Assembly: GCF_010747475.1 (NCBI RefSeq)
Contig: NZ_VSLZ01000003.1
Span: 620,001 to 684,000, forward strand
Length of the DNA stretch: 64,000 nucleotides
Reading direction: 5' to 3'
Origin: Halorussus sp. MSC15.2
GTDB taxonomy: Archaea > Halobacteriota > Halobacteria > Halobacteriales > Haladaptataceae
Of this stretch, positions 1 to 64,000 are shown one piece after another. The stretch's first letter is position 1. Each line of letters opens with the position of its first letter. The notes beneath the pieces are model-generated. The model was not told the DNA's origin. It saw nothing but the letters and a program-made list of their open reading frames with translations, and made no database searches. The position numbers were made by a program, and so were the translations under genes.

Positions 1-1032
1 GCGCGCTATCGCGGCGACGGGTTCGAGAACTGCGTCCGGAACAGCCTCCGGATTCTGAACAAATCGACCAAGGAGGTCGTCTGGGAGTACGCGTGGTACG
101 ACGCGGAACTCCACGAACACGAACTCCACGACGCCGACCACTACACCGTGGCCGCCTCCGGGGACGGCGGGAACGCGACCGACGCCCGCGAGGACCGCTG
201 GGTGATGGTGGACATGGGCAACGACCGCGTGTTCGCGGTGAATCGCCAGAAGGAGGTCGTTTGGGAGTGGAACGCCACCGACACCTACGACCGGCCCGCC
301 GGGATGGGACCGGAAGGCGACTGGACGCACGTCAACGACGTGGACCGACTCCGGCCGGGCGTGTTCCAGATAAGCCTGCGGAACTTCGACACCGTGGCCG
401 AACTCCACGTCGCCAACGGGTCGAACCCGAGCGAGCGGTCGGTGACGGTCCGACCCGTCGTCGGCCCGAACCAGTACGCGGGGAAGGGCGACATCATCTA
501 CGAGCAGCACAATCCCGACAGACTCGCGGACGGCCACCTGCTGGTCGCCGACAGCGAACACGACAGAGTCGTGGAACTGAATCGGTCGGGCGAGGTGGTC
601 TGGGAGTTCGGCGGGAGCGCCACCCTGAACTGGCCCCGCGACGCCGACAGACTCCCGAACGGGCACACGCTGGTCACCGACTCGTACAACGACCGGGTTG
701 CCGAGGTGAACGAGGACGGCGACGTCGTCTGGGCCGTCGAGACCGGGTATCTCCCCTACGAGGCCGACAGACTGCCCGGCGAGGGCAGCAGTGACCGCCC
801 GACAGCGACCGAGGGCGGACTCGCCGACGGCGGCCGGGAATCGGTCGTCGAGCGTTACCTCGGGTTCGCCGTCGCCATCTCGAAGTACGTCCTCCCGGCG
901 TGGCTCGGCAGGCAGGTGCTGTGGCTCGTGGTCGCGCTCCTCTCGCTGGTGGGCGTGGCGATAGAGACCGTGCGGTGGCGAGGGGTCGGTCTGTTCGACC
1001 GACAGACCGACGAGTTAGCTGACGAGCAGTGA
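1..1032 (+). CDS. Arylsulfotransferase (ASST)-like beta-propeller protein, 5' end outside window
   Basis: The reading frame is open from base 1 and ends at a TGA at 1030-1032, so only the last 343 residues are seen. It holds repeated propeller blades built on the pattern 'G-E-V-V-W-E' followed by 'D-A-D-R-L-P-N-G-H-T-L-V-T-D', which is typical of the ASST family in haloarchaea. A hydrophobic segment at about residues 304-323 of the visible part, followed by a short charged tail, suggests a C-terminal membrane anchor with the propeller outside. ASST enzymes move sulfate between phenols, but many haloarchaeal members are uncharacterised and the catalytic histidine cannot be assigned here. The family call is good and the activity is uncertain. 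Confidence 0.75.
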   Translation, partial: ARYRGDGFENCVRNSLRILNKSTKEVVWEYAWYDAELHEHELHDADHYTVAASGDGGNATDAREDRWVMVDMGNDRVFAVNRQKEVVWEWNATDTYDRPAGMGPEGDWTHVNDVDRLRPGVFQISLRNFDTVAELHVANGSNPSERSVTVRPVVGPNQYAGKGDIIYEQHNPDRLADGHLLVADSEHDRVVELNRSGEVVWEFGGSATLNWPRDADRLPNGHTLVTDSYNDRVAEVNEDGDVVWAVETGYLPYEADRLPGEGSSDRPTATEGGLADGGRESVVERYLGFAVAISKYVLPAWLGRQVLWLVVALLSLVGVAIETVRWRGVGLFDRQTDELADEQ

Positions 1033-1179
1033 CGGTCGAGCGCCGCTCTACCGACTCGCTTTCGTGACGAAGCTCGGCAGAAATCGAACGCCGAAGGAGT
1101 CGCACGTCCCGACTCCATCTCGCGAACAACACCGTCGATGTGACCGTCGTTCTCGGTCAGACTGTTCGGAATCTACCGA

Positions 1180-1701
1180 CTACAGCACGTTGCGCTGACA
1201 GGAGCCACAGAGGTTCTCCTCTTTCACGTCCACCTCGCGGACGGTCGGCGAGAAATTCATGACGCAGCGCTTGTTGTCGCAGTGTTCGAGACCGAGAGTG
1301 TGGCCGATTTCGTGGACGACCTCCTTGCGGACCCGGTCCTCGAAGATTTCGCCCGCGCTCCGGTTCGAGAACCCGCCGTCGCTGGAGGTCTGGAGTCGGT
1401 ACGTCGAGATGACGCTGCCGTTCCCGTCGAGGTAGGCGAGACCGAAGACGTAGTTCCGGCGGCGGTAGAAGAGGTCTTTGGGCGTGATGGCGATGTTCTT
1501 CTCCCCCGACCCGATGCGGCCCGCGAGTTCGATGAACTCCTCGGCGCGGTACTGGTCGCGCTTCTCGTCGTGTGCCCCGGTCGGAATCGGTTGGGCGTCG
1601 TGGATAGTAACTTCGCAGTCGTAGACCGAGCGCAGAGCGGTCGAGGCCTGACGTTTCACTTTCGCGGAGAGGTCCCCGACCGGGACGACGTCAACGAGCA
1701 T
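1180..1701 (-). CDS. amzA: Archaemetzincin family zinc metalloprotease
   Basis: A 173-residue protein starting MLVDVVPVGD. The open frame runs further upstream, but the ATG at 1699-1701 gives the normal family start and length. The signature HEIGHTLGLEHC, a cysteine four residues later (RCVM), and the C-terminal CGSC pair match the archaemetzincin pattern of a catalytic zinc site plus a second structural zinc site. Archaemetzincins are soluble, presumably intracellular aminopeptidase-like enzymes whose archaeal substrates are unknown. The gene is divergent from the UPF0146 gene with only 39 bases between the start codons, so the two probably share a short control region. Confidence 0.93.
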   Translation of the reverse strand: MLVDVVPVGDLSAKVKRQASTALRSVYDCEVTIHDAQPIPTGAHDEKRDQYRAEEFIELAGRIGSGEKNIAITPKDLFYRRRNYVFGLAYLDGNGSVISTYRLQTSSDGGFSNRSAGEIFEDRVRKEVVHEIGHTLGLEHCDNKRCVMNFSPTVREVDVKEENLCGSCQRNVL

Positions 1702-1740
1702 GGGAAACAATATGGGGGAGCGGCCCATAAACTTCCCGCC

Positions 1741-2130
1741 GTGCGTCCCCGAACCCGTCGTGCCATCGTGGAGCATCTGTCGGACTTCGAACGCCTCGTG
1801 GAGGTCGGCGTCGGCGAACGGACCGACGTGGCCGCCGCGCTGGCCGAGACCGGACGGACCGTCACCGCGACCGACGTTCACCCCCGCGAGGTCCCTGCGG
1901 CGGTCGAGTTCGCGATAGACGACGTCCTCGACCCGGACCCGGTGGTCTATCGCGACGCCGACGCCGTCTACGCGCTGAATCTCCCGCCGGAACTCCACCG
2001 GCCCGCCCTCGAGGCGGCGCGGCGACACGACGCCGCGTTCCTGTTCACGACGCTCGGGGGCGACCAACCGGCGGTTCCGGTCGAGCGCGAGACGGTTCCG
2101 GGCGAGACGATTTTCGTGGCGCGCCGGTAA
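1741..2130 (+). CDS. UPF0146 family protein
   Basis: Read from the GTG at 1741 this gives 129 residues beginning VRPRTRRAIV. The pattern 'VEVGVGERTDVAAAL', then 'VTATDVHP' and 'DAVYALNLPPEL', is that of the UPF0146 family, a small Rossmann-like archaeal family resembling a stripped-down methyltransferase core. No catalytic role is established. The frame stays open further upstream, where it lies opposite the archaemetzincin gene, but that part is antisense shadow. The GTG start leaves a compact divergent promoter region with archaemetzincin. Confidence 0.82.
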   Translation: MRPRTRRAIVEHLSDFERLVEVGVGERTDVAAALAETGRTVTATDVHPREVPAAVEFAIDDVLDPDPVVYRDADAVYALNLPPELHRPALEAARRHDAAFLFTTLGGDQPAVPVERETVPGETIFVARR

Positions 2131-2173
2131 GGACCGACTGTCGCGACGGTTACGGAGCGCTTACTGCCAAGAC

Positions 2174-2181
2174 GCTTAATG
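2174..2181 (+). promoter_or_regulatory. TATA box of the FNT transporter gene
   Basis: GCTTAATG ends 24 bases before the GTG start at 2205. This is the usual haloarchaeal spacing for a transcript with little or no leader, and it supports the GTG as the true start. Confidence 0.5.
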
Positions 2182-2204
2182 GGTCTCCGAACGACCGGTC
2201 GAGC

Positions 2205-2992
2205 GTGGCCGTCGCACCCGACCCGGCCGAAATCTTCCAGCGGGCGGTCGAGGAGGGCGAGCGTCGCCTCGACCAGTCGATGCTCGAACTGGTCTCGACC
2301 AGTTTCATCGCCGGGTTCACCGTCGTCTTCGGGATGCTCGCGCTGGGCATCGTCGAAGGGGCGTTCGAGCCGCGGTTCCCAGAACTCGCCAAGATAGCGG
2401 GCGCGCTGGCGTTCGGTCCCGCGCTCGTGTTCCTCGTGGTCGGGCGGACGGAACTGTTCAACGAGAACTTCTTCGACCCGGTGGCGAAGGCGGCCGACGA
2501 CGAGGACTCGTGGATGGTGGGGTCGCTCCTCAGGCTGTGGACGGTCACCTTCGCGCTCAACCTCGTCGGCGGCGGTCTCTTCGTGTGGCTGTTGTCCGTG
2601 GAGGGCACGCTGACGCCGGGGGCGGTCCACGTGTTGACGCGGACCGCCGAGGAAATCGTCCACCGGCGGGTCGCCGCCGAGTTCGTCAAGGCCATCACGG
2701 GCGGGGCGCTCGTGGCGCTGCTCTCGTTCATGCTGGAGGCCGTGGACGGCGTCGGGAGTCGCATCCCGCTCGCGTACGTCGTCGGCGTCCTGCTGACGCT
2801 CGGTCCCTTCGACCACGTCATCGTCACCGTTCTGCACGTTCTGTTCGGCATGTTCCTCGGTGCGAACATCGGACTCGGCGCGCTGGCCGAGACGACGCCG
2901 TCGTCACGGCCGGGAACCTCGTCGGCGGCCTCGGACTGGTCACGCTCAGCCACATCGCGCAGGTGAAGGGGGCCGAGGAGTCCAGCGGGTGA
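2205..2992 (+). pseudogene. Formate/nitrite transporter (FNT) family protein, one frameshift
   Basis: The first frame from the GTG at 2205 encodes about 229 residues of a six-helix FNT channel protein (VSTSFIAGFTVVFG, then LFNENFF, then VKAITGGALVAL). At about 2889-2897 the family sequence moves to the frame that ends at the TGA 2990-2992 and carries the conserved last helix (TAGNLVGGLGLVTL). One missing base near GAGACGACGCC explains the break: repaired, the junction reads GALAE-(D)-DAVVTAGN. Unrepaired, the last helix is replaced by a hydrophilic tail. FNT proteins move small monovalent anions such as formate, nitrite or hydrosulfide across the membrane; the substrate cannot be told here. 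Confidence 0.82.
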
Positions 2993-3095
2993 GTCGCCCG
3001 GCGAGTGAGTCGCTGGTCGGACTTCGACGGATATCTCGGGCCGAACTCGGAGTCGCGTCGCAAGACCCTTGAGCGCCGGTTCACTACCCCCGTTC

Positions 3096-3986
3096 ATGCA
3101 AGCAGACGCGGTCGTGCTGGACATCGACGGGGTAGTCGTGGACGTAGCCGACTCCTACCGACGCGCAATCGTGGAGTCCGTAGAGCGCGTCCACGGAGAC
3201 ACCATCGAGAAGGACGCTATCCAGTCGTTCAAGGACGCGGGCGGGTTCAACAACGACTGGGAGTTGACGTACGCCGCGGCGCTGTTCGTTCTCGCGCGCC
3301 GGGAGGGGCTTGAACTCGACGTGGAGACGTTCACGGACCGAATCGCGGCGCGGCGAGCGGCCAGCGACGCCGCCGGGGCGGCCGACGGTCTCGACGCTGC
3401 CGAGGCGGTGGTGGACGACGCGCTCGGCGAGGCGGCCCGCGAGCGCGCTCGTGCCGACTGGGACCCCGAGCGCCTCCGCGAAGTGTTCCAGCAACTCTAC
3501 CTCGGGTCGGAACTGTACGCCGATATCGAGGGCGCGGACCCCGACCTCGACGCACCCGGCTTCATCCACGACGAACCGGTCCTGCTCGAAGCCGCGACGC
3601 TCGACGCGCTCGCGGACTACCCCCTCGGCGTCGTCACCGGCCGCCCGGCAGACGAGGCCGACATCGCCCAGCGCCGGGCGGGTCTCGACGTACCCGAGGA
3701 CCGGCGGTTCACCATGGACGACTGGGAGGAAGGCAAGCCCCATCCGCACGCCCTCGTCACGCTCGCGGAGCGATTCGGTGCCCGTTCGGTCGTCTTCGTC
3801 GGCGACACGCTGGACGACGTGCGGACCGCGCGCAACGCCGCCGACGCGGACCCCGACCGCGACTACTCCGGCGTCGGCGTGCTGACCGGGGGCCTGACCG
3901 GTGAGGCGGGCCGCCGGAAGTACGAGGAGGCGAGCGCGGACGCGGTCATCGACTCCGTGAACGACTTGCCGGACCTGTTGGAGTAG
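3096..3986 (+). CDS. HAD-superfamily hydrolase (TIGR01548-like)
   Basis: A 296-residue protein starting [14 protein letters not shown]; the ATG at 3096 places HAD motif I (DIDGVVVD) at residues 8-15. Further motifs are VVTGRP (motif II), the lysine in EGKPHPHAL (motif III) and VGDTLDD (motif IV), so all catalytic residues of a phosphatase-type HAD enzyme are present. A long cap domain lies between motifs I and II. The resemblance is to the family catalogued as TIGR01548, whose substrate is not settled. Its last about 50 bases are duplicated downstream at 4410-4461 as part of an old tandem duplication. Confidence 0.88.
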
Positions 3987-4021
3987 GGAAACTTTTGGAG
4001 GTCGGGTTCGGCGAATCAGAT

Positions 4022-4387
4022 ATGAATTGGTCCCAACTCGGGCACGCGTTCGTAGATGCGTACGGGGTCGCCGTCCTGCTCGGCGGTATCCTCTCACCGC
4101 CTGACCCGTTTACTCAGATACGCTACATCGCTATCACGTTCTCGGTTGCGCTCCCGGTCGTATACCGATACGACCCGCGGATACTCTGGCAGCGGTGGCA
4201 GCATCATCTCCTCTTTTTCGTCGGAATCGCCGCGCTCCAACTCGGTTGGCGCAACATAGCTGGCGGGGCACGCTGGCCACTCCTCCGTCTCGTCGTCCTC
4301 CTCGGCGGTTCGGGCGTAGTCGTGTGGCTCGCGTACTTCGGCGGAGTAGCTCGACTCCGTGGGAAGGCGAAGGTGAGCGAGTCGTGA
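4022..4387 (+). CDS. Small membrane protein, copy 1 of a tandem family
   Basis: A 121-residue protein starting MNWSQLGHAFVDAYG with about four hydrophobic segments. No known family is recognised. The motif PPDPFTQ after the first segment and a VVYRYD turn are shared with the next gene (4500-4874) and, in weaker form (APNPTQ ... YWYV), with the third gene. The ATG at 4022 is chosen because the matching ATG of copy 2 sits at the same place in the duplicated sequence. It starts 36 bases after the HAD gene stop and is probably cotranscribed with it. The stop TGA overlaps a relic GTG (4384) of a third-gene start. Confidence 0.75.
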   Translation: MNWSQLGHAFVDAYGVAVLLGGILSPPDPFTQIRYIAITFSVALPVVYRYDPRILWQRWQHHLLFFVGIAALQLGWRNIAGGARWPLLRLVVLLGGSGVVVWLAYFGGVARLRGKAKVSES

Positions 4388-4461
4388 GGCTTCGCACCGT
4401 CGAGCGTGCAGCGCGGACGCGGTCATCGACTCCGTGAACGACCTGCCGAACTTGTTGGAGT
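4384..4461 (+). other. Fossil junction: relic start of third gene joined to relic end of HAD gene
   Basis: Bases 4384-4413 match the first 30 bases of the gene at 4871 (GTG, then CGCACCGTCGAGCG). Bases 4410-4461 match the last 50 bases of the HAD gene (3933-3984), including its stop position. The two relics meet at the shared tetramer AGCG. Neither relic is a gene: the relic GTG opens only a 17-codon frame. Confidence 0.85.
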
Positions 4462-4499
4462 AAGGAGACTTTTTGGGGTTCGAGTTCGGCGAATCAGAC

Positions 4500-4874
4500 A
4501 TGGACTGGTCCCGACTCGGCGGCGCAGTGCCTGACGCCCTCGTGATTTCGTTCGGCTTCGGCGCGGTTCTCATCCCGCCGGACCCGTTCACGCAGTCGCT
4601 GTACTCCGTTCCGGCGTTTCTCGTCGCGCTCGCGGTCGTCTATCGCTACGGCCACCGGACGGTCGCGCCGTGGTGGCGTCGCTACCTCCTGTTCGTCGGC
4701 GTACTCGCCGCCGTCGGACTCGCGTGGCGAGCGACGGCGTTCGCGGTCGGTCTCCAATCCACCTCCGACGTCCGCTCCGCGTTAACGCTGGTGAGTGTCG
4801 TTTTCGCGGGGTGGGTGGCGTACTTCGGCGGACTCGAACGACTCCGCGGCGCTGGGGAGGCGAGCGATACGTGA
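4500..4874 (+). CDS. Small membrane protein, copy 2 of a tandem family
   Basis: A 124-residue protein starting MDWSRLGGAVPDAL with about four hydrophobic segments, the motif PPDPFTQ and the turn VVYRYGH. It is a paralogue of the gene at 4022-4387 and arose by the tandem duplication described above. The ATG at 4500 aligns with the copy 1 ATG. The 3' end overlaps the next gene by four bases (GTGA), which points to translational coupling. Function unknown; the duplication and coupling suggest that the three small membrane proteins act together. Confidence 0.75.
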   Translation: MDWSRLGGAVPDALVISFGFGAVLIPPDPFTQSLYSVPAFLVALAVVYRYGHRTVAPWWRRYLLFVGVLAAVGLAWRATAFAVGLQSTSDVRSALTLVSVVFAGWVAYFGGLERLRGAGEASDT

Positions 4875-5275
4875 CTCTCCGCACCGTCGAGCGCGCAGCG
4901 TGGACGCTCGGCATCGGCGGCTTTCTGAGTTATCTGCTCGGCGCGCTCCTCGCGCCGAATCCCACCCAGACGCTCCCCTTCGTCGTCGGTGCGTCGGTCG
5001 TCGGGTTCCCGATAGCCTACTGGTACGTCCGTGGGCAACTCCGCGACTTTCCGAGCGAGAGCGCCGGGCGACTGACCCTCTTCTTCCTCTCGATATTCGT
5101 CATCTCGTACCTCGGGTTCGAGGCCGTCGAGTTCGTGGCCGCGCCCGACTCCGCCGTCGAGACTGTGGGGGAGGCCGCCGCCCTGATGGTCGGTCTCTCC
5201 GTGGGACACCGGGCGGCGAATCGAGGCTACGACCGAGTCCGGGCGGCGTTTCGGTCCGATAGCCCGCGGCAGTGA
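4871..5275 (+). CDS. Small membrane protein, third member of the cluster
   Basis: A 134-residue protein starting VTLRTVERAAWTLG, with four hydrophobic segments. The turn LLAPNPTQ followed by YWYVRG mirrors PPDPFTQ ... YRYG of the two preceding genes, so all three probably belong to one family. The GTG start overlaps the previous stop codon (GTGA) and is also preserved as a relic at 4384, which supports it. No known family is recognised. The frame is open far upstream, but that part overlaps copy 2 in another frame. Confidence 0.72.
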   Translation: MTLRTVERAAWTLGIGGFLSYLLGALLAPNPTQTLPFVVGASVVGFPIAYWYVRGQLRDFPSESAGRLTLFFLSIFVISYLGFEAVEFVAAPDSAVETVGEAAALMVGLSVGHRAANRGYDRVRAAFRSDSPRQ

Positions 5276-5279
5276 GAAT

Positions 5280-5287
5280 CTTTAATC
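5280..5287 (+). promoter_or_regulatory. TATA box of npdG
   Basis: CTTTAATC ends 25 bases before the ATG at 5312, as expected for a leaderless haloarchaeal transcript. A five-base-pair inverted repeat (CCCCG, loop AACGT, CGGGG; 5296-5310) lies directly before the start codon. Confidence 0.6.
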
Positions 5288-5311
5288 CGGCCCCGCCCCG
5301 AACGTCGGGGT

Positions 5312-5980
5312 ATGCGAATCGCACTCCTCGGCGGAACCGGCGATATCGGACAGGCCCTCGCGCTCCGGTGGGCGCGAGACACCGACCACGAGATTCTCGT
5401 CGGGTCCCGCGACCCGGAGAAGGCCCGCGGCAAGGCCGACGAGTACGAGACCGAACTCGACAGTATCGGCGTCGAGCGCGACGTCAAGGGGTTCGCCAAC
5501 GAGATGGCGGCCGACCGCGCGGACGTGGTGGTGCTGGCGGTGCCCGCGTTCCACGTCCGGGACCTCGTGGAGTCGGTCGCCGACCGCATCGAGGACGCCG
5601 ACGTGCTTGTCTCTCCGGCGGTCGGGATGGACCGCGACGAGGAGGGGTTCCACTACAAGCCCCCGAAGGCGGGGAGCGTCACGGAACTGGTCGCCGACGC
5701 CGCGCCCGAGGGCGTCCCGGTGGTCGGGGCCTTCCACAACCTCTCGGCCGACAGACTCGCCAATCTGGACGTGGAACTCGACCTCGATACGCTCGTGGTC
5801 GGTGACGACGGCGACGCGGTGGAGACTGTGGTCGAGCTGGCCGACCAGATAGACGGTCTCCGCGCGCTGAAGGCGGGCGGCGTGGCCAACGCCGCGGAGG
5901 TCGAGAGCATGACGCCGCTGCTCATCAACCTCGCCGTGGAGAATCAGGGGATGCACGACGTCGGCGTGAAGTTCGAGTAG
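5312..5980 (+). CDS. npdG: NADPH-dependent F420 reductase
   Basis: A 222-residue protein with the N-terminal dinucleotide motif LLGGTGDIGQAL, a DVVVLAVPAFHV strand and the C-terminal family sequence LKAGGVANAAEVES ... LLINLAVENQG. This is the F420H2:NADP+ oxidoreductase family, which exchanges hydride between coenzyme F420 and NADP in the cytoplasm. Length and motifs are normal. It has its own TATA box and no obvious partner gene, since the preceding membrane-protein genes end 36 bases upstream. Confidence 0.93.
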   Translation: MRIALLGGTGDIGQALALRWARDTDHEILVGSRDPEKARGKADEYETELDSIGVERDVKGFANEMAADRADVVVLAVPAFHVRDLVESVADRIEDADVLVSPAVGMDRDEEGFHYKPPKAGSVTELVADAAPEGVPVVGAFHNLSADRLANLDVELDLDTLVVGDDGDAVETVVELADQIDGLRALKAGGVANAAEVESMTPLLINLAVENQGMHDVGVKFE

Positions 5981-6136
5981 CGCTCGGCGTCCGACCCGCT
6001 TCGCCTCGACATCTCTTTTCCGCAGTTCTCGTTCTCTCGTCCGGGGATAAGCCGAACCTACTCGGAGAGACAGGTCGCCCCACACGAGAAATCAGACCGT
6101 TCGATAGCTCTATAATCCGGCTGTTACACCAACACG

Positions 6137-6144
6137 GTTATATG
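6137..6144 (+). promoter_or_regulatory. TATA box of the zinc-finger gene at 6170
   Basis: GTTATATG ends 25 bases before the ATG at 6170, the spacing of a leaderless transcript. Confidence 0.55.
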
Positions 6145-6169
6145 GGTGGTGTGCATTAGCATACCATGT

Positions 6170-6346
6170 ATGGCGACCGCACCGACCGGCGACGACGACG
6201 TTTTCGACGAATTCCTGTCCGAGCGTGGCCACGAAACCGAGACCGTCGGCTGGCAGGAGGACTATAACAAGAAACAGTGCCCGGAGTGCGGCGGACTTCA
6301 CGATACGTCCGCGAGCGAGTGCTCGGTATGCGGTTGGCGACCGTAG
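6170..6346 (+). CDS. HVO_0416-like small zinc-finger protein
   Basis: A 58-residue protein starting MATAPTGDDDVFDEF. It contains QCPECGG and, 14 residues on, ECSVCGW, two CxxC pairs that form one zinc ribbon. The invariant-looking centre WQEDYNKKQCPECGGLHD matches, from memory, the haloarchaeal family named after HVO_0416. An alternative ATG at 6166 is out of frame. The role is unknown; such microproteins are common in haloarchaea and are thought to act in regulation. Confidence 0.85.
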   Translation: MATAPTGDDDVFDEFLSERGHETETVGWQEDYNKKQCPECGGLHDTSASECSVCGWRP

Positions 6347-6399
6347 CTTCGGCCGCCCCGTCTCGCTTCCGTCCTGCATCGGTCCCGAACTGTGCAACC

Positions 6400-6406
6400 T
6401 TTTTTT
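6400..6406 (+). terminator. Oligo-T terminator
   Basis: Seven consecutive T about 53 bases after the stop of the zinc-finger gene at 6346. Archaeal termination commonly uses oligo-T on the non-template strand without a hairpin. Confidence 0.4.
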
Positions 6407-6499
6407 CGACGCACGACGCGTCCGAGACGATTGTCCGCCCGTGGCGACTCGTGGCGCGACGACTGGACACCGACTCAGCCCCGTTCGCCACCGCAGTCC

Positions 6500-6541
6500 C
6501 GACGACTCGGAACACACCTCCGACGACTCGGAACACACCTC
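6500..6541 (+). repeat. 21-base perfect tandem repeat, two copies
   Basis: The unit CGACGACTCGGAACACACCT plus C occurs at 6500-6520 and again without a mismatch at 6521-6541, in non-coding sequence. The function is not evident. Confidence 0.85.
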
Positions 6542-6641
6542 GAAACATCGCGACAATATTATTGTTCCTCGCCGATACTCGTCTCCACGGCCTAATGGAC
6601 AGGTAATCGCGGAATACCGTCGCTCACGACAGTGTCGATAG

Positions 6642-6649
6642 AAATATAG
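6642..6649 (+). promoter_or_regulatory. TATA box of the zinc-finger gene at 6679
   Basis: AAATATAG, 29 bases before the ATG at 6679, within the AT-rich stretch 6642-6660. Confidence 0.5.
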
Positions 6650-6678
6650 TGTAAGATTTCCGTAGTGGCACAAGAGAA

Positions 6679-6840
6679 ATGCCTGAGTGTCAGAACTGCG
6701 GTTCGTTCGTGACGGACGCCTACGCGCGAGTGTTCACACCTCGCGAAGTAGACGACCCGCGAGTGTGCCCGGAATGCGAAGACAAGATTCGAGACGGGAG
6801 CGAAGTGCGCGAGGCGCGGTCGCCGCGGAACACCTCGTAG
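6679..6840 (+). CDS. Small zinc-finger protein (DUF7563-like)
   Basis: A 53-residue protein: MPECQNCGSFVT at the start and VCPECEDKIRDG in the middle give two CxxC pairs of a zinc ribbon, and it ends in EVREARSPRNTS. The sequence resembles, from memory, the conserved haloarchaeal family DUF7563. The ATG at 6679 follows a good TATA box. No operon partner; the helicase gene 122 bases downstream has its own promoter. Function unknown. Confidence 0.82.
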   Translation: MPECQNCGSFVTDAYARVFTPREVDDPRVCPECEDKIRDGSEVREARSPRNTS

Positions 6841-6928
6841 CGCCGTCGAAAGGCCGCTTTCTCCGTCAGTAACGAATCTGCGCGAAGTCGCGCGACCGCC
6901 GACGCTGACCACCAATCCGATTCACATC

Positions 6929-6936
6929 GTTTTATG
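6929..6936 (+). promoter_or_regulatory. TATA box of the helicase gene
   Basis: GTTTTATG ends 26 bases before the ATG at 6963; leaderless arrangement. Confidence 0.5.
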
Positions 6937-6962
6937 AGTGATGGGGCCATGTGATTGGTGTA

Positions 6963-8789
6963 ATGAGCCAAGACACGGAAGAACGTGTTACCCGACTCTT
7001 CGGGGGACCGGGGAGCGGCAAGACTACAGAGTTGCTCGACCGAGTCGAGGGACTCCTCGACAAGGAGGGCGTCACGGTCAACGATATTCTGCTAGTCTCG
7101 TACACTCGTGCGGCCGCCAACGAGGTCCGCGAGCGTCTCGCCGAGCGACGCGACCTCAACCCCCGCTCGCTGCAGGGGTCGATTTGTACGATGCACGCGA
7201 AGGCCTACGAACTGCTCGACCTCTCGCGGAACGACGTCGTCGGCGAGTCCGACAAGAAGGAGTTCTGCGAGGAGTTCGGCATCGAGTTCGAGGACGAGTA
7301 CAGCGGCGCTGGCCGCCGGACCGCTCGTTCGACCACGCTCGGCAACAAGATAATCGCCACGAGCCAGTGGCTCCAGCGGACCAGTCGCGACGTGGCCGAC
7401 TGGTACGACGTTCCCTTCCAGTGGAACGACGAAGAGGTCCGCCTACCCCCGGAGATAGACGAGAAGTCCCAAGAGGGCAACAAGTACACGCCGACGTGGC
7501 CCAGCGACGACGACCGACTCGACGTGCCCGAGGCCATCCGCGGGTGGCGCAACTACAAGGGCGAGAACGACCTCGTCGGGTTCGCCGACATGCTCGAACG
7601 CGTGCGCCAGCGGTCGCTGCTCCCGAACGTGGACTACCTCGTCATCGACGAGTTTCAGGACATCACCAGCCTCCAGTACGACGTGTACGAGGAGTGGAAG
7701 CCCCACATGGAACAGGTCCTCATCGCGGGCGACGACGACCAAGTCGTCTACGCGTGGCAGGGTGCGGACCCCAAACTCCTCCTCGAAGAGGAGGGCGACG
7801 ACGTGATTCTCGACACCTCCCACCGACTCCCGTCCGAGATTCTGCGCGTCGTCCAGCAGGAGGTCCGCCACATCGAAGAGCGCCAAGAGAAGAACCTCTC
7901 GCCGCGCAAGGAGGGCGGGTCGGTCGAACAGGTCGATAGCCCGTCGATGCTCGAACTCGTCCGGAACGTCCGGTACACCGTGCAGGAACACGACGGCACG
8001 CTGATGATACTGTTCCGGGCGCGGTACCAGATGTTCCGCTTCATCGACGAGTTCATCGACGAGGGCATCCCGTTCAAGTGCCTGACCGACCAGCGGATGT
8101 GGACCGACCGCCTCCAGCAGTACGTGGACGCCGTCGAGAAGGTGGACGAGGACGAACCCATCACGGCGCTGCAGGCCCGCCGATTCGCCGACATGCTTCA
8201 GGACTCGGCGTTCGGCACCAACGAGCGCGACGAACTGTTCGACGCCATCGACGAGCGCAAGGAACAGGGGTCAACCGACGACCTCGCCGAAATCGAGGTC
8301 GAACCCGACTTCGTGACCGACTTCGCGCCGTTCATGCCCGGCCCGGCCTCGGCCGCAGACATGGTCCGGAAGGTCACGAGTTTCCAGAAGAACTCGATGC
8401 GGGCCTACTTCCAAGGCGACTATCAGGACATGGACGCCGACCGCGTGCGCCTCGGCACCATCCACTCCGCGAAGGGTCGGGAGGCCGACCACGTGTTCGT
8501 CGGCACCGACCTGACCGAGAAGGTGGTCGAGCAGATGGCCGCCACAGTGGACGGTGAGGTAGACGGCGAGGAGTTCACCGCCACGACCGACCCGGTCCCG
8601 ATTTTGACCGACAACGAGCGCCGGGTGTTCTACGTCGGGATGTCGCGTGCGCGTGAGCGCCTCGTCATCATGGAGAACCTCGTCAGCGGCGCGCCGACGC
8701 TCCCCATCGACGTACTGCTCTACAACGAACGCAACGAGAAGGACATCGAAGACGCGCTGGCGGAAGTCTCGGAAGCGACGCCCCAGTGA
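6963..8789 (+). CDS. UvrD/PcrA-like superfamily 1 DNA helicase
   Basis: A 608-residue protein starting MSQDTEERVTRLFG. Walker A is GGPGSGKTTE near residue 15, motif Ia is LVSYTRAAANEV, Walker B is VIDEFQDIT (about residue 226), motif III is AGDDDQVVYAWQGA, motif V region is LGTIHSAKGREADHVF (about residue 496) and motif VI is RVFYVGMSRARERL. All SF1A helicase motifs are therefore present. It is an ATP-driven 3'-5' helicase, probably in DNA repair or replication restart. It is shorter than UvrD proper (about 720 residues), chiefly in the 1B/2B insertions. The start at 6963 is supported by the TATA box; an upstream in-frame codon at 6951 would crowd it. Confidence 0.9.
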   Translation: MSQDTEERVTRLFGGPGSGKTTELLDRVEGLLDKEGVTVNDILLVSYTRAAANEVRERLAERRDLNPRSLQGSICTMHAKAYELLDLSRNDVVGESDKKEFCEEFGIEFEDEYSGAGRRTARSTTLGNKIIATSQWLQRTSRDVADWYDVPFQWNDEEVRLPPEIDEKSQEGNKYTPTWPSDDDRLDVPEAIRGWRNYKGENDLVGFADMLERVRQRSLLPNVDYLVIDEFQDITSLQYDVYEEWKPHMEQVLIAGDDDQVVYAWQGADPKLLLEEEGDDVILDTSHRLPSEILRVVQQEVRHIEERQEKNLSPRKEGGSVEQVDSPSMLELVRNVRYTVQEHDGTLMILFRARYQMFRFIDEFIDEGIPFKCLTDQRMWTDRLQQYVDAVEKVDEDEPITALQARRFADMLQDSAFGTNERDELFDAIDERKEQGSTDDLAEIEVEPDFVTDFAPFMPGPASAADMVRKVTSFQKNSMRAYFQGDYQDMDADRVRLGTIHSAKGREADHVFVGTDLTEKVVEQMAATVDGEVDGEEFTATTDPVPILTDNERRVFYVGMSRARERLVIMENLVSGAPTLPIDVLLYNERNEKDIEDALAEVSEATPQ

Positions 8790-8891
8790 GTCGGTCGTCG
8801 GTTGCGACCATTTCTCGAACGGCGAAGATTCGACTCGGACGACTGTATCCGATAGTTCTCCTAACGGACACGTAATAAATCGGCATAATGG

Positions 8892-8912
8892 CCGGGGAGA
8901 ATTAAGCCCCGG
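8892..8912. other. Hairpin in the leader of the chemoreceptor gene
   Basis: CCGGGG (8892-8897) and CCCCGG (8907-8912) form a perfect six-base-pair stem with a nine-base AT-rich loop, 103 bases after the helicase stop and 177 bases before the receptor start. It could be a terminator for the helicase or part of a leader structure. Confidence 0.45.
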
Positions 8913-9088
8913 ATTATCACAGCTAAAAATCCGGTGCCAATGTTTAAATAAACGGTTTTTGGTGATACTGCCATGGCAACGTTCAGTACGACACGTGTTG
9001 ACAAAAATTGCGGTCGGAGCGGTCCGCCCACCGGTCGGTCGAACCGTCGTGCCGAGGGCGTCGAACCGTGCCGGACGGAGGAACAACG

Positions 9089-12000
9089 ATGAAGATACGG
9101 ACGAAACTCATCGTGCTGTTGCTCGTCATCTCGCTCGTTCCGGTTTCGGTGGTGGGTATGGCCGGACTCCAGAACATGCAGGACGTCGGGTCGTACGCGC
9201 AGGACCAGAGTTCGAAGCACCTCGAACAGCAGATAACGAAGGATTTGAACGGTACCGTCGAGGCGAGGACCGAGGAGTTCGGGAACCTGCTCAACGTGCG
9301 GCGAGTGGACGCGCGCTCGCTGGCAGAGTCCACGTCGGTGCAGAACTACGAGGCCGCGAGCGCGGGTGAGATGGAACTCATCCAGCAGCAGAGTCAGAAG
9401 CAGGTCGGTTACACCGCGCTCCAGATGCACAGCACCATCGAGACGACGAAGCAGACGATTCTCGACGAGCAGTACGGCGGCCGGAGTTGGGAGGACCTCT
9501 CGTCGGCCGAACGACAACAGGTCGAGAATCAGGTCGAGAACAGAATCGTCGGCACGACCGGAAGCGGGATTCACCCGAGCGGCACGCTGTCCGAGATGTT
9601 CCAGCCGGGGTACATCGGTGATACGGGGTACGCGTACGTGACCGACCTCGATTCGAACGTCGTGGTTCACCACAGTCTCGAAGACGGGTACAACCTCAAG
9701 AACGACGCGTCGCTGACCTTCTTCGAGGACATCCGGGCGAACGTCAAGTCGAACCCGGCCGTCCGAAACGGGTCAGAATGGGGCATCGTCGAGTACGAGT
9801 GGGAAGACACTACCCAGAAGGGGAACCCGAAGGAACGCAAGTTCGTCGCCTACACCTTCCACGAGGACTTCGAGTGGGTGCTCGCGCCCAGCGTCTACTA
9901 CTACGAACTCCAGACCGCCGCCGTGCAGAACGCGCGTGACGGAATCAACGAGTCGTTCCGGAGTTACCTCAACACCAGAACCGTCTCGGTCGGCGGCGAG
10001 TCGGTGCGGGCCTACGACGAGATTATCATGACCGACGAGGAGGGGCAGGGCGTCCTCCGAGCGCAGAGCAACGGGGACGAGGTCACGACCGAGTCGGTCG
10101 CCGGTACCTCGTACGCCGATACGAACTGGTTCAACGAGACGAAATCCCTAGAGAAAGGGGCAGTCCACTTCGGCGACGTCCGGTCGGTCGACGGTAAGCA
10201 AGTGGCGTACATCACGACGCCGGTCTACCACGACGGCGAGTTCGCGGGTACCGTCGCGCTCAGGTTCAACTACAGCATCCTCACCGCGATGACGAACCAC
10301 GTCACGGTCGGTGAAACCGGCCACCTGACCATCGTGAACGACGAGGGTCGGGTGCTGAGCCACCCCGACCAATCGGTGGTCGATTCGAACGCGAATATCG
10401 GCGACGAGTCCTACGCGGGGTCGCTGGCCACGCTGGCCGACGAGCGAATACTGGCGGGCCAGACTGGACTCAGCACGTACACCAGAACCGAAAACGGCAA
10501 CGAGAGTCGCTACTACGTGTCGTACGCCCCGCTCCAGTTCGGCGATAAGCAGTTCGCGCTACTCGGCACGGTGCCCGAGAGCGACGTGAAGGCACCGGCC
10601 GCCGCGCTGGGTCAGGACCTGAGCGACCGGACGACCTCCGCTCGGAACTTCATCCTCTTGCTCGTCGCCGGTCTCATCGTGGCCGTCGTGGCACTGGGGT
10701 ACAAGGCGGCGGAGTACTTCTCGACGCCCATCGAACAGATTCGGGACCGAGCGACCGCGCTCGCCGAAGGGCGCTTCGACGAGGAGACCGACATCGACGC
10801 GTCCGACGACGAAATCGGGGAACTCGTCGAGGCGTTCGACGAGATGCAGGAGAACCTCCGAACGCAGGTCGCGGAACTGCAGGCCGTCAGCGAGAACCTC
10901 GGTGAGGGGACGCTGGACCAAGAGGTCGATACCGACCTCCCCGGCGAGTTCGGTGCGATAATGACCGACATCGACGAGGGCATCGAGAAGCTACAGGTCG
11001 GGTTCGACGAGATTCGCCGGACCAGCCAGCAGATACGGGAGGGTCGCCTCGACCAGAGCGTCGATACCGACCTCCCCGGCGAGTACGGCGCGGTCCTCTC
11101 GGACCTCGAAACCGGCGTCGAACAACTCGGGGCGAGTTTCGACCGGATTCAGGACGCCAGCGAGCAGTTGCGCGAGGGAACGCTCGACCAAGACGTGGAC
11201 GCGGAACTGCCGGGCCAGTACGGCCAAGTGATGTCCGACTTGGACGCCGGACTGACCGAAATCGAGAGCAGTCTGGCCGAGGTCAAGGACTTCGCCGACC
11301 GCTTCGCACGCGTGAGCGACGAGACAGCGACGAGCGCCCAGCAGATAGAGGCCGCGAGTCAGGAGACCGCCGAATCGGTCGAGGAAATCGCGTTCGGCGC
11401 GGAACAGCAGACCGAACAGCTACAGGCCGCCGCGAGCGAGATGAACGACCTGTCGGCCACCATCGAGGAGGTCGCCTCGTCGGCCGACGGCGTGGTCGAG
11501 ACCGCCAACGAAGCGGTGGAACTCGCCGACCAAGGCCGCGAACACGCCGCCGACGCGACCGAGGAGATTTCGGCCATCGAGTCGGAGGCCGACACCGCCG
11601 TCGAACAGGTCGAGAGTCTGGAGACCCAGATAGAGGAGATAAACGACATCGTCCAGTTGATAACCGACATCGCCGAGCAGACCAACCTGCTCGCGCTCAA
11701 CGCCTCCATCGAGGCCGCGCGCGCGGGCGAGGCCGGCGAAGGGTTCGCGGTCGTTGCAGACGAGATAAAGACGCTGGCGAACGAGGCCGGGGACGCGACC
11801 GAGGAGGTCGAGAGCCTCATCGACGAGATTCAGTCCCACACTGACGAGACGGTCGGCGACATGCGCTCGATGCAACAGCGTGTCGAGACCGGGTCCGAAA
11901 CCATCGCGGACGCCATCGAGATGTTCGACGACATCGCCGGGGCGATACAGGAGGCCGAACACGGCGTCGAGGAGATTTCCGACGCCGCCGAGGACCAAGC

Positions 12001-12394
12001 GGTCTCCACCGAGGAAGTGGTGGCGATGGTGGACGAGGTGTCCGGCGTGAGCCAACAGACCGCCGCCGAGGCGAGTTCCGTCTCGTCCGCGACCCAAGAG
12101 CAGACCGCGGCCATCAACGACGTCTCGCGGAACGTCGAGACGGTCTCGGACTCCGCCGACTCGCTCAAGGAACTCGTGGACGAGTTCGACGTGGACGAAG
12201 ACGCCGCCTCGACCGACCGGCAGTTCGATGCGGAGTCGGCGTTCGGCGCGGAGTCGGAATCTGACGAGGAGTCGGAGTTCGAGGAGGACTCGGAGTTCGA
12301 CGACGAATCGGAGTTCGACGACGAATCGGAGTTCCAGTCGAAACCGACCGTCGCCGACGGCGGTGACAGAGAGGCGACCGACTCCGACACGTAG
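9089..12394 (+). CDS. Methyl-accepting chemotaxis protein with tandem Cache and poly-HAMP domains
   Basis: A 1101-residue transmembrane receptor (halobacterial transducer type). The ATG at 9089 follows GGAGG (9077-9081) and puts the first membrane helix at residues 6-24. A roughly 490-residue outer region holds two sensor modules: a Cache-like unit with [13 protein letters not shown] and [14 protein letters not shown], then a second with [17 protein letters not shown] and [11 protein letters not shown]. The second helix is at about 518-537. A canonical HAMP follows, then three more HAMP-like repeats each carrying L-x-E-G-x-L-D-Q and DLPG-x-(Y/F)-G (about residues 589-735). The signalling tip [18 protein letters not shown] lies near residues 864-880. 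The acidic tail contains repeats of SEFDDE. It should control flagellar (archaellum) motility through CheA/CheW; the ligand is unknown. Confidence 0.93.
12258..12334 (+). repeat. 18-base degenerate tandem repeat encoding an acidic tail
   Basis: Repeats of the pattern GACGACGAATCGGAGTTC encode successive copies of (E/D)-(E/D)-(E/D)-S-E-F at the end of the chemoreceptor. The last two units are identical. Confidence 0.7.
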
Positions 12395-12526
12395 TCGATA
12401 GGTCGTCCGCCCTCGCCACCGCGGGAGACGGCGAAGAGTCCAACCCAACGGTCAACCCGGACGACACCGGGTTCGCAGCAGTTCTCGACATGCCCGTTCT
12501 CTGTAGTTCTCGACGCCGTTAGGGAT

Positions 12527-12673
12527 TCAGTGCTGGTCGGGGAGGTACTCGTTCAGGCACTCGCACGAGCAGAACCGGTGCTGTAGGATTGGGTCGGACC
12601 CCGACTGGTGGTGGTGGAGTTCGAAGTGTTCGGTCGTCCGGTCTATCGTGTCACCGCAGTGGAAACAGACCAT
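12527..12673 (-). CDS. Small zinc-finger protein, 48 residues
   Basis: On the minus strand the ATG at 12671-12673 opens a 48-residue frame starting MVCFHCGDTIDRTTEH, with a histidine-rich centre (ELHHHQSG), then DPILQHRFCSCECLNEYL and a TGA at 12527-12529. CxxC near the start and C-x-C-x-C near the end form a likely treble-clef-like zinc site. A minus-strand TATA-like TTATAC about 25-30 bases upstream suggests a leaderless transcript. It resembles other haloarchaeal CPxCG-type microproteins; function unknown. Confidence 0.75.
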   Translation of the reverse strand: MVCFHCGDTIDRTTEHFELHHHQSGSDPILQHRFCSCECLNEYLPDQH

Positions 12674-12729
12674 GGCATAAATTAGCACTCACACCCGTAT
12701 AAGCCTGTAGCCCGCGAACGTCCGCCCCG

Positions 12730-12975
12730 TCACTCCTCGTCGTCGGGCGTCTTGGCCACTTTGCCGATGGTCTTCTCCGCCACCGCGCCCGGAACGTCCG
12801 TGGGCGTCGTCAGATACTCCTCCAGTACGACCATCAGGACCGCCACGGCGACGAACCCGCCGCCGAGCAGCGGTTGGCCGTTCGCGAGGAACTGGACGCC
12901 GAGCAGACCGACGGGGAGCGCGAACACGAGCGTCGCCGCGAGTTGGAGCGTGCCGAGGATGCCCGGTTTACTCAT
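12730..12975 (-). CDS. Small membrane protein (DUF7533-like)
   Basis: An 81-residue protein starting MSKPGILGTLQLAA (a second ATG directly upstream at 12978 would add one Met). There are two hydrophobic helices (ATLVFALPVGLLGVQF and GGGFVAVAVLMVVL), then the conserved-looking YLTTPTDVPG and a charged end. The sequence resembles, from memory, the haloarchaeal family DUF7533. Function unknown. Confidence 0.78.
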   Translation of the reverse strand: MSKPGILGTLQLAATLVFALPVGLLGVQFLANGQPLLGGGFVAVAVLMVVLEEYLTTPTDVPGAVAEKTIGKVAKTPDDEE

Positions 12976-12978
12976 CAC

Positions 12979-13390
12979 CCGGTGGTTCCGGGCGGGCCGT
13001 CAAAAATCCCGCGGAGAGGGTTTTAGTCAGAGTAACTGAAACGGCCCCTAATTCCTGACAATATTATATACCCATATAAGAACGAATTATGGCCTTTAGA
13101 AGGAAGAAGACACCAGATAGAGATTCTACGAGCAATATCATTAAATAGACCATAGCAGAATCAACAGGGCTAAACGCTGATAAAAATCTGTTTGAGCGAA
13201 TACCTTCGTGAAGTACTGCATCTAAAACAAATCTTGTTCTATCTTATGAGTCACATCATATTACCAGGTTATTTTGGAATCCGTAATCCTTATGCCCCCT
13301 AAACACCCACAATATTATCGCCTCGCCAAGTATTTATGTATCTAATAGCTAGAAAGTTATAACTTATTAGGGTTGATTTTTCTACATGCG
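12979..13390. other. AT-rich gene-less stretch at the left edge of the island
   Basis: Base composition changes sharply at about 13030 from GC-rich to AT-rich, with runs such as AATATTATATACC (13061 on). I see no gene: the longest ATG frame (13089-13148) is only 19 codons. The AT-rich stretch ends in the promoter of the gene at 13391. The composition suggests acquired DNA or a regulatory region that has lost its genes. Confidence 0.6.
13355..13370 (+). promoter_or_regulatory. TATA region of the island gene at 13391
   Basis: AGTTATAACTTATTAG contains two TATA-like boxes ending 21-28 bases before the ATG at 13391. Confidence 0.45.
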
Positions 13391-14182
13391 ATGGTAGATA
13401 GAAACAGACGGAAGTTACTGAAAACCAGTGGTACCGCGATAGGACTGTCAGCAATCCCAAGTGCAGTTACAGCCACCAAAGGTAAACAAAAGAACGGCAC
13501 TAATGGATTGACCATCCATAAGAAGACGGTTCTATCAGAGAACAATGATAAAACCGTCTTTGCTCTTGACATCACGGTAAACAAAGGCAGTAGTACCTCA
13601 GGCGGAGATGCGACTCGAAAACGCTTCATCACCACTGTTAAGAAACCGTCCGGTGCCGTTTCCGTAAGTGAAGTTAATTCTCAAAAATTCGATAAGCTAA
13701 CTTCTAGTGGAGAGGTTAGTATAGCAAGCACGGATAACGAAGTGAGTGTGTCTAGCGGTACAGTAACGGTAAAGTCAGATACAGATATTGTTAAACAATC
13801 AGATGTGTACGCACACAACAACGGCCAATGTGCGGCATACGATTACACCCATCGATGGGCTGCTGTTACCGCCGAATTCGTTAACGAGGTTGGCGATTTA
13901 GGGTGGGGCTCAATTTCCGCAGCCCTCATTTCGCTTGTCGGATCATCGTCGCTCAGCGCAGGTGCATCCGCAATACTCACTGGCGTAATTGCACTTGTTG
14001 GCGGTATCGCGGCGTACGTAACAAACACGTACTCAATCACTTTTGCCGGAGCCGAATGGGACGAGTCAGCTGCCGGCTGGAATCAAACGATGTACTCAGC
14101 AAGAGTAGCTGGCGGTTATCACAAGAGTGAAGGAGAACTGACCACAATATCAACTGCACCTGGACACCCTGGCCGCCTGTAA
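13391..14182 (+). CDS. Exported protein of unknown function in AT-rich island; possible halocin-like effector
   Basis: A 263-residue protein starting MVDRNRRKLLKTSGTAIG, a twin-arginine-like signal with a short hydrophobic stretch and a cut after about residue 29. The middle (residues 40-150) is Ser/Thr/Lys-rich and beta-like. A single Cys occurs in NNGQCAAYDY. The C-terminal third holds a Gly/Ala/Ser-rich hydrophobic stretch (ISAALISLVGSSS to IALVGGIAAYV) and ends in GHPGRL. No family is recognised. Base composition is far more AT-rich than the surroundings. The gene 28 bases downstream encodes a four-helix membrane protein, probably cotranscribed. A secreted toxin with its immunity protein is one reading of the pair; a surface protein is another. 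Confidence 0.6.
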   Translation: MVDRNRRKLLKTSGTAIGLSAIPSAVTATKGKQKNGTNGLTIHKKTVLSENNDKTVFALDITVNKGSSTSGGDATRKRFITTVKKPSGAVSVSEVNSQKFDKLTSSGEVSIASTDNEVSVSSGTVTVKSDTDIVKQSDVYAHNNGQCAAYDYTHRWAAVTAEFVNEVGDLGWGSISAALISLVGSSSLSAGASAILTGVIALVGGIAAYVTNTYSITFAGAEWDESAAGWNQTMYSARVAGGYHKSEGELTTISTAPGHPGRL

Positions 14183-14210
14183 TTCCATTAAAGGGTGCGC
14201 TTTTTAATAC

Positions 14211-14594
14211 ATGACAAACCATACTTCTAACCCTGAGGTACCGAAAATTAGCCAACACTTTTTCTTGAAATTGGTCGCGGGAATAGTTCTCGGAAGTATC
14301 GGAAGTATAGCTATACTCAAAACCGGTTTGAATAGCGAGTCGTTATCCATTCTCTGGATTAGTTTTAGTGCAGCACTAGGATTTATAGCAGGGATTTCAG
14401 ATTATGTCAAGCCACTCCGAAACGCATTCGAGCGAGGGCGGTGGTTAATCGCTGGAATTGGAGTTTTGATAGCACTTATGTCATCTATTAACTATTTTGA
14501 TTTATCCATATTAATCAGTCTCGCCCTCGGTTTCAGTAGCGGCGTCCTGATTAGCATGACTAGTCTTACTGTTATATACTTAATCCGGGACTGA
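14211..14594 (+). CDS. Small four-helix membrane protein, partner of the exported island protein
   Basis: A 127-residue protein starting MTNHTSNPEVPKIS with four hydrophobic helices (LKLVAGIVLGSIGSIAIL; LWISFSAALGFIAGI; WLIAGIGVLIALM; ILISLALGFSSGVL). The second and third are separated by a charged cytoplasm-type loop (YVKPLRNAFERGRW). No family is recognised. It follows the exported-protein gene by 28 bases with no separate promoter at the right distance and shares its AT-rich composition, so they probably form an operon. Small multi-helix proteins next to secreted peptides are often immunity or export factors; that is inference only. Confidence 0.6.
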   Translation: MTNHTSNPEVPKISQHFFLKLVAGIVLGSIGSIAILKTGLNSESLSILWISFSAALGFIAGISDYVKPLRNAFERGRWLIAGIGVLIALMSSINYFDLSILISLALGFSSGVLISMTSLTVIYLIRD

Positions 14595-14613
14595 CGGTTG
14601 TAATATATAGCAG

Positions 14614-14630
14614 GTCTCCGGTGTGGAGAC
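14614..14630 (+). terminator. Hairpin after the island operon
   Basis: GTCTCC (14614-14619) and GGAGAC (14625-14630) form a perfect six-base-pair stem with a five-base loop, 20 bases after the last island stop codon. It marks the likely end of the AT-rich operon. Confidence 0.4.
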
Positions 14631-14701
14631 GATTACAGTCGGATTAAACCTAACCGCAGGCCAGTGAATCCCAGCATCCACCGACTCTTGAACTCCGGAA
14701 C

Positions 14702-14709
14702 GCTTTTCA
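14702..14709 (+). promoter_or_regulatory. TATA box of riboflavin synthase
   Basis: GCTTTTCA ends 24 bases before the ATG at 14734; leaderless arrangement. Confidence 0.5.
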
Positions 14710-14733
14710 TCCGACCGGCGCCACAAATCTGGT

Positions 14734-15378
14734 ATGTTTACCGGAATCGTTGAGGGGGCGGGCGAGGTGCGCGACGTGACCGTGACCGAAGAGGGCCGAC
14801 GCCTCCGCATCGCGGGCGAGGACGTGACCGGGGACCTCGACCGCGGGCAGAGCATCAGCGTCAGCGGCGTCTGCCTGACGGTCGAGGAGTTCGAGCAGGA
14901 CTGGTTCGAGGTGTTCCTCGCCAGCGAGACGGTGGACAAGACGTACCTCGGCGAGGTCGAGGTCGGCGACCCCGTGAACCTCGAACGCGCGATGCCCGCC
15001 GACGGCCGGTTCGACGGCCACGTCGTGCAGGGCCACGTCGATACCACCGCGGCGGTCGTGGACGTGCGCGAGGTCGGCGAGGACTGGGAGTACGAGTTCG
15101 CCGTCCCGGAGGGGTTCGGCAAGTACGTCGTGGACAAGGGGTCGGTCGCCGTGGACGGCATCAGCCTCACGGTGGCCGAACGCGGAGCGGACACCTTCTC
15201 GGTCGCCATCATCCCGGAGACCCGCGCCGTGACCAACCTCTCGGAGAAGGAACCGGGCGACTCGGTCCACCTCGAAGTGGACGTTATTGCGAAGTACGCC
15301 GAACGACTGCTGGACGACGCGGGGTTCGAGGTCGAGGACGCGAAGACTGAGGGCGTTCTCGACGCGCCCGAGCGGTGA
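14734..15378 (+). CDS. ribE: Riboflavin synthase, bacterial type (lumazine-binding repeats)
   Basis: A 214-residue protein with the diagnostic MFTGIVEGAGEV start and two lumazine-binding repeats: repeat 1 has VSGVCLTVE and the catalytic-region AMPADGRFDGHVVQGHVDT, and repeat 2 has KGSVAVDGISLTV and LSEKEPGDSVHLEVD with IAKYAERLL. It joins two molecules of 6,7-dimethyl-8-ribityllumazine to give riboflavin, probably as a trimer. This is the bacterial-type enzyme rather than the unrelated RibC type of methanogens. It stands alone with its own promoter, directly after the AT-rich island. Confidence 0.96.
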   Translation: MFTGIVEGAGEVRDVTVTEEGRRLRIAGEDVTGDLDRGQSISVSGVCLTVEEFEQDWFEVFLASETVDKTYLGEVEVGDPVNLERAMPADGRFDGHVVQGHVDTTAAVVDVREVGEDWEYEFAVPEGFGKYVVDKGSVAVDGISLTVAERGADTFSVAIIPETRAVTNLSEKEPGDSVHLEVDVIAKYAERLLDDAGFEVEDAKTEGVLDAPER

Positions 15379-15501
15379 ACTCCGTCGAACGCCGTGTCAC
15401 GGCGTCAGGACGCCAGCACGCACCTGAGTGTCAGTAAGTCAGCTAGCGTTTTAGAGTCGTAATCGAAGATTAGACCACGGTTCGACCCGCCCTCCACACG
15501 A

Positions 15502-16656
15502 CTACTCGGAGTCGTCCTCGGAGTATCGTGGCTCAGTAGGTCGGTTCTCGGGATACTCGTCGTCGTTGCGGGCGCGGTCGGCGCGCCGACGGTCTGCGGT
15601 CTCCTCGGAGGTCTCGAAATCGCCGACGCCGTCGGCCGACTCCTCGAAGTCGGCGCGGTCGCGTTCGACGCCGTCCTCGAAGGAGACGCTGGTCCCCATA
15701 TCGACCTGCCGATACGCGTTCCGGTAGCGGGCGAGTTTCCGGTAGAGCAGGTAGCCGAAGATACCGTCGTACACCACGATGAAGCCGATGAACGCGAGTC
15801 CGGGTGCGACGCCGATTCCCAGCAGGTCGAGTATCGGTTCGAGGTACGTGACCAGCGTGTTGTATGTCGCGTGGATGAACGCGGCGATGAGCAGGCCCTT
15901 GACCACGATGGGACCGGCGTTCTCGCGGTTGAACTTGGCGAGTCCGAGGTAGTAGCCCGCGAACGCCGAGTAGATGACGTGACCCGGCCCGGCCAGCAGG
16001 CGGACCGCGGCGGTCTGGCCCGCCGACGCTATCTGCTGTTGGCCGATGGTGGTCACGTCGGTGATGCTCTGGGTGATGTAGATGGCGTTCTCGATGGTGG
16101 CGAAGCCGAGTCCCGCCATCGCGCCGTACACCGCGCCGTCGACGACCGCGTCGAACCGGTCGCTCCGGAAGGCGTAGAGTCGGATGGCCAGCCACTTCAC
16201 GAACTCCTCGACCGGCGCGACGACCAGATAGAAGAACAGCGCCATGCCGACGACCGGAACGAGAGTGATAACGCCCGCGAGCGTGTTGATGATGGCCGCG
16301 AACCCGGCGAACAGCACGCCCAGTAAGAACGTGGCGACCAGTAGGGAGAGGGGTTCGGAGGTCGTCACGTCGGCGTACCAGATGTAGGCCGCGAGTCCGA
16401 ACGCCGGGACGACCGACATGAGGACGAACGCGCCGATAATCGGGTCGCTGATGGACGCCAGTCCGGTCAGCACGAACTGGGCGGCGAGGATGGCCAGCGC
16501 GAGCACGACGACCACGACGCGGCCGAGGCGGCGACCCCAGCGGTGGACGCCGCCAGCTATCCTGTCGAGCGAACTCCGGGACTCCCACGTGGCGACGTCG
16601 TAGAGGTCCGCGGAGTCGGTCGCGCCTTCTTCTATCGGGTCGCGTTCACCTTCCAT
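15502..16656 (-). CDS. PrsW family intramembrane metalloprotease
   Basis: A 384-residue membrane protein. A hydrophilic N-terminus is followed by about eight hydrophobic helices and a long acidic C-terminal tail (from about residue 310). The PrsW signature residues are present: VEEFVKW (EExxK, about residue 151), FATIENAIY (FxxxEN) and an intramembrane histidine in IHATYN plus HVIYSAF. In bacteria PrsW cleaves anti-sigma factors; archaeal substrates are unknown. The acidic tail is a haloarchaeal addition. Confidence 0.9.
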   Translation of the reverse strand: MEGERDPIEEGATDSADLYDVATWESRSSLDRIAGGVHRWGRRLGRVVVVVLALAILAAQFVLTGLASISDPIIGAFVLMSVVPAFGLAAYIWYADVTTSEPLSLLVATFLLGVLFAGFAAIINTLAGVITLVPVVGMALFFYLVVAPVEEFVKWLAIRLYAFRSDRFDAVVDGAVYGAMAGLGFATIENAIYITQSITDVTTIGQQQIASAGQTAAVRLLAGPGHVIYSAFAGYYLGLAKFNRENAGPIVVKGLLIAAFIHATYNTLVTYLEPILDLLGIGVAPGLAFIGFIVVYDGIFGYLLYRKLARYRNAYRQVDMGTSVSFEDGVERDRADFEESADGVGDFETSEETADRRRADRARNDDEYPENRPTEPRYSEDDSE

Positions 16657-16681
16657 CGCCGGAGGCTACGAATCCCAGAAC

Positions 16682-16691
16682 CAATTATCTG
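16682..16691 (-). promoter_or_regulatory. Promoter region of the PrsW gene
   Basis: The minus strand reads AGATAATTGG here, about 26-35 bases upstream of the start at 16656. Confidence 0.35.
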
Positions 16692-16789
16692 GCTCCTCGA
16701 CCACCTTTGACTCCTTAATTGTGATTATACACCATTAAGACTGGCAGGGGAACGCTTAACAACGTGAACCGACCAGAGAGTTCAACAAG

Positions 16790-16975
16790 ATGACGTACCG
16801 AAGTGAGAGCCGAGGAATCCTGTACACAGCACCGCCGAGCGCCGACGACGACGCGACAGACGAGACGGCCGAAAGCGAACAACCGACCGAGGAGGAACGC
16901 GAGATGCCCGAACTCGACGGGACGAGTGCGACCACCGACGCCAACTGGACCGGCACCGTGCCCGCGGACGACTGA
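16790..16975 (+). CDS. Small acidic protein of unknown function
   Basis: A 61-residue, very acidic protein starting MTYRSESRGILYTAPP, followed by a Glu/Asp/Thr-rich stretch and ending TGTVPADD. There is no membrane helix, Cys or recognised domain. The start ATG is preceded by AT-rich sequence at 16720-16740 that may hold the promoter. Codon use looks like that of its neighbours, so it is probably real but could be a chance frame. Confidence 0.5.
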   Translation: MTYRSESRGILYTAPPSADDDATDETAESEQPTEEEREMPELDGTSATTDANWTGTVPADD

Positions 16976-17087
16976 GACCGGCCGACCGCGACCGAGAATC
17001 AGCCGAGCGCGCGACCGACGGAGACCGACCCCGTCTCTTCTCGCCCGAATCGCTACACCGAAGGGAGCGCCGCCCGACCGTACTCGT

Positions 17088-17462
17088 ATGAGCCTCGACC
17101 CCCGCGTGCGCCGGGCGCTCCGCGACGCCGGCGTCTCCGAAGAGACGCTTCGAGAGGCGGCCGACGCCGCGACGGCGGACGCCGAACGCACGGCCGAACA
17201 GTTGGAGTCGTTCTTCGAGGACCGCGAGGTCGTCTACTCCGACATGGACCTGACCCACAGCAGCGACGAGTACCCCGAACACGCGGTCGAGTACGCCGAC
17301 CTGTTCACCCACAGCGAGGACGTCCGCGGGTGGCTTCGGTTCGACTCGTGGGGCGTCTACGTCGAGGGCGGCCGAGTGCTGAGCGACGAGGTGGTCGAGT
17401 TGACCCTCGGCCCGACGATTCACGAGCGAGTGCGGTTCGCCACCGCCCGCGAGGAGCTATGA
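17088..17462 (+). CDS. Conserved haloarchaeal protein (DUF7532-like)
   Basis: A 124-residue soluble acidic protein starting MSLDPRVRRALRDAG. The conserved-looking centre is VYSDMDLTHSS ... EYPEHAVEYADLF ... VRGWLRFDSWGVYVEGG. From memory this is the haloarchaeal family DUF7532. Its TGA overlaps the ATG of the FAU-1 gene by four bases (ATGA), so the two are translationally coupled. A role linked to the FAU-1 RNase is a fair inference. No catalytic motif is seen. Confidence 0.75.
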   Translation: MSLDPRVRRALRDAGVSEETLREAADAATADAERTAEQLESFFEDREVVYSDMDLTHSSDEYPEHAVEYADLFTHSEDVRGWLRFDSWGVYVEGGRVLSDEVVELTLGPTIHERVRFATAREEL

Positions 17463-18906
17463 GCAACGTCCGGATTCGCGGTATCTACACCACCGCGCTG
17501 ACCGAACGCCTCCGCGAAGCGTTCGACGTCGTGCAGGCCTCTCCACCCATCCGACGGCGCTTCGACGCGACGTTCTCCGGCGAGGAGTACGACGCCAGCG
17601 TCGAGACCACCGACGACCGTCAGGGCGTGGGGATTGTCGGCGACCCCGAGGCGGTCGGGGCGGTGGCAGACGACCTCGCCGACCTCGGCATCGACACGTT
17701 CCGGTGGTCGGACCCGACCCGCGCGGGGCCGTCTTCGACGCCGTCGTCACCGACACCCTCGGCGGCGGCGCAGTCGTGGACCTCGGCGACCGCGAGGGCT
17801 ACCTCTCGTTCGGGGCGACCGACCGCCGAATCGACGAGGGCGACCGCGTCCGGGTGCAGGTCCGCGACCCCGTCGCGCCGTGGGCCGACCGCCGACCCGG
17901 CCTCGGCACCGAGACGCAGGCGTTCGGCGGGGTCGTCAGCCTCTCGAAGGGTATCGACAAGGTGGTCGCCCGAGGTGACGACGCGACTCAGACCGAACTC
18001 GCGCGGACGACCGAGATGCTCTCGACCGACGTGCCCGACGACTGGGGCATCCGCTGGGAGTACGCCGCCGAAGACGCGAGTCTGACCGCGATGGACGACG
18101 CCCTCGGGAAAGCGGTCTCTCGGGCCGAGACCATGGACGCCGCGCTCGCGGACGCGCCCGACTCGCCCGAGGACGCGGACCGCGGGGACCTCCCGCGGCG
18201 ACTCGCCGCGCCCGAGGCGACGGCGTGGCTCTGGTTCGGCCGGGAGTCCCGGTTCGCCGTGGACGCCGAGCGCCGGGCCGTCACGACCACCATGCCGGGC
18301 CACCACCGGGTGAAGGCCGCCCACGACTCGGCCAGCACCGCGGTCGATTTCGTGGAGGACCTCTGGGCGGACGTGGGCGCGGCGGGCGGCGACGCTGACG
18401 ACGAGTTCCCCGTGGGCGCGACGCTCCGGCAGTTCGGCCCCGCGGACGGCGACCGCCTCGAAATCCACCACGGCAAGCCAGACGGCCGGTGCTTCTCGCT
18501 CGGTCGCGGCGAAGTCACCGAGTTCGACCCCGGCGAGGGGAAGGCCACGGTCCGGCGCGAGATGTCGGGCCGCGGGACCTACGACGCGCTGGGGACGCCC
18601 CGCGAAGCGGGCGACGTGGCGGTCACTAAGTTCCGCGAGGGCCGGTGGTGGTACCCCACGGTCTACCGGGGCGAGGACGGCGAGAAGAAGGGGACGTACG
18701 TCAACGTCTGCACGCCCGTCGAACTGTTCCCCGACGCCGCGCGCTACGTGGACCTCCACGTGGACGTGGTGAAGTCACCCGGGGGCGCGGTCGAGCGCGT
18801 GGACGACGACGAACTCGACGCGGCCGTCGAAATCGGACACGTCTCGGCGGAACTGGCCGAGAAGGCGCGGAGCGTCGCGAGTAGCGTAGAGCGGGCGTTA
18901 CAGTAG
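17459..18906 (+). pseudogene. FAU-1-type ribonuclease with DUF402 domain, one frameshift
   Basis: The first frame from the ATG at 17459 encodes the N-terminal domain (MSNVRIRGIYTTALTERL ... IDTFRWSDPT). From about 17717-17730 the sequence continues in another frame (RGAVFDAVVTDTLGGGAVVDLG, an S1-like segment) to the TAG at 18904-18906, with the C-terminal DUF402 region (HHGKPDGRCFSL ... GTYVNVCTPVELF ... YVDLHVDVV). The break lies at CCCGCGCGGGG: removing one CG dinucleotide gives a perfect family reading, DPTRGAVFDA. FAU-1 proteins bind AU-rich RNA and act as RNases in archaea. Repaired length is about 481 residues, normal for the family. Confidence 0.82.
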
Positions 18907-18917
18907 AAGCGCGGGCG

Positions 18918-19274
18918 TCAGCGCGTGAGTTTCTCCCGACTGACCTTCACGCCGGTCGGGGTGACGAGAATCTGGTCGTCGCCCTTCTGGACGATGTCGC
19001 CGTCCACCTCGCGGGCGACCTGCTGGAGTTCGTTGGTGATGCGTTCGACCGTGGTGTCCTCGGTTCGGAGACGCGTGATGTCGGCGACGACGAGGTCGCC
19101 GTCGTAGATAGCGTCCTTGATGGCGATTACGTCCTGCTGGCCCTGTATCTCGGCGATGTGGACCTGCATCGCGGCGTCGCTCGACGCCGTGTCGAAATCG
19201 TCGAGGTTGAGTTCCACGTAGTCCTCGGCGGTGTGCGCGTCGCGGTCGCCGAGAATTTTGCTCATGAAGCCCAT
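18918..19274 (-). CDS. sepF: Cell division protein SepF
   Basis: A 118-residue protein. The N-terminal MGFMSKILGD can form the amphipathic helix that tethers SepF to the membrane, a short linker (DYVELNLDDFD) follows, and residues 36-118 are the SepF/DUF552 fold (VHIAEIQGQQDVIAIKDAIYDGDLVVADI). Archaeal SepF is the membrane anchor of the FtsZ division ring. Length is normal and the gene is complete. It is convergent with the FAU-1 gene. Confidence 0.93.
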   Translation of the reverse strand: MGFMSKILGDRDAHTAEDYVELNLDDFDTASSDAAMQVHIAEIQGQQDVIAIKDAIYDGDLVVADITRLRTEDTTVERITNELQQVAREVDGDIVQKGDDQILVTPTGVKVSREKLTR

Positions 19275-19295
19275 AGGGGAATGGGCCGAGCGAGA

Positions 19296-19303
19296 CCGTA
19301 TAG
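19296..19303 (-). promoter_or_regulatory. TATA box of sepF
   Basis: Minus strand CTATACGG, 22-29 bases upstream of the sepF start at 19274. Confidence 0.5.
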
Positions 19304-19392
19304 TTCTTACGTCAGACGGAAGTTAGTCGTGTCTCATCCCCCGACAGGTAAAATAACCTACCGGATTCGTAATATTATGTGTATTATGGAAA

Positions 19393-19400
19393 CACTTAAC
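19393..19400 (+). promoter_or_regulatory. TATA box of halolysin gene 1
   Basis: CACTTAAC ends 26 bases before the ATG at 19426, within an AT-rich stretch (19358-19420). Confidence 0.45.
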
Positions 19401-19425
19401 ATGAGACCGCGTATCTTTCCGCCAG

Positions 19426-21159
19426 ATGGTAGATAATCACAAGGGTATTTCGAGGCGCAACGTCCTGAAGGTAGCGGGGAGTTCGGTCGCGGCGGCGGGG
19501 ACGGCGGGTCTCGGGACCGCGAGCGGGCAGGTCGAGGTCAACGTCGGGTTCGCCTCCGAGCGCGGCCGCCAGATGGCGCTCGCCGAGGCCGATGAGACGG
19601 TCCGGGAGTTCAGTTCCATCGACGCGCTGACGCTCCGCCTGCCACGGCAGGCGGCGCAAGCGCTCGAATCGAATCCCAACGTCCGCTACGTCGAGCGGAA
19701 CGGTCGGATGCACGCGCTCGCCCAGACCCTGCCGTGGGGAATCGACCGCGTGGACGCCGACGTGGCCCACTCCAACGGCGAGACCGGTAACGGCGCCGAC
19801 ATCGCCATCCTCGACACGGGCATCGACTCCGACCACCCCGACCTGCAGGCCAACCTCGGCACCGGCAAGGCGTTCGTCACGTGTAACGGGTGTAACGAGT
19901 CGTGGGACGACGACAACGACCACGGGACGCACTGCGCCGGCATCGCCGACGCGGTCGACAACACCGAAGGCGTCGTCGGCGTCTCGACCGAGGCCACCCT
20001 CCACGCCGTGAAGGTCCTCGACTCCAGCGGGGGCGGGACGTTCTCGGACATCGCGGCGGGCGTCGAGTACGTCGCCGACCAAGGCTGGGACGTCGCCAGT
20101 CTGAGCCTCGGCGGGAGTTCCGGGTCCTCCACGCTCCACGACGCGGTGCAGTACGCCCAGAGCAACGGCGTGCTGGTGGTCGCGGCGGCGGGCAACTCCG
20201 GTCCGTGTTCGGACTGCGTCGGCTATCCCGCGGCCTACTCCGAAGTAATCGCGGTCGGGTCCACCGACAGCGACGACAGCCTGTCGAGTTTCTCCTCGAC
20301 CGGCCCGGAGGTCGAAATCGCGGCACCCGGCGGGAGCATCTACTCGACGATTCCCGGCGGCTACGACACCTTCTCGGGCACCTCGATGGCCTGTCCGCAC
20401 GTCGCGGGCGCGGCCGGTCAGTTGATGGCCGACGGCGCGTCCAACGCCGAGGCGCGCGACACGCTGACGAGCACGGCCGAAGATATCGGTCTCGCGTCGA
20501 ACGAGTCCGGGTCGGGCCTGCTCGACGTGGAGGCCGCGCTCGGCGGCGGTGGCGGGAGCGACCCGAGCGTCGCGGTCTCGACGGGGAGCGCCTCGAACGT
20601 CGGGACGTCGTCGGCCACGCTGAGCGGCGACCTGACGGACCTCGGCGGCGCGTCCTCGGCCGACGTGTACTTCGAGTACGGCGAGAGCGGCACGTCGCTC
20701 GACAGCACGACGAGTACCCAGACCCTCTCGGCGACCGGGAACTTCAGCGCGGACGTGTCCGGTCTCAGCGGCGGCACGGACTACGACTTCCGCGCTGTCG
20801 CGAACGCCAGCGACGGCGACACCGACACCGGGAGCGGCGTCACGTTCACCACGGGGAGTTCCGGCGGGAGCGGCCCGGCTATCGACTCGCTCGGCATCAA
20901 CAACCGGAGCAACGGCGGGTGGGCGCGCTTCGAGGTCAGTTGGAGCGTCTCGGACGCCGACGGCGACCTCGCCTCGGTCGACCTCACGCTGGCCCAGTCC
21001 TCGACGGTCGATTCGTCGAGTACGTCGGTCAGCGGTTCCAGCGCGTCCGGGTCGGACCGACTGCAGGAGAAGAAGGGCAGCGGTTCCTACGACGTGACCG
21101 TCACCGTCACGGACTCGCAGGGCAACACCGCCAGTCGGACCGAGACCGTCTCGGCCTGA
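19426..21159 (+). CDS. Halolysin-like subtilase (S8), exported, with C-terminal beta domains
   Basis: A 577-residue secreted serine protease. It has a Tat signal SRRNVLKVAGSSVAAAG (residues 9-25), then an inhibitor-type propeptide to about residue 100 (ending VRYVERNG). The catalytic domain runs from about 104 to 375 with Asp in AILDTGIDSDHPD, His in NDHGTHCAGI and Ser in SGTSMACPHVAG. After a Gly linker comes a fibronectin-III-like domain (about 385-475) and a PKD-like end domain (DVTVTVTDSQGNTASR). Extra cysteines (CNGCNESW) not found in the second copy lie near the His. It should mature by autocleavage outside the cell. It is tandem to a paralogue at 21312. Confidence 0.95.
   Translation: MVDNHKGISRRNVLKVAGSSVAAAGTAGLGTASGQVEVNVGFASERGRQMALAEADETVREFSSIDALTLRLPRQAAQALESNPNVRYVERNGRMHALAQTLPWGIDRVDADVAHSNGETGNGADIAILDTGIDSDHPDLQANLGTGKAFVTCNGCNESWDDDNDHGTHCAGIADAVDNTEGVVGVSTEATLHAVKVLDSSGGGTFSDIAAGVEYVADQGWDVASLSLGGSSGSSTLHDAVQYAQSNGVLVVAAAGNSGPCSDCVGYPAAYSEVIAVGSTDSDDSLSSFSSTGPEVEIAAPGGSIYSTIPGGYDTFSGTSMACPHVAGAAGQLMADGASNAEARDTLTSTAEDIGLASNESGSGLLDVEAALGGGGGSDPSVAVSTGSASNVGTSSATLSGDLTDLGGASSADVYFEYGESGTSLDSTTSTQTLSATGNFSADVSGLSGGTDYDFRAVANASDGDTDTGSGVTFTTGSSGGSGPAIDSLGINNRSNGGWARFEVSWSVSDADGDLASVDLTLAQSSTVDSSSTSVSGSSASGSDRLQEKKGSGSYDVTVTVTDSQGNTASRTETVSA
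19721..19870 (+). repeat. Near-identical segment shared with halolysin gene 2
   Basis: These 150 bases match 21607-21756 with two mismatches (both single-base) and encode the start of the catalytic domain through the Asp motif. Flanking coding sequence is much less alike. Confidence 0.85.
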
Positions 21160-21276
21160 GCGGCGGTCGTCGAACCTCCTCCGCGACTTCGTCACCGAAG
21201 ATGCACGACCCCTATCGCCGCGATTCGCGGTTCCGAGATATTATTCTAGATAATTTAATTGCATCTATCCTAGAAA

Positions 21277-21284
21277 ATTATTAA
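21277..21284 (+). promoter_or_regulatory. TATA box of halolysin gene 2
   Basis: ATTATTAA ends 27 bases before the ATG at 21312, within an AT-rich intergenic stretch (21235-21300). Confidence 0.5.
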
Positions 21285-21311
21285 GTAGTAGAAATCTCTT
21301 GTACTTTATGC

Positions 21312-22892
21312 ATGCCAGACAATGACAACGGAGTTTCGAGGCGTAACGTACTGAAGATTGCCGGCGGGTCCGTCGCGGCGACCGGAATGGCCAGCCTCGC
21401 CGGTGCCACGGGGAAGGTCGAGGTCAACGTCGGGTTCCGCGGCGACGACGCGCGCCGGGCCGCACTCAGCGCCGCGGGCGGCGTGGTCCGCGAGTTCGAT
21501 TCGCTCGACGTCATGACCATCCGCGCGTCGGCGAAGGCCGCGAAGGCCCTCGAAAGGCGCAAGGGCGTGCGCTACGTCGAGCGGAACGGAACCGTTCACG
21601 CCCACGCCCAGACCCTGCCGTGGGGAATCGACCGCGTGGACGCCGACGTGGTCCACTCCAACGGCGAGACCGGTAACGGCGCGGACATCGCCATCCTCGA
21701 CACGGGCATCGACTCCGACCACCCCGACCTGCAGGCCAACCTCGGCACCGGCAAGGACTTCAGCGGCAAGGGGTCGTGGGAGGACGGCAACGGTCACGGG
21801 ACCCACTGCGCAGGTATCGCCGATGCCGTCAACAACTCCGAGGGCGTCGTCGGCGTCTCGACCGAGGCCACCCTCCACGCGGGGAAGGTGCTGGACGACA
21901 GCGGGAGCGGGTCGTTCTCGAACGTCGCGGCGGGCATCGAGTGGGCCGCCGACCAAGGCTACGACGTCGCCAGTCTGAGCCTCGGCGGGAGTTCCGGGTC
22001 GTCCACCATCAAGGACGCCGTCGATTACGCGTACAACAACGGCGTCCTCGTGGTCTCGTCCGCGGGCAACTCCGGTCCGTGTTCGGACTGCGTCGGCTAT
22101 CCCGCCGCCTACAGCAACGCCGTGGCGGTCTCCTCCACCGACAGCGACGACTCGCTGTCGAGTTTCTCCTCGACCGGTCCGGAAGTCGAACTCGCCGCGC
22201 CCGGCGGGAGCATCTACTCGACGTACAACGACGGTGGGTACAACACCCTCTCGGGCACCTCGATGGCCTGCCCGCACGTCTCGGGCGCGGGTGCCCAACT
22301 CATGGCTAACGGCGCGACCAACACCGAGGCCCGGAGCACGCTCCAGCAGACGGCCGAGGACATCGGTCTCGCCAGCAACGAGCAGGGGTACGGCCTGCTC
22401 GACGTGGAGGCCGCGGTCAACGGTGGCGGCGGCGGCGGTGGCGGCGACTGCCTCGACGCCACCAAGTGGCCCGCCGGAACCGGGTCGAGCGGTGCCGAGA
22501 ACATCGACACCGTGGGCTTCGGCGGCCAGTTCTCGAAGAGTTCGGCCGACAACGCCTACGAGGACTTCACCTGCGCGGGTCCCATCACGGTCAGTCCGGG
22601 CGGGTCGTTCGACGTCTCGCTCGACTACTCGGACGGCGGGTACGACAGCCACTACGCCAACGTCTACGTGGACTGGGACCAGAACGAGGACTGGTCCACC
22701 GCGACCGAGACCCAGATAATGGCGAACGTGAGCGACGACGCGTCCACCTACACGGCGACGGTGGACGTGCCGAGCGACGCCCCGACCGGCCAGACGCTCG
22801 TTCGGGTCCGTCTGAGTTGGAACGACTTCGCCGGTCCCTCGGCCACGGGCGAGTACGGCGAGGTCAACGACTTCACCGTCGAAGTCCAGTAG
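21312..22892 (+). CDS. Halolysin-like subtilase (S8) with GEVED-type C-terminal domain
   Basis: A 526-residue paralogue of the preceding protease. It has a Tat signal VSRRNVLKIAGGSVAATG, a propeptide to VRYVERNG (about residue 92), and a catalytic domain with Asp in ILDTGIDSDHPD, His in GHGTHCAGI and Ser in SGTSMACPHVSG. After a poly-Gly linker the C-terminus has a different domain from copy 1: YANVYVDWDQNEDW and GEYGEVNDFTVEV, the pattern of the GEVED family of surface-binding beta domains. An ATG four bases upstream (21308) is out of frame. The gene has its own TATA box, so the two proteases can be expressed separately. Confidence 0.95.
   Translation: MPDNDNGVSRRNVLKIAGGSVAATGMASLAGATGKVEVNVGFRGDDARRAALSAAGGVVREFDSLDVMTIRASAKAAKALERRKGVRYVERNGTVHAHAQTLPWGIDRVDADVVHSNGETGNGADIAILDTGIDSDHPDLQANLGTGKDFSGKGSWEDGNGHGTHCAGIADAVNNSEGVVGVSTEATLHAGKVLDDSGSGSFSNVAAGIEWAADQGYDVASLSLGGSSGSSTIKDAVDYAYNNGVLVVSSAGNSGPCSDCVGYPAAYSNAVAVSSTDSDDSLSSFSSTGPEVELAAPGGSIYSTYNDGGYNTLSGTSMACPHVSGAGAQLMANGATNTEARSTLQQTAEDIGLASNEQGYGLLDVEAAVNGGGGGGGGDCLDATKWPAGTGSSGAENIDTVGFGGQFSKSSADNAYEDFTCAGPITVSPGGSFDVSLDYSDGGYDSHYANVYVDWDQNEDWSTATETQIMANVSDDASTYTATVDVPSDAPTGQTLVRVRLSWNDFAGPSATGEYGEVNDFTVEVQ
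21607..21756 (+). repeat. Near-identical segment shared with halolysin gene 1
   Basis: Second copy of the 150-base segment at 19721-19870; see that entry. Confidence 0.85.
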
Positions 22893-23024
22893 AGCGCGCG
22901 AGAGCGGTCCGAGGAACCCGCTCCACGTCTCCGCGGTCGGCGTCCGGTCCCGACAGGCGGCGATGGTGCGGCGCGACCTTCCGCAAGACCGAACTTTTTG
23001 CCGCGTCGCGTTCTCCGTCGGAGT

Positions 23025-23762
23025 ATGACGTTCAGCATCTGCGTCCGCGAGGAGTACGAGGACGACGACGGGAACGACCAGACCAGATTCGGCGTGGCGG
23101 TCACGACCCGCCTGCCCGCGGTCGGGACGCTCTGTCCGTTCGCCAGCGAGAACGGTGCGGTCGCGACCCAGAGCCTCGTCAACGTCGAACTCGGCCGGAA
23201 GGGCGTCGAGTACCTCGACGACGGTCTCGCCGTCGAAGACGCCCTCCAGTCGCTGCTCAACGCCGACGAGGGCGCACCCCAACGCCAACTTCACGGGGTC
23301 GATGCCGAGGGCACCTTCGCCTTCTCGGGCGAGGAGTGCAAGGGCTGGTACGGCCACGTCGAGCGCGACGACTTCACCGTCGCGGGCAACCTCTTGACCG
23401 GCGAGTCGGTAGTGGAGGCGACCGCCGACGCCTACGAGGAGTCGCGCGGGTCGGACGCACCACTCGCCGAGCGACTCGTGGACGCACTCGAAGCGGGCCA
23501 CGCCGAGGGCGGGGACAAGCGTGAGGAACTCCACGTCCAGAGCGCGGCCCTGCTCGTGGAGACCACCGAGGACCGCGAGATGGAACCGTACTACGACGAC
23601 CTCCGCGTGGACGCGACCGAGACCCCCATCGCGGACCTGCGCGAGACCTTCGAACTCGCCGAGGAGGGCTTCGAGATGGCGGTCGAGCGCTACGAGGAGG
23701 CCTACGAGGACGACGAGATGGAGGCCGCGGACGACAGCGACGACGGGGACGCGGCCGAGTAG
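23025..23762 (+). CDS. DUF1028 domain-containing protein
   Basis: A 245-residue protein starting MTFSICVREEYEDDDG. The DUF1028 pattern is clear: FGVAVTTRLPAVGTLCPF, VATQSLVNVELGRKGVEYL and FAFSGEECKGWYGH ... FTVAGNLLTG. The family has an Ntn-hydrolase-like fold and is seen beside peptide and amidohydrolase genes; its reaction is not firmly known. The C-terminal 45 residues are very acidic. The ATG at 23025 gives the normal N-terminal strand. It follows the two proteases, which may or may not be meaningful. Confidence 0.88.
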   Translation: MTFSICVREEYEDDDGNDQTRFGVAVTTRLPAVGTLCPFASENGAVATQSLVNVELGRKGVEYLDDGLAVEDALQSLLNADEGAPQRQLHGVDAEGTFAFSGEECKGWYGHVERDDFTVAGNLLTGESVVEATADAYEESRGSDAPLAERLVDALEAGHAEGGDKREELHVQSAALLVETTEDREMEPYYDDLRVDATETPIADLRETFELAEEGFEMAVERYEEAYEDDEMEAADDSDDGDAAE

Positions 23763-23766
23763 AGCC

Positions 23767-24369
23767 GTGTCACGGTCGGGGTCGGGGTCAGGGACGAGGA
23801 CGGGGACTTACCCGCGACACGCCGGAGTTGCCGGTGGCGCGGGCGTCGCGGGCGGTCTGCTCTGGGCGGCGCTGGTGGTGGTGACGTTCGCGGCCGACCG
23901 CGGCGTCACCTCCTTGCTCTGGTACGGGACGCTGGACGCGGTCACGCCGCTCGCACTCGCGCTGATGGGCGCGGGTCTCGCGGGGTACCGCGCCCGAACG
24001 AGACCGGCGTGGGGACTGCTAGCGACCGCGGGGTTCGCCGTCTTCGGCGCGGGACTCCTCGGCGCGTTCGCGGGGGCCACCGCCTACGTCGCCGGAGAGA
24101 TTCTGGCGGGGTGGACCGTCTCGGTGTGGGCGTACTCGCTCGCGCTGGTCGGCGCGACGACGTTCGGTCTCGGACTGCTGCGGGCCGGAGTCGAACCGCG
24201 GGCGGGCGCGGGACTGCTCGCCGGGTCCCTCCCCGTGGGAACGGCGGTATCGCTGTCGCTCGCGGTCTCGGGCGTCGTTCCGGACGAGGCGGTCGTGCCG
24301 GTCGTGCCGGGCGTGCTGCTGGGCGTCGGCGTCGCGGCGCTCGGGTGGTGGGCGTGGCGAAGCGAGTAG
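23767..24369 (+). CDS. Membrane protein of unknown function, about six helices
   Basis: A 200-residue, Gly/Ala-rich hydrophobic protein read from the GTG at 23767, four bases after the DUF1028 stop. It starts VSRSGSGSGTRTGTYPRH and has about six membrane helices (for example GLLWAALVVVTFAA, GLLATAGFAVFGAGLL, AYSLALVGATTFGLGL). No family is recognised. The close spacing suggests cotranscription with DUF1028. The exact start is uncertain because no ATG is available near the first helix. Confidence 0.6.
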   Translation: MSRSGSGSGTRTGTYPRHAGVAGGAGVAGGLLWAALVVVTFAADRGVTSLLWYGTLDAVTPLALALMGAGLAGYRARTRPAWGLLATAGFAVFGAGLLGAFAGATAYVAGEILAGWTVSVWAYSLALVGATTFGLGLLRAGVEPRAGAGLLAGSLPVGTAVSLSLAVSGVVPDEAVVPVVPGVLLGVGVAALGWWAWRSE

Positions 24370-24450
24370 CTGTGCGGGCGAAACAAGCGTAATCACCGCG
24401 AGCGAGGAATTCGCCGCAGGCGGAGTCCCGAGCGCAGGAGACGGTCGTTT

Positions 24451-24930
24451 CTAGACGTTGAACTCGTAGAGTTCGTCGCCGACGTGGTGGACCGACGAGA
24501 CGACCTTCCCCTCGTCGCCCACCATGTCGTCGCCGGAGGTCTTCGCCCGGCCGACGGCCAGCACCTTGCCGTGGGACTCCTCGGCGATGGCGACGAGGTC
24601 GCCCGCCGAGATGTCGTCGTCGGCCTCCACGATGCCGGGACGCATCACGTCCGCGCCGTCGCTGACGAACGAGACCGCGCCCGCGTCCACGGTGACGACG
24701 CGGGTCTGGGGCGGGTACTGGTTCGCGCCGCGGACCGTCAGGAACGGTTCGTCCTCGTAGTAGAGGACCGCGGGGTCGCCGTCCACGAGGACGAGGTCGA
24801 ACTCCGAGTCCTCCAGTTCCACGAGTTCGTACGTGTCGGCGTCCAACTCGACGCCGAGTCGGTCGGCGAGTCGCTGCTCGATGTCGCCCACCTCGTCGCT
24901 CCGGAGGTGGTGGCGAGACTTGACTTCCAT
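24451..24930 (-). CDS. PUA domain RNA-binding protein (pre-PUA + PUA)
   Basis: A 159-residue protein starting MEVKSRHHLRSDEVGDIEQRL. The first 70 residues look like the pre-PUA (DUF1947-type) domain with LVLVDGDPAVLYYEDEPFLTVRG. Residues 80-159 are a PUA domain with VVTVDAGAVSFVSDGADVMRPGI and SHGKVLAVGRAKTSGDDM. Archaeal members resemble the MCT-1/Tma20 group tied to translation and ribosome work. The ATG at 24928-24930 is chosen; sequence upstream of it in the same frame is antisense to the next gene. Confidence 0.88.
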   Translation of the reverse strand: MEVKSRHHLRSDEVGDIEQRLADRLGVELDADTYELVELEDSEFDLVLVDGDPAVLYYEDEPFLTVRGANQYPPQTRVVTVDAGAVSFVSDGADVMRPGIVEADDDISAGDLVAIAEESHGKVLAVGRAKTSGDDMVGDEGKVVSSVHHVGDELYEFNV

Positions 24931-25027
24931 ACCCACACGTGTGTCGTTTCGGGGCTTAATACTCTCGCCTTTCGCGCGGAGCGCGGTTTCAGATAAAGGT
25001 AAAAGCCCACCGGTCATACTCCCACCC

Positions 25028-25324
25028 ATGAAGGCAAAGCGGGAGTACCGCGAGCGCGACGAGGTCGAAGTCGCGGTACTCGACGCTCTCGTCGACCGGA
25101 ACGAAGAGGGCATGACCGTCTTCGAGATTCGCTCGCACGTCGAAAGCGACATCGACGAACTGGAGACCGCCCTCGCCAACCTCAAGGAAGACGACCTCAT
25201 CACCGCCGACGAGACCGACCACCGGACGCTCATCAGACCCGACGAACGGGTGATTCCGGACCCCGACGAGGAGGTCGAAGAGCCGTCGTTCGTGGACAGA
25301 ATCATCGACCGACTGCCGCTCTGA
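25028..25324 (+). CDS. Conserved haloarchaeal protein (DUF6432-like), winged-helix-like
   Basis: A 98-residue protein starting MKAKREYRERDEVEVAVLDAL. The predicted helices 'EVAVLDALVDRNEEGMTVFEIRSHV' and 'DELETALANLKEDDLI' followed by a beta hairpin look like a small winged-helix domain. From memory it matches DUF6432. It is divergent from the PUA gene across 97 bases, so a shared control region is likely. It may act as a regulator, but no target is visible. Confidence 0.78.
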   Translation: MKAKREYRERDEVEVAVLDALVDRNEEGMTVFEIRSHVESDIDELETALANLKEDDLITADETDHRTLIRPDERVIPDPDEEVEEPSFVDRIIDRLPL

Positions 25325-25441
25325 GTCGTCGTTCTCGGCGTCGTTCGCGACTCGAATCCGGAAGGCGAGCGCAGCGAACGTCCCCTCGCTGTTCCGAATT
25401 CCGACCCTTTAATCCCGTCCCGTCCCGAGTTCGACGTAGAA

Positions 25442-26566
25442 ATGACTGTCATCGAGGGCCAACAGACCGACCTCGGGGCCGAGTGGACCGAGGTAGGCGA
25501 CCGGCGAATCCCCGCCGACTACGGCCGACCCGCCCGCGCCCACGGCGCGGTCCGGCGGGTCGTCGGCGTCACTGAAATGCCGTACGGCGTGGTCGTCGTC
25601 CGGGGCGACGACCGGGTCGAGTACGTGGACAACGTGGTGTCGAACGACGTGCCGACCGAGGACGGCGACGGCGCGTACGCGCTGCTGCTCGACCCGCAGG
25701 GCGGCGTGGAGTTGGACATGTACGTCTACAACGCCGGGGAGCAACTCCTGCTGTTCGTCCCGCCGGGCGAGGCCGAGTCGCTGGCCGACGAGTGGCGCGA
25801 GAAGGTGTTCATTCAGGACGTGGAGATAGAGACCGCGACCGACGAGTTCGCCGTCTTCGGCGTCCACGGCCCGAAAGCGACAGAGAAGATAGCGAGCGTC
25901 CTCAACGGCGGGGGAACCCCCGAGGAACACCTCTCGTTCGTCCGCGGACGGATGGCCGAGGTCGGCGTCACGGTGATTCGCACCGACGCGCCGACCGGCG
26001 AGGAGGGGTTCGAGGTGGTCTGTACCACCGGGACGACCGTCAACGAGACCGGCGACGAGCGCGAGAACGCCGAACTCGTCTTCGACACGCTCCTGACGCA
26101 GGGGTTGAACGCCGCGCCGTTCGGCAGGCGGACGTGGGAGTCGCTGACGCTCGAAGCCGGGACCCCGCTGTTCGAGACCGAGTTACGCGGCCGGATTCCC
26201 AACGTCGTCGGTCTCCGGAACGCGGTCGATTTCGAGAAGGGGTGTTTCGTCGGTCAGGAGGTCGTCTCCCGGGTCGAGAACCGCGGCCAACCGAGCCAGC
26301 GACTCGTGGGACTGCGCCCCGAGGCGGTGCCCGAGCGGGGTGCCGCGGTGTTCCGCGGCGACGAGGCGGTCGGCGAAGTCACGCGCGCGGTCGAGAGTCC
26401 CACCGAGGAGTCGCCCGTCGCGTTCGGCGTCGTGGACTACGGCGTCGGAGCGGACTCGGACGCCGACCTCTCGGTCCGCGTCGGCGGCGAGGAGGTGCCC
26501 GCCGACCTCGCGGCGCTCCCGTTCGTGGAGGGGAGCGACCGCTCGGCCCGCCTTCCGGAGTACTAG
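25442..26566 (+). CDS. YgfZ/GcvT family folate-binding protein
   Basis: A 374-residue protein of the aminomethyltransferase-like fold. The segment DFEKGCFVGQEVVSRV (about residue 261) is the YgfZ signature K-G-C-x-G-Q-E, which separates it from true glycine-cleavage T-protein. The C-terminal barrel (QRLVGLRPEAVPERGAAVF) is present. YgfZ-type proteins bind folate and help in repair or assembly of iron-sulfur proteins. The gene is annotated in many haloarchaea as glycine cleavage T protein. Normal length; stands alone. Confidence 0.88.
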   Translation: MTVIEGQQTDLGAEWTEVGDRRIPADYGRPARAHGAVRRVVGVTEMPYGVVVVRGDDRVEYVDNVVSNDVPTEDGDGAYALLLDPQGGVELDMYVYNAGEQLLLFVPPGEAESLADEWREKVFIQDVEIETATDEFAVFGVHGPKATEKIASVLNGGGTPEEHLSFVRGRMAEVGVTVIRTDAPTGEEGFEVVCTTGTTVNETGDERENAELVFDTLLTQGLNAAPFGRRTWESLTLEAGTPLFETELRGRIPNVVGLRNAVDFEKGCFVGQEVVSRVENRGQPSQRLVGLRPEAVPERGAAVFRGDEAVGEVTRAVESPTEESPVAFGVVDYGVGADSDADLSVRVGGEEVPADLAALPFVEGSDRSARLPEY

Positions 26567-26702
26567 GTTCGCACGCCGCGGTTTCTCGCAGTTCTCGTCC
26601 GACCGGCGGTTCGACTCTCCGGTGAGCGTTCACCCGACCGCCACACGAACGCTCCGTCTGGCGCTATCTCGTTATCGTCCGTAAGTGCCATCGTCGATGA
26701 TT

Positions 26703-26722
26703 CGCTCGGTATCGACCGAGCG
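26703..26722. other. Perfect inverted repeat between ygfZ-like and beta-helix genes
   Basis: CGCTCGGT and ACCGAGCG form an eight-base-pair stem with the loop ATCG. It lies 137 bases after the ygfZ-like stop and 111 bases before the next start. It may be a terminator or a protein-binding site. Confidence 0.5.
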
Positions 26723-26833
26723 GAGCGTCCTTCGACACTCGCTAGACCTGGAGTAGCCCGCAGAGTTAGAGCGTCGTCATTTTCTACGCGGGACCGAAGA
26801 GTACTTAAAATGTGGTTGGGACATTGAATCCAT

Positions 26834-28315
26834 ATGGCACGCGATACCCAGGCAGGCGAGCACGAGGAAGACAGTTCGGTCCTCGACCGACGCAGTTACC
26901 TCAAAGCGACCGGGACGGCCCTCGTCGGAGCGGTCGCGGGAGCTGGCATCACCGCTTCGACCGCACGGGCCACCCCCGTGAGCGGGAACTGGGAGATACG
27001 GAACCGATACATCGAGACCGGCAGTAACGAACTCGGCATCGGGTGCGCCGTCACCGACCCGAACGGCGAGGGCGTCATCGAACACGTCTACATCCGGTCC
27101 ACCGCGAGCAGCGACAAGCCCGCCATCTGGGTGGACCCGAAACAGCACGTCGGACACCTGACCATCAAGAACGTCCACATCGAAGGCCACGCCGACAACG
27201 CGATTTACGCGGAACTGCACGAACCGTGGGGAGAGGGCGGGACGCTCACCATCGAGGACTGCTACCTCCACGACAACACGCGAGGGAACCTGCGCGTCAA
27301 CGGCGGAACGGAGGTCCGTAACACGCACATCCACAACACGGGCGAGAACTTCCCGACCCGCGGATACCTCTGTGCGGGCCACTTCTCGTACTACGAGGGC
27401 GGCGGCGAAATCAACATGCGCCACTGCCAGATAGATATCAACGGGTCGAACGTCAAGAACGGGAGCAACCACCTCGCGCTCATGACGCGGGGTTCGACGA
27501 GCGCCTACGGCGACTACGGGTCCAACATCCCGACGGTCACCGTCTCGAACTCGCAGGTAGCGGGCGAAATCGACGCCCACGAGGGGAACATCACGCTCCA
27601 GAACTCGGGGCGCAACCCGACCATCGACCCGCCGAAGGGCGTCCCGATGACTCCCGAGGAAGCGGAGAACGGCACGACCAGCGCCACGGGTCCGACGTGG
27701 AGCGAGGTCAGCGGCGGAAGCGGCGGTTCCACGACGGAGACGTCCGAGAGCGACCAGCAGGGGACCGTCCTCGAACTCGTCGCGAGCGCGGACGCCCAGA
27801 GCGCCGCGTACGAGTTCACGGTCGAGGGCGGCGTCACGAAGCACACGGTGGACGACCAAATCGGGGCCGAGGGCAACGACAGCATCACCGACAACGGCGA
27901 CGGCACCGTGACGGTGACGGGCGCGTCCGGGAACGGGTACGGCGACGCCTACGTGGTCGAGGGGACGGTCACGGCGATGCAACTCGACGCGGCCAAGTGG
28001 ACGCTCCGGTACGGCGGCGAGCAGACGAGCGTCGGCGACCTGACCGACTCCGGGTCGGGTCCGAGCGACCTGCCGAACACGCTAGTCATCGACGGGACGG
28101 ACAAGCCGAACACGGCCTCCACGTACCAGTTCGCGGTGAGCGGGAACGCGGCGAAGAGCGATTCACTCGGGTCGATAAACCCCGCCGACGAGGTCGGCGA
28201 TGGCACGATAACGGGTCGGGTCATCGGCGGGAAGGACGCCTACCGGTTCAGCGGCGAGATTACCGACTTCACGGTCGACGGGCCGGTCGGCGTCGAACTC
28301 GACAGCCAGTCCTAA
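26834..28315 (+). CDS. Exported right-handed beta-helix protein with two C-terminal repeat domains
   Basis: A 493-residue secreted protein. The Tat signal is DRRSYLKATGTALVGAVAG (about residues 18-37) with a cut near ARA-TPV. Residues 45-265 are a pectate-lyase-like beta helix (LTIKNVHIEGHADNAIYAE, LTIEDCYLHDNTRGN, VRNTHIHNTGEN). A Gly/Ser/Thr linker follows, then two related domains of about 85 residues beginning LELVASADAQSAAYEF and LVIDGTDKPNTASTYQF; both contain a VEG/SGN turn and a YxF core. Such repeats occur on other haloarchaeal exoproteins. A polysaccharide-binding or lyase role is likely, but catalytic residues are not clear. Confidence 0.82.
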   Translation: MARDTQAGEHEEDSSVLDRRSYLKATGTALVGAVAGAGITASTARATPVSGNWEIRNRYIETGSNELGIGCAVTDPNGEGVIEHVYIRSTASSDKPAIWVDPKQHVGHLTIKNVHIEGHADNAIYAELHEPWGEGGTLTIEDCYLHDNTRGNLRVNGGTEVRNTHIHNTGENFPTRGYLCAGHFSYYEGGGEINMRHCQIDINGSNVKNGSNHLALMTRGSTSAYGDYGSNIPTVTVSNSQVAGEIDAHEGNITLQNSGRNPTIDPPKGVPMTPEEAENGTTSATGPTWSEVSGGSGGSTTETSESDQQGTVLELVASADAQSAAYEFTVEGGVTKHTVDDQIGAEGNDSITDNGDGTVTVTGASGNGYGDAYVVEGTVTAMQLDAAKWTLRYGGEQTSVGDLTDSGSGPSDLPNTLVIDGTDKPNTASTYQFAVSGNAAKSDSLGSINPADEVGDGTITGRVIGGKDAYRFSGEITDFTVDGPVGVELDSQS

Positions 28316-28426
28316 TCTGATTTCGTTCCGAAAGACGCGGCTCGTTTTTCGACCCTCGCCTCGTTTCACTCGGCTCAGTTCCGAGAACCGGACCGCCTTT
28401 TCGGCCTTCGTCTCCCTTCGCTCGAC

Positions 28427-28995
28427 TCAGTTCCCCTCGATGGCGTCCACGACCATCGCGGCCGCGACGACGGTCTCCTTCGGAATCCCCGCCGAGTCGT
28501 CGATAGTCACCTCGTACTTGTCCTTGAGCGAGAACTGGCCGTCGATGGTGCCGACGTGACGGCCGTCGCGTCCGTAATCTCGTACTCGTGGGGTATCAGA
28601 CTGAACACCGCGTGGAGGTGACGCAGGACCGAGACCACCTTGCTCTTGGAGGTGATTTCCGCGATAACGTCGCCAGTGTCGGGGTCGCGGACCGACCACT
28701 TGTCCGCGAACAGGGTGAAGTTCCGGTCGAGGACCGCGACCGACTCGCCGGTCGCGTCGTCCACGAGCGCGTAGTCGCCCGCGAAGTCGAAGACGCCGCT
28801 GGCCTTCACGGTGAACGCCGGGTTCCCGTCGGCGTCCACGAACGGGAACTCCTCCTTGAGTTTGAACATCTTCTGCTTGCCCCTGAGCACGACCTCCCCG
28901 TCGGCGTCGTAGGCCTCGTACTTGTTGCGAATCAGCGACTGGACGACCGTGTACTCGTCGTCGGTCAGGTCGATGGCGGCGATATCGGGGACCAT
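28427..28995 (-). pseudogene. LURP-one-related family protein, one frameshift
   Basis: The minus-strand start at 28993-28995 opens MVPDIAAIDLTDDEY and a tubby-like/LURP-one barrel (NKYEAYDADGEVVLRGKQKMFK, VLDRNFTLFADKWSVRDPDTG). Near 28558 the family sequence changes frame and continues as DGRHVGTIDGQFSLKDKYEV ... PKETVVAAAMVVDAIEGN to a TGA at 28427-28429. One missing C in GACG(C)GACGG would join them as EITDA-DGRHVG. The repaired length is 189-190 residues, normal for haloarchaeal LURP-one proteins, whose function is unknown. Confidence 0.82.
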
Positions 28996-29330
28996 GCCTC
29001 GGCGTTGTCGGTTCTAATTTAAATAATTTGGTAGGCGGGGTGAAGTACGGCGGTGGTCGGCGACTGCAACCTCGGACGTTTCGACTGAACGATAGAGGCG
29101 CTGTGTCCGTGTGTCGCGGTGCTGTACCTTTGTGGTCACGGTGCGTCGCTGTGCGGTAATGCCTCGACTCATGCGATAACCCGCTGTACGATTACAGTGC
29201 AGTTTCAATCGCGGTGCGGGTACGGGTCGGCGCAGTCAGAGTCACAGGACGGAGACGGACACAGAGCAGGACGGCCCGGAGACCCAGTACCCGGAATGCC
29301 AATTTAGCAGTGCGTCAACCACCCTCGACC
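28996..29330. other. Gene-less stretch between LURP-one and AI-2E genes
   Basis: Short open frames on both strands lack any family resemblance. It contains AT-rich promoter-like sequence for the LURP-one gene at 29016-29030 (CTAATTTAAATAATTTGG). Nothing else is recognised. Confidence 0.55.
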
Positions 29331-30344
29331 TCAAGCGTACTCCCGCGCGGCGACAACGACGATTGCCCGCGTGAACCCGAGCACGATGGGGCCGACGAAG
29401 ATACCCATGACACCGAACACCGCGAGTCCGCCGAAGATGCCGAGGACGAGAATCGCGGGGTTCAGGTTCGCGCTCCGGCCGCCGATGACCGGCCGGAGGT
29501 AGTTGTCCGTGAGGTTGACCAACCCGAACCCGTAGACGAGCAGGGCCGCCCCGCCGACGAACCGGCCGACGGCAATCAGGTACAGCGCGGCGGGAACCCA
29601 GATGAACATCGACCCCACCAGCGGGAGGATACCCAGCACGACCGCGAGGACCGTCCAGAACAGCACGTTCGAGAAGCCCAAAACCAACAGCGCGACGCCG
29701 GTGAGTATCGCCTGCACGACCGCGATGACCAGCGTCGTTATCAGCACCGCGTAGGTGAGGCGGTCGAGTTCGGCGAGGAGTTCGTCCTGCACGTCGGCCG
29801 GGAGCGGAGTCACCTCGCGGAACCACGCCACGGTCCCCTCGCCGCCGACGAGCAGGTAGTACAGCACGAACCCGAATATCGTGAGACCGAGCATCACCTT
29901 CGACACGCCGCCGAGGAATCCGGTCGCCTCCTGAAGCACTCGTCCCGCGCCCGACTGCACGACCCCGGCGACCTCCTGTAGCGTCTGGTCCACGTAGTCG
30001 AACGGGTCGATGCCGACCGAGTCGATGAGCAACTGCCGCACCAGCGCTATCTCCCCCTGAACGTCCGCGGACTGGAAGGTCTCGATGGCGGCCAGCGCCT
30101 GCCGGACGACCACTTGGAGCAGGAGAACCAGCGGGAGGACGAACAGGAACGTGGAGGCGACCATCAGGACGACCGCCGACTTCCGCGGCCCGATTCGGGG
30201 AGCGAGTCGGCGCTGGAGGGGAAACAGCGTGTAAGCCAGCAGCACAGCGAGCGCGACGTAGGTGAAGAACGGCCGCACCACGAGGGTCGAGACGTAGAGT
30301 GCGACCGCGAGAAGGACGGCGAAGAATCCGCGCTCGGTGTCCAT
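29331..30344 (-). CDS. AI-2E family transporter (permease)
   Basis: A 337-residue membrane protein starting MDTERGFFAVLLAV; the ATG at 30342-30344 places the first helix right at the N-terminus. About eight helices are seen, with the family pattern VLGILPLVGSMFIWVPAALYLIAVG and the C-terminal DNYLRPVIGGRSANLNPAILVLGIFGG. The family (also called PerM/UPF0118) exports small solutes or acts as Na+/H+ antiporter in some halophiles; the name comes from one autoinducer-2 exporter and does not imply that substrate here. Confidence 0.9.
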   Translation of the reverse strand: MDTERGFFAVLLAVALYVSTLVVRPFFTYVALAVLLAYTLFPLQRRLAPRIGPRKSAVVLMVASTFLFVLPLVLLLQVVVRQALAAIETFQSADVQGEIALVRQLLIDSVGIDPFDYVDQTLQEVAGVVQSGAGRVLQEATGFLGGVSKVMLGLTIFGFVLYYLLVGGEGTVAWFREVTPLPADVQDELLAELDRLTYAVLITTLVIAVVQAILTGVALLVLGFSNVLFWTVLAVVLGILPLVGSMFIWVPAALYLIAVGRFVGGAALLVYGFGLVNLTDNYLRPVIGGRSANLNPAILVLGIFGGLAVFGVMGIFVGPIVLGFTRAIVVVAAREYA

Positions 30345-30574
30345 GAACCGTGGGTCGTGACGGGGTGAGAAAAGTTTCTCGGTGGTCGAGAACCGCAAAG
30401 ACGGCTTAATCGGGTCGGTCGTCCGAACTCGCCGCCGGGCCGACGGTCAGGTGGACCGCGTCACTCGGGCACTCACCGCATTACAGTCCCGTTAAGTGCC
30501 CTGAATCCCTGTATCCTTTTGATGAACGAGACGGCACAGCGAACCAAGTGGGACTCTCTTTCGACACGAAAACG

Positions 30575-33526
30575 ATGAGTAAGGATTATATCGACGTGAA
30601 GGGCGCGGAGGAACACAACCTCAAGGACCTCGACGTCTCCATCCCGCGCGAGTCGTTCAACGTGGTGACGGGGCTGTCGGGGTCGGGGAAGTCCTCGCTC
30701 GCGTTCGAGACCGTCTACGCCGAGGGCCAGCGACGGTACATCGAGAGCCTGTCGGCGTACGCCCGCAACTTCCTCGGGCAGATGGACAAGCCGCAGGTCG
30801 AGAACGTCGAGGGTCTCTCGCCCGCTATCTCCATCGACCAGAAGAACGCCGCCAACAACCCCCGTTCGACGGTCGGGACCGTCACGGAACTCCACGACTA
30901 CTTCCGCCTGCTGTACGCCCGCATCGGGACTCCCCACTGTCCCGAGTGCGGCCGCGAAGTCGGCGAGCAGAGCGCCCAGAACATGGTCCGGCGCGTCCTC
31001 GAACTCCCCGAGGGCACTAAGGCGAAGATAGCCGCGCCCGTGGTCCGCGACCAGAAGGGCGCGTTCGAGGACCTCTTCGACGACCTCGTGAGCGAGGGGT
31101 ACTCCCGCGTCGAGGTGGACGGCGAGGAGTTCGACCTGACGATGGACAGGCCCGACCTCGACAAGAACTACGACCACGACGTGGACGTAATCGTGGACCG
31201 GGTGAAGGTCTCCCCGGAGGCCCGGAGCCGAATCACCGACAGCGTCGAGACGGCGCTGGAGGAGGCCGACGGCGCGCTGAAGGTCGTCCTGCCGGACCCG
31301 CCCGAGGAGGCCGGGGACGACATCGGCGGCGCGACGGCGCGGTCCACGGGCGACCTCGCGGGCGACGAGGACGACCGACTCGTCGTGGAGTTCTCCGAGG
31401 ACCTCGCCTGCACCCACTGCGGCATCGACTTCCGCGAAATCGAGACCCGGAGCTTCTCGTTCAACAGCCCCCACGGCGCGTGTCCGGAGTGTGAGGGCAT
31501 CGGCGAGACCAAGGAAGTGGACGAGGACCTCGTGGTTCAGGACACCTCCAAGCCGCTCAAGAACGTCTTCGAGCCGTGGAGCTACAACCGGACGTACTAC
31601 CGCCGACAACTCGACAACGTGGCAGACCACTTCGGTGTGAGCGTGAACACCCCGTTCGAGGACCTGCCCGAGGACGTGCAGGAGGCGTTCGTCTGGGGGA
31701 CCGACGAGACGGTCCACTTCGAGTGGACGACCAAGAACGGCACCCGCGAGAAGGACGAGCGCTTCGAGGGCGTCATCCCCAACCTCGAACGGCGCTACGT
31801 CGAGACCGACTCGGACAGCACCCGCGACCACATCGAGGAGTACATGGCGGTGACGGAGTGTCCCGAGTGCGAGGGGACGCGTCTCAACGACCAGAGCCGG
31901 TCGGTGTACGTGGACGGCACCTCGATTACGGAGGTCAACGAGATGTCCATCGGTGACGCGCTCGACCACTTCGAGGGTCTCGAAGCGAAACTCGACGAGC
32001 GCGAGACGAAAATCGCCGAGGAGATTCTGAAGGAGATTCGCGCCCGCCTCGGCTTCATGGAGGAGGTCGGACTGGAATACCTGACGCTGGACCGCGAGGC
32101 ATCGACGCTCTCGGGCGGGGAGAGCCAGCGCATCCGACTCGCCACCCAGATAGGGTCGGGGCTGGTCGGCGTCCTCTACGTGCTGGACGAACCGTCTATC
32201 GGCCTCCACCAGCGCGACAACGACCGCCTGCTCAACACGCTGAAGGAACTCCGGGACCTCGGCAACACTCTGCTCGTCGTCGAACACGACGAGGAGACGA
32301 TGCGGCAGGCCGACAACGTCATCGACATGGGTCCCGGGCCGGGCAAGCGGGGCGGCGAAGTCGTCGCGCAGGGGACCACCGAGGAGATAGAGGCGTGCGA
32401 GGAGTCCATCACCGGCGACTACCTCGCCGGGCGCGAGGAGATACCGGTACCCGACGAGCGCCGCGACAGCGACGCGTCGCTGACGGTCGTGGGCGCGCGC
32501 CAGCACAACCTCAAGGACCTCGACGTGGACATCCCGGTCGGCCAGTTCACCGCGATTACCGGGGTCTCCGGTTCCGGCAAGTCCACCCTGATGCACGACA
32601 TCCTCTACAAGGGACTGGCCCGCGAGATGAACGATAACACGAGCGTGGACCCCGGCGACCACGACGCCATCGAAGGCATCGACAACGTCGAGAAGGTGCG
32701 ACTCATCGACCAGTCGCCCATCGGTCGGACCCCGCGCTCGAACCCCGCGACGTACACCGGCGTCTTCGACTACATCCGCGAACTGTTCGCCGAGACGAAA
32801 CTCGCCAAGCAGCGCGGCTACGAGAAGGGCCGATTCTCCTTCAACGTGAAGGGCGGCCGGTGCGAGGAGTGCGGCGGACAGGGCACCGTCAAAATCGAGA
32901 TGAACTTCCTCTCGGACGTCTACGTCCCCTGCGAGGAGTGCGACGGCGCGCGGTACAACGACGAGACGCTCGACGTGACCTACAAGGGCGCGACCATCGC
33001 GGACGTGCTGGAGATGTCGGTCGAGGAGGCCTACGAGTTCTTCGAACACGACCAGCGCATCGCTCGAAGGCTCGGCCTGCTGCGGGACGTAGGTCTGGAC
33101 TATATGAACCTCGGCCAGCCCTCGACCACCCTGTCGGGCGGCGAGGCTCAGCGCGTCAAACTCGCCGAGGAACTGGGGAAGAAGGACACCGGCGACACAC
33201 TCTACCTGCTGGACGAACCCACCACGGGTCTCCACAAGGCCGACGAGCGGAAACTCATCGAGGTCCTCCAGCGACTCACCGACAAGGGCAACACCGTGGC
33301 CGTCATCGAACACGAACTCGACCTCGTGAAGAACGCCGACCACGTCGTGGACCTCGGACCCGAAGGCGGCGAAAACGGCGGCGAAATCGTCGCCTCGGGG
33401 ACGCCCGAGGAGGTCGCGCGCAGCGAGGACTCCCACACCGGCCGATACCTGCGGGACATGCTCCCCGACGTTGACCTCGACGGTCCGCGGACCGACCGCC
33501 GGGCCGCGCCCGCGACCGACGACTGA
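30575..33526 (+). CDS. uvrA: UvrABC system protein A
   Basis: A 983-residue protein starting MSKDYIDVKGAEEHNLKDL. There are two ABC ATPase modules: Walker A VVTGLSGSGKSSLAF (about residue 36) and AITGVSGSGKSTLM (about residue 665), with signature motifs LSGGESQRIRLA and LSGGEAQRVKLA. Zinc-binding cysteines lie in CTHCGIDF/CPECEGIG, in CPECEGTR and in CEECGGQG/CEECDGAR. It is the damage-recognition dimer of nucleotide excision repair, working with UvrB and UvrC. It is divergent from the AI-2E gene; the start at 30575 gives the conserved IxVxGAxxHNL opening. Confidence 0.97.
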   Translation: MSKDYIDVKGAEEHNLKDLDVSIPRESFNVVTGLSGSGKSSLAFETVYAEGQRRYIESLSAYARNFLGQMDKPQVENVEGLSPAISIDQKNAANNPRSTVGTVTELHDYFRLLYARIGTPHCPECGREVGEQSAQNMVRRVLELPEGTKAKIAAPVVRDQKGAFEDLFDDLVSEGYSRVEVDGEEFDLTMDRPDLDKNYDHDVDVIVDRVKVSPEARSRITDSVETALEEADGALKVVLPDPPEEAGDDIGGATARSTGDLAGDEDDRLVVEFSEDLACTHCGIDFREIETRSFSFNSPHGACPECEGIGETKEVDEDLVVQDTSKPLKNVFEPWSYNRTYYRRQLDNVADHFGVSVNTPFEDLPEDVQEAFVWGTDETVHFEWTTKNGTREKDERFEGVIPNLERRYVETDSDSTRDHIEEYMAVTECPECEGTRLNDQSRSVYVDGTSITEVNEMSIGDALDHFEGLEAKLDERETKIAEEILKEIRARLGFMEEVGLEYLTLDREASTLSGGESQRIRLATQIGSGLVGVLYVLDEPSIGLHQRDNDRLLNTLKELRDLGNTLLVVEHDEETMRQADNVIDMGPGPGKRGGEVVAQGTTEEIEACEESITGDYLAGREEIPVPDERRDSDASLTVVGARQHNLKDLDVDIPVGQFTAITGVSGSGKSTLMHDILYKGLAREMNDNTSVDPGDHDAIEGIDNVEKVRLIDQSPIGRTPRSNPATYTGVFDYIRELFAETKLAKQRGYEKGRFSFNVKGGRCEECGGQGTVKIEMNFLSDVYVPCEECDGARYNDETLDVTYKGATIADVLEMSVEEAYEFFEHDQRIARRLGLLRDVGLDYMNLGQPSTTLSGGEAQRVKLAEELGKKDTGDTLYLLDEPTTGLHKADERKLIEVLQRLTDKGNTVAVIEHELDLVKNADHVVDLGPEGGENGGEIVASGTPEEVARSEDSHTGRYLRDMLPDVDLDGPRTDRRAAPATDD

Positions 33527-33735
33527 GGATTCGTTCTCGTTTTCGGCCTAGAACCCGAATATCGTCACGTTAACTCCGGGAATCGCGCTATTACTGCCAA
33601 AATATGTGTGTGGACCTACATTTCTGTAGCGCTAAGTACTGGATAACAAAGTGTGGTCCGGGCGAAACTGGCGTACCGTGACGGGATGGGTGGCGGTGGC
33701 ACCGGCGCAACAAGGGATTGAGCGACTTCGGTAGT

Positions 33736-34290
33736 ATGAGTTCGGCTGATAATACACCGGGACAAGAAACACTGTCCGAGGATTTAATCTTCGACGTGTT
33801 GAAGAACCGGCGACGGCGGTACACGCTACATTACCTCAAGCAGGAGGAGCGGCCGGTCGAGCTGAGCGAACTCGCGGAGCAGGTCGCGGCGTGGGAGAAC
33901 GACACGACCATCGAGGGGCTGTCGGCCAACGAGCGCAAATCGGTCTACACCTCCCTGTATCAGACGCATCTCCCGAAACTGGCGGACGCAGGTATCGTGG
34001 ACTACAACCAGAACCGCGGGGTCGTAGAGCTATCGGAGAACGCGGCCCAACTGGAGGGGTATCTCCGACCGCAGGACGAGTTTCCGTGGATTCGGTACTA
34101 CCTCGCCCTCTCGGTCGTGAGCGCGATTCTGGTCGTGGGAGACCTGCTCGGGGTCCCGCCGTTCGACGCGATTCCCGACGAAATCTGGGGGATTCTCATC
34201 GTCGCGGCGTTCGCGCTCTCGGCGGCGACCCACTACCTGCGGCGGCGACAGTTGGCTCAGCAGGAGACTCCACCGAACGTGGAGCGGTAG
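33736..34290 (+). CDS. Winged-helix membrane protein (DUF7344-like)
   Basis: A 184-residue protein starting MSSADNTPGQETLSED. Residues 17-110 form a predicted winged helix: LIFDVLKNRRRRYTLHYLKQ, then LAEQVAAWEN, SVYTSLYQTHLPKLADAGIVDYN and a wing GVVELSENA. Two membrane helices follow (about 122-142 and 152-170) and a charged end. This DUF7344-type layout is typical of the many haloarchaeal membrane-linked regulators. Target and signal are unknown. The ATG at 33736 is preferred over an upstream TTG. Confidence 0.85.
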   Translation: MSSADNTPGQETLSEDLIFDVLKNRRRRYTLHYLKQEERPVELSELAEQVAAWENDTTIEGLSANERKSVYTSLYQTHLPKLADAGIVDYNQNRGVVELSENAAQLEGYLRPQDEFPWIRYYLALSVVSAILVVGDLLGVPPFDAIPDEIWGILIVAAFALSAATHYLRRRQLAQQETPPNVER

Positions 34291-34354
34291 GCCGACGGCG
34301 TGTCGAGGGCACAGAGCGGTGATTACTTGAGCGAACGAGTCGTACGCCCCACCG

Positions 34355-35446
34355 ATGTACGACTTCGCAGTCGTCGGGGCTGGCCCGGCCGGGTCGCGGT
34401 TCTCCCGACGGGCGGCCGAACGGGGGTACGACGTATTGACCGTCGAACGCGGAGAGGTCGGCAAGCCGCTGGCGTGTTCCGGCCACGTCAGTACCGACGT
34501 CTGGGAGTTCACGCCCGACGGTGCGCGCGAGGACCTCCTCCAGAACGAGGTGTACGGCGCGCGCTTCCACGTCGGCGGGCCGGGGAGCGACGACTACCCC
34601 TTCTACAAGCGCGAGGTCGTCTCGAACGTCATCGACCGCGTGGGTCTCGACCGGACGCTCGCCGAGGCCGCCCGCGACGCGGGCGCGGACCTCCGGGAGA
34701 ACCACAGCGTCTCGTCGGTCGAGGAGAAGCGCGACCGCGTGGAACTGACCGCCAGCACGCCCGACGGTACCGAGACGTTCGAGGCGAGGATGGTCGCCGG
34801 GTGCGACGGCCCGGTCTCGCGCGTGCGGAGCGAACTCGGCCTGCCCGAACCCGGCGAGAAGCTACAGGGCGTCCTCGCGTTCTCGGAGGAGGACGACCCC
34901 GGCGACTACGTGGACGTCCACCTCACCGCCCCGCGGTTCTTCGCGTGGCGAATCCCGCGGGGCGACGCGGGCGTCGAGTACGGACTGGCGGCCCCGCCGG
35001 GGTCCGACCCCTCGGCCAACGACCTGTTCTCGGCGTTCACCGCGGAGTACGACGCGGAGACGAGTCACTTCTGCGCCGGGATGATTCCGGTCGGCCCGGC
35101 CGAGACGGTGACGAGTCAGCGGGGCTTTCTCGTCGGCGACGCGGCCGCCCAGACCAAGCCGTTCACCGGTGGTGGGATTCTCTACGGGATGACCGCCGCC
35201 GACCACGCCGCGAAGGTCATCGACCCCGAGCGCCCGGAGACGCTGGCCGACTACGAGGAGGCGTGGCGCGAGGAGTTGAGCACGGAGATACAACTGGGAC
35301 ACTACATCCGGAAGTGCTACTCGCTCCCCGAGAGCGTCCAGAAGGCCGGACTGTCGGCGTTCTCGGGCGAAATCGGCGTCCACATGGACAAGCCGAGTTC
35401 CTTCTTCTCGAAGGAGCACCTCCGGAAGTTGCTGTCGGGGTCCTGA
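34355..35446 (+). CDS. Geranylgeranyl reductase family FAD-dependent oxidoreductase
   Basis: A 363-residue flavoprotein. The FAD motif FAVVGAGPAGSRFSRRAAERG is at the N-terminus and GFLVGDAAAQTKPFTGGGILYGM near residue 260-283 is the second flavin motif, which together define the geranylgeranyl reductase/FixC-like family. Such enzymes saturate isoprenoid chains of archaeal lipids or the side chains of quinones, using reduced ferredoxin or F420. Several paralogues exist in haloarchaea, so the precise substrate is not assigned. Convergent with the adk-like gene, six bases apart. Confidence 0.88.
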   Translation: MYDFAVVGAGPAGSRFSRRAAERGYDVLTVERGEVGKPLACSGHVSTDVWEFTPDGAREDLLQNEVYGARFHVGGPGSDDYPFYKREVVSNVIDRVGLDRTLAEAARDAGADLRENHSVSSVEEKRDRVELTASTPDGTETFEARMVAGCDGPVSRVRSELGLPEPGEKLQGVLAFSEEDDPGDYVDVHLTAPRFFAWRIPRGDAGVEYGLAAPPGSDPSANDLFSAFTAEYDAETSHFCAGMIPVGPAETVTSQRGFLVGDAAAQTKPFTGGGILYGMTAADHAAKVIDPERPETLADYEEAWREELSTEIQLGHYIRKCYSLPESVQKAGLSAFSGEIGVHMDKPSSFFSKEHLRKLLSGS

Positions 35447-35451
35447 GCGCG

Positions 35452-36114
35452 TCACACCTGCGACGCGACGGCGTCGCGGACGTCCCGCCACACCTCGTCC
35501 GGCGACTGCTCGGCGTCCACCTCGGTCAGCAGTCCCCGCTGGCGGTAGAACTCCACCACCTCCGCGGTCTCCGCCCGGTACTCGGCGAGGAGGTCCTCGA
35601 CGAACGCCGGAGTCGCGTCGTCGGGGCGCACCAGCGTCGCACCGCACTCGTCGCACTCGCCCTCCGCTTCCGGCGTGTCCGAGGGGACGAGGCCCGCTAC
35701 CGACGCGTCCGGCGGAACGCGGTACTCCTCGCCGCACTCCTCGCAGACTCGCCGGGAGGTGGCGCGAGCGAGGACCGTCTCCTCGGACGCGTCGAGGAAC
35801 ACCGCGACGTCGAGTTCCGCGATGCCGTCGAGGAACGCCGCCTGTCCGAGGGTCCGCGGGTAGCCGTCGAGGACGGCCCCCTCGGTACCCGTCAGGACTT
35901 CGCCGACTACCTCGTTGGTCACCGGGTCCGGGACCAGTTCGCCGCGTTCGATGTACTCTGCCGGCGTCCCGAACTCGGTCTCCATCGCTTCGTTCGCCCG
36001 CAGCACTTCGCCGACGTCCACGAGTTCGACGTCGAACTCGTCGGCCAGCCTGCGGGCCTGCGTGCTCTTCCCCGCGGCCGGTGGACCGAGGACCACGGCG
36101 TACGGTTGGCTCAC
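35452..36114 (-). CDS. adk: Adenylate kinase-like nucleoside monophosphate kinase
   Basis: A 220-residue protein with P-loop GPPAAGKSTQ, a LRAN segment, the NMP-binding DGYPRTLGQA and a zinc-type LID with two CxxC pairs (CEECGEEY and CDECGATL). It resembles adenylate kinase, which balances ATP, ADP and AMP. Two features are unusual: the P-loop has Ala-Ala in place of Gly-Ala, and the LID-exit arginine expected in the pattern R-x-D-D-(7)-R-L-x-x-Y appears replaced (RPDDATPAFVEDLLAEY). It may be a divergent paralogue with altered substrate, so the symbol is a family-level call. Confidence 0.75.
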   Translation of the reverse strand: MSQPYAVVLGPPAAGKSTQARRLADEFDVELVDVGEVLRANEAMETEFGTPAEYIERGELVPDPVTNEVVGEVLTGTEGAVLDGYPRTLGQAAFLDGIAELDVAVFLDASEETVLARATSRRVCEECGEEYRVPPDASVAGLVPSDTPEAEGECDECGATLVRPDDATPAFVEDLLAEYRAETAEVVEFYRQRGLLTEVDAEQSPDEVWRDVRDAVASQV

Positions 36115-36230
36115 ACGGTGACCACGTCACGCGTTCCCTTGTGGGTTTTCGCCGTCGGCCGCCCGACGGCCACCGAAACCGACCGACTCCGACACAAAGC
36201 ACTTACTCGCCGGTCGGGAAGCCGACCGGT

Positions 36231-36692
36231 ATGGACGCCCGACTCGGTCCCCTCGCGCTCGCGGTCCTCCTCGTCCTCGCCGGTTGCGTCGGCGGGGCAC
36301 CCGGCGGAGACGAGACGCGGACGACCCCGACTACCGACGCTGCCGACGGAACCGCCACGACTACGAGTACCGCGACGACCACCGACGACCCGACGACCAG
36401 TCCTGACCCGCCCTCGACGCGGACCGACGACGCGCCGCCGAAGGGGAGTCAGTTCGTCTCGGTCGTGGCGTTCGAGAACCAGAGCCGACACGCGCAATGG
36501 CCGGACAATCAGACCGTCGCCTTCGAGGACCTCCCGGCGGACAGACAGCGCGTCTTCGAGGAGGCCCTCTCGGGCGGGTCGGTGGAGTTCGGTCCAGACG
36601 AGACGGCCCCGTTCTCGTTCTACGACGAGTCGCGGCCGCGGGCGGTCAGGTACGACGGGACGTGGTACTACGTCCGCGTGGCCATCGTCTGA
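36231..36692 (+). CDS. Lipoprotein of unknown function
   Basis: A 153-residue protein. The signal peptide ends in the lipobox LAGC (Cys at residue 19). A Thr-rich, probably O-glycosylated linker (residues 28-65) leads to a small domain of about 80 residues with FVSVVAFENQSRHAQWPDNQTVAFEDLP and VRYDGTWYYVRVAIV. Haloarchaeal lipoprotein signals are usually Tat-type; here the n-region MDARLG has no twin arginine, so Sec export is possible. The globular domain is a common haloarchaeal lipoprotein module of unknown role. Confidence 0.78.
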   Translation: MDARLGPLALAVLLVLAGCVGGAPGGDETRTTPTTDAADGTATTTSTATTTDDPTTSPDPPSTRTDDAPPKGSQFVSVVAFENQSRHAQWPDNQTVAFEDLPADRQRVFEEALSGGSVEFGPDETAPFSFYDESRPRAVRYDGTWYYVRVAIV

Positions 36693-36744
36693 ACCGCTCG
36701 ACTCCGCCCGGCCTCTTAGTTAGCGCCTCCGTCCGGCGTCCGGT

Positions 36745-37484
36745 TCACACGCTCTCGGGCAACCACCCGCCGTCCACCTCGACGTTCTCACCACTGATGT
36801 AGTCGCTCCCCTCCTCCAAGAAGAACAGCACCGCTTGGGTCACGTCCTCGAAGTCAGCCGGACGCCGCGCGGGAGGTCCTCCGGGAACTCGTCGGAGTTC
36901 TCGACCACGTAGGGCGAGACGGCGTTGGCCGTGATGCCGTCGTGCTGGGTGTCGTTGGCGAGCATCCGGGTGAACATCAGCACGCCCTGCTTGGCGATGA
37001 AGTACGGCGCGTTCTTCGGGTCCACGAGTCCCTTCTCGGAACTGGCGTAGCCGATGTTCACGATGCGACCCCACGACTGGTCGCGCATCCCCGGCAGTGC
37101 GCGCTTACAGCAGAGGTAGGTGCCGTTGACGTTGGCCTGAAGGACGGTGTTCCACTCCTCGAAGGAGATGTCCTCCCAGTGGTCAGGTGCGAACGGACCG
37201 ACGTTGTTCACCAGCACGTCCACCGCGCCGAGTTCGGTCTCGACCGCGGCGAACATCGCCTCCACGTCGTCGGGGTCGGCCACGTCGCCCTGCACGGTCG
37301 TCGTCGCGGGCGCGCCGCGTTCGCGGGCGGCGTCCGCGACCGCTCGGGCGGCGTCGGCGCTGGAGCGGTAGTGGACCGCCACCGACGCGCCGCAGTCGGC
37401 CAGCGCGAGCAGGAGTTCCCGGCCGACGCCCTTCGAACTCCCCGTCACGAGCGCGGTTCGGTCGCTCAGGTCGGGTCGAATCAC
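36745..37484 (-). pseudogene. SDR family oxidoreductase (FabG-like), one frameshift
   Basis: The minus-strand protein has the NAD(P) motif VTGSSKGVGREL (about residues 14-25), NNVG (93-96), catalytic Tyr161 and Lys165 in YFIAK, and an upstream Ser in GYASSEKG. Near 36855 the sequence changes frame: FPEDLPRG in frame one, then RPADFEDVTQAVLFFLEEGSDYISGENVEVDGGW in the next, ending at 36745. One missing G in CGCGGCGTCCG restores PRGRPADFED. SDR enzymes reduce or oxidise carbonyl and hydroxyl groups; the substrate is unknown. Repaired length is 246-247 residues, normal for FabG-like SDRs. Confidence 0.85.
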
Positions 37485-37562
37485 GCCCGGAGGTTCGTGG
37501 TCGGCGTATTTCTACGTTGAGGCTTCGAGTCGGGACCGCGAAAATCGTCACGGTCACGTACC

Positions 37563-37570
37563 CTTTAATA
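37563..37570 (+). promoter_or_regulatory. TATA box of the universal stress protein gene
   Basis: CTTTAATA ends 22 bases before the ATG at 37593; leaderless arrangement. Confidence 0.5.
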
Positions 37571-37592
37571 TCGAGACGGTAAAAGAATCGGT

Positions 37593-38042
37593 ATGGCACT
37601 AGAAACCATACTGCTCGCGGTCGGACCGGGCGACGCCGAACGAACCGAGGAGTTGGCCCAGACGGTCATCGACGTCGCGGGACCGGCGGGGTCGAACGTC
37701 GTCCTCGCGCACGTCTTCACCGACGAGGAGTTCGACGGCGTGGTGAGCCAACTCGACTACGACCCGATGGGCGACATCGACCCCGACGAGGTGGCCTCGC
37801 GCCACGCCACGGTCAGGCAACTCACCGACGAGTTCGACGACGCGAACGTCAGTTACAACGTGCGCGGACGGGTCGGCGAACACGGCGAGACCATCGTCGA
37901 GTTGGCGAACGAAGTCGGCGCGGACCTCGTCGTCGTCGGCGGACGCAAGCGCTCGCCCACGGGCAAGGCCGTCTTCGGCAGTACGGCCCAAGAGGTGATG
38001 CTCAACGCGCCCTGTCCCGTCACGTTCGTTCGGGGCGACTGA
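37593..38042 (+). CDS. Universal stress protein (UspA family)
   Basis: A 149-residue single-domain protein. The ATP-binding pattern G-x2-G-x9-G-(S/T) is visible in VVGGRKRSPTGKAVFGSTAQEV, followed by the family end APCPVTFVRG. Usp proteins bind ATP and act in stress or energy sensing in the cytoplasm; haloarchaea have dozens. Its own TATA box; convergent with the next gene. Confidence 0.93.
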   Translation: MALETILLAVGPGDAERTEELAQTVIDVAGPAGSNVVLAHVFTDEEFDGVVSQLDYDPMGDIDPDEVASRHATVRQLTDEFDDANVSYNVRGRVGEHGETIVELANEVGADLVVVGGRKRSPTGKAVFGSTAQEVMLNAPCPVTFVRGD

Positions 38043-38055
38043 GTTCCGTTCGCAG

Positions 38056-38451
38056 TCACTCCCGGGACCGGCCCTTCCACTCGCGCTCCTGACGGCGCTC
38101 GGCGACGTGGCGGCGACCGTCCGCGACCGACTCGCGGGCGTCGGTGCCGAATCGCTGGGCCTCGGCCAGCGGCCCGTCCTGAAACGCCTCCAGCACACCG
38201 TAGGACCACGTGTCGCCGACCACGCCGCGGGGGAGCAGGTCGTCGCGCAGCGAGTCGGCGAGTCGGTCGTACCCGGCCTCGCGGAGGCGGTCCTCCGCCT
38301 CTGCGAGGTGGTCCATCGCGTGACCCGTCGCGTGATGGAACTGGACGAGTTGGCCGTGGGCGCGGTGAAGCCACTCGACCCCGAGTTCGACTTCGTGGAG
38401 CGCCTCGACTTCCGCGTCCGAGAGGTCGGAATCAGTGTTGTCAGAACCCAT
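38056..38451 (-). CDS. Conserved helical protein of unknown function
   Basis: A 131-residue protein starting MGSDNTDSDLSDAEVEALHEV. It is strongly helical and rich in His, Arg and acidic residues (VEWLHRAHGQLVQFHHATGHAMDH, EAEDRLREAGYDRLADSLRD, RGVVGDTWSYGVLEAF). The pattern of helices with spaced His and Glu recalls ferritin-like or DUF-type four-helix bundles, but no metal site can be claimed. Codon use is normal and it looks like a conserved haloarchaeal gene. No partner is evident. Confidence 0.7.
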   Translation of the reverse strand: MGSDNTDSDLSDAEVEALHEVELGVEWLHRAHGQLVQFHHATGHAMDHLAEAEDRLREAGYDRLADSLRDDLLPRGVVGDTWSYGVLEAFQDGPLAEAQRFGTDARESVADGRRHVAERRQEREWKGRSRE

Positions 38452-38584
38452 GTTTCACGTTACCATCTGGCGAGAGATAACGCTATCGCGGCCGATTTTG
38501 GACCGCACTTCGCGACTCAGTAGCATACTCGACCCCGAGTAAATGCTTGTAGTTAAGTGCGGTCGGGCCGTCCTACCGGGGTGA

Positions 38585-39561
38585 ATGGCGTACTACGCGG
38601 GCGTTGACCTCGGCGCGACGAACGTCAGGGCGGCAGTCGCCGACGACGAGGGGGACGTGGTAAGCGTCCACCGCGCGAACACGCCCAACGGTCCGACCGG
38701 CATCGCAGTCACGGAGGCCGTGTTAGAGTGTCTCCGCGAGGCGAGCGCCGACGCCGACATCGACCCGACCCGGATACGCGCGGCGGGCATCGGCTCTATC
38801 GGACCGCTGGACCTCGCGGAGGGCGTGGTCGAGAACCCGGCGAACCTCCCGGACACCATCGACCGCATCCCGCTGACGGGACCGGTCGGGCAACTCATCG
38901 ACAGCGACAGGGTGTACCTCCACAACGACACCATCGCGGGCGTCATCGGCGAGCGATACTACAGCGACCGCAACCCCGACGACATGGTGTACCTGACCAT
39001 CTCGTCGGCATCGGTGCCGGCGTCTGCGTGGACGGGGAGGTCCTCTCGGGGTGGGACGGTAACGCGGGCGAGGTCGGACACATGGTCGTTGACCCGCGGG
39101 GCCGCCGCACCTGCGGTTGCGGCCGGGAGGGCCACTGGGAGGCGTACTGCTCGGGCGAGAACATCCCCGAGTACGCCGGGTTGCTCGCCGAGGACGCCGG
39201 GAACCTCGACACGGAACTCCCCCTCGACGACCCCGACTTCTCCGCGGCGGACGTGTTCGAGGCGGCGGGCGACGACGAGTTCGCCGACCACGTCGTGGAG
39301 CAACTCGCCCACTGGAACGCGCTGGGCATCACGAACGTCGCACAGGCGTACGCGCCGCTGGTCGTCTACGTCGGCGGTGCGGTGGCACTGAAGAACGAGG
39401 AACTCGTGGTGGACCCGATACGGGAGCGCCTCGACGACCTCGTGTTCAACAACGTTCCCGACGTGCAGTTGACCAACCTCGGCGACGACGTGGTGCTGAA
39501 GGGGGCCATCGCCAGCGCCCTGACCGGCGGCACGGGCGACCGAACCAGTTCGGCGGTCTGA
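38585..39561 (+). pseudogene. ROK family sugar kinase (glucokinase-like), one frameshift
   Basis: The first frame carries the phosphate motif AGVDLGATNVRAA and LPDTIDRIPLTGPV up to MVYLTISSA. From about 39007 the sequence continues in another frame as GIGAGVCVDGEVLSGWDGNAGEVGH with the zinc-type segment RTCGCGREGHWE and ends at 39561. One missing G in TCGTCGGCATCGG restores LTISS-GIGAGV. In the ROK zinc motif C-x-C-G-x-x-G-C-x-E the third Cys is His here. The family phosphorylates glucose or related sugars with ATP. Repaired length is about 325 residues, normal. Confidence 0.85.
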
Positions 39562-39609
39562 GTCGCCGCTCGCGGACCTTTTATCCGCCTCCGCCCCGTG
39601 AATACAGCC

Positions 39610-41115
39610 ATGCATCGCCGCGAGTTTCTGCGGGGAGTGTCGGGGGCAGTCGCGCTGGCCTCGGCGGGGGTCGCGTCGGCGGCCGAGACGACGACGGCGC
39701 ATCCCGGACCGTACCGGCCGCTCGGGAGCGTTTCGATAACCAACGCGAAGGAGGCCGTCCCCGACCCGAGCGGGAAGTTCGCCTACGTCGCCACGACCGG
39801 CGGGTTCGCCACGGTGGACGTACAGATTCCGAGCGAACCGCAGGTCGTCTTCGAGAAGCGAGAGTTGCTGGCGGACCGCGAGACAGGACCGCTCCGGATG
39901 ATTCAGGACGTGAAGGTCGACGGCGACCGACTGGTGGCCGCCGGACCGGCTAATCCCATACAGGGCGACGTGCTACAGGGATTCCTCCTCTACGACGTGA
40001 GCGACCCCGCCGACCCGCAGCAGGTCGCGTTCTACGAGACCGAGTTCCCGATTCACAACTGTTTCGTCCGCGACGGTATCGTCTATCTCACCGGCAACGG
40101 CAGCGAGACCAACGCGCTCGTCATGGTGGACGTGAGCGACGGGACGCCCGAGGAGGTCGGTCGCTGGTCGCCCGCGGACCGCGACCAGACGTGGACCGAG
40201 GTCCCCTCGGGTCTCTGGACGCTCCACGACGTGTGGGTGCAGGACGGTCGGGCGTACCTCCCCCACTGGGACGCCGGAACGTACGTGGTGGACGTGAGCG
40301 ACCCCGCGAACCCGCAGTTCCTGACCCGAATCGGGGGCCGACCTCTCGAAGAACTCCGGGGCGTTCCGGCCGAGCAGGCGCGCGCGCAGGTCATCAGACT
40401 CCCCGGTAACGCCCACTACGCGATGGCGAACGACGACGGAACGCTGCTGGGAATCAACAAGGAGGCGTGGGAAGCGGACGGACAGGGCGGTCCGGGGTCG
40501 GTCCAACTGTGGGACGTCTCGAACGTGGACGACCCGAGGCGACTCTCGACCATCGACGCACCGCCCTCGCCCGACCCCACCGTCGGCGGCACGTGGACCA
40601 CCTCACACAACTTCGACATCGTGGGCGACCGACTGTTCACCTCGTGGTATCAGGGCGGCGTCAAGATTCACGACATCTCGGACCCCGCGAACCCCGAGCG
40701 GTTGGCGTGGTGGCGCGAACCCGAGCAGACCTCCTTCTGGACCGCCAAGCGGACGACGCCGCAGTTCTTCGTCGCCAGTAGCATGGGCCGCCGGTCGAAC
40801 GGGAAAGGCGGTCTCTACACATTCCCGATAGAGGACGCCACGAACAGCCCACAGAAGGACCCACCGTCGCTAACGCCGACCGCCGAGGAATCGACGACTC
40901 GGACGGCAACGCCGACCGAGACGACGACCGAACAGGCCGCCTTCTCCGGCGAAACCACCACGAACGAGTCCCACTCGGATTCGAGCGCGGGGGGGCGTCC
41001 CCGGATTCGGGGTTCCCGCCGCACTCGCCGCGCTCCTCGGGGCGGGCGCGTGGCGCGAGACCCGGAACTGAACCCAAAGTCCTACCACCCCGTCGCCCCT
41101 ACTCCATCACAATGA
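39610..41115 (+). CDS. Exported LVIVD-repeat beta-propeller protein; PGF-CTERM-like end out of frame
   Basis: The given frame encodes a 501-residue protein starting [16 protein letters not shown], a Tat signal. The body is a propeller of LVIVD-type blades ([50 protein letters not shown]). A Thr/Ser-rich linker begins near residue 418. At a run of seven G (40989-40995) the frame departs into an Arg-rich tail. With six G it would read [21 protein letters not shown] and stop at 41069-41071, a PGF-CTERM-type surface anchor cut by archaeosortase. The true protein is therefore probably 39610-41071 with one base fewer. The role is unknown; LVIVD proteins are surface choice-of-anchor proteins. Confidence 0.82.
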
Positions 41116-41471
41116 CCGACGACGACTCTCTGAAGGCGCGCGTCGAGCGGTGGCTCACCGGCCAGATGCCCATCATCAGCATGCACGGCGGCGAGAGCGC
41201 CGTCCAGAAGGCCGACCCCGACAGCGGCGAAATCGTCGTCGAACTCGGCGGTGCCTGCTCGGGATGCGCCATCAGTCCGCGGACCGCCCAGAACATCAAG
41301 ATAGACCTCGCGAAGGACTTCGAGGAGATAGAAGACGTGACCGTCCGGGTCGCCGACGACGGCACCGGCAACTGGGACATCGACCAACCCGAGAGCGTCA
41401 TGGGCATCGACCGCAACGAGGGCGGCCGGGGCGGCCGCGGCGAGGGGTCGCCCAACAGCGACCACTTCTGA
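41112..41471 (+). CDS. NifU C-terminal domain protein (Fe-S scaffold)
   Basis: A 119-residue protein. Residues 8-75 hold the NifU-like domain with [20 protein letters not shown], where the CxxC pair binds an iron-sulfur cluster. The Gly/Arg-rich end ([13 protein letters not shown]) is a haloarchaeal addition. It should carry clusters to target apoproteins in the cytoplasm. Complete, single-domain; it starts within the last few codons of the out-of-frame extension of the previous gene, further evidence that the earlier stop at 41071 is correct. Confidence 0.9.
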
Positions 41472-41505
41472 GGCGTCGCCGCTCGCTTCTGCGTCACGGG
41501 CGTCG

Positions 41506-41919
41506 CTAGAGGTCGTCCACGGTCAGCGACATCCCCTTCGAGTCGGGAGCCACGTCCTCGAATCCGAATCGCTCGTAGAACCCGTCCACGTCGGCGACGA
41601 GGCTGACGTAGGCCGACTCGGGCGCGTTCTCGCGGAGGTGGTCGAGCAGGGCCGTCACGACCCGAGTCCCGAGACCCCGGCCCTGATGGTCCGGGGCGAC
41701 CGCGATATCGACCAGTTGGTAGAAACAGCCGTCGTCGCCCACGAGTCTACCCATGGCGACGAGTTCGCCGGTCGCCGCTTCGCGGACCGTGACGGCGTGG
41801 ACGCCGTTCCCCAGACCGCGCTCGGCGGCCGTCTCGGTTCGTCGCCCCATGCCCGCCTCCTCGCGGAGCGCGACGTACTCGTCGGGCGACGGGACCGCCT
41901 CGCTGAGTCGATAGGTCAT
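41506..41919 (-). CDS. GNAT family N-acetyltransferase
   Basis: A 137-residue protein. The acetyl-CoA loop is seen in VAPDHQGRGLGTRVVTALLDHL (Q-x-x-G-x-G/A), preceded by YQLVDIAV and followed by YVSLVADVDGFYERFGFE. It is a standard single GNAT domain that moves acetyl from acetyl-CoA to an amine; the target is unknown. No operon partner; the DUF5611 gene is downstream of its start in the same direction but 73 bases away. Confidence 0.9.
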   Translation of the reverse strand: MTYRLSEAVPSPDEYVALREEAGMGRRTETAAERGLGNGVHAVTVREAATGELVAMGRLVGDDGCFYQLVDIAVAPDHQGRGLGTRVVTALLDHLRENAPESAYVSLVADVDGFYERFGFEDVAPDSKGMSLTVDDL

Positions 41920-41992
41920 CGAGAGACCGATAGCGGCCGCTCGAAAGTAACGCTATCGAAGAGAAGAGAGAGGTACGACCGGAGTTCCGGGA

Positions 41993-42388
41993 TTACGAGA
42001 CGCCGTCAGGGGTCTCGGCGTCGTCCTCGACCTGTCGCTTCATGGACTCGCGGCGGGCCTTGGCGTCCCGGCCGGTGGCTTCGAGCAGGAAACTGTTCTT
42101 CTTGTCCACGGCGTCGGCCGCCGCGTCGGCGTTCCCCTCGGCGATGACCTCCTCGGCGTCGCGCTCCTCGAAGTGGACCGCGAGTTTGTCCTTCTTGCCG
42201 CTGTACTCGGCGGCACCGGCCAGAATCTTCTCGAAGACGGGGTTGTCCGGGTCCCCGACCACGTAGAGTTCGTGTCCGTTGTGTTCCTCGGTGCCGGTGA
42301 TTTCACCGAAGTACTCCTCGATTTTCGCCTCCATGTCCGGGATACGGTCCTCCAGGTGTTCGCCGCGTCGCATCTTGTACTCTTTCAT
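41993..42388 (-). CDS. DUF5611 family protein
   Basis: A 131-residue protein starting MKEYKMRRGEHLEDRIPDMEAKI. The sequence with YFGEITGTEEHNGHELYVVGD and DKLAVHFEERDAEEV matches the archaeal family DUF5611 (from memory), small alpha/beta proteins of unknown function. The C-terminus is charged and helical. No catalytic motif. Confidence 0.82.
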   Translation of the reverse strand: MKEYKMRRGEHLEDRIPDMEAKIEEYFGEITGTEEHNGHELYVVGDPDNPVFEKILAGAAEYSGKKDKLAVHFEERDAEEVIAEGNADAAADAVDKKNSFLLEATGRDAKARRESMKRQVEDDAETPDGVS

Positions 42389-42478
42389 GGTAATCTCCCT
42401 TTGGACAGGATGGTGTAAACCCTTTTCGCGTCGTTCTCCTTCTTGAATCCGACGTTTCGTTCGCTTTAATCCGTCTTT

Positions 42479-43450
42479 CTATTCCTGCGCGAGGTACCCC
42501 CGAGCGCACTCGGGACAGATGTCGCCCGCGCGGAGCGACGACCCGGCGACGCTGGCGCGGTAGTCGCACTCGGGGCAGACGAACTCGGCGTCCACGTCGG
42601 GACCGTCGGCCGGACCCGAGAGCGAGGGCGCTTCCGCGCCAGCGGAGATGCCCGACGAGAGTTCGGTGGTGCGCTCGGCACCGTCCTGTGCCCGGAGCGT
42701 GTCGCCGTCGGCGTTGACGAACTCGACTTCTTCCGTCTCGTCGTCGGCCACGCCCGACGCAGACTCCGGCGTGAGTCCGCCGCCGAACTCCACGTCGGCG
42801 TTGGAACCGTCGTCGGGTTCGGCGTCGTATCCCTCGTCCTCTCGGCCGACGGCGGGCCACTCGCCGGACCCGCTCCGTTCGGTCTCCGCCGGGTGGGTGG
42901 TTTCGGCGTCGGGCCACTCGCCGGGCGTGCGGTCGCCCTCGGTCGGGTCCTCGTCGTCGTCGTCCAGAATGACGCCGTCGTCGTCCGCCGCGGACTGCGA
43001 CGAGTCGAAGTCGTCCGCGGTATCAGTGGCGGTGTCCGTAGCGTCGGCGGACGTGGACGCGGAGGATGCGACCGACTCGGACGACTCGTCCGAGTCGGAC
43101 GACCCCCCGATGATTTCGGCGTCGTCTCCGTCCGCGGGTGCATCGACTCCGACGTCGGGACTGGCACTCGCTTCGGGAGCGACACTCACGTCGGACTCCG
43201 CGTTCGTGTCTGCACCCCCACCGGCCCCTGCGCTCGCCCCCGCCGACGACTCCGCGGATTCGAGGTCCGGGGTGGGCGAGTCGAGCGCGGTGACTTCCTT
43301 GTTCTCGGTGACGACCTTCCGGTCGCCGCACCGCTCACACTCCTCGAACTCCCGGACAGTGACCACGACTTCGCTGCCCTGCTCCTCGCGTTCCCGTTCG
43401 ATTTCTGCCTCCCCGTAACTGTGACCGAGGAGCGAACACCTGAGACTCAT
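42479..43450 (-). CDS. Zinc-ribbon protein with long acidic linker (DUF7093-like)
   Basis: A 323-residue protein read from MSLRCSLLGHSYGEAEIERE (ATG at 43448-43450); an in-frame ATG at 43471 is possible. Both ends carry zinc-binding pairs: near the N-terminus CERCGDRK with an earlier Cys, and at the C-terminus CPECDYRA and CPECARGYL. Between them is about 200 residues of Ser/Asp/Glu-rich, unstructured sequence (SSDSDESSESVASS). From memory it matches the haloarchaeal family DUF7093. It may bridge partners through its two zinc ends. The low-complexity middle gives long open frames on the other strand. Confidence 0.78.
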   Translation of the reverse strand: MSLRCSLLGHSYGEAEIEREREEQGSEVVVTVREFEECERCGDRKVVTENKEVTALDSPTPDLESAESSAGASAGAGGGADTNAESDVSVAPEASASPDVGVDAPADGDDAEIIGGSSDSDESSESVASSASTSADATDTATDTADDFDSSQSAADDDGVILDDDDEDPTEGDRTPGEWPDAETTHPAETERSGSGEWPAVGREDEGYDAEPDDGSNADVEFGGGLTPESASGVADDETEEVEFVNADGDTLRAQDGAERTTELSSGISAGAEAPSLSGPADGPDVDAEFVCPECDYRASVAGSSLRAGDICPECARGYLAQE

Positions 43451-43652
43451 CGTGCTTTTCCTTACGTTCATGTGTGGTAAAGCCTGTGTTTCGCCGTACG
43501 ACGCGCGTCTGACGCCCCTCAGCGATGCGCCGGATTCGCGGGCCGGGTCGGGGTCGAGACCGGGCCGGAGCTGAAAGACTGTCCATTTCACTCCTATCAA
43601 TTATGATTACAAAAATCTTAACTCAAGTGTGAATTATATTAGTTACAGACTC

Positions 43653-46209
43653 ATGTCGAGTGATTCATCCGATACAGAAGTAGAACAGAACGAATCAGAG
43701 CGTTCGGCGGACGACGGCGTACCCGCGTCGAAGTCGTCCCGGCGAACGTTCATGAAGGCCACCGGGGCCGCCGCGGGGGGGCGCGGCGGTGGGGACGAGC
43801 GCGGAGTGCGTCGCCGCACGAACCGGCGTGAACGTCGAGAAACGCCTCCGCGAACTCACGCTCGAACAGAAGGTCGCCCAGATGACGCAGGTGGCCATCG
43901 GTTCGTTCGAACCCGACCCCGACGAGTCGAACGTGCCCGACAACTTCGGAGTGGACACGGTCGGCGAACTCTTCACCGACCTCGGCGTCGGGAGCGTCCT
44001 GTCGGGCGGGGCGGAGCCGCCGTCCTTCGACGGCGAGACCGTCGTGAAGGGAATCAACGCGCTACAGGAGTACAATCTGGAGAACGCGCCCCACGACATC
44101 CCGTTCCTCTGGGGCGTGGACGCCACGCACGGAAACGGACTGCTCGAAGGCGCGACCGCGCTCCCCCAGCGCATGAACATGGGAGCGGCGCGGGACGCGG
44201 ACCTCGTCCGAAAGGCCGAGAAACACACCGCCGAGTCCACGGCCGCGATGGGTGCCCACTGGACGTTCGCGCCGACGACGGACCTCCAGCGCGACCCGCG
44301 CTGGGGCCGGTTCTTCGAGGGAATCAGCGAGGACCCGACGATAGAGGGCGAGGTCTCCCGGGCGCGCGTCGAGGCGCTGGAGAGCGCCGACCGTCTCACG
44401 TCCACGGTCAAGCACTTCGCCGGGTACTCGATTCCCAACAACGGCAACGACCGCGCGCCCGCGGACACCTCGCTGCGCGACCTCCGGACGAACCTCCTCC
44501 CGCCCTACCGAGAGGCGCTCGACGCCGAACCCGGGACGGTGATGGTCAACAGCGGCGCTATCAACGGGAAACCGGCTCACGCGTCGAGTTGGCTACTCAC
44601 CCGAGTGCTGCGAGAGGCGTACGGCTTCGAGGGCGTCATCGTCTCCGACTGGGACGACATCTACCGGATGCTGAGCAACCACGACTACGCGCCCGACTTC
44701 CGGCAGGCGACCAAGGAGGCCATCAACGCCGGCATCGACATGTACATGATAGGCGACGGCGGCACGGCCCCGGGTCCGGTCGAGTACATCGACACGGTCG
44801 TCAGCCTCGTTCGGGACGGCGAGATAAAGCGCAAGCGCATCGACGACGCCGTCCGGCGGATTCTCGCGCTCAAGGCGGACCTCGGCCTGTTCGACCAGCC
44901 GACGGTGGACGAGACCCGGCTATCGGACGCGCTGGGCGGGGCGCAGGAGACCTCCGAGAAACTCGCCAAGGAGTCGCTCGTCCTCCTCACGAACGACGAC
45001 GCTCTCCCGCTGTCGGGGAGCGAGAACGTCCTCCTCACCGGTCCCGGCGTGGACGAGAACGGCAACAACACTCGCCCGCTGATGCAACACGGCGGGTGGA
45101 CGCTCGGCTGGCAGGGACCGAGCGAGGGCGGGCCGTTCCCGCGACAGAATCTCGTGACCGACGAACTCCGCGACCGGTTCGCGAACGTCACCCACGTCCC
45201 GACCTCGTTCGACAACCAGCGATGGTGGTCCGGCGAGCAGACCGACGCGAACGGCAACTTCGACTTCACCGACGAACAGGAGCGCAAGGTGCGGTCGGCC
45301 GCGCCGGACTCGGACGCGGTCGTGGTCGTCCTCGGCGAGGGACCGCACAACGAGGGGTTCGGCGACCGAGACGGCTTGGAACTCGACGAGGCGCAGCGAG
45401 AGCTTCTGACGGCCGTGAACGAGGAGACCGGCGACGACACCCCCATCGTCGGCGTCATGCTCGCCGGGAGTCCGCGAGGGTCGCCCGAGACACACGACAT
45501 GCTCGACGCGCTGCTGTTCGCCGGGCAACCGGGGAGCGACGGCGGCGTCGCCATCGCCGACGCGCTCGTCGGCGAGTACAACCCGTCGGGCAAACTCGCG
45601 TTCAGTTGGCCCCGGAACGTCGGCACGGTGCCGGTGCAGTACGACCGCGCGCCGCCGACGACCACGAGCGGGACCGACAACACGGCGCTGTACGAATTCG
45701 GTCACGGACTCTCGTACACCGACTTCGAGTACGGAACCGTGTCGGTCTCACCGGGGAGCGTCTCGGACCCGTCGAAGCAGTCGAGCGTGACGGCTCGCGT
45801 GGACGTGACCAACACCGGCGACGCGGCCGGTGACCACGTCGTCGAGGTGTACAACACCCAGTCGTACGGGTCGGTCCTCCAGCCCAGACGCCGACTGATG
45901 GGCTACGAGCGCGTCTCGCTGGACCCCGGACAGACCGAGCGCGTCGAGGTCGAACTCGACCTCTCTGCGCTCGAAGTCGTGCCCGACGACGTGTTGGCGC
46001 TCCGTTCCAAGGTGGTCGAAGCGGGCGACTACGAGTTGACGGTCGGGCAGGACGGCCCGACCGCGACGCTGTCGGTTCAGCGGACCGGGAGCGTCACGGA
46101 TTCGAGTATCACCCACGGACGGTCGGGCAGGGGCCGCGGTCGCGGGAACGGGAAGAAGGGTCTCGGCGACGTGTTCACGCGCTTCAAAACGGGGTTGGAT
46201 TCGGAGTGA
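43653..46209 (+). pseudogene. Exported GH3 beta-glucosidase, frameshift in the Tat signal
   Basis: The ATG at 43653 opens MSSDSSDTEVEQNESERSAD and the Tat signal SSRRTFMKATGAAAGG. At a run of seven G (43774-43780) the frame is lost. With six G it reads AAAGGAAVGTSAECVAARTGVNVEKRL and continues through the complete GH3 enzyme to 46209. The N-terminal barrel has QVAIGSFEP and TVKHFAGY, with the nucleophile Asp in VIVSDWDDIY (about residue 331). The second domain has SLVLLTNDDALPL, and a fibronectin-like domain ends the protein. It should hydrolyse beta-glucosides outside the cell. Repaired length is about 851 residues. Confidence 0.9.
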
Positions 46210-46420
46210 CGCGGTAGGATAGTTCACGGTCGGACGCTTCGGTCGAAGCGGGTCGGCGGTCCGACCGACTCTCACACTCGCAGTGCGGTCGAGGGTCCTA
46301 TCGCATCGGAAGCGAACGTGGGGGTCAGTAGACCGACCGTTCGAATCTAATCTTCCATTCGACCGTTCCCCGGGCGTGGTAAACAACCACAACCAATGGC
46401 GAGGAGACCGTACCGTTGGT

Positions 46421-46816
46421 ATGACTCAGTCGTTCGAACTTACGGAGCGATGTCGAAGCGAAGTCGGCGACGCGCTACGGATAGCCGCAGTCTACACAGA
46501 GACCGGGTTCGAACACTTGTACCTCCGCGAGGACCTCGACCGACAGTACACGCCCGCAGAGATAGAGACGCTTCGGCGGGAACTCATCGTATTCGCGCTC
46601 GGGAAGCAGCAACTGGCGGACGTAACCCACGCGGGGAAGGTTCGACAAATCATCTGTGAGATGGACGATGCGATTGCGCTCCAATTTCCAGTCGCCGGGC
46701 ATTTCGGCGTGTTCGTCTCTATCGAAGCCTCTGCGAGAGATAGCCTGTTCGACCTCGGCGATGCGGTCGAGGCGTGGATAGAGCAAGGAGGACTCCCGAC
46801 ATGGGAAGACTCGTAA
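46421..46816 (+). CDS. Conserved haloarchaeal protein of unknown function
   Basis: A 131-residue protein starting MTQSFELTERCRSEVGDALRIAA. The conserved-looking parts are TGFEHLYLREDLDRQYTPAEIETLRRELI and FGVFVSIEASARDSLFDLGDAVEAWIEQ. It is soluble, mixed helix and strand, without a known motif; I associate it from memory with the DUF7522 group. The ATG at 46421 starts the conserved part. Composition is slightly less GC-rich than its neighbours. Confidence 0.7.
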   Translation: MTQSFELTERCRSEVGDALRIAAVYTETGFEHLYLREDLDRQYTPAEIETLRRELIVFALGKQQLADVTHAGKVRQIICEMDDAIALQFPVAGHFGVFVSIEASARDSLFDLGDAVEAWIEQGGLPTWEDS

Positions 46817-47235
46817 GCGAAAGGGGACGTGCACTCGGCGGAGTCGCGTTCTGCGTCGCTCGTCGGGAAGGAGTGTCAGACTCGGAGAACTCCTGAGGAG
46901 ACCGGTCACTGTCGCGCTGTTCGTGACCGACGGAGTCGTAGTGGCCCGAGACGAGTTGAATCCGACGGGTCGCATCGCACTGTAAGCGGAAGGCCGGGCA
47001 ATATCACGGGCCGGAGCCACCCGCGGTAACCGTCCCATCTGTTTGGTGGCCCGGCGACAGCAACCGTGACGAACCTCGGACTACCCCGACCGGGGACAGT
47101 CCACTGAGTGAAATGGACAACCAGACAGAAGGGATTCGTCGGAGGTCCGTTTCGTGTTGTCTAGTTTTGATTACTCGGAGAGTAATTACTACTATTGGGG
47201 GAAGTTTTTGTACTCTCCTTAGTATTTGTTTCACT
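46817..47235. other. Gene-less stretch, possible gene relic
   Basis: No complete gene is supported. One frame ending at the TAA 46983-46985 encodes LLRRPVTVALFVTDGVVVARDEL and further residues that look protein-like but lack a start and an upstream domain, so it may be the tail of a decayed gene. The right part (47155-47230) is AT-rich and holds the promoter of the SHOCT gene. Confidence 0.45.
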
Positions 47236-47811
47236 ATGGAGAGAGAAGAGACAGATATCGACAATATAGTGGAAGCCGCAAAAGGCGATTCCGTCGGTAA
47301 AGAACTCCTGACTGATAGCGGCAAAGTCAGAACGGGACTACTGTCGAAGTCGAAGTATCGTTCCATCCTCTCTCATCTGGACGAGGGAGAACAACCACAC
47401 TTCATCGAGCGATACGAAGAAGGGCCGCATCAAATAGGAGAGTTACCCCGGTACAAAGAAGGATGGATGAAGACGACAGTCGTAACCGACCGTCGAGTGT
47501 TTTTCTATTCCACCGAACACCACTACGGAGTCCCGTTCGAGAAAATAAGCGAAATACGGACCGAGGATAATCTAACAGTCATCCACTCTGGTGGGCAAAA
47601 GGCTACATTTCCCATGTTCCCTTCGAGGCGTCAATCCGCCGCCGAGCACATTCGACAGCGCATGTACGATTTGCAAGGAGGAGCGTCGAACACGGAAACG
47701 ACGCCCTCAACTACCGAGCGCTTGGCGGAACTCTCTCAAATGCACGACGAGGGCTTGATAGACGACGCCGAGTACGAGAGAAAAAAGAAGGAGATGCTCG
47801 ACGACTTGTAA
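47236..47811 (+). CDS. PH-like and SHOCT domain protein
   Basis: A 191-residue protein starting MEREETDIDNIVEAAKGDSVG. Residues 45-145 look like a bacterial-PH-type beta domain (KTTVVTDRRVFFYSTEHHYGVPFEKISEIRTED). Residues 165-191 are a SHOCT motif (LAELSQMHDEGLIDDAEYERKKKEML), a short helical oligomerisation unit. Composition is clearly less GC-rich than the surroundings, suggesting recent acquisition. A membrane- or stress-linked role is typical of such combinations but not shown. Confidence 0.78.
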   Translation: MEREETDIDNIVEAAKGDSVGKELLTDSGKVRTGLLSKSKYRSILSHLDEGEQPHFIERYEEGPHQIGELPRYKEGWMKTTVVTDRRVFFYSTEHHYGVPFEKISEIRTEDNLTVIHSGGQKATFPMFPSRRQSAAEHIRQRMYDLQGGASNTETTPSTTERLAELSQMHDEGLIDDAEYERKKKEMLDDL

Positions 47812-48061
47812 AATTCGGTGTTCCGACCGCGAACAGTCGGTCGCTTTCCCCCGCTCCTACGGTAAGTGTGTTACATAGATATCAGAGTCAGCAGGACGGA
47901 ACAACGAGAGTCAATCGGCGTTCCGTTCGGAGTGCCGACGCGCCAGATTCGTTGTCACCCTCGCTCGTGACGCTTTGGGCAATCGTGTGAGACCGCCGAA
48001 GAACCCGGAGTAATTGCGAATACGCGACTAGCAATGACCTCCTCGCGTCGCGAAACTCTGA

Positions 48062-48075
48062 TGGACTCGCTGGGA
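48062..48075. repeat. 14-base copy of the tRNA-Ala 3' end
   Basis: TGGACTCGCTGGGA is identical to 48148-48161, the last 14 bases of the tRNA gene (reverse orientation), 86 bases away. It resembles an attachment-site remnant but the span between the copies holds no element. Confidence 0.6.
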
Positions 48076-48100
48076 CTGAGCGAACGGGGGTTGTTCGCGA

Positions 48101-48120
48101 AGTCAGCGAGTCCGCTGACT
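48101..48120 (-). terminator. Hairpin and T-rich tract after tRNA-Ala
   Basis: AGTCAGCG and CGCTGACT form a perfect eight-base-pair stem with a four-base loop, 27 bases past the tRNA 3' end. Between tRNA and hairpin the minus strand is T-rich (CTTTCTTTCGTTC), a likely termination zone. Confidence 0.5.
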
Positions 48121-48147
48121 GGAACGAACGAAGTGAACGAAAGAAAG

Positions 48148-48219
48148 TGGACTCGCTGGGATTTGAACCCAGGGCCTCTTCCTTGCGAAGGAAGCGATCT
48201 ACCGCTGATCTACGAGCCC
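48148..48219 (-). tRNA. tRNA-Ala (anticodon CGC)
   Basis: On the minus strand the 72 bases fold as a full cloverleaf: acceptor GGGCTCG with CGAGTCC, D-arm GATC/GATC, anticodon arm CTTCC-TTCGCAA-GGAAG with anticodon CGC, T-arm CTGGG-TTCAAAT-CCCAG, and discriminator A. It reads alanine codon GCG, frequent in this GC-rich genome. There is no intron and no encoded CCA. Confidence 0.95.
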
Positions 48220-48247
48220 TCGAACGCAGTAGTTCGTAACGCGCCCA

Positions 48248-48255
48248 CTTATTAG
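48248..48255 (-). promoter_or_regulatory. TATA box of tRNA-Ala
   Basis: Minus strand CTAATAAG, 29-36 bases upstream of the mature tRNA 5' end at 48219. Confidence 0.45.
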
Positions 48256-48315
48256 AACCTTATGTTTCGGGGCGGGCGCGGCGGACCGATTTCCGCGACG
48301 AGTAACGTCCGCGCG

Positions 48316-49026
48316 TCACACTCGGAGAAGTCTGACCCGGCCGGCAACGAGACCGAGCGCGAAGCCGGTGAAGTGAGCGACCAGCGCCACGCCCGGCGCG
48401 GCGGTGAGCAGCGTCGCGCCCGCGGCCACCGCGAACAGGAGCGCGACGCGCGCCCGAGGACTCAGCGGAAGTCGTCCTAACACCGCGTCGGTGACGGGGT
48501 TGCCCGCGAGCAAGTAACCGAGCAGACCGAAGACCGCACCGCTCGCACCGAGAACCGGAGTCGGCCGACCGAGTAGTCCCGTGACCGCCACCTGAGAGAG
48601 ACCCGCGAGCATCCCGACGCCGGCGAAGAAAACGTGGAAGCGCCACGTGGACGTCACGCGCTCGACGGCGAAGCCGACCAGCACGAGGACCACGGCGTTC
48701 GAGAGGAGATGTGTGGGATTCGCGTGAGCGTAGACGCTGGCGAGCAGAGTCCACGGCCGGACCGACACCGGCGGCGCGAGGACGAACAACCCGACCGCGA
48801 GTCGTCTGGAGACGACCCCGACGACGGTCTGGACGGCGAAGACCAGCAGGAACACCGCGAGCGTCTGGACCGTCGGGCTGGCGGCGAGTCCTCCCGACCG
48901 TTCGCGCTCGGCACCCTCGGGTTCGTCGTACCGGTAGCTCACGACGGACGCCTCCCGCGAGCGAGAGACCGGTTGGTCGTCGGTGCGAAACGTCGTCGAA
49001 CCGCTCGTCTCGGCCGCTGCACGCAC
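48316..49026 (-). CDS. Rhomboid family intramembrane serine protease
   Basis: A membrane protein of up to 236 residues with six helices. The catalytic Ser lies in LGASGAVFGLLG and the His in VAHFTGFALG; the HANPTHLLSNAVVLVLVG segment is the usual rhomboid helix 2. It cleaves membrane proteins within the bilayer; substrates unknown. The first about 45 residues are polar and the exact start is unsure (a start near SYRYDEPEG would also fit). It follows rpsJ in the same direction at the end of the str region. Confidence 0.88.
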   Translation of the reverse strand: MRAAAETSGSTTFRTDDQPVSRSREASVVSYRYDEPEGAERERSGGLAASPTVQTLAVFLLVFAVQTVVGVVSRRLAVGLFVLAPPVSVRPWTLLASVYAHANPTHLLSNAVVLVLVGFAVERVTSTWRFHVFFAGVGMLAGLSQVAVTGLLGRPTPVLGASGAVFGLLGYLLAGNPVTDAVLGRLPLSPRARVALLFAVAAGATLLTAAPGVALVAHFTGFALGLVAGRVRLLRV

Positions 49027-49177
49027 GCCGATTCGTCCGGCGCGGTCAAAAAGACCGGGGAGCGTTTGCGTCGCGCGTGCGCGGCTGGTCGAAGCGAAGA
49101 AATTGAGAAGGGCCGCCGGTCGAACGGCGGGTGCGAACTTCCTCGAACTGACAGCAACGAGGCGAACGCCTCGTCGC

Positions 49178-49486
49178 TCAGTCCTCGAGGACGATTTCGA
49201 TGCTCACGTCGTTCGGAACCTGAATCCGCATGAGCTGACGGAGCGCGCGTTCGTCGGCGTCGATGTCGATGAGACGCTTGTGGACGCGCATCTCCCAGTG
49301 TTCCCACGTCGCGGTCCCCTCACCGTCGGGGGACTTGCGGGTGGGTACCTCCAGCGTCTTGGTCGGTAGCGGGATGGGACCCGACAGCGAGACACCCGTC
49401 TTGTTCGCGATTTCGCGAACGTCGTCACAGATGTCGTCGAGGTCTTCGGGACTGGTTCCCGCCAGTCGGACGCGTGCTTGCTGCAT
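49178..49486 (-). CDS. rpsJ: 30S ribosomal protein S10 (uS10)
   Basis: A 102-residue ribosomal protein starting [20 protein letters not shown], with [22 protein letters not shown] and [15 protein letters not shown], both typical of archaeal uS10. It starts three bases after the EF-1alpha stop, so the two are one operon. It sits in the 30S head. Confidence 0.97.
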
Positions 49487-49489
49487 GCG

Positions 49490-50758
49490 TTATGGCTCGT
49501 TGACGCTGAGGACCTGACCGGCCGCGATGGTCTGGCCCATGTCGCGGATAGCGAAACTACCGAGTTCCGGAATCTCCGAGGCCGGCTCGATGCTGAGCGG
49601 CTTTTGCGGTCGGACGGTAACCTTCGCGGCGTCACCGGACTGGATGAAGTCGGGGTTCTCCTCGGCGACTTCGCCGGACGAGGGGTCAATCTTCGCGTCG
49701 ATGGACTCGATGGTACACGCGACCTGCGCCGTGTGGGCGTGGAAGACCGGCGTGTAGCCGTCGGTGATGACGCTCGGGTGCTGCATCACGACAATCTGGG
49801 CCGTGAACGTCTCGGCGACCGACGGCGGGTCGTCGGCGGGACCACAGACGTCGCCACGGCGGATGTCGTCCTTCCCGATGCCGCGGACGTTGAATCCGAC
49901 GTTGTCACCGGGTTCCGCGCTGGGCACCTCTTCGTGGTGCATCTCGATGGTCTTGACCTCGCCGCCCACGTCGGAAGGCTGGAACGACACGTTGTCGCCC
50001 GTGTTCAGCATGCCCGTCTCGACGCGTCCGACCGGGACCGTACCGATGCCCGAAATCGTGTAGACGTCCTGAATCGGGAGTCGGAGGTCGGCTTCCGTCG
50101 GCGGTTCGGGGGCTTCGAGGTTGTTGAGGGCCTCGAGCAGAATCTCGCCGTCGTACCAGTCGGTGTTGTCCGACCGCTCGGCGATGTTGTCGCCCTCGAA
50201 CGCCGAAATCGGGATGAACTCGGCGTCGTCGGTGTTGAACTGCACCTGCTTGAGCAGGTCCTTGACTTCGGAGACGACCTCTTTGTAGGTGGACTCCTTG
50301 TAGTCGACGACGTCCATCTTGTTGACGCCGACGATGAGTTCGTTGATACCGAGGGTGCGGGCCAGGAAGACGTGTTCCTGGGTCTGGGGCGCGACACCGT
50401 CGTCGGCGGCGACGACGAGGACGGCGTTGTCGGCCTGCGACGCGCCCGTAATCATGTTCTTCACGAAGTCGCGGTGGCCCGGACAGTCGACGATAGTGAA
50501 GTAGTATTCGTCGGTGTCGAACTCTTGGTGGGCGATGTCGATGGTGACACCGCGCTCTCGCTCTTCGGCGAGGTTGTCCATGACGTAGGCGAACTCGAAG
50601 CCGCCCTTGCCCTTCTCCTCGGCCTCTTCCTTGTGCTGTTCGATGACGTGCTCGGGTACGCTCCCCGTCTCGTAGAGGAGTCGCCCGACCAGCGTACTCT
50701 TTCCGTGGTCAACGTGGCCGATGATGGCCAAGTTCTGGTGCGGTTTGTCTTCGCTCAT
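49490..50758 (-). CDS. tuf: Translation elongation factor EF-1alpha (aEF1A)
   Basis: A 422-residue GTPase starting [23 protein letters not shown]-motifs are [21 protein letters not shown] and VGVNKMD. Domains 2 and 3 follow with the archaeal pattern [21 protein letters not shown]. It brings aminoacyl-tRNA to the ribosome. The ATG at 50756-50758 is the family start; frame upstream of it is untranslated leader. A TATA-like GGTTTTAAC (50810-50818 on the minus strand) gives a leader of about 25 bases. Confidence 0.97.
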
Positions 50759-50952
50759 TTGTATCTCACGCGCAGACGCGCTCTGTCGGAATCTTTTGGC
50801 AGAAGCGGTTAAAACCATTTCGATACGGTATGCTACCCACCCCGGCGCCGTACCGCGGTTATTGGTAGACCATCGCACGATTTTGGGGGAACGCCGGGAA
50901 ATCAATCGTGAGTAGCGACCGAAACGAACCGGCGTCGGAGTCGCCGAACGAC

Positions 50953-51920
50953 TCAGTCCCGAAGTCGATTCACGTCTGCGAGGACGGCGGTCGCCGTCTC
51001 CGGACCGCCCGCCCCGCGACCGCTCAGGTTGAGTCGGCCCGCGTGGTCGGTCTCCAGTTGGACGATGTTGCGCGTGCCCGAGACGGCCAAGGTTCCGTTC
51101 TCGGGCAGAGTCGCGGTCCGACCCGGACGCCCCGGGGCGTGGCCTCGCCGATGAGTCGAATCGTCCGCCCGTCTTCGGCCGCGAGTTCGAGGGCGTTGCC
51201 CGGCAGTTCCGCGATTCCCTCGACGTCGGCGTCGTCCAGCGAGTACGCGCCGCCGCGCGACGAGTCGCCCGAGCGGTCGCCGAGGACGTTCGCCAGAATC
51301 ACGCACTTGAGCGCCGCGTCGGTGCCGTTCACGTCGAAGGAGGGGTCGGCCTCCGCGACGCCGAGGTCCTGAGCCTCCGCGAGGACGTGTTCGTAGCCCA
51401 GTCCCTCGGCGGCCATCCGCGTGAGGACGAAGTTCGCGGTCCCGTTGAGGACGCCGCGCGCCGCCGAGATGGTGTCCGGACCGTAGTTCTCGATTGTCGA
51501 GAGGACCGGAATCGCGCCGCCGACCGTCGCCTCGAATCGGACCTTCCCCTCGCTGTCGCGTTCGAGTTCGCGGAGGTCGGCGTACCGCTCGGCGACGGGT
51601 CCCTTGTTGGCCAACACGACGTGGCTATCGCGTTCGAGCGCCGCGCGCACGTGACCGAATCCGGGTTCGGCGTCGCCGAGGGTCGTCGGCGTCGCTTCGA
51701 CCAGCACGTCGTACTCGGCGTCGAGCGCGTCCTCGGGGGCGTATCGACCGACGCTCCCGCTCTCGTCTTTCTCGGCGAGCGCCGCGGCAACGTCGATGCC
51801 GTCGTCGTCCACCGCCGCGCCGGTCGAGTCGGCGAACGCCGTGACGCGATGACCGTACTCGCCCGCGAGGTCGGCGACCGACCGGCCGACTGCACCTGCA
51901 CCGAGGATTGCCAGTTTCAC
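50953..51920 (-). pseudogene. hom: Homoserine dehydrogenase, one frameshift
   Basis: Read from the GTG at 51918-51920: VKLAILGAGAVGRSVADLAGEYG (NAD(P) motif), then VEATPTTLGDAEPGF, KGPVAERYADL, GGAIPVLSTIENYG and LNGTANFVLTRMA, all typical of homoserine dehydrogenase. Near 51112 the family sequence changes frame and continues as [38 protein letters not shown] to the stop at 50953. One missing G in GACTC(G)TGCCC restores RVGPRLVPENGTL. The enzyme makes homoserine from aspartate semialdehyde for Thr and Met. It overlaps the ACT gene by four bases. Confidence 0.9.
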
Positions 51921-52459
51921 GCCGACCCCTCCAGTTCAGCGAGAGGTTCGACCACGCGAAGGTCCTTCCTGTCGGCCACCTCGCGCACCGCGGTGACCAC
52001 CTCGCCGGTCGCGCCGGTCTCGGTCGCGAGTCGGAGGCGAGCGCTGGCCACTTCGCTCGTTCCGCCGGGCGCGGACAGCGACACGTCGGAGACCGAGGCG
52101 TCGGCTTTCGACTCGATGGACGAGAGCGTCTCGGAGAAGTCGGTCTCGATGACGTTGCCGACGAGCAGTATCGACACCTCTTCGCCGTAGCGTTCGGCGC
52201 CCGCCTGAATCACGTTGACGCCCGCCTCGCGGAGGTCGGCGACGAGGGCGTCGAACCGGTCGGGCGGACATTCGAGGTCCACCTCGACCGGGATGTGTCC
52301 TCGCGGTGTGAGCGACCCGCGCTCGTGGAACACCGAGAGCAGGTTGCCGCCGTTGGCCGCGATGGGTTCGAGCGCGCCCAACAGTTCACCGGGTTCGTCT
52401 ACGAGTTCGAGGCGGACGGTGTACGCCCGCAGGTCGGTGGCGCTCGCGTCGTCACTCAT
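51917..52459 (-). CDS. ACT domain protein, probable regulator of homoserine dehydrogenase
   Basis: A 180-residue protein. The N-terminal half is an ACT domain (AYTVRLELVDEPGELLGALEPIAANGGNLLSVFHERG); the second half (DFSETLSSIESKADASVSDVSLSAPG) looks like a further ACT-like unit. Its stop overlaps the hom start by four bases (GTGA), so the two are translationally coupled. ACT domains bind amino acids, so feedback control of homoserine dehydrogenase by threonine or a related product is the natural inference. Confidence 0.88.
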   Translation of the reverse strand: MSDDASATDLRAYTVRLELVDEPGELLGALEPIAANGGNLLSVFHERGSLTPRGHIPVEVDLECPPDRFDALVADLREAGVNVIQAGAERYGEEVSILLVGNVIETDFSETLSSIESKADASVSDVSLSAPGGTSEVASARLRLATETGATGEVVTAVREVADRKDLRVVEPLAELEGSA

Positions 52460-52604
52460 CTTGGTCCTCTCTCACGCGCGGGTGAGCATAAGGCTTCAGG
52501 CGGTCGCAATACTCACCAGTGTTTCGAGGCAGGGCCGTCCTGCGCCGAACGCAATCAGAGACGCGACTCGGACCGGTCGTCGGCCGAGGCGAACGACGGA
52601 GCGA

Positions 52605-52742
52605 CTACTCGTTGGTAGGCGTCCTCGAAACCTCGGGCGGGGAGTCGCTGCTCGCCGACACGAGTGCCCAGATGCCAGCGACGACGCCGACCCAGAGGAA
52701 GATGACGAGACCGACCCACACCAGTGTGACGACCGAGAGCAT
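52605..52742 (-). CDS. Single-helix membrane microprotein, 45 residues
   Basis: On the minus strand the ATG at 52740-52742 opens MLSVVTLVWVGLVIFLWVGV and continues AGIWALVSASSDSPPEV to a TAG at 52605-52607. One membrane helix spans residues 3-28, with a short polar, probably cytoplasmic tail. It sits between the EF-2 and ACT-hom genes. Codon use fits the genome; function unknown. Confidence 0.6.
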   Translation of the reverse strand: MLSVVTLVWVGLVIFLWVGVVAGIWALVSASSDSPPEVSRTPTNE

Positions 52743-52890
52743 ATCCGGGAACGAGACGTGCGTTACCAAATGGCTTGATTATACACCGCCTACGCGAGTT
52801 ACGGCGAGCGGCGTCGTGACTCAGGGTCGGCCTGAACGCGGTGAGAAACAGACGCAGAGCGAAGAAAAGAGGCGCGAGAGACGCGGAGCG

Positions 52891-55077
52891 TTAGAAGTAG
52901 CCGATAGCTTCGGGCAGTTCGAGCTTCATGCCCTTGCGCTCTCGAATCTCCATGATGGTCTCGCGCTGGAGGTTGTCGGCCATGACCTCGAAGCCGGCGT
53001 TCTCGGTGTTCCACGAGGCGCGGCCCTCGGTGGCGCTCCGGATGTCCGAGGAGAAGCCAATCATCTCGTCGACCGGCGCGATGCCTTCGACGACCATCAG
53101 GTCGCCCTCTTGGTACATGTCGTCGACGCGGCCACGGCGACCCTGAATCTCGCCGGAGGCGGCGCCCATGTACTCGTTGGGCACGTCGATGCGGACGTCC
53201 TGCATCGGTTCGAGCAGTCGGACCTCGCCCTGAACGAGGGCGTTGTGGACCGCGTTACGGACCGCAGGGATGACCTGCGCCGGACCGCGGTGGATGGTGT
53301 CCTCGTGGAGCTTCGCGTCCTCCAGACGGAGCAGCGTCCCCTGTACGGGTTCGGCGGCCAGCGGACCGTCGTCGAGCGCCTCTTCGAGACCCTCGATGAC
53401 GAGTTCCATCGTCTCGTTGAGGTGCTGGATACCCTTCGTGTCGTCGATGAGGATGTTGGTCCCGTGGATGTGCTCGACGTTCTGGGACATGTCCTTGCCC
53501 ATGCCCGCTTCCTGAAGCGCCTCGCGGCGTTCCTGCTCGGGCATGTCCATCGACACGTCGCCGCGCTGGATCTTCTCGATAATCTCGTCGGTGAGCGGCT
53601 GGGCCTGAATGTAGAACCGGTTGTGACGGTTCGGCGAGATGCCCTCGATGACGTCGGTCGGCTCCTGAATCGCCTCGCGGAAGACGACGATGGGTTCGCC
53701 CGTGTTGACCGGGATACCTTGGTTGCGCTCGATGCGCTGGGTGATGACTTCGAGGTGAAGCTCACCCTGCCCGGAGATGAGGTGTTCGCCGGTGTCCTCG
53801 TTGATGGTGACCTGGATGGTCGGGTCCTCCTTGGAGACCTGCCGGAGCGTCTCGATGAGCTTCGGCAGGTCGTCCATGTTCTTCGCCTCGACGGACTTCG
53901 TGATGACCGGTTCCGAGATGTGTTCGATGGACTCGAACGGCGTCATCTCGACGCTGGAGACGGTGGAACCCGCGATGGCGTCCTTGAGACCGGTGACCGC
54001 CGCGATGTTCCCGGCGGGGACGCGGTCCACTTCCTCGCGCTCGCCACCCATGTAGATGCCGACGCTCTGGACGCGGTTCTTTCCGGCCGTCCCGGAGACG
54101 TAGAGGTCTTGGCCCTTCTCCAGCGTGCCGGAGAAGACGCGACCCGCGGCGATTTCGCCGGCGTGGGGGTCCACACCGATGTCGGTGACCATCAGCACGA
54201 CTTCGCCTTCCTCGTCGACGAGACGCATCCCCTCGGCGAGTTCCGAGGAGTCGTCGCCGCGCCAGATGCGCGGGATACGACGGGGCTGGGCGTCGATGGG
54301 GTTCGGGAAGTGCTCACAGACCATGTCGAGCACGACGTCCGAGAGCGGGGTGCGCTCGTGGAGTTCCTGACGCTTGTCGGCGCGCTCCAGTTCCATGATA
54401 TCGCCGAAGTCCATCCCGGTGCGCTGCATCGACGGCATCGAGACGCCCCACTTGTAGAGCGCGGACCCGAAGCCGACGGTGCCCTCCTCGACGGAGACCG
54501 TCCAGTCCTCGATGTCGTCCATCTCCTCGGTCATGCCGCGAATCAGCTCGTTCACGTCGTCGATGACGCTGAGCAGGCGGCGCTGCATCTCCTCGGGACC
54601 CTCTTGGAGTTCCGAGATGAGGCGGTCTACCTTGTTGATGAACAGGGTGGGCTTGACGCCCTCGCGGAGCGCCTGTCGGAGGACCGTCTCGGTCTGGGGC
54701 ATCGCGCCCTCGACCGCGTCCACCACCACGAGCGCGCCGTCGACGGCGCGCATCGCTCGGGTCACGTCGCCACCGAAGTCCACGTGGCCCGGCGTGTCGA
54801 TGAGGTTGATGAGGTGGTCGGTGTCCTCGTACTCGTGAGTCATGGACACGTTCGCGGCGTCGATGGTGATGCCGCGTTCCTGCTCGTCCTCCTCGGTGTC
54901 CATCATCAGTTGGGTCGCTTCACCCTGGTCGGCAATCATGCCCGCACCGGCCAGAAGGTTGTCCGTCAGCGTGGTCTTACCGTGGTCGACGTGTGCGGCG
55001 ATAGCGATGTTCCGGATGTTCTCCGGTTCGTCCATCAGTCGCTCGCACTGTTCGACGATCTTCTTTCGTCTTCCCAT
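52891..55077 (-). CDS. fusA: Translation elongation factor EF-2 (aEF2)
   Basis: A 728-residue GTPase starting [19 protein letters not shown]-motifs are [22 protein letters not shown] and NKVDRL. The diphthamide site is in the C-terminal part at [15 protein letters not shown] (His of IHRG, about residue 603). It moves tRNA and mRNA through the ribosome. The ATG at 55075-55077 gives the family start; a good TATA box lies 26 bases upstream. It ends in the usual PEAIGYF. Confidence 0.97.
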
Positions 55078-55102
55078 TATGGGTCTTCTACCCGAAGGAA
55101 GT

Positions 55103-55110
55103 TGAAAAGC
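55103..55110 (-). promoter_or_regulatory. TATA box of EF-2
   Basis: Minus strand GCTTTTCA, 26-33 bases upstream of the EF-2 start at 55077. It means EF-2 is transcribed separately from rpsG here. Confidence 0.55.
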
Positions 55111-55333
55111 GTAGTGTTTCGCCACGAGTGAGCGTGTGAGCGATTGACGAGGTGAATCACGCGCGAAGCGAGTCTGACTCTCGTGAGTTCGCGCCACGAG
55201 CGATGTGTTCGGTGGTGGTAAGCACTCACGGCGTTTGCCGATATCGAAACCACCGTACGCTCCGCCGGAAAACCGTCAAGCACTGCCAACCGGCGCAAGA
55301 GTCATACCGACCGAAGCCTTGGGACCGTTACGC

Positions 55334-56104
55334 ATGGAGGTTCACGTCCACGGTCCCGGTCCGGCCGCGCCGTTTCTCCGCGCCCGCGACCTCTTCGAGA
55401 CCGAGCACGACCTCGACTCGCCCGTCCACGTCCACGTCCGGGAGAACCCCGACGAGCGGACGTGGACCGCCCACCCCGACGACCACGTGCTGAACATCTC
55501 CCGACAGGCCGCGACCAGCGCGATGGCCCGCGAACTCGCGCTCCACGAGTTCGCTCACATGGCCCGCCACGAGGAGGACCACCCCTCCCACACTCAGTCC
55601 ACGGAGGAAGTCCTGTTCCTCGCGCTGTCGGGCAAGTCAGTCGAGCGCAGGCGCGTCACCCACTGCTACCAGATAGCCAACCACATGAAAGACATCTACG
55701 CCGACGACATCACGCTCCGGGTCGGCCCGACCGACAAACTCGTCTCCTTCCTCGAATCCGAACTCGCGGCCGCGGTCGCAGACCGACCCGCCCGGAGTCG
55801 GGACGAGGTGGCCCGCAAGCGCGACGGCCTGCGACTCACCGGCACCGCCGACCCCGAGATGACCGCGGTCAACGCCGCGTTCGCTCTCGCGCTGGTCGAG
55901 CGTCACGACCTCGTCGATTCGGACCACCGACTCTACGACCTCGCGCACGCGGCCGCGAACGACGCGCCCGAGGTCGGTCTCGCGGAGTTCAAACACCGGT
56001 TCGCGTCGCTGGGTCCCGACCCCGGCGAGAGCGAGTACCGCCGGTCGCTCGTGGACGCGACCCGCGAGTACGCGGTCGGCGGTGGCGAGAAGGCGGCGGA
56101 CTGA
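55334..56104 (+). CDS. DUF5781 family protein with HExxH motif
   Basis: A 256-residue protein starting MEVHVHGPGPAAPFLRARDLF. Residues 71-86 (ALHEFAHMARHEEDHP) contain HEFAH, the zincin motif, with further His and Glu nearby as possible third ligands. The rest is helical with IYADDITLRVGPTDKLV and EYRRSLVDATREY. From memory it is the haloarchaeal family DUF5781. A metalloprotease activity is likely from the motif but unproven. Encoded opposite to the str genes, between fusA and the membrane microprotein. Confidence 0.82.
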   Translation: MEVHVHGPGPAAPFLRARDLFETEHDLDSPVHVHVRENPDERTWTAHPDDHVLNISRQAATSAMARELALHEFAHMARHEEDHPSHTQSTEEVLFLALSGKSVERRRVTHCYQIANHMKDIYADDITLRVGPTDKLVSFLESELAAAVADRPARSRDEVARKRDGLRLTGTADPEMTAVNAAFALALVERHDLVDSDHRLYDLAHAAANDAPEVGLAEFKHRFASLGPDPGESEYRRSLVDATREYAVGGGEKAAD

Positions 56105-56112
56105 GTCGTCGG

Positions 56113-56334
56113 TTACACGACTTCGGCGAGTGCGAGCAGGACGCTCGGCGCGACCAACAGGACGATACCACCGCCGACGAGCAGGGCCGGAACGAGCAGT
56201 CCGACTTCGGCGAACAGCCACAGGCCGACGCCCGCGAGGAGCACGAGCAGTCCGAGCAGTCGGAGGAGCCACGTCACGACGCCGTCGAGACCTGAGTCGG
56301 CGACGAGGTCCAGAACTTCGAGTGCTTCGTCCAT
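56113..56334 (-). CDS. Small two-helix membrane protein
   Basis: A 73-residue protein starting MDEALEVLDLVADSGLDGVV with two hydrophobic helices (LLRLLGLLVLLAGVGLWLF and LLVPALLVGGGIVLLVAPSVLLAL). It is convergent with DUF5781, eight bases apart. Similar two-helix proteins are common in haloarchaea; function unknown. Confidence 0.72.
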   Translation of the reverse strand: MDEALEVLDLVADSGLDGVVTWLLRLLGLLVLLAGVGLWLFAEVGLLVPALLVGGGIVLLVAPSVLLALAEVV

Positions 56335-56474
56335 GACATGTCGGTGTTCTAATCCCACTACCTTATACGATTCGGGGGCCGGAATCGTCGCCGGACCACT
56401 GTTCGAGTCTGTGTTCCACTCCGAAGAGTGCCGCCAGCATCAAACTGAACACCCCTCCGACCGTACGTCCGCCG

Positions 56475-56804
56475 ATGTCGTACACTAAAGTCGATTCCCG
56501 CGACGTGGAACCGGTCGGCGAGGGGCTGCGCTTCCTTCGGGACCCCCTCGACTGCGAGAAACTGGGCGTGTCCATCCTCGACGCCGACCCCGGATGGACG
56601 GGCAAGCAACACGACCACGCCGAGGACGGACAGGAGGAAGTGTACGTCCTGATAGACGGGGCCGCCACCGTCACCATCGAGGGCGAGGACGTGGAACTGA
56701 CCGCGGGCGAGGCCGTCCGAATTCCGGCCGAGGCGACCCGCCAGATTCACAACGGCGATACCGAGAGCACGTTCGTGCTGGTCGGAGCGTCCGGCGGGGA
56801 GTGA
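56475..56804 (+). CDS. Cupin domain protein
   Basis: A 109-residue single-domain cupin starting MSYTKVDSRDVEPVG. Metal-site motif 1 is visible in KQHDHAEDGQEEVYVLIDG (two His and Glu) and motif 2 in IPAEATRQIHNG. Small cupins act as isomerases, dioxygenases or sensors; none can be chosen. Complete; head-to-tail with nothing, convergent with the sugar dehydrogenase gene. Confidence 0.88.
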   Translation: MSYTKVDSRDVEPVGEGLRFLRDPLDCEKLGVSILDADPGWTGKQHDHAEDGQEEVYVLIDGAATVTIEGEDVELTAGEAVRIPAEATRQIHNGDTESTFVLVGASGGE

Positions 56805-56927
56805 GCCAAATCGAGCCGTCCGAGCGAGGGGCGAAGGCGAACCGAAACCGACCGAACTCGGAGTACCCGAGCGGTTCGGCCGGAGAGCGAACAACTGCTC
56901 GGAGCGGTCGATTCTACTTCCGGGGCG

Positions 56928-58277
56928 TTACGCCGTCGGCGTCAACCGAACGAGCACGTCGTCCCGCTGGCGCGGGAACGTGTCGCCCTTCGGTCTGCCG
57001 TCGCGGTTCGACGTGACGGCGTAGAGGTGACCGTCGGGTCCCTGCTCGACGTGCCGGACACGACCGAGTACGTCGGTCAGCGTCCAGTGGGCGCTCGCGG
57101 CGTAGGCGTCGTCGTGCCACGCCGCGTCGAACGTCAGGCCGCGGTCGTCCGAGACCGGCGGGAGTGACGCGGCGTCGTCGGCGAAGGAGACCACGTTGAC
57201 GCGCTGGCCGATGAGGGACCCGAAGACGAGTCGGTTCCGCCACTCCGGTATGGCCTCCCCGGTGTAGAACACCCCGCCGCTGGGACCCCACGACTCCGTC
57301 GTGTTCACGAGCGGTCGGTGGAACGCGGGATTCGCCTCGTACTCCGGTCCCGTCCGCGCGTCCGGCCACCCGTAGTTCGCGCCGGGGACGAGGCGGTTCA
57401 CCTCGTCGTGGCCGTCGGGTCCGTGTTCGGTGATAATCGGCGTCGCGTCGGGGAGCCACGTGATGCACTGGGGGTTCCGGTGGCCGTAGGTGTAGACGCG
57501 CGGGTCCGGGTCGTCGCCCGGCAGGTCCGGGTTCCCCGGCGCGGGTTCGCCCACGGTGTCCACGCGGAGGACGCTCCCGGCGAGCGACGAGGTGTCCTGC
57601 GACAGCGGACCCTCGCCGGCCTCTCCGGTCGTAATCCAGAGGTAGTTCTCGGGACCGAACGCGATTCGGCCCCCGTTGTGGACGCCGCCCGCGGGAATGT
57701 CGTCCACGATGGTTCGACCCGTTCCGGCCGGGTCGTCTGCCTCCACGTCGTATCGGACGACGCGGTTCACCGTGTCGCCGTCGGACGTCGCCGTGAAGTA
57801 GACGAAGAGGTAGGGGGCCTCCGGATACCGCGGATGGACCGCGACGCCGAGCATCCCGCCTTCGCCGCCCTCGACGAACCACGTCTTCCAGTGGGGCTTG
57901 TCGTCGGGACCGGGTGCCATCGCCTCGGCGTCGATGACCTCGTCGGGCGTCGCGACGGGGTGGAGTTGGCCGCCGTCGAACCGGTGGACGCGGCCCGTCC
58001 GCTCGGTCACGAACAGTTCGCCCGTGGGCGCGAACGCGAGGTCCCACGGAATCTCCAGATTCTCGACCAACACCTCCGGCGATATCGACGCCGAAAGCGG
58101 CGACGACGCCGGTTTCTCCCACCCGGGGTCGTATCGAGACCACTCCTCGGCGGTGTGGTTGAGTTCGTACTCGGGGCCGCTACGTCGTTCAGCGAGTCTG
58201 CCACAGCCGGCGAGTCCGGCCGCACCGACGACTGCGAGGAACTGTCGTCGCGTCCGCCCGGTCGATGGTCCGCCCAT
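56928..58277 (-). CDS. PQQ-dependent sugar dehydrogenase (soluble GDH-like), Tat lipoprotein
   Basis: A 449-residue protein starting MGGPSTGRTRRQFLAVVGAAGLAGC: a twin-arginine motif plus lipobox LAGC, so an exported, lipid-anchored enzyme. The six-bladed propeller of the sorbosone/glucose dehydrogenase family is clear (PWDLAFAPTGELFVTERTGRV, GGEGGMLGVAVHP, GGVHNGGRIAFGPENYLWITTGEA, YGHRNPQCITWLPD, GPDGHDEVNRLVPGANYGWPD). The catalytic-type His in GGVHNGG region and the Arg-rich R-N-P site are present. It oxidises sugars with PQQ as cofactor outside the membrane. It lies between rpsG and fusA, splitting the str genes. Confidence 0.9.
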   Translation of the reverse strand: MGGPSTGRTRRQFLAVVGAAGLAGCGRLAERRSGPEYELNHTAEEWSRYDPGWEKPASSPLSASISPEVLVENLEIPWDLAFAPTGELFVTERTGRVHRFDGGQLHPVATPDEVIDAEAMAPGPDDKPHWKTWFVEGGEGGMLGVAVHPRYPEAPYLFVYFTATSDGDTVNRVVRYDVEADDPAGTGRTIVDDIPAGGVHNGGRIAFGPENYLWITTGEAGEGPLSQDTSSLAGSVLRVDTVGEPAPGNPDLPGDDPDPRVYTYGHRNPQCITWLPDATPIITEHGPDGHDEVNRLVPGANYGWPDARTGPEYEANPAFHRPLVNTTESWGPSGGVFYTGEAIPEWRNRLVFGSLIGQRVNVVSFADDAASLPPVSDDRGLTFDAAWHDDAYAASAHWTLTDVLGRVRHVEQGPDGHLYAVTSNRDGRPKGDTFPRQRDDVLVRLTPTA

Positions 58278-58388
58278 ACGGGTGCGTGATTTTAGGGCCA
58301 CCTAAAAACATCGATGCGCGGTCGGGCGACGCGGTGTGCGGAGCGTCGCGACTGTTGGAGGTGCAGAAGACGAGAGAGAAGAAACCGC

Positions 58389-59006
58389 TTAGCGGGCCGC
58401 GGCCGCGACGCGCTCTTTCTCTTCTTTCTGGTTGATAGCGTAGGTCTGAACGTCGTAGTTGGCCGCGCCGACGAGTTGGTCGGCCAGCGCCTCGGAGGCG
58501 TCGGTCGGCGTCTTGAACGACGCGCTGTAGACGCCCTCGGCGATGAACTTCAGGGCTTGGTCGACCCGGCGCTGGGGCGCCACGTCGACGGCCTTGGGGA
58601 CCGAGATACCACCGTACTTCAGGCGGACGGTCTCCTCGCGCGGGGCGGCGTTCTCGACCGCCGTGACGAGAACCTGAACCGGGTTCTCGTCGGTGCGGTC
58701 GTGAACCATCTCGAACGCCTCGCGGGTAATCTGCATCGTCTTCTGCTTCTTGCCGGTGTTCTCCTCGGTCTGCATCAGGCGGTTGATGAGACGCTCGACG
58801 ATGGAGATTTCGCTCTTCTGGAACTGCTTGGACGCGTGGCGACCCATCGTGTGTGCGACCGGCGTAATCGTGATGTAGCGCTCGGTCGAGGGGTCGTCGT
58901 ACTCGATGTTGGTGATGTCCCACTCGCCGAACAGACTCGCGACTGCCGTTCCCTCTTCGTCCGTGCCCGCGGGCTTGTCGGGTTCGGGTTGGTCTTCTGC
59001 TGCCAT
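58389..59006 (-). CDS. rpsG: 30S ribosomal protein S7 (uS7)
   Basis: A 205-residue ribosomal protein starting MAAEDQPEPDKPAGTDEEG (haloarchaeal acidic N-tail) with GRHASKQFQKSEISIVERLINRLMQ and APREETVRLKYGGISVPKAVDVAPQRR, typical uS7. It starts two bases after the S12 stop, one operon. It binds the 16S rRNA 3' domain in the 30S head. Confidence 0.97.
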   Translation of the reverse strand: MAAEDQPEPDKPAGTDEEGTAVASLFGEWDITNIEYDDPSTERYITITPVAHTMGRHASKQFQKSEISIVERLINRLMQTEENTGKKQKTMQITREAFEMVHDRTDENPVQVLVTAVENAAPREETVRLKYGGISVPKAVDVAPQRRVDQALKFIAEGVYSASFKTPTDASEALADQLVGAANYDVQTYAINQKEEKERVAAAAR

Positions 59007-59008
59007 AG

Positions 59009-59437
59009 TTATCGCACCGGCTTCTCAGCGTTTCCACGGACTAGTTCTTCGAGGCTCACGCCGTTGACCTTCACGACCTTGTAGTTGACGCCGGAGAGGT
59101 CGCCCATCGCGCGACCCTTCGCGCCGCCGATGCCCGCGATGGTGACCTCGTCGTGTTCGTCGATGAACGAGATGGCACCGTCGCCGGGACAGAAGGCGGT
59201 GACCTGCTTGCCGTTCTTGATGAGTTGGACCCGGACGCACTTCCGAATCGCGGAGTTGGGCTGTTTGGCCTCGATGCCCACTTTCTCGAGAACGATGCCA
59301 CGTCCCTGCGGAGCGCCTTCGAGGGGGTCGGACTTCTCCCCGAGACCGCGCTCGCGTCGGGCGTAATCGGAGTCGGACCACCGGTGATTCTGGCGGTCCT
59401 TCTTCAACTTTCTCGCTGCGTACTTGCCGTTCGCCAT
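59009..59437 (-). CDS. rpsL: 30S ribosomal protein S12 (uS12)
   Basis: A 142-residue ribosomal protein starting [20 protein letters not shown], with [20 protein letters not shown] (the decoding-centre segment) and the end [16 protein letters not shown]. It shapes the 30S decoding centre. Its own TATA box shows that transcription of rpsL-rpsG starts here rather than reading through from nusA. Confidence 0.97.
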
Positions 59438-59462
59438 ATGGCGTGTGCTATCCGTCCGAGCT

Positions 59463-59470
59463 ACTTAAGC
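59463..59470 (-). promoter_or_regulatory. TATA box of rpsL-rpsG
   Basis: Minus strand GCTTAAGT, 26-33 bases upstream of the rpsL start at 59437; leaderless arrangement. Confidence 0.6.
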
Positions 59471-59621
59471 CTCCCTCTTTCGAGCGGCCGTAACGGCCGC
59501 AAATCGCTCAAGCGGGGCCGATTACGGAATCTGAGCGCGTCTCAGCGAGCTGTTTTACGCGCCGCTTAGGTTCGGTTCGGTCAGCAGATTCGCTCACGGC
59601 CCGAAAAATGATTCGTGACGG

Positions 59622-61324
59622 TTAGCCTTCCAGCGAGAACACGCCGACGGTCCGACCGTCTTTGACGGAGCGAAGGCCGCCGCCACCCGCCTGAACAGCG
59701 ACGTACTGCTTGCCGACGCCCGGGTCGTACCAACTCATCGGCGAGGCGTTGACCGAGGCGTCGAACTGGTACTGCCAGAGTCGCTCGCCGGTTTCCGAAT
59801 CGTAGGCGATGAACTCGCCGTCCCCGTTGCCGACGAAGGTGAGACCGGTGGTCGTACTCATCGACCCGCCGAGGGAGAAGTTCTCCCACCGGTCCTGCCA
59901 GACGACGTCCCCGCTCACGGGGTCCACCGCCGAGAAGTACGTGAGTTGCTGAGTCCACTCGTCGGGTGCCGGACCGGGGTCCTGCATCGCGGGGTAGACG
60001 GTGAAGTTCCCGCCGAGGTACGTCGAAGGGTACTCCCACTCGCCGACCTCGTCCCACTGGAACTTGCTCGGGTAGTTCATCGCCTTCACGTGGACGTTCC
60101 CCGTCTCACGGCTGTAAGACGCCGGGTTCCACTCACCGCCGCCGTCGGCCGAGGGCATGACCCACGGCGTGTCTTCGAGGTTGTCCTGCGGCAGATACCA
60201 CATGTTGAGGTGCTGGCAGAACTCCCGGCTGCGCTCGTAGAGCTTTCCGTCCTCGGCCCCCAGCAGGTAGTTCCACCCGGTCTTTCCGGCGTGACTGACG
60301 ACCTTCTGCGTCTCGCCGTCCACCTCGGCGTCGAACAGAATCGGCGGCTGAGAGGCGTCCCAGTCCCACCAGTCGTGCTGGACCTCTTGGAAGTACCACT
60401 GGACCTCGCCGCTGTTCGTGTCGAGCGCGACGACCGCGTCCGAGTACGGGTTCGGTCCCGGCCGAACGATACCGTTCACGTCGGGACGGGATTGCCGACG
60501 TTGGCGTACAGCGTGTCGGTGTCCGGGTCGACCGTGATGGTCATCCAGTTCGTGGCCGCCCCGTTCTTCCACGCGTCGCCGACCCACTGCTCCTTCGGGA
60601 GCATCGACGTGCGCCACTCCCGCTCGCCGGTCTCGGCGTCGATGGACTCGATGAACCCCTGCACGCCGTACTCGCCGCCCGCGCTTCCGTTGAGGATGCT
60701 CCCGTTGTAGACGACGGGTGCCCACGTCGCGGAGTACCCCTGCCCGGTCGGCGCGGAGTTGTACAGCCACTTCTGCTCGCCGGTGTAGCGATTTATCGCG
60801 ACGACGTCGGCGGTCAGCGTCGTCATGTAGAGGGTGTCGCCCAGCACCGCGGCCCCGCGGTTGTTCACGCCGCAACAGGTGAGCGGCGGTTTCTCGTCGG
60901 GACCCTGTTGGTCCGGCGCGAACCGATAGACCCACAGCACCTCGCCCGACCGGGCGTTGACCGCCCGCACCACGTCGGGACCGTTGGTCTGGTACATGAT
61001 GGGCGGGTCCGAGGGCACGACGATGGGCGTCCCCTCCAACTTCCCCTTCTCGTCGGTCTTGATGGTGTACTCCAGCGAGAGTTCCGAGACGTTCTCCGGA
61101 GTTATCACGTCCGCCGACGTGAACCGCTGCTGGCGGTAGCCACCGCCGTACATCAGCCAGCTCTGGGGGTCGTCGCCCGAATCCAGCAGCATCTCCTGTG
61201 TGACGTTGAGTTCCGGAATCTGCTGGTCGCTCTGTCGAATCGTCTCCGGGCCGTCCGCGAGATACCGGACGACGGTTCCGTCTTCGGTCGTGCGTACGTC
61301 GGCGTGCGGTTGGTCGATACTCAT
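59622..61324 (-). pseudogene. PQQ-dependent alcohol dehydrogenase (XoxF/ExaA-like), one frameshift
   Basis: Read from the ATG at 61322-61324, MSIDQPHADVRTTEDG leads into an eight-bladed quinoprotein propeller. Near 60480 the frame changes; one missing base in AATCCC(A)GTCCCG joins VGNP to SPDVNGIVRPGPNPYSD and on to the stop at 59622, giving 567 residues. Expected active-site residues are all there: vicinal Cys150-Cys151 (LTCCGVN), Glu218 (GGEYGVQG), Asn278 (VGNPSP), catalytic Asp321 and, two residues on, Asp323 (HDWWDWDAS). The second Asp is the mark of lanthanide-dependent members. There is no signal peptide; the gene upstream, two bases away, encodes a Tat-signal protein. Confidence 0.88.
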
Positions 61325-61326
61325 GG

Positions 61327-62256
61327 TCAGTCACCTCCGAACGGTGCGCGCGTCTCGTCGGTTATCCTGAACAGGTCCGCCTCGATGGCCTCCTGTCCGC
61401 GAATCGCTATCGCCGACCCGCCCGCGAGCGCGGCGGCGAGTTGGCTGTCGGTCAACTCCTCGGGACCGGCGAGGTCCCGCGCCGCGGAGACGAACATGTG
61501 GACCCCGCCCAGCATCTGTTTCACGTCCCAGATGCCGTCGTCGAGCATGGACTCGGTCAGTAACACTTCCCGCTGCCAGAGTTGCTGGTCGAGTTCGTCT
61601 ATCCAGAGCAGCGCCCCGCCGAGCGCTCGCTGGTGGAGCGGTGCCACGTTCTCCGGGTCGTAGTCCTCCGGGTCGGCCGGGAGGCTGGCGGTCGAGACCC
61701 AGTGTGCGAGTCGCTCGTTCTCGTTGACGACGTCCACGACGGCCGCCGTGCGCTCGCGTTCGGTGAGACCCGCGTCGGCGAGCGCCGCGGTCAGCGGTTC
61801 GGCCCGAATCAACTCAGCGGCGGTCGCTCGAACGTGGTCGGGCGTGAACTCCGGCAGGTGGCGCTCGGCCGCCGCGAAGAAGCCGACCTCCGCGAGGTGG
61901 TCGTAGGCGTCCCACGCGGGCGCGGCCACCTCCTGATACGCGGTCCCCTGCTCGGCCGGAAAGCCCGCGGCCCGGAGTTCCGGCAGTTCGGCGATGCCCG
62001 CCTCGATACCCGCGAGCGACCCCGAGAGCCGTCCCCCGTCGAGTCCGCCCGCGAGGTCGGCCCGGATTCGCTCGCCGTACGTCGCCAGTTCGTCGGCCGA
62101 CCCCTCGCCGACCGCTCCGCGAAGGTCGGACAGCGAGAGTTCCGAGGCCGCGCCGACGCCCCCGGTCACGCCGAGTATCTTGAGGAAGTTGCGCCGGTCG
62201 CGCTCGTCCACGTCCGGTACGTCGTCCGATACCGTGTCATTGAGTTCCATTCCCAT
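61327..62256 (-). CDS. Tat-signal protein of unknown function, partner of the PQQ dehydrogenase
   Basis: A 309-residue protein starting MGMELNDTVSDDVPDVDERD (an alternative ATG is at 62250). The twin-arginine motif DRRNFLKILGVTGGVG lies near residues 20-35. The mature part is helical, acidic and free of Cys, so it has no haem or iron-sulfur site (TAYQEVAAPAWDAYDHLAEVGFF, HQRALGGALLWIDELDQQLW, MLGGVHMFVSAARDLAG). It ends two bases before the PQQ dehydrogenase start, so they form an operon. Because the enzyme lacks a signal, this protein may carry it through the Tat pore. Confidence 0.75.
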   Translation of the reverse strand: MGMELNDTVSDDVPDVDERDRRNFLKILGVTGGVGAASELSLSDLRGAVGEGSADELATYGERIRADLAGGLDGGRLSGSLAGIEAGIAELPELRAAGFPAEQGTAYQEVAAPAWDAYDHLAEVGFFAAAERHLPEFTPDHVRATAAELIRAEPLTAALADAGLTERERTAAVVDVVNENERLAHWVSTASLPADPEDYDPENVAPLHQRALGGALLWIDELDQQLWQREVLLTESMLDDGIWDVKQMLGGVHMFVSAARDLAGPEELTDSQLAAALAGGSAIAIRGQEAIEADLFRITDETRAPFGGD

Positions 62257-62528
62257 CCCCACGGAACCATCACCACTATCGACAAACTGTTTTTCCCTCG
62301 GAAACACGGCTCTCGAACCTAAAATTTCGGCGTTGAGCCATCAGAGCGAGCGGCCGACGGTGGCTCTCGACCGCTGGTCGGCAGTATTTTCGGCGGTAGA
62401 GCCGCCGAATCAGCGGGGCGTCTTCGAACGTTTCTCTGATACGTTACGGGGAGAACGACCTAACTTGCGGGAGTCAGCCGCGCAGTTAGCGGATTCCACA
62501 GGCGTAGAACTGTTGCTGGGGCAACATT

Positions 62529-63407
62529 TTAGCGGTCGTCTCGCCGCCCGTCCTCGGTACGTGCATCGTCCGCAGAAACGGCCTCCGACGGACGAACCCC
62601 GGCGAGGAACTCGCGCACGGCGTCGGTGAAGAACGCCGGATTGTCGAGGTTGGAAGCGTGACCCGCGCCCGGAATCTCCCGGACCGTTGCGTTCGGAATC
62701 GCCGCACCCAACTTCGGCGCGTGTCGCCGGACGAACGGCGGTTCGTTCTCGCCGTACAGCACCAGCGTCGGGACGGTAATCGCCGAGAGGTCCAGCGCCG
62801 TCTCGTGGAACGCCGCGACGGCGTGGACGACCTTGGCGAACTCCTCGGTCTCCATCTTCGGACCGTCCCTCCGGAGCCGCTCTATCTTCTCGTAGTCGCC
62901 GCTGACCCCTTCGCCGTGGAATCGCCGCTGGAGCCACACCAGCGCGCGCTCGACCCGTTCGTAGCCGACGAGACGGACCGGCGGGACGGCGGCCCGCAGC
63001 GCGACGGACCGCTGGAGCCACTCGCGTCGGTCGAACAGTTCGGGGGTGAACGTATCGGCCAGAATCAGTCCGGCCAATCGGTCGGGGCGAGCGGCCGCGT
63101 ACGTCTGAGCGATGCATCCGCCGGTCGAAAGTCCGCAAACGACGGGGGAGTCGAGACCTAACGCCGTGACGAGCGCGTCGAGGTCGGCGGCGAACAGGTC
63201 GATGGAGTAGGCGTCTCTGGGCGACCCGCCGGTTCGGCCGTGGCCTCGAACGTCGTAGGCGATAGTGGTGTACTCGTCGCTCAAGGCGTCCACCTGGGGG
63301 TCCCACTGAGAGTGGTCGAGGATAGCGCCGTGAACGAAGACGAGCGGCGGTCCGTCGCCGCGTCGCTCGTAGTAGGTTTCGACGTCGTTCGTCCGGACTG
63401 TAGGCAT
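62529..63407 (-). CDS. Alpha/beta-fold hydrolase
   Basis: A 292-residue protein. The oxyanion segment is VFVHGAILDHSQW, the nucleophile elbow GLSTGG (Ser about residue 94) and the His is in GAGHASNLDNP. In the usual acid position the sequence is YGENEPPFV, with Glu where Asp is normally found, so the third member of the triad is unsure. The C-terminal 25 residues are acidic and disordered. The family covers esterases, lactonases and C-C hydrolases; no substrate is assigned. It lies between nusA and the PQQ operon in the same direction. Confidence 0.85.
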   Translation of the reverse strand: MPTVRTNDVETYYERRGDGPPLVFVHGAILDHSQWDPQVDALSDEYTTIAYDVRGHGRTGGSPRDAYSIDLFAADLDALVTALGLDSPVVCGLSTGGCIAQTYAAARPDRLAGLILADTFTPELFDRREWLQRSVALRAAVPPVRLVGYERVERALVWLQRRFHGEGVSGDYEKIERLRRDGPKMETEEFAKVVHAVAAFHETALDLSAITVPTLVLYGENEPPFVRRHAPKLGAAIPNATVREIPGAGHASNLDNPAFFTDAVREFLAGVRPSEAVSADDARTEDGRRDDR

Positions 63408-63545
63408 GGCGTCTGGGAGGCGCTCGACGGAGATGAACCTACCCGGAGCTGCGTGCGGAGCGACACGATACCGAACCGCCGGACGGAATCGAAACGCGAA
63501 AATCGGACTGTGAGAAATCGAGACGCGGTCGGACGAGACCCGCGT

Positions 63546-63983
63546 TCAGGTCAACTGGATGTCGTCGATGTCGTAGTGGCGCTTGGCGAGTCTCTCCGCG
63601 GCCGCGATGTTCCGGCCGTCCTCGCCGATGGCGACGCCGGTGTCCTCGGAGTCCACCTCGGCGTAGGCGACCGTCTCGTCGTCCTCGCTGACGGTGACGT
63701 TGTACACCGCCGCCGGGGCGAGCGCGTTGGCCACGAACGCCTCGGGCGTGTCGGCGTCTTCGACCAGCATCACCGATTTGCCCAGTTGGGATTCGACGTT
63801 CCGGACGGTCTCGCCGCCCGACCCGATGGCCTGCGCCATGTCGCCGGGCTTGACGATGAAGACCACGCGCTCGTCGCCGTCTTCCCCGTCCTCGAAGACG
63901 ACGCAGTCGCGGGCGGTCGCGCCGGTCTCGTCCTCGAAGAGGGCGATGAACTGGCGGGCCGTGTCCGAGAGCGTGACGACCAT
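63546..63983 (-). CDS. nusA: NusA-like transcription elongation factor (two KH domains)
   Basis: A 145-residue protein starting MVVTLSDTARQFIALFEDETG. There are two KH domains: the first with FIVKPGDMAQAIGSGGETVRNVESQLGK and the second with DTGVAIGEDGRNIAAAERLAKRHYDIDDI. This short form, without S1 or acidic repeats, is the archaeal NusA encoded between the RNA polymerase genes and rpsL. It binds RNA and probably aids transcription termination or pausing. Confidence 0.95.
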   Translation of the reverse strand: MVVTLSDTARQFIALFEDETGATARDCVVFEDGEDGDERVVFIVKPGDMAQAIGSGGETVRNVESQLGKSVMLVEDADTPEAFVANALAPAAVYNVTVSEDDETVAYAEVDSEDTGVAIGEDGRNIAAAERLAKRHYDIDDIQLT

Positions 63984-63985
63984 TC

Positions 63986-64000
63986 TCAGTCGGAGGCTTC
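63986..64000 (-). CDS. Last codons of the upstream gene, probably RNA polymerase subunit A''
   Basis: The minus strand reads E-A-S-D-stop (TGA at 63986-63988), two bases before the nusA start. In haloarchaea the gene directly before nusA is rpoA2 (subunit A''), so this is most likely its end. Only four codons are visible, so the call rests on gene order. Confidence 0.5.
   Translation of the reverse strand, partial: EASD

What the first reader, a model, noticed from the sequence alone, without database searches (positions are those of the whole stretch)
60340..60380. Asp-x-Asp lanthanide signature in a haloarchaeal PQQ alcohol dehydrogenase
After repair of one missing base, the catalytic segment reads HDWWDWDAS: Asp321 is the catalytic base and Asp323 sits two residues later. 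In the methanol/ethanol dehydrogenase family the Ca-dependent MxaF type has Ala or Ser at that +2 place, whereas XoxF, PedH and ExaF have Asp, which binds La/Ce. The other ligands (Glu218 in GGEYG, Asn278 in VGNPSP) and the vicinal Cys150-Cys151 are also present. A lanthanide-dependent quinoprotein in an extreme halophile would be unexpected.
Basis: partly seen in the sequence, partly recalled or inferred. Interest (0 to 1): 0.78.

Follow-up and report, generated by a model that had tools for sequence, protein, structure and literature searches.

The report
Lanthanide-type alcohol dehydrogenase in haloarchaea
A salt-loving archaeon (Halorussus) carries a one-base-damaged copy of a widespread but undescribed haloarchaeal alcohol-oxidising enzyme whose metal pocket has all four residues that hold rare-earth ions in bacterial enzymes, although rare-earth use and the source of its PQQ cofactor remain unproven.

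Summary
The motif is real. The gene lies on the minus strand, 61324-59622, and is split by a one-base deletion (a G beside 60486/60487). Twelve of 17 other same-genus genomes hold an intact orthologue (76-90% identical), so the damage is private to this assembly. Residue 280 is Gly, not Ser.

D321-W-D323 aligns with the catalytic Asp and +2 Asp of XoxF and PedH. All 81 haloarchaeal copies compared have D-x-D and the Asn. All 66 with the Cys pair also have the Glu, giving the complete E/N/D/D lanthanide set. The nearest solved structure by sequence and fold is lanthanide PedH.

Two limits apply. D-x-D is probably ancestral, and E. coli glucose dehydrogenase has it with different metal ligands, so the motif alone proves nothing. 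No PQQ-synthesis genes were found (pqqC over cut-off in 0 of 391 haloarchaeal genomes; a positive control rang).

New here: a distinct haloarchaeal clade (70 of 391 genomes, 20 of 86 genera) with an all-helical partner gene without Pfam or PDB relatives directly upstream, often a blue-copper gene downstream, and blue-copper fusions among paralogues. Lanthanide dependence is a good prediction, not shown.

The parts
60476..61324 (-). PQQ alcohol dehydrogenase, N-terminal part (282 aa up to the premature stop): E97, C150-C151, R156, E218, W floor, N278
   Evidence: PF01011 E=6.8e-24
59622..60485 (-). PQQ alcohol dehydrogenase, C-terminal part in another frame, containing D321-W-D323
   Evidence: PF01011 E=7e-39
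60351..60377 (-). Catalytic/metal segment HDWWDWDAS; D321 codon 60363-60365, D323 codon 60357-60359
60486..60487 (-). Site of the one-base (G) deletion relative to intact orthologues
60671..60673 (-). Glu218 codon (GGEYG), predicted metal ligand
60491..60493 (-). Asn278 codon (VGNPGP), predicted metal ligand
60872..60877 (-). Vicinal Cys150-Cys151
61327..62307 (-). Partner gene: all-helical protein (326 aa as read from a GTG start; the start is uncertain) with Tat-like RRNFLKILG; homologues lie directly upstream of nearly every haloarchaeal copy of the dehydrogenase
   Evidence: model pLDDT 86.7, no PDB fold match
59009..59437 (-). rpsL (uS12), same direction; the downstream neighbour in ten Halorussus loci
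63546..63983 (-). nusA, upstream neighbour (an alpha/beta hydrolase gene, 62529-63407, lies between in the window and in H. aquaticus)

Best explanation
This is a frameshifted copy of a haloarchaeal clade of PQQ-type alcohol dehydrogenases with a lanthanide-type active site. Shown: the quinoprotein fold (modelled on the intact orthologue), the catalytic Asp321, and the metal-ligand set Glu218/Asn278/Asp321/Asp323 with the vicinal Cys pair, identical in type to PedH and XoxF. Inferred: in intact relatives a light lanthanide ion held by these four side chains polarises PQQ, Asp321 takes the proton from the alcohol, PQQ takes the hydride, and electrons pass one at a time to a blue-copper (halocyanin-like) protein. 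The dehydrogenase has no signal peptide of its own; in Halorussus it is probably carried out through the Tat pathway by the helical partner encoded just upstream. PQQ is probably scavenged from outside, which would need no outer-membrane importer in an archaeon.
For: Column identity with PedH and XoxF over all four ligands. Gly at the XoxF Gly171 position, as in Ln enzymes (with PMC11845868). Best PDB sequence match is PedH (9e-66) and best fold match is PedH (TM 0.84/0.85, rmsd 2.5) for the 90%-identical intact orthologue (model pLDDT 90.8). Among the rows compared, Ca-type residues (A/S/T at +2) occur only in MxaF, ExaA-like and quinohaemoprotein-type rows. D321, D323 and N278 are invariant in 81/81 haloarchaeal copies. 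Partner gene upstream of essentially all haloarchaeal and none of the bacterial copies. A Tat-signal blue-copper gene directly downstream in most Natrialbaceae and in Haladaptatus, and cupredoxin-quinoprotein fusions among Halorussus paralogues.
Against: No metal or activity data. pqqC over cut-off in 0/391 Halobacteria; pqqB/pqqE only generic sub-cut-off hits. D-x-D is probably ancestral and also occurs in Gcd, a Mg/Ca enzyme (metal from own knowledge; motif). Pro rather than Thr at the XoxF 259 position (but PedH has Pro too). The Tat-like motif scores below curated cut-offs and is missing from partners in Natrialbaceae, so localisation is unsure. No blue-copper gene lies next to the window copy. 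The window copy is frameshifted and may be dead or a sequencing error.
Confidence: 0.55

Rival explanations
1. A PQQ dehydrogenase with an ancestral D-x-D pocket that in brine works mainly with the abundant Ca or Mg, i.e. metal-promiscuous rather than lanthanide-dependent.
For: D-x-D is most simply the ancestral state. E. coli Gcd has D466-x-D468 and is a Mg/Ca enzyme (own knowledge); an ISME J paper predicts Gcd to be facultative (PMC11996626). A review states that PedH can coordinate Ca when rare earths are absent (PMC11845868). Brines hold much Ca and Mg and little dissolved lanthanide (general knowledge).
Against: Gcd lacks the Glu and Asn ligands (D354/N355/T424 in those columns), so it is not a like-for-like case. 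The characterised reference enzymes in the table that have the complete E/N/D/D set (6DAM, 6ZCW) are lanthanide enzymes.
Confidence: 0.25
2. An 'empty' quinoprotein that binds no PQQ, like the acidobacterial TIGR04528 group, with another role.
For: No PQQ synthesis genes found; a TIGR04528 match of 283 bits.
Against: TIGR04528 is far below its cut-off (650) and TIGR03075 scores higher (357). The catalytic Asp, metal ligands, Cys pair, Glu97, Arg156, Trp and Lys348 of the cofactor pocket are conserved over the clade. Many bacteria with PQQ enzymes scavenge PQQ (PMC12124388 abstract).
Confidence: 0.12
3. For this strain only: a pseudogene. The frameshift is real and the copy is dead, its role perhaps taken by the intact paralogue on contig C1 (L006 8554-6857). 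This can be true together with the best explanation, which concerns the clade.
For: The one-base deletion. The first half has higher dS and dN than the second (0.50/0.11 against 0.21/0.02). An intact paralogue is present.
Against: Both halves look under purifying selection against H. aquaticus (dN/dS 0.22 and 0.11), with no other stops. A sequencing or assembly slip in this 25-contig draft is equally possible.
Confidence: 0.4

Closest known systems
PedH / ExaF lanthanide ethanol dehydrogenase (PDB 6ZCV, 6ZCW)
   Same: Quinoprotein propeller fold; Cys pair; E/N/D/D ligands; Gly before the Glu; Pro at the 259 position; best sequence and fold match
   Different: About 29% identity in the Foldseek alignment; Lys instead of Arg in the PQQ pocket; DWDAS/DYDS instead of DFDG; no signal peptide; helical partner; separate clade
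XoxF lanthanide methanol dehydrogenase (PDB 6DAM, 4MAE, 6OC5)
   Same: Cys pair and E/N/D/D ligands
   Different: Thr259 of XoxF is Pro here; no XoxG/XoxJ genes beside it in the window; outside the XoxF/MxaF branch
Quinohaemoprotein alcohol dehydrogenase (1YIQ, 1KV9, 1KB0)
   Same: Cys pair, Lys in the PQQ pocket, similar Q-P stretch after the motif
   Different: Thr at +2 (Ca type); the C-terminal cytochrome c domain is absent here
E. coli membrane glucose dehydrogenase Gcd
   Same: D-x-D (D466, D468), PQQ propeller
   Different: No Cys pair; metal columns hold D354/N355/T424 instead of Glu/Asn; membrane anchor
D-Y-D quinoproteins of heterotrophic marine Thaumarchaeota (PMC7300363)
   Same: Archaeal PQQ dehydrogenases, some with D-Y-D or D-x-D
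   Different: All lack the Cys pair according to that paper; other lineage; sequences not compared here
Binatota, Gemmatimonadota and Opitutae quinoproteins (L111, L117, L110, L109)
   Same: Cys pair, Glu, Asn, D-x-D; nearest bacterial relatives found (34-38% identity)
   Different: Own signal peptide where checked (L110, L109); no partner gene; not characterised

Membership tests
PQQ-dependent alcohol dehydrogenase superfamily (PF01011) | Match to the PQQ propeller profile above gathering score | tested here: met
   84.9 and 134.4 bits for the two parts, 221.9 for the intact orthologue; cut-off 26.7
PQQ-dependent alcohol dehydrogenase superfamily (PF01011) | Catalytic Asp, PQQ-pocket residues and vicinal Cys pair | tested here: met
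   D321, R156, C150-C151, E97, Trp, K348
Methanol/ethanol subfamily TIGR03075 | Score above NCBI cut-off (480 bits) | tested here: not met
   357.4 bits for the intact orthologue; best subfamily but under the cut-off
Lanthanide-type PQQ-ADH (XoxF/ExaF/PedH) | Asp at +2 from the catalytic Asp | tested here: met
Lanthanide-type PQQ-ADH (XoxF/ExaF/PedH) | Glu and Asn ligands in register with XoxF Glu197/Asn285 (6DAM) | tested here: met
   E218, N278
Lanthanide-type PQQ-ADH (XoxF/ExaF/PedH) | Placement inside the XoxF or PedH branch | tested here: not met
   Separate haloarchaeal branch (SH-aLRT 99) outside the branch holding XoxF, PedH and quinohaemoprotein ADH (quick tree)
Lanthanide-type PQQ-ADH (XoxF/ExaF/PedH) | Activity dependent on La/Ce/Nd | not testable with these tools
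   Needs protein
XoxF proper | Thr at the 259 position | tested here: not met
   Pro in all 81 haloarchaeal rows
Acido-empty quinoprotein TIGR04528 | Score above cut-off (650 bits) | tested here: not met
   283 bits
PQQ producer | pqqC over the curated cut-off | tested here: not met
   0/391 Halobacteria; positive control Sulfitobacter plasmid 2e-116
Tat-exported complex | Twin-arginine signal on the partner above curated cut-off | tested here: inconclusive
   RRNFLKILG present; PF10518 16.4 bits (cut-off 22.7), TIGR01409 15.1 (cut-off 16.7); absent in Natrialbaceae partners

The most novel reading that the evidence does not exclude
Haloarchaea possess their own lanthanide-dependent alcohol-oxidation system: a signal-less E/N/D/D quinoprotein exported with a previously unknown helical Tat partner, loaded with scavenged PQQ, and passing electrons to blue-copper proteins, with paralogues in which the copper protein is fused to the quinoprotein.
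Probability: 0.35. Interest if true: 0.78.

Novelty: new variant of a known kind. Interest (0 to 1): 0.55.

Why it matters
If intact members need lanthanides, rare-earth enzymology would extend to a cultured archaeal class living in brine, and archaeal use could be tested in strains already in culture collections (Halorussus, Natrinema, Natrialba). It would also pose a clear question: how an enzyme that needs PQQ works in a class where no PQQ synthesis genes were found. The helical partner, without Pfam or PDB relatives, and the blue-copper fusions suggest an electron path different from the cytochrome c route of bacteria.

Tried and rejected
pqqC in the 14 control genomes rang nowhere, so a positive control was added. 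Treating E. coli Gcd as a direct counter-example was weakened once its metal columns proved different. A fold search for the partner gave no match with E <= 0.001. Literature searches for haloarchaea with lanthanide, PQQ, quinoprotein and rare-earth terms found no report of such enzymes. Some key subscription papers (e.g. Keltjens 2014, Huang 2019) could not be read here (for Huang), so earlier notice there cannot be excluded.

Full report
Observation. The gene is on the minus strand from 61324 to 59622. Frame 1 runs to ..LYANVGNPVPT* (stop at 60476), and the rest of the protein continues in another frame from about 60485. One missing base explains it. Of ten orthologues from other Halorussus genomes examined at DNA level, the nine that could be matched carry GG where the window has a single G, so residue 280 is Gly (VGNPGPDVNG) and not Ser. 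The own genome (G000, 4.41 Mb, 25 contigs) holds this copy only in broken form, plus an intact, more distant paralogue on contig C1. Twelve of the 17 other same-genus genomes searched hold an intact orthologue with 76-90% identity. The break is therefore private to this assembly. Both halves look under purifying selection against H. aquaticus (dN/dS 0.22 and 0.11), so a recent mutation and a sequencing slip cannot be told apart here.

The motif. HDWWDWDAS is encoded at 60351-60377, with D321 the catalytic base and D323 at +2. In PDB alignments it lies in register with HDGWDFDGVN of PedH and HDEWDYDGIN of XoxF. In a table of 139 homologues and references, all 81 haloarchaeal rows have Asp at both places and Asn278. 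All 66 rows with the vicinal Cys pair also have Glu218. 73 rows have Gly at the XoxF 171 place, with alignment gaps in the other eight. MxaF reads D-x-A, an ExaA-like protein D-x-S, quinohaemoprotein ADH D-x-T. A review lists Glu197/Asn285/Asp327/Asp329 for XoxF 6DAM, shows Asp325 of PedH as a bidentate ligand, and names Gly171 and Thr259 as further XoxF marks (PMC11845868). The haloarchaeal protein has the Gly but has Pro in place of Thr259, as PedH does.

Is D-x-D diagnostic? Not alone. E. coli Gcd has D466-M-D468. Its metal columns, however, hold D354, N355 and T424 rather than Glu and Asn (that these are its metal ligands is from my own knowledge), so it is not a like-for-like exception. 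A 2025 survey uses D-x-D as its lanthanide proxy and predicts Gcd to be facultative (PMC11996626). In a quick maximum-likelihood tree of 63 rows rooted on Gcd, the haloarchaeal proteins form one branch (SH-aLRT 99). It lies outside the branch that holds XoxF/MxaF, PedH/ExaA-like and quinohaemoprotein ADH, and nearly all other bacterial rows also have D-x-D. D-x-D is thus most simply ancestral and the Ca-type residues derived. The tree has no bootstrap, a long outgroup branch, and PDB rows pieced together from printed alignments, so deep branching is tentative.

Fold. The 90%-identical intact orthologue from H. aquaticus gives a confident model (pLDDT 90.8, pTM 0.93). Its best PDB fold match is PedH 6ZCW (E 1.3e-47, TM 0.84/0.85, rmsd 2.5, 29% identity). 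By sequence the best match is again PedH (9e-66). By curated family it scores 357 bits for TIGR03075 (cut-off 480) and 283 for TIGR04528 (cut-off 650), so it passes neither curated cut-off.

Spread. At E<=1e-20, 70 of 391 Halobacteria genomes hold homologues, in 20 of 86 genera. Named hosts include Halorussus, Halolamina, Haloplanus, Natrinema, Natrialba, Natronococcus, Halorubrum, Halomarina and Haladaptatus. In ten Halorussus loci rpsL lies downstream, about 190 nt away in most, with nusA upstream where the locus reaches: an alcohol dehydrogenase inside the transcription/ribosomal gene cluster.

Partner. A gene of about 300 codons lies directly upstream of practically every haloarchaeal copy and of none of the bacterial ones. 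The few haloarchaeal exceptions include copies near the edge of the DNA held. The partner has no Pfam or NCBIfam family, is predicted all-helical with good confidence (pLDDT 86.7), and has no PDB fold match at E<=0.001. In Halorussus and several others it begins with a Tat-like RRxFLK stretch, below curated cut-offs. In Natrialbaceae and others the aligned stretch lacks the twin Arg. Some bacterial copies visibly carry their own signal peptides (L109, L110), while the haloarchaeal ones start without any. Tat carriage by the partner is my inference for Halorussus; for the Natrialbaceae the route is open.

Electron acceptor. In most Natrialbaceae and in Haladaptatus the next gene downstream encodes a Tat-signal protein with blue-copper domains (PF00127 for L043). 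In Halorussus a paralogue class fuses a blue-copper domain to the quinoprotein (sequences read for L029, L107, L108; halocyanin and PF00127 matches for L108). This supports a blue-copper acceptor by association. The window copy itself has no such neighbour.

PQQ supply. pqqC: 0 of 391 Halobacteria over the cut-off, positive control at 2e-116. pqqE and pqqB: only sub-cut-off matches in 14 haloarchaeal genomes, control over cut-off. Either PQQ is taken from outside or another cofactor is used. Archaeal use of PQQ is not without precedent: the second candidate quinoprotein in this window matches 3A9G/3A9H, which I recall as the PQQ aldose dehydrogenase of Pyrobaculum.

Verdict. The lanthanide reading is a reasoned prediction, strengthened by the full ligand set across the clade and weakened by the ancestral nature of D-x-D, the lack of PQQ genes and the broken copy. 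Archaeal D-Y-D quinoproteins were noted before in marine Thaumarchaeota, where they lack the Cys pair (PMC7300363). I found no earlier report for haloarchaea in the library held.

Noticed in passing
window 56928-58301 (-): A second candidate quinoprotein: Tat-lipoprotein-like member of the soluble glucose/sorbosone dehydrogenase family (PF07995, 2.3e-78), similar to 2ISM and 3A9G/3A9H, between rpsG and the EF-2 gene.
   Followed up: partly
L107 7506-9605, L108 7521-9623, L029 1000-3105; similar long frames in L030-L033, L037-L039: Halorussus paralogues in which a blue-copper (halocyanin-like) domain is fused to the N-terminus of a D-x-D quinoprotein lacking the Cys pair: a copper counterpart of quinohaemoprotein ADH.
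   Followed up: partly
window 61327-62307 (-) and homologues in L067-L106: Conserved all-helical partner family with no Pfam, NCBIfam or PDB fold relative; Tat-like start in some lineages only.
   Followed up: partly
window 59009-63983 (-): Dehydrogenase and partner sit between nusA and rpsL in Halorussus, i.e. inside the normally purely informational rpo/str gene cluster.
   Followed up: yes
window 60488-61324 versus 59622-60485: The first half of the gene is about twice as diverged at silent sites from H. aquaticus (dS 0.50) as the second half (0.21), and more than the partner gene (0.12), which hints at a recombined segment ending near the frameshift.
   Followed up: no
L006 5664-9483 (-): Own-genome paralogue operon on contig C1: Tat partner, intact dehydrogenase HDWWDYDSPSP without Cys pair, then a Tat protein with blue-copper and CHRD domains.
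   Followed up: partly
L117, L120 genomes: Binatota genomes with D-x-D quinoproteins show only weak pqqC matches (6e-10, 1e-7), so they too may lack ordinary PQQ synthesis.
   Followed up: no
L135, L141, L146: Metagenome bins titled Klebsiella pneumoniae carry quinoproteins resembling those of Binatota and environmental Gammaproteobacteria (L146 groups with them in the tree); the species label is probably wrong.
   Followed up: no
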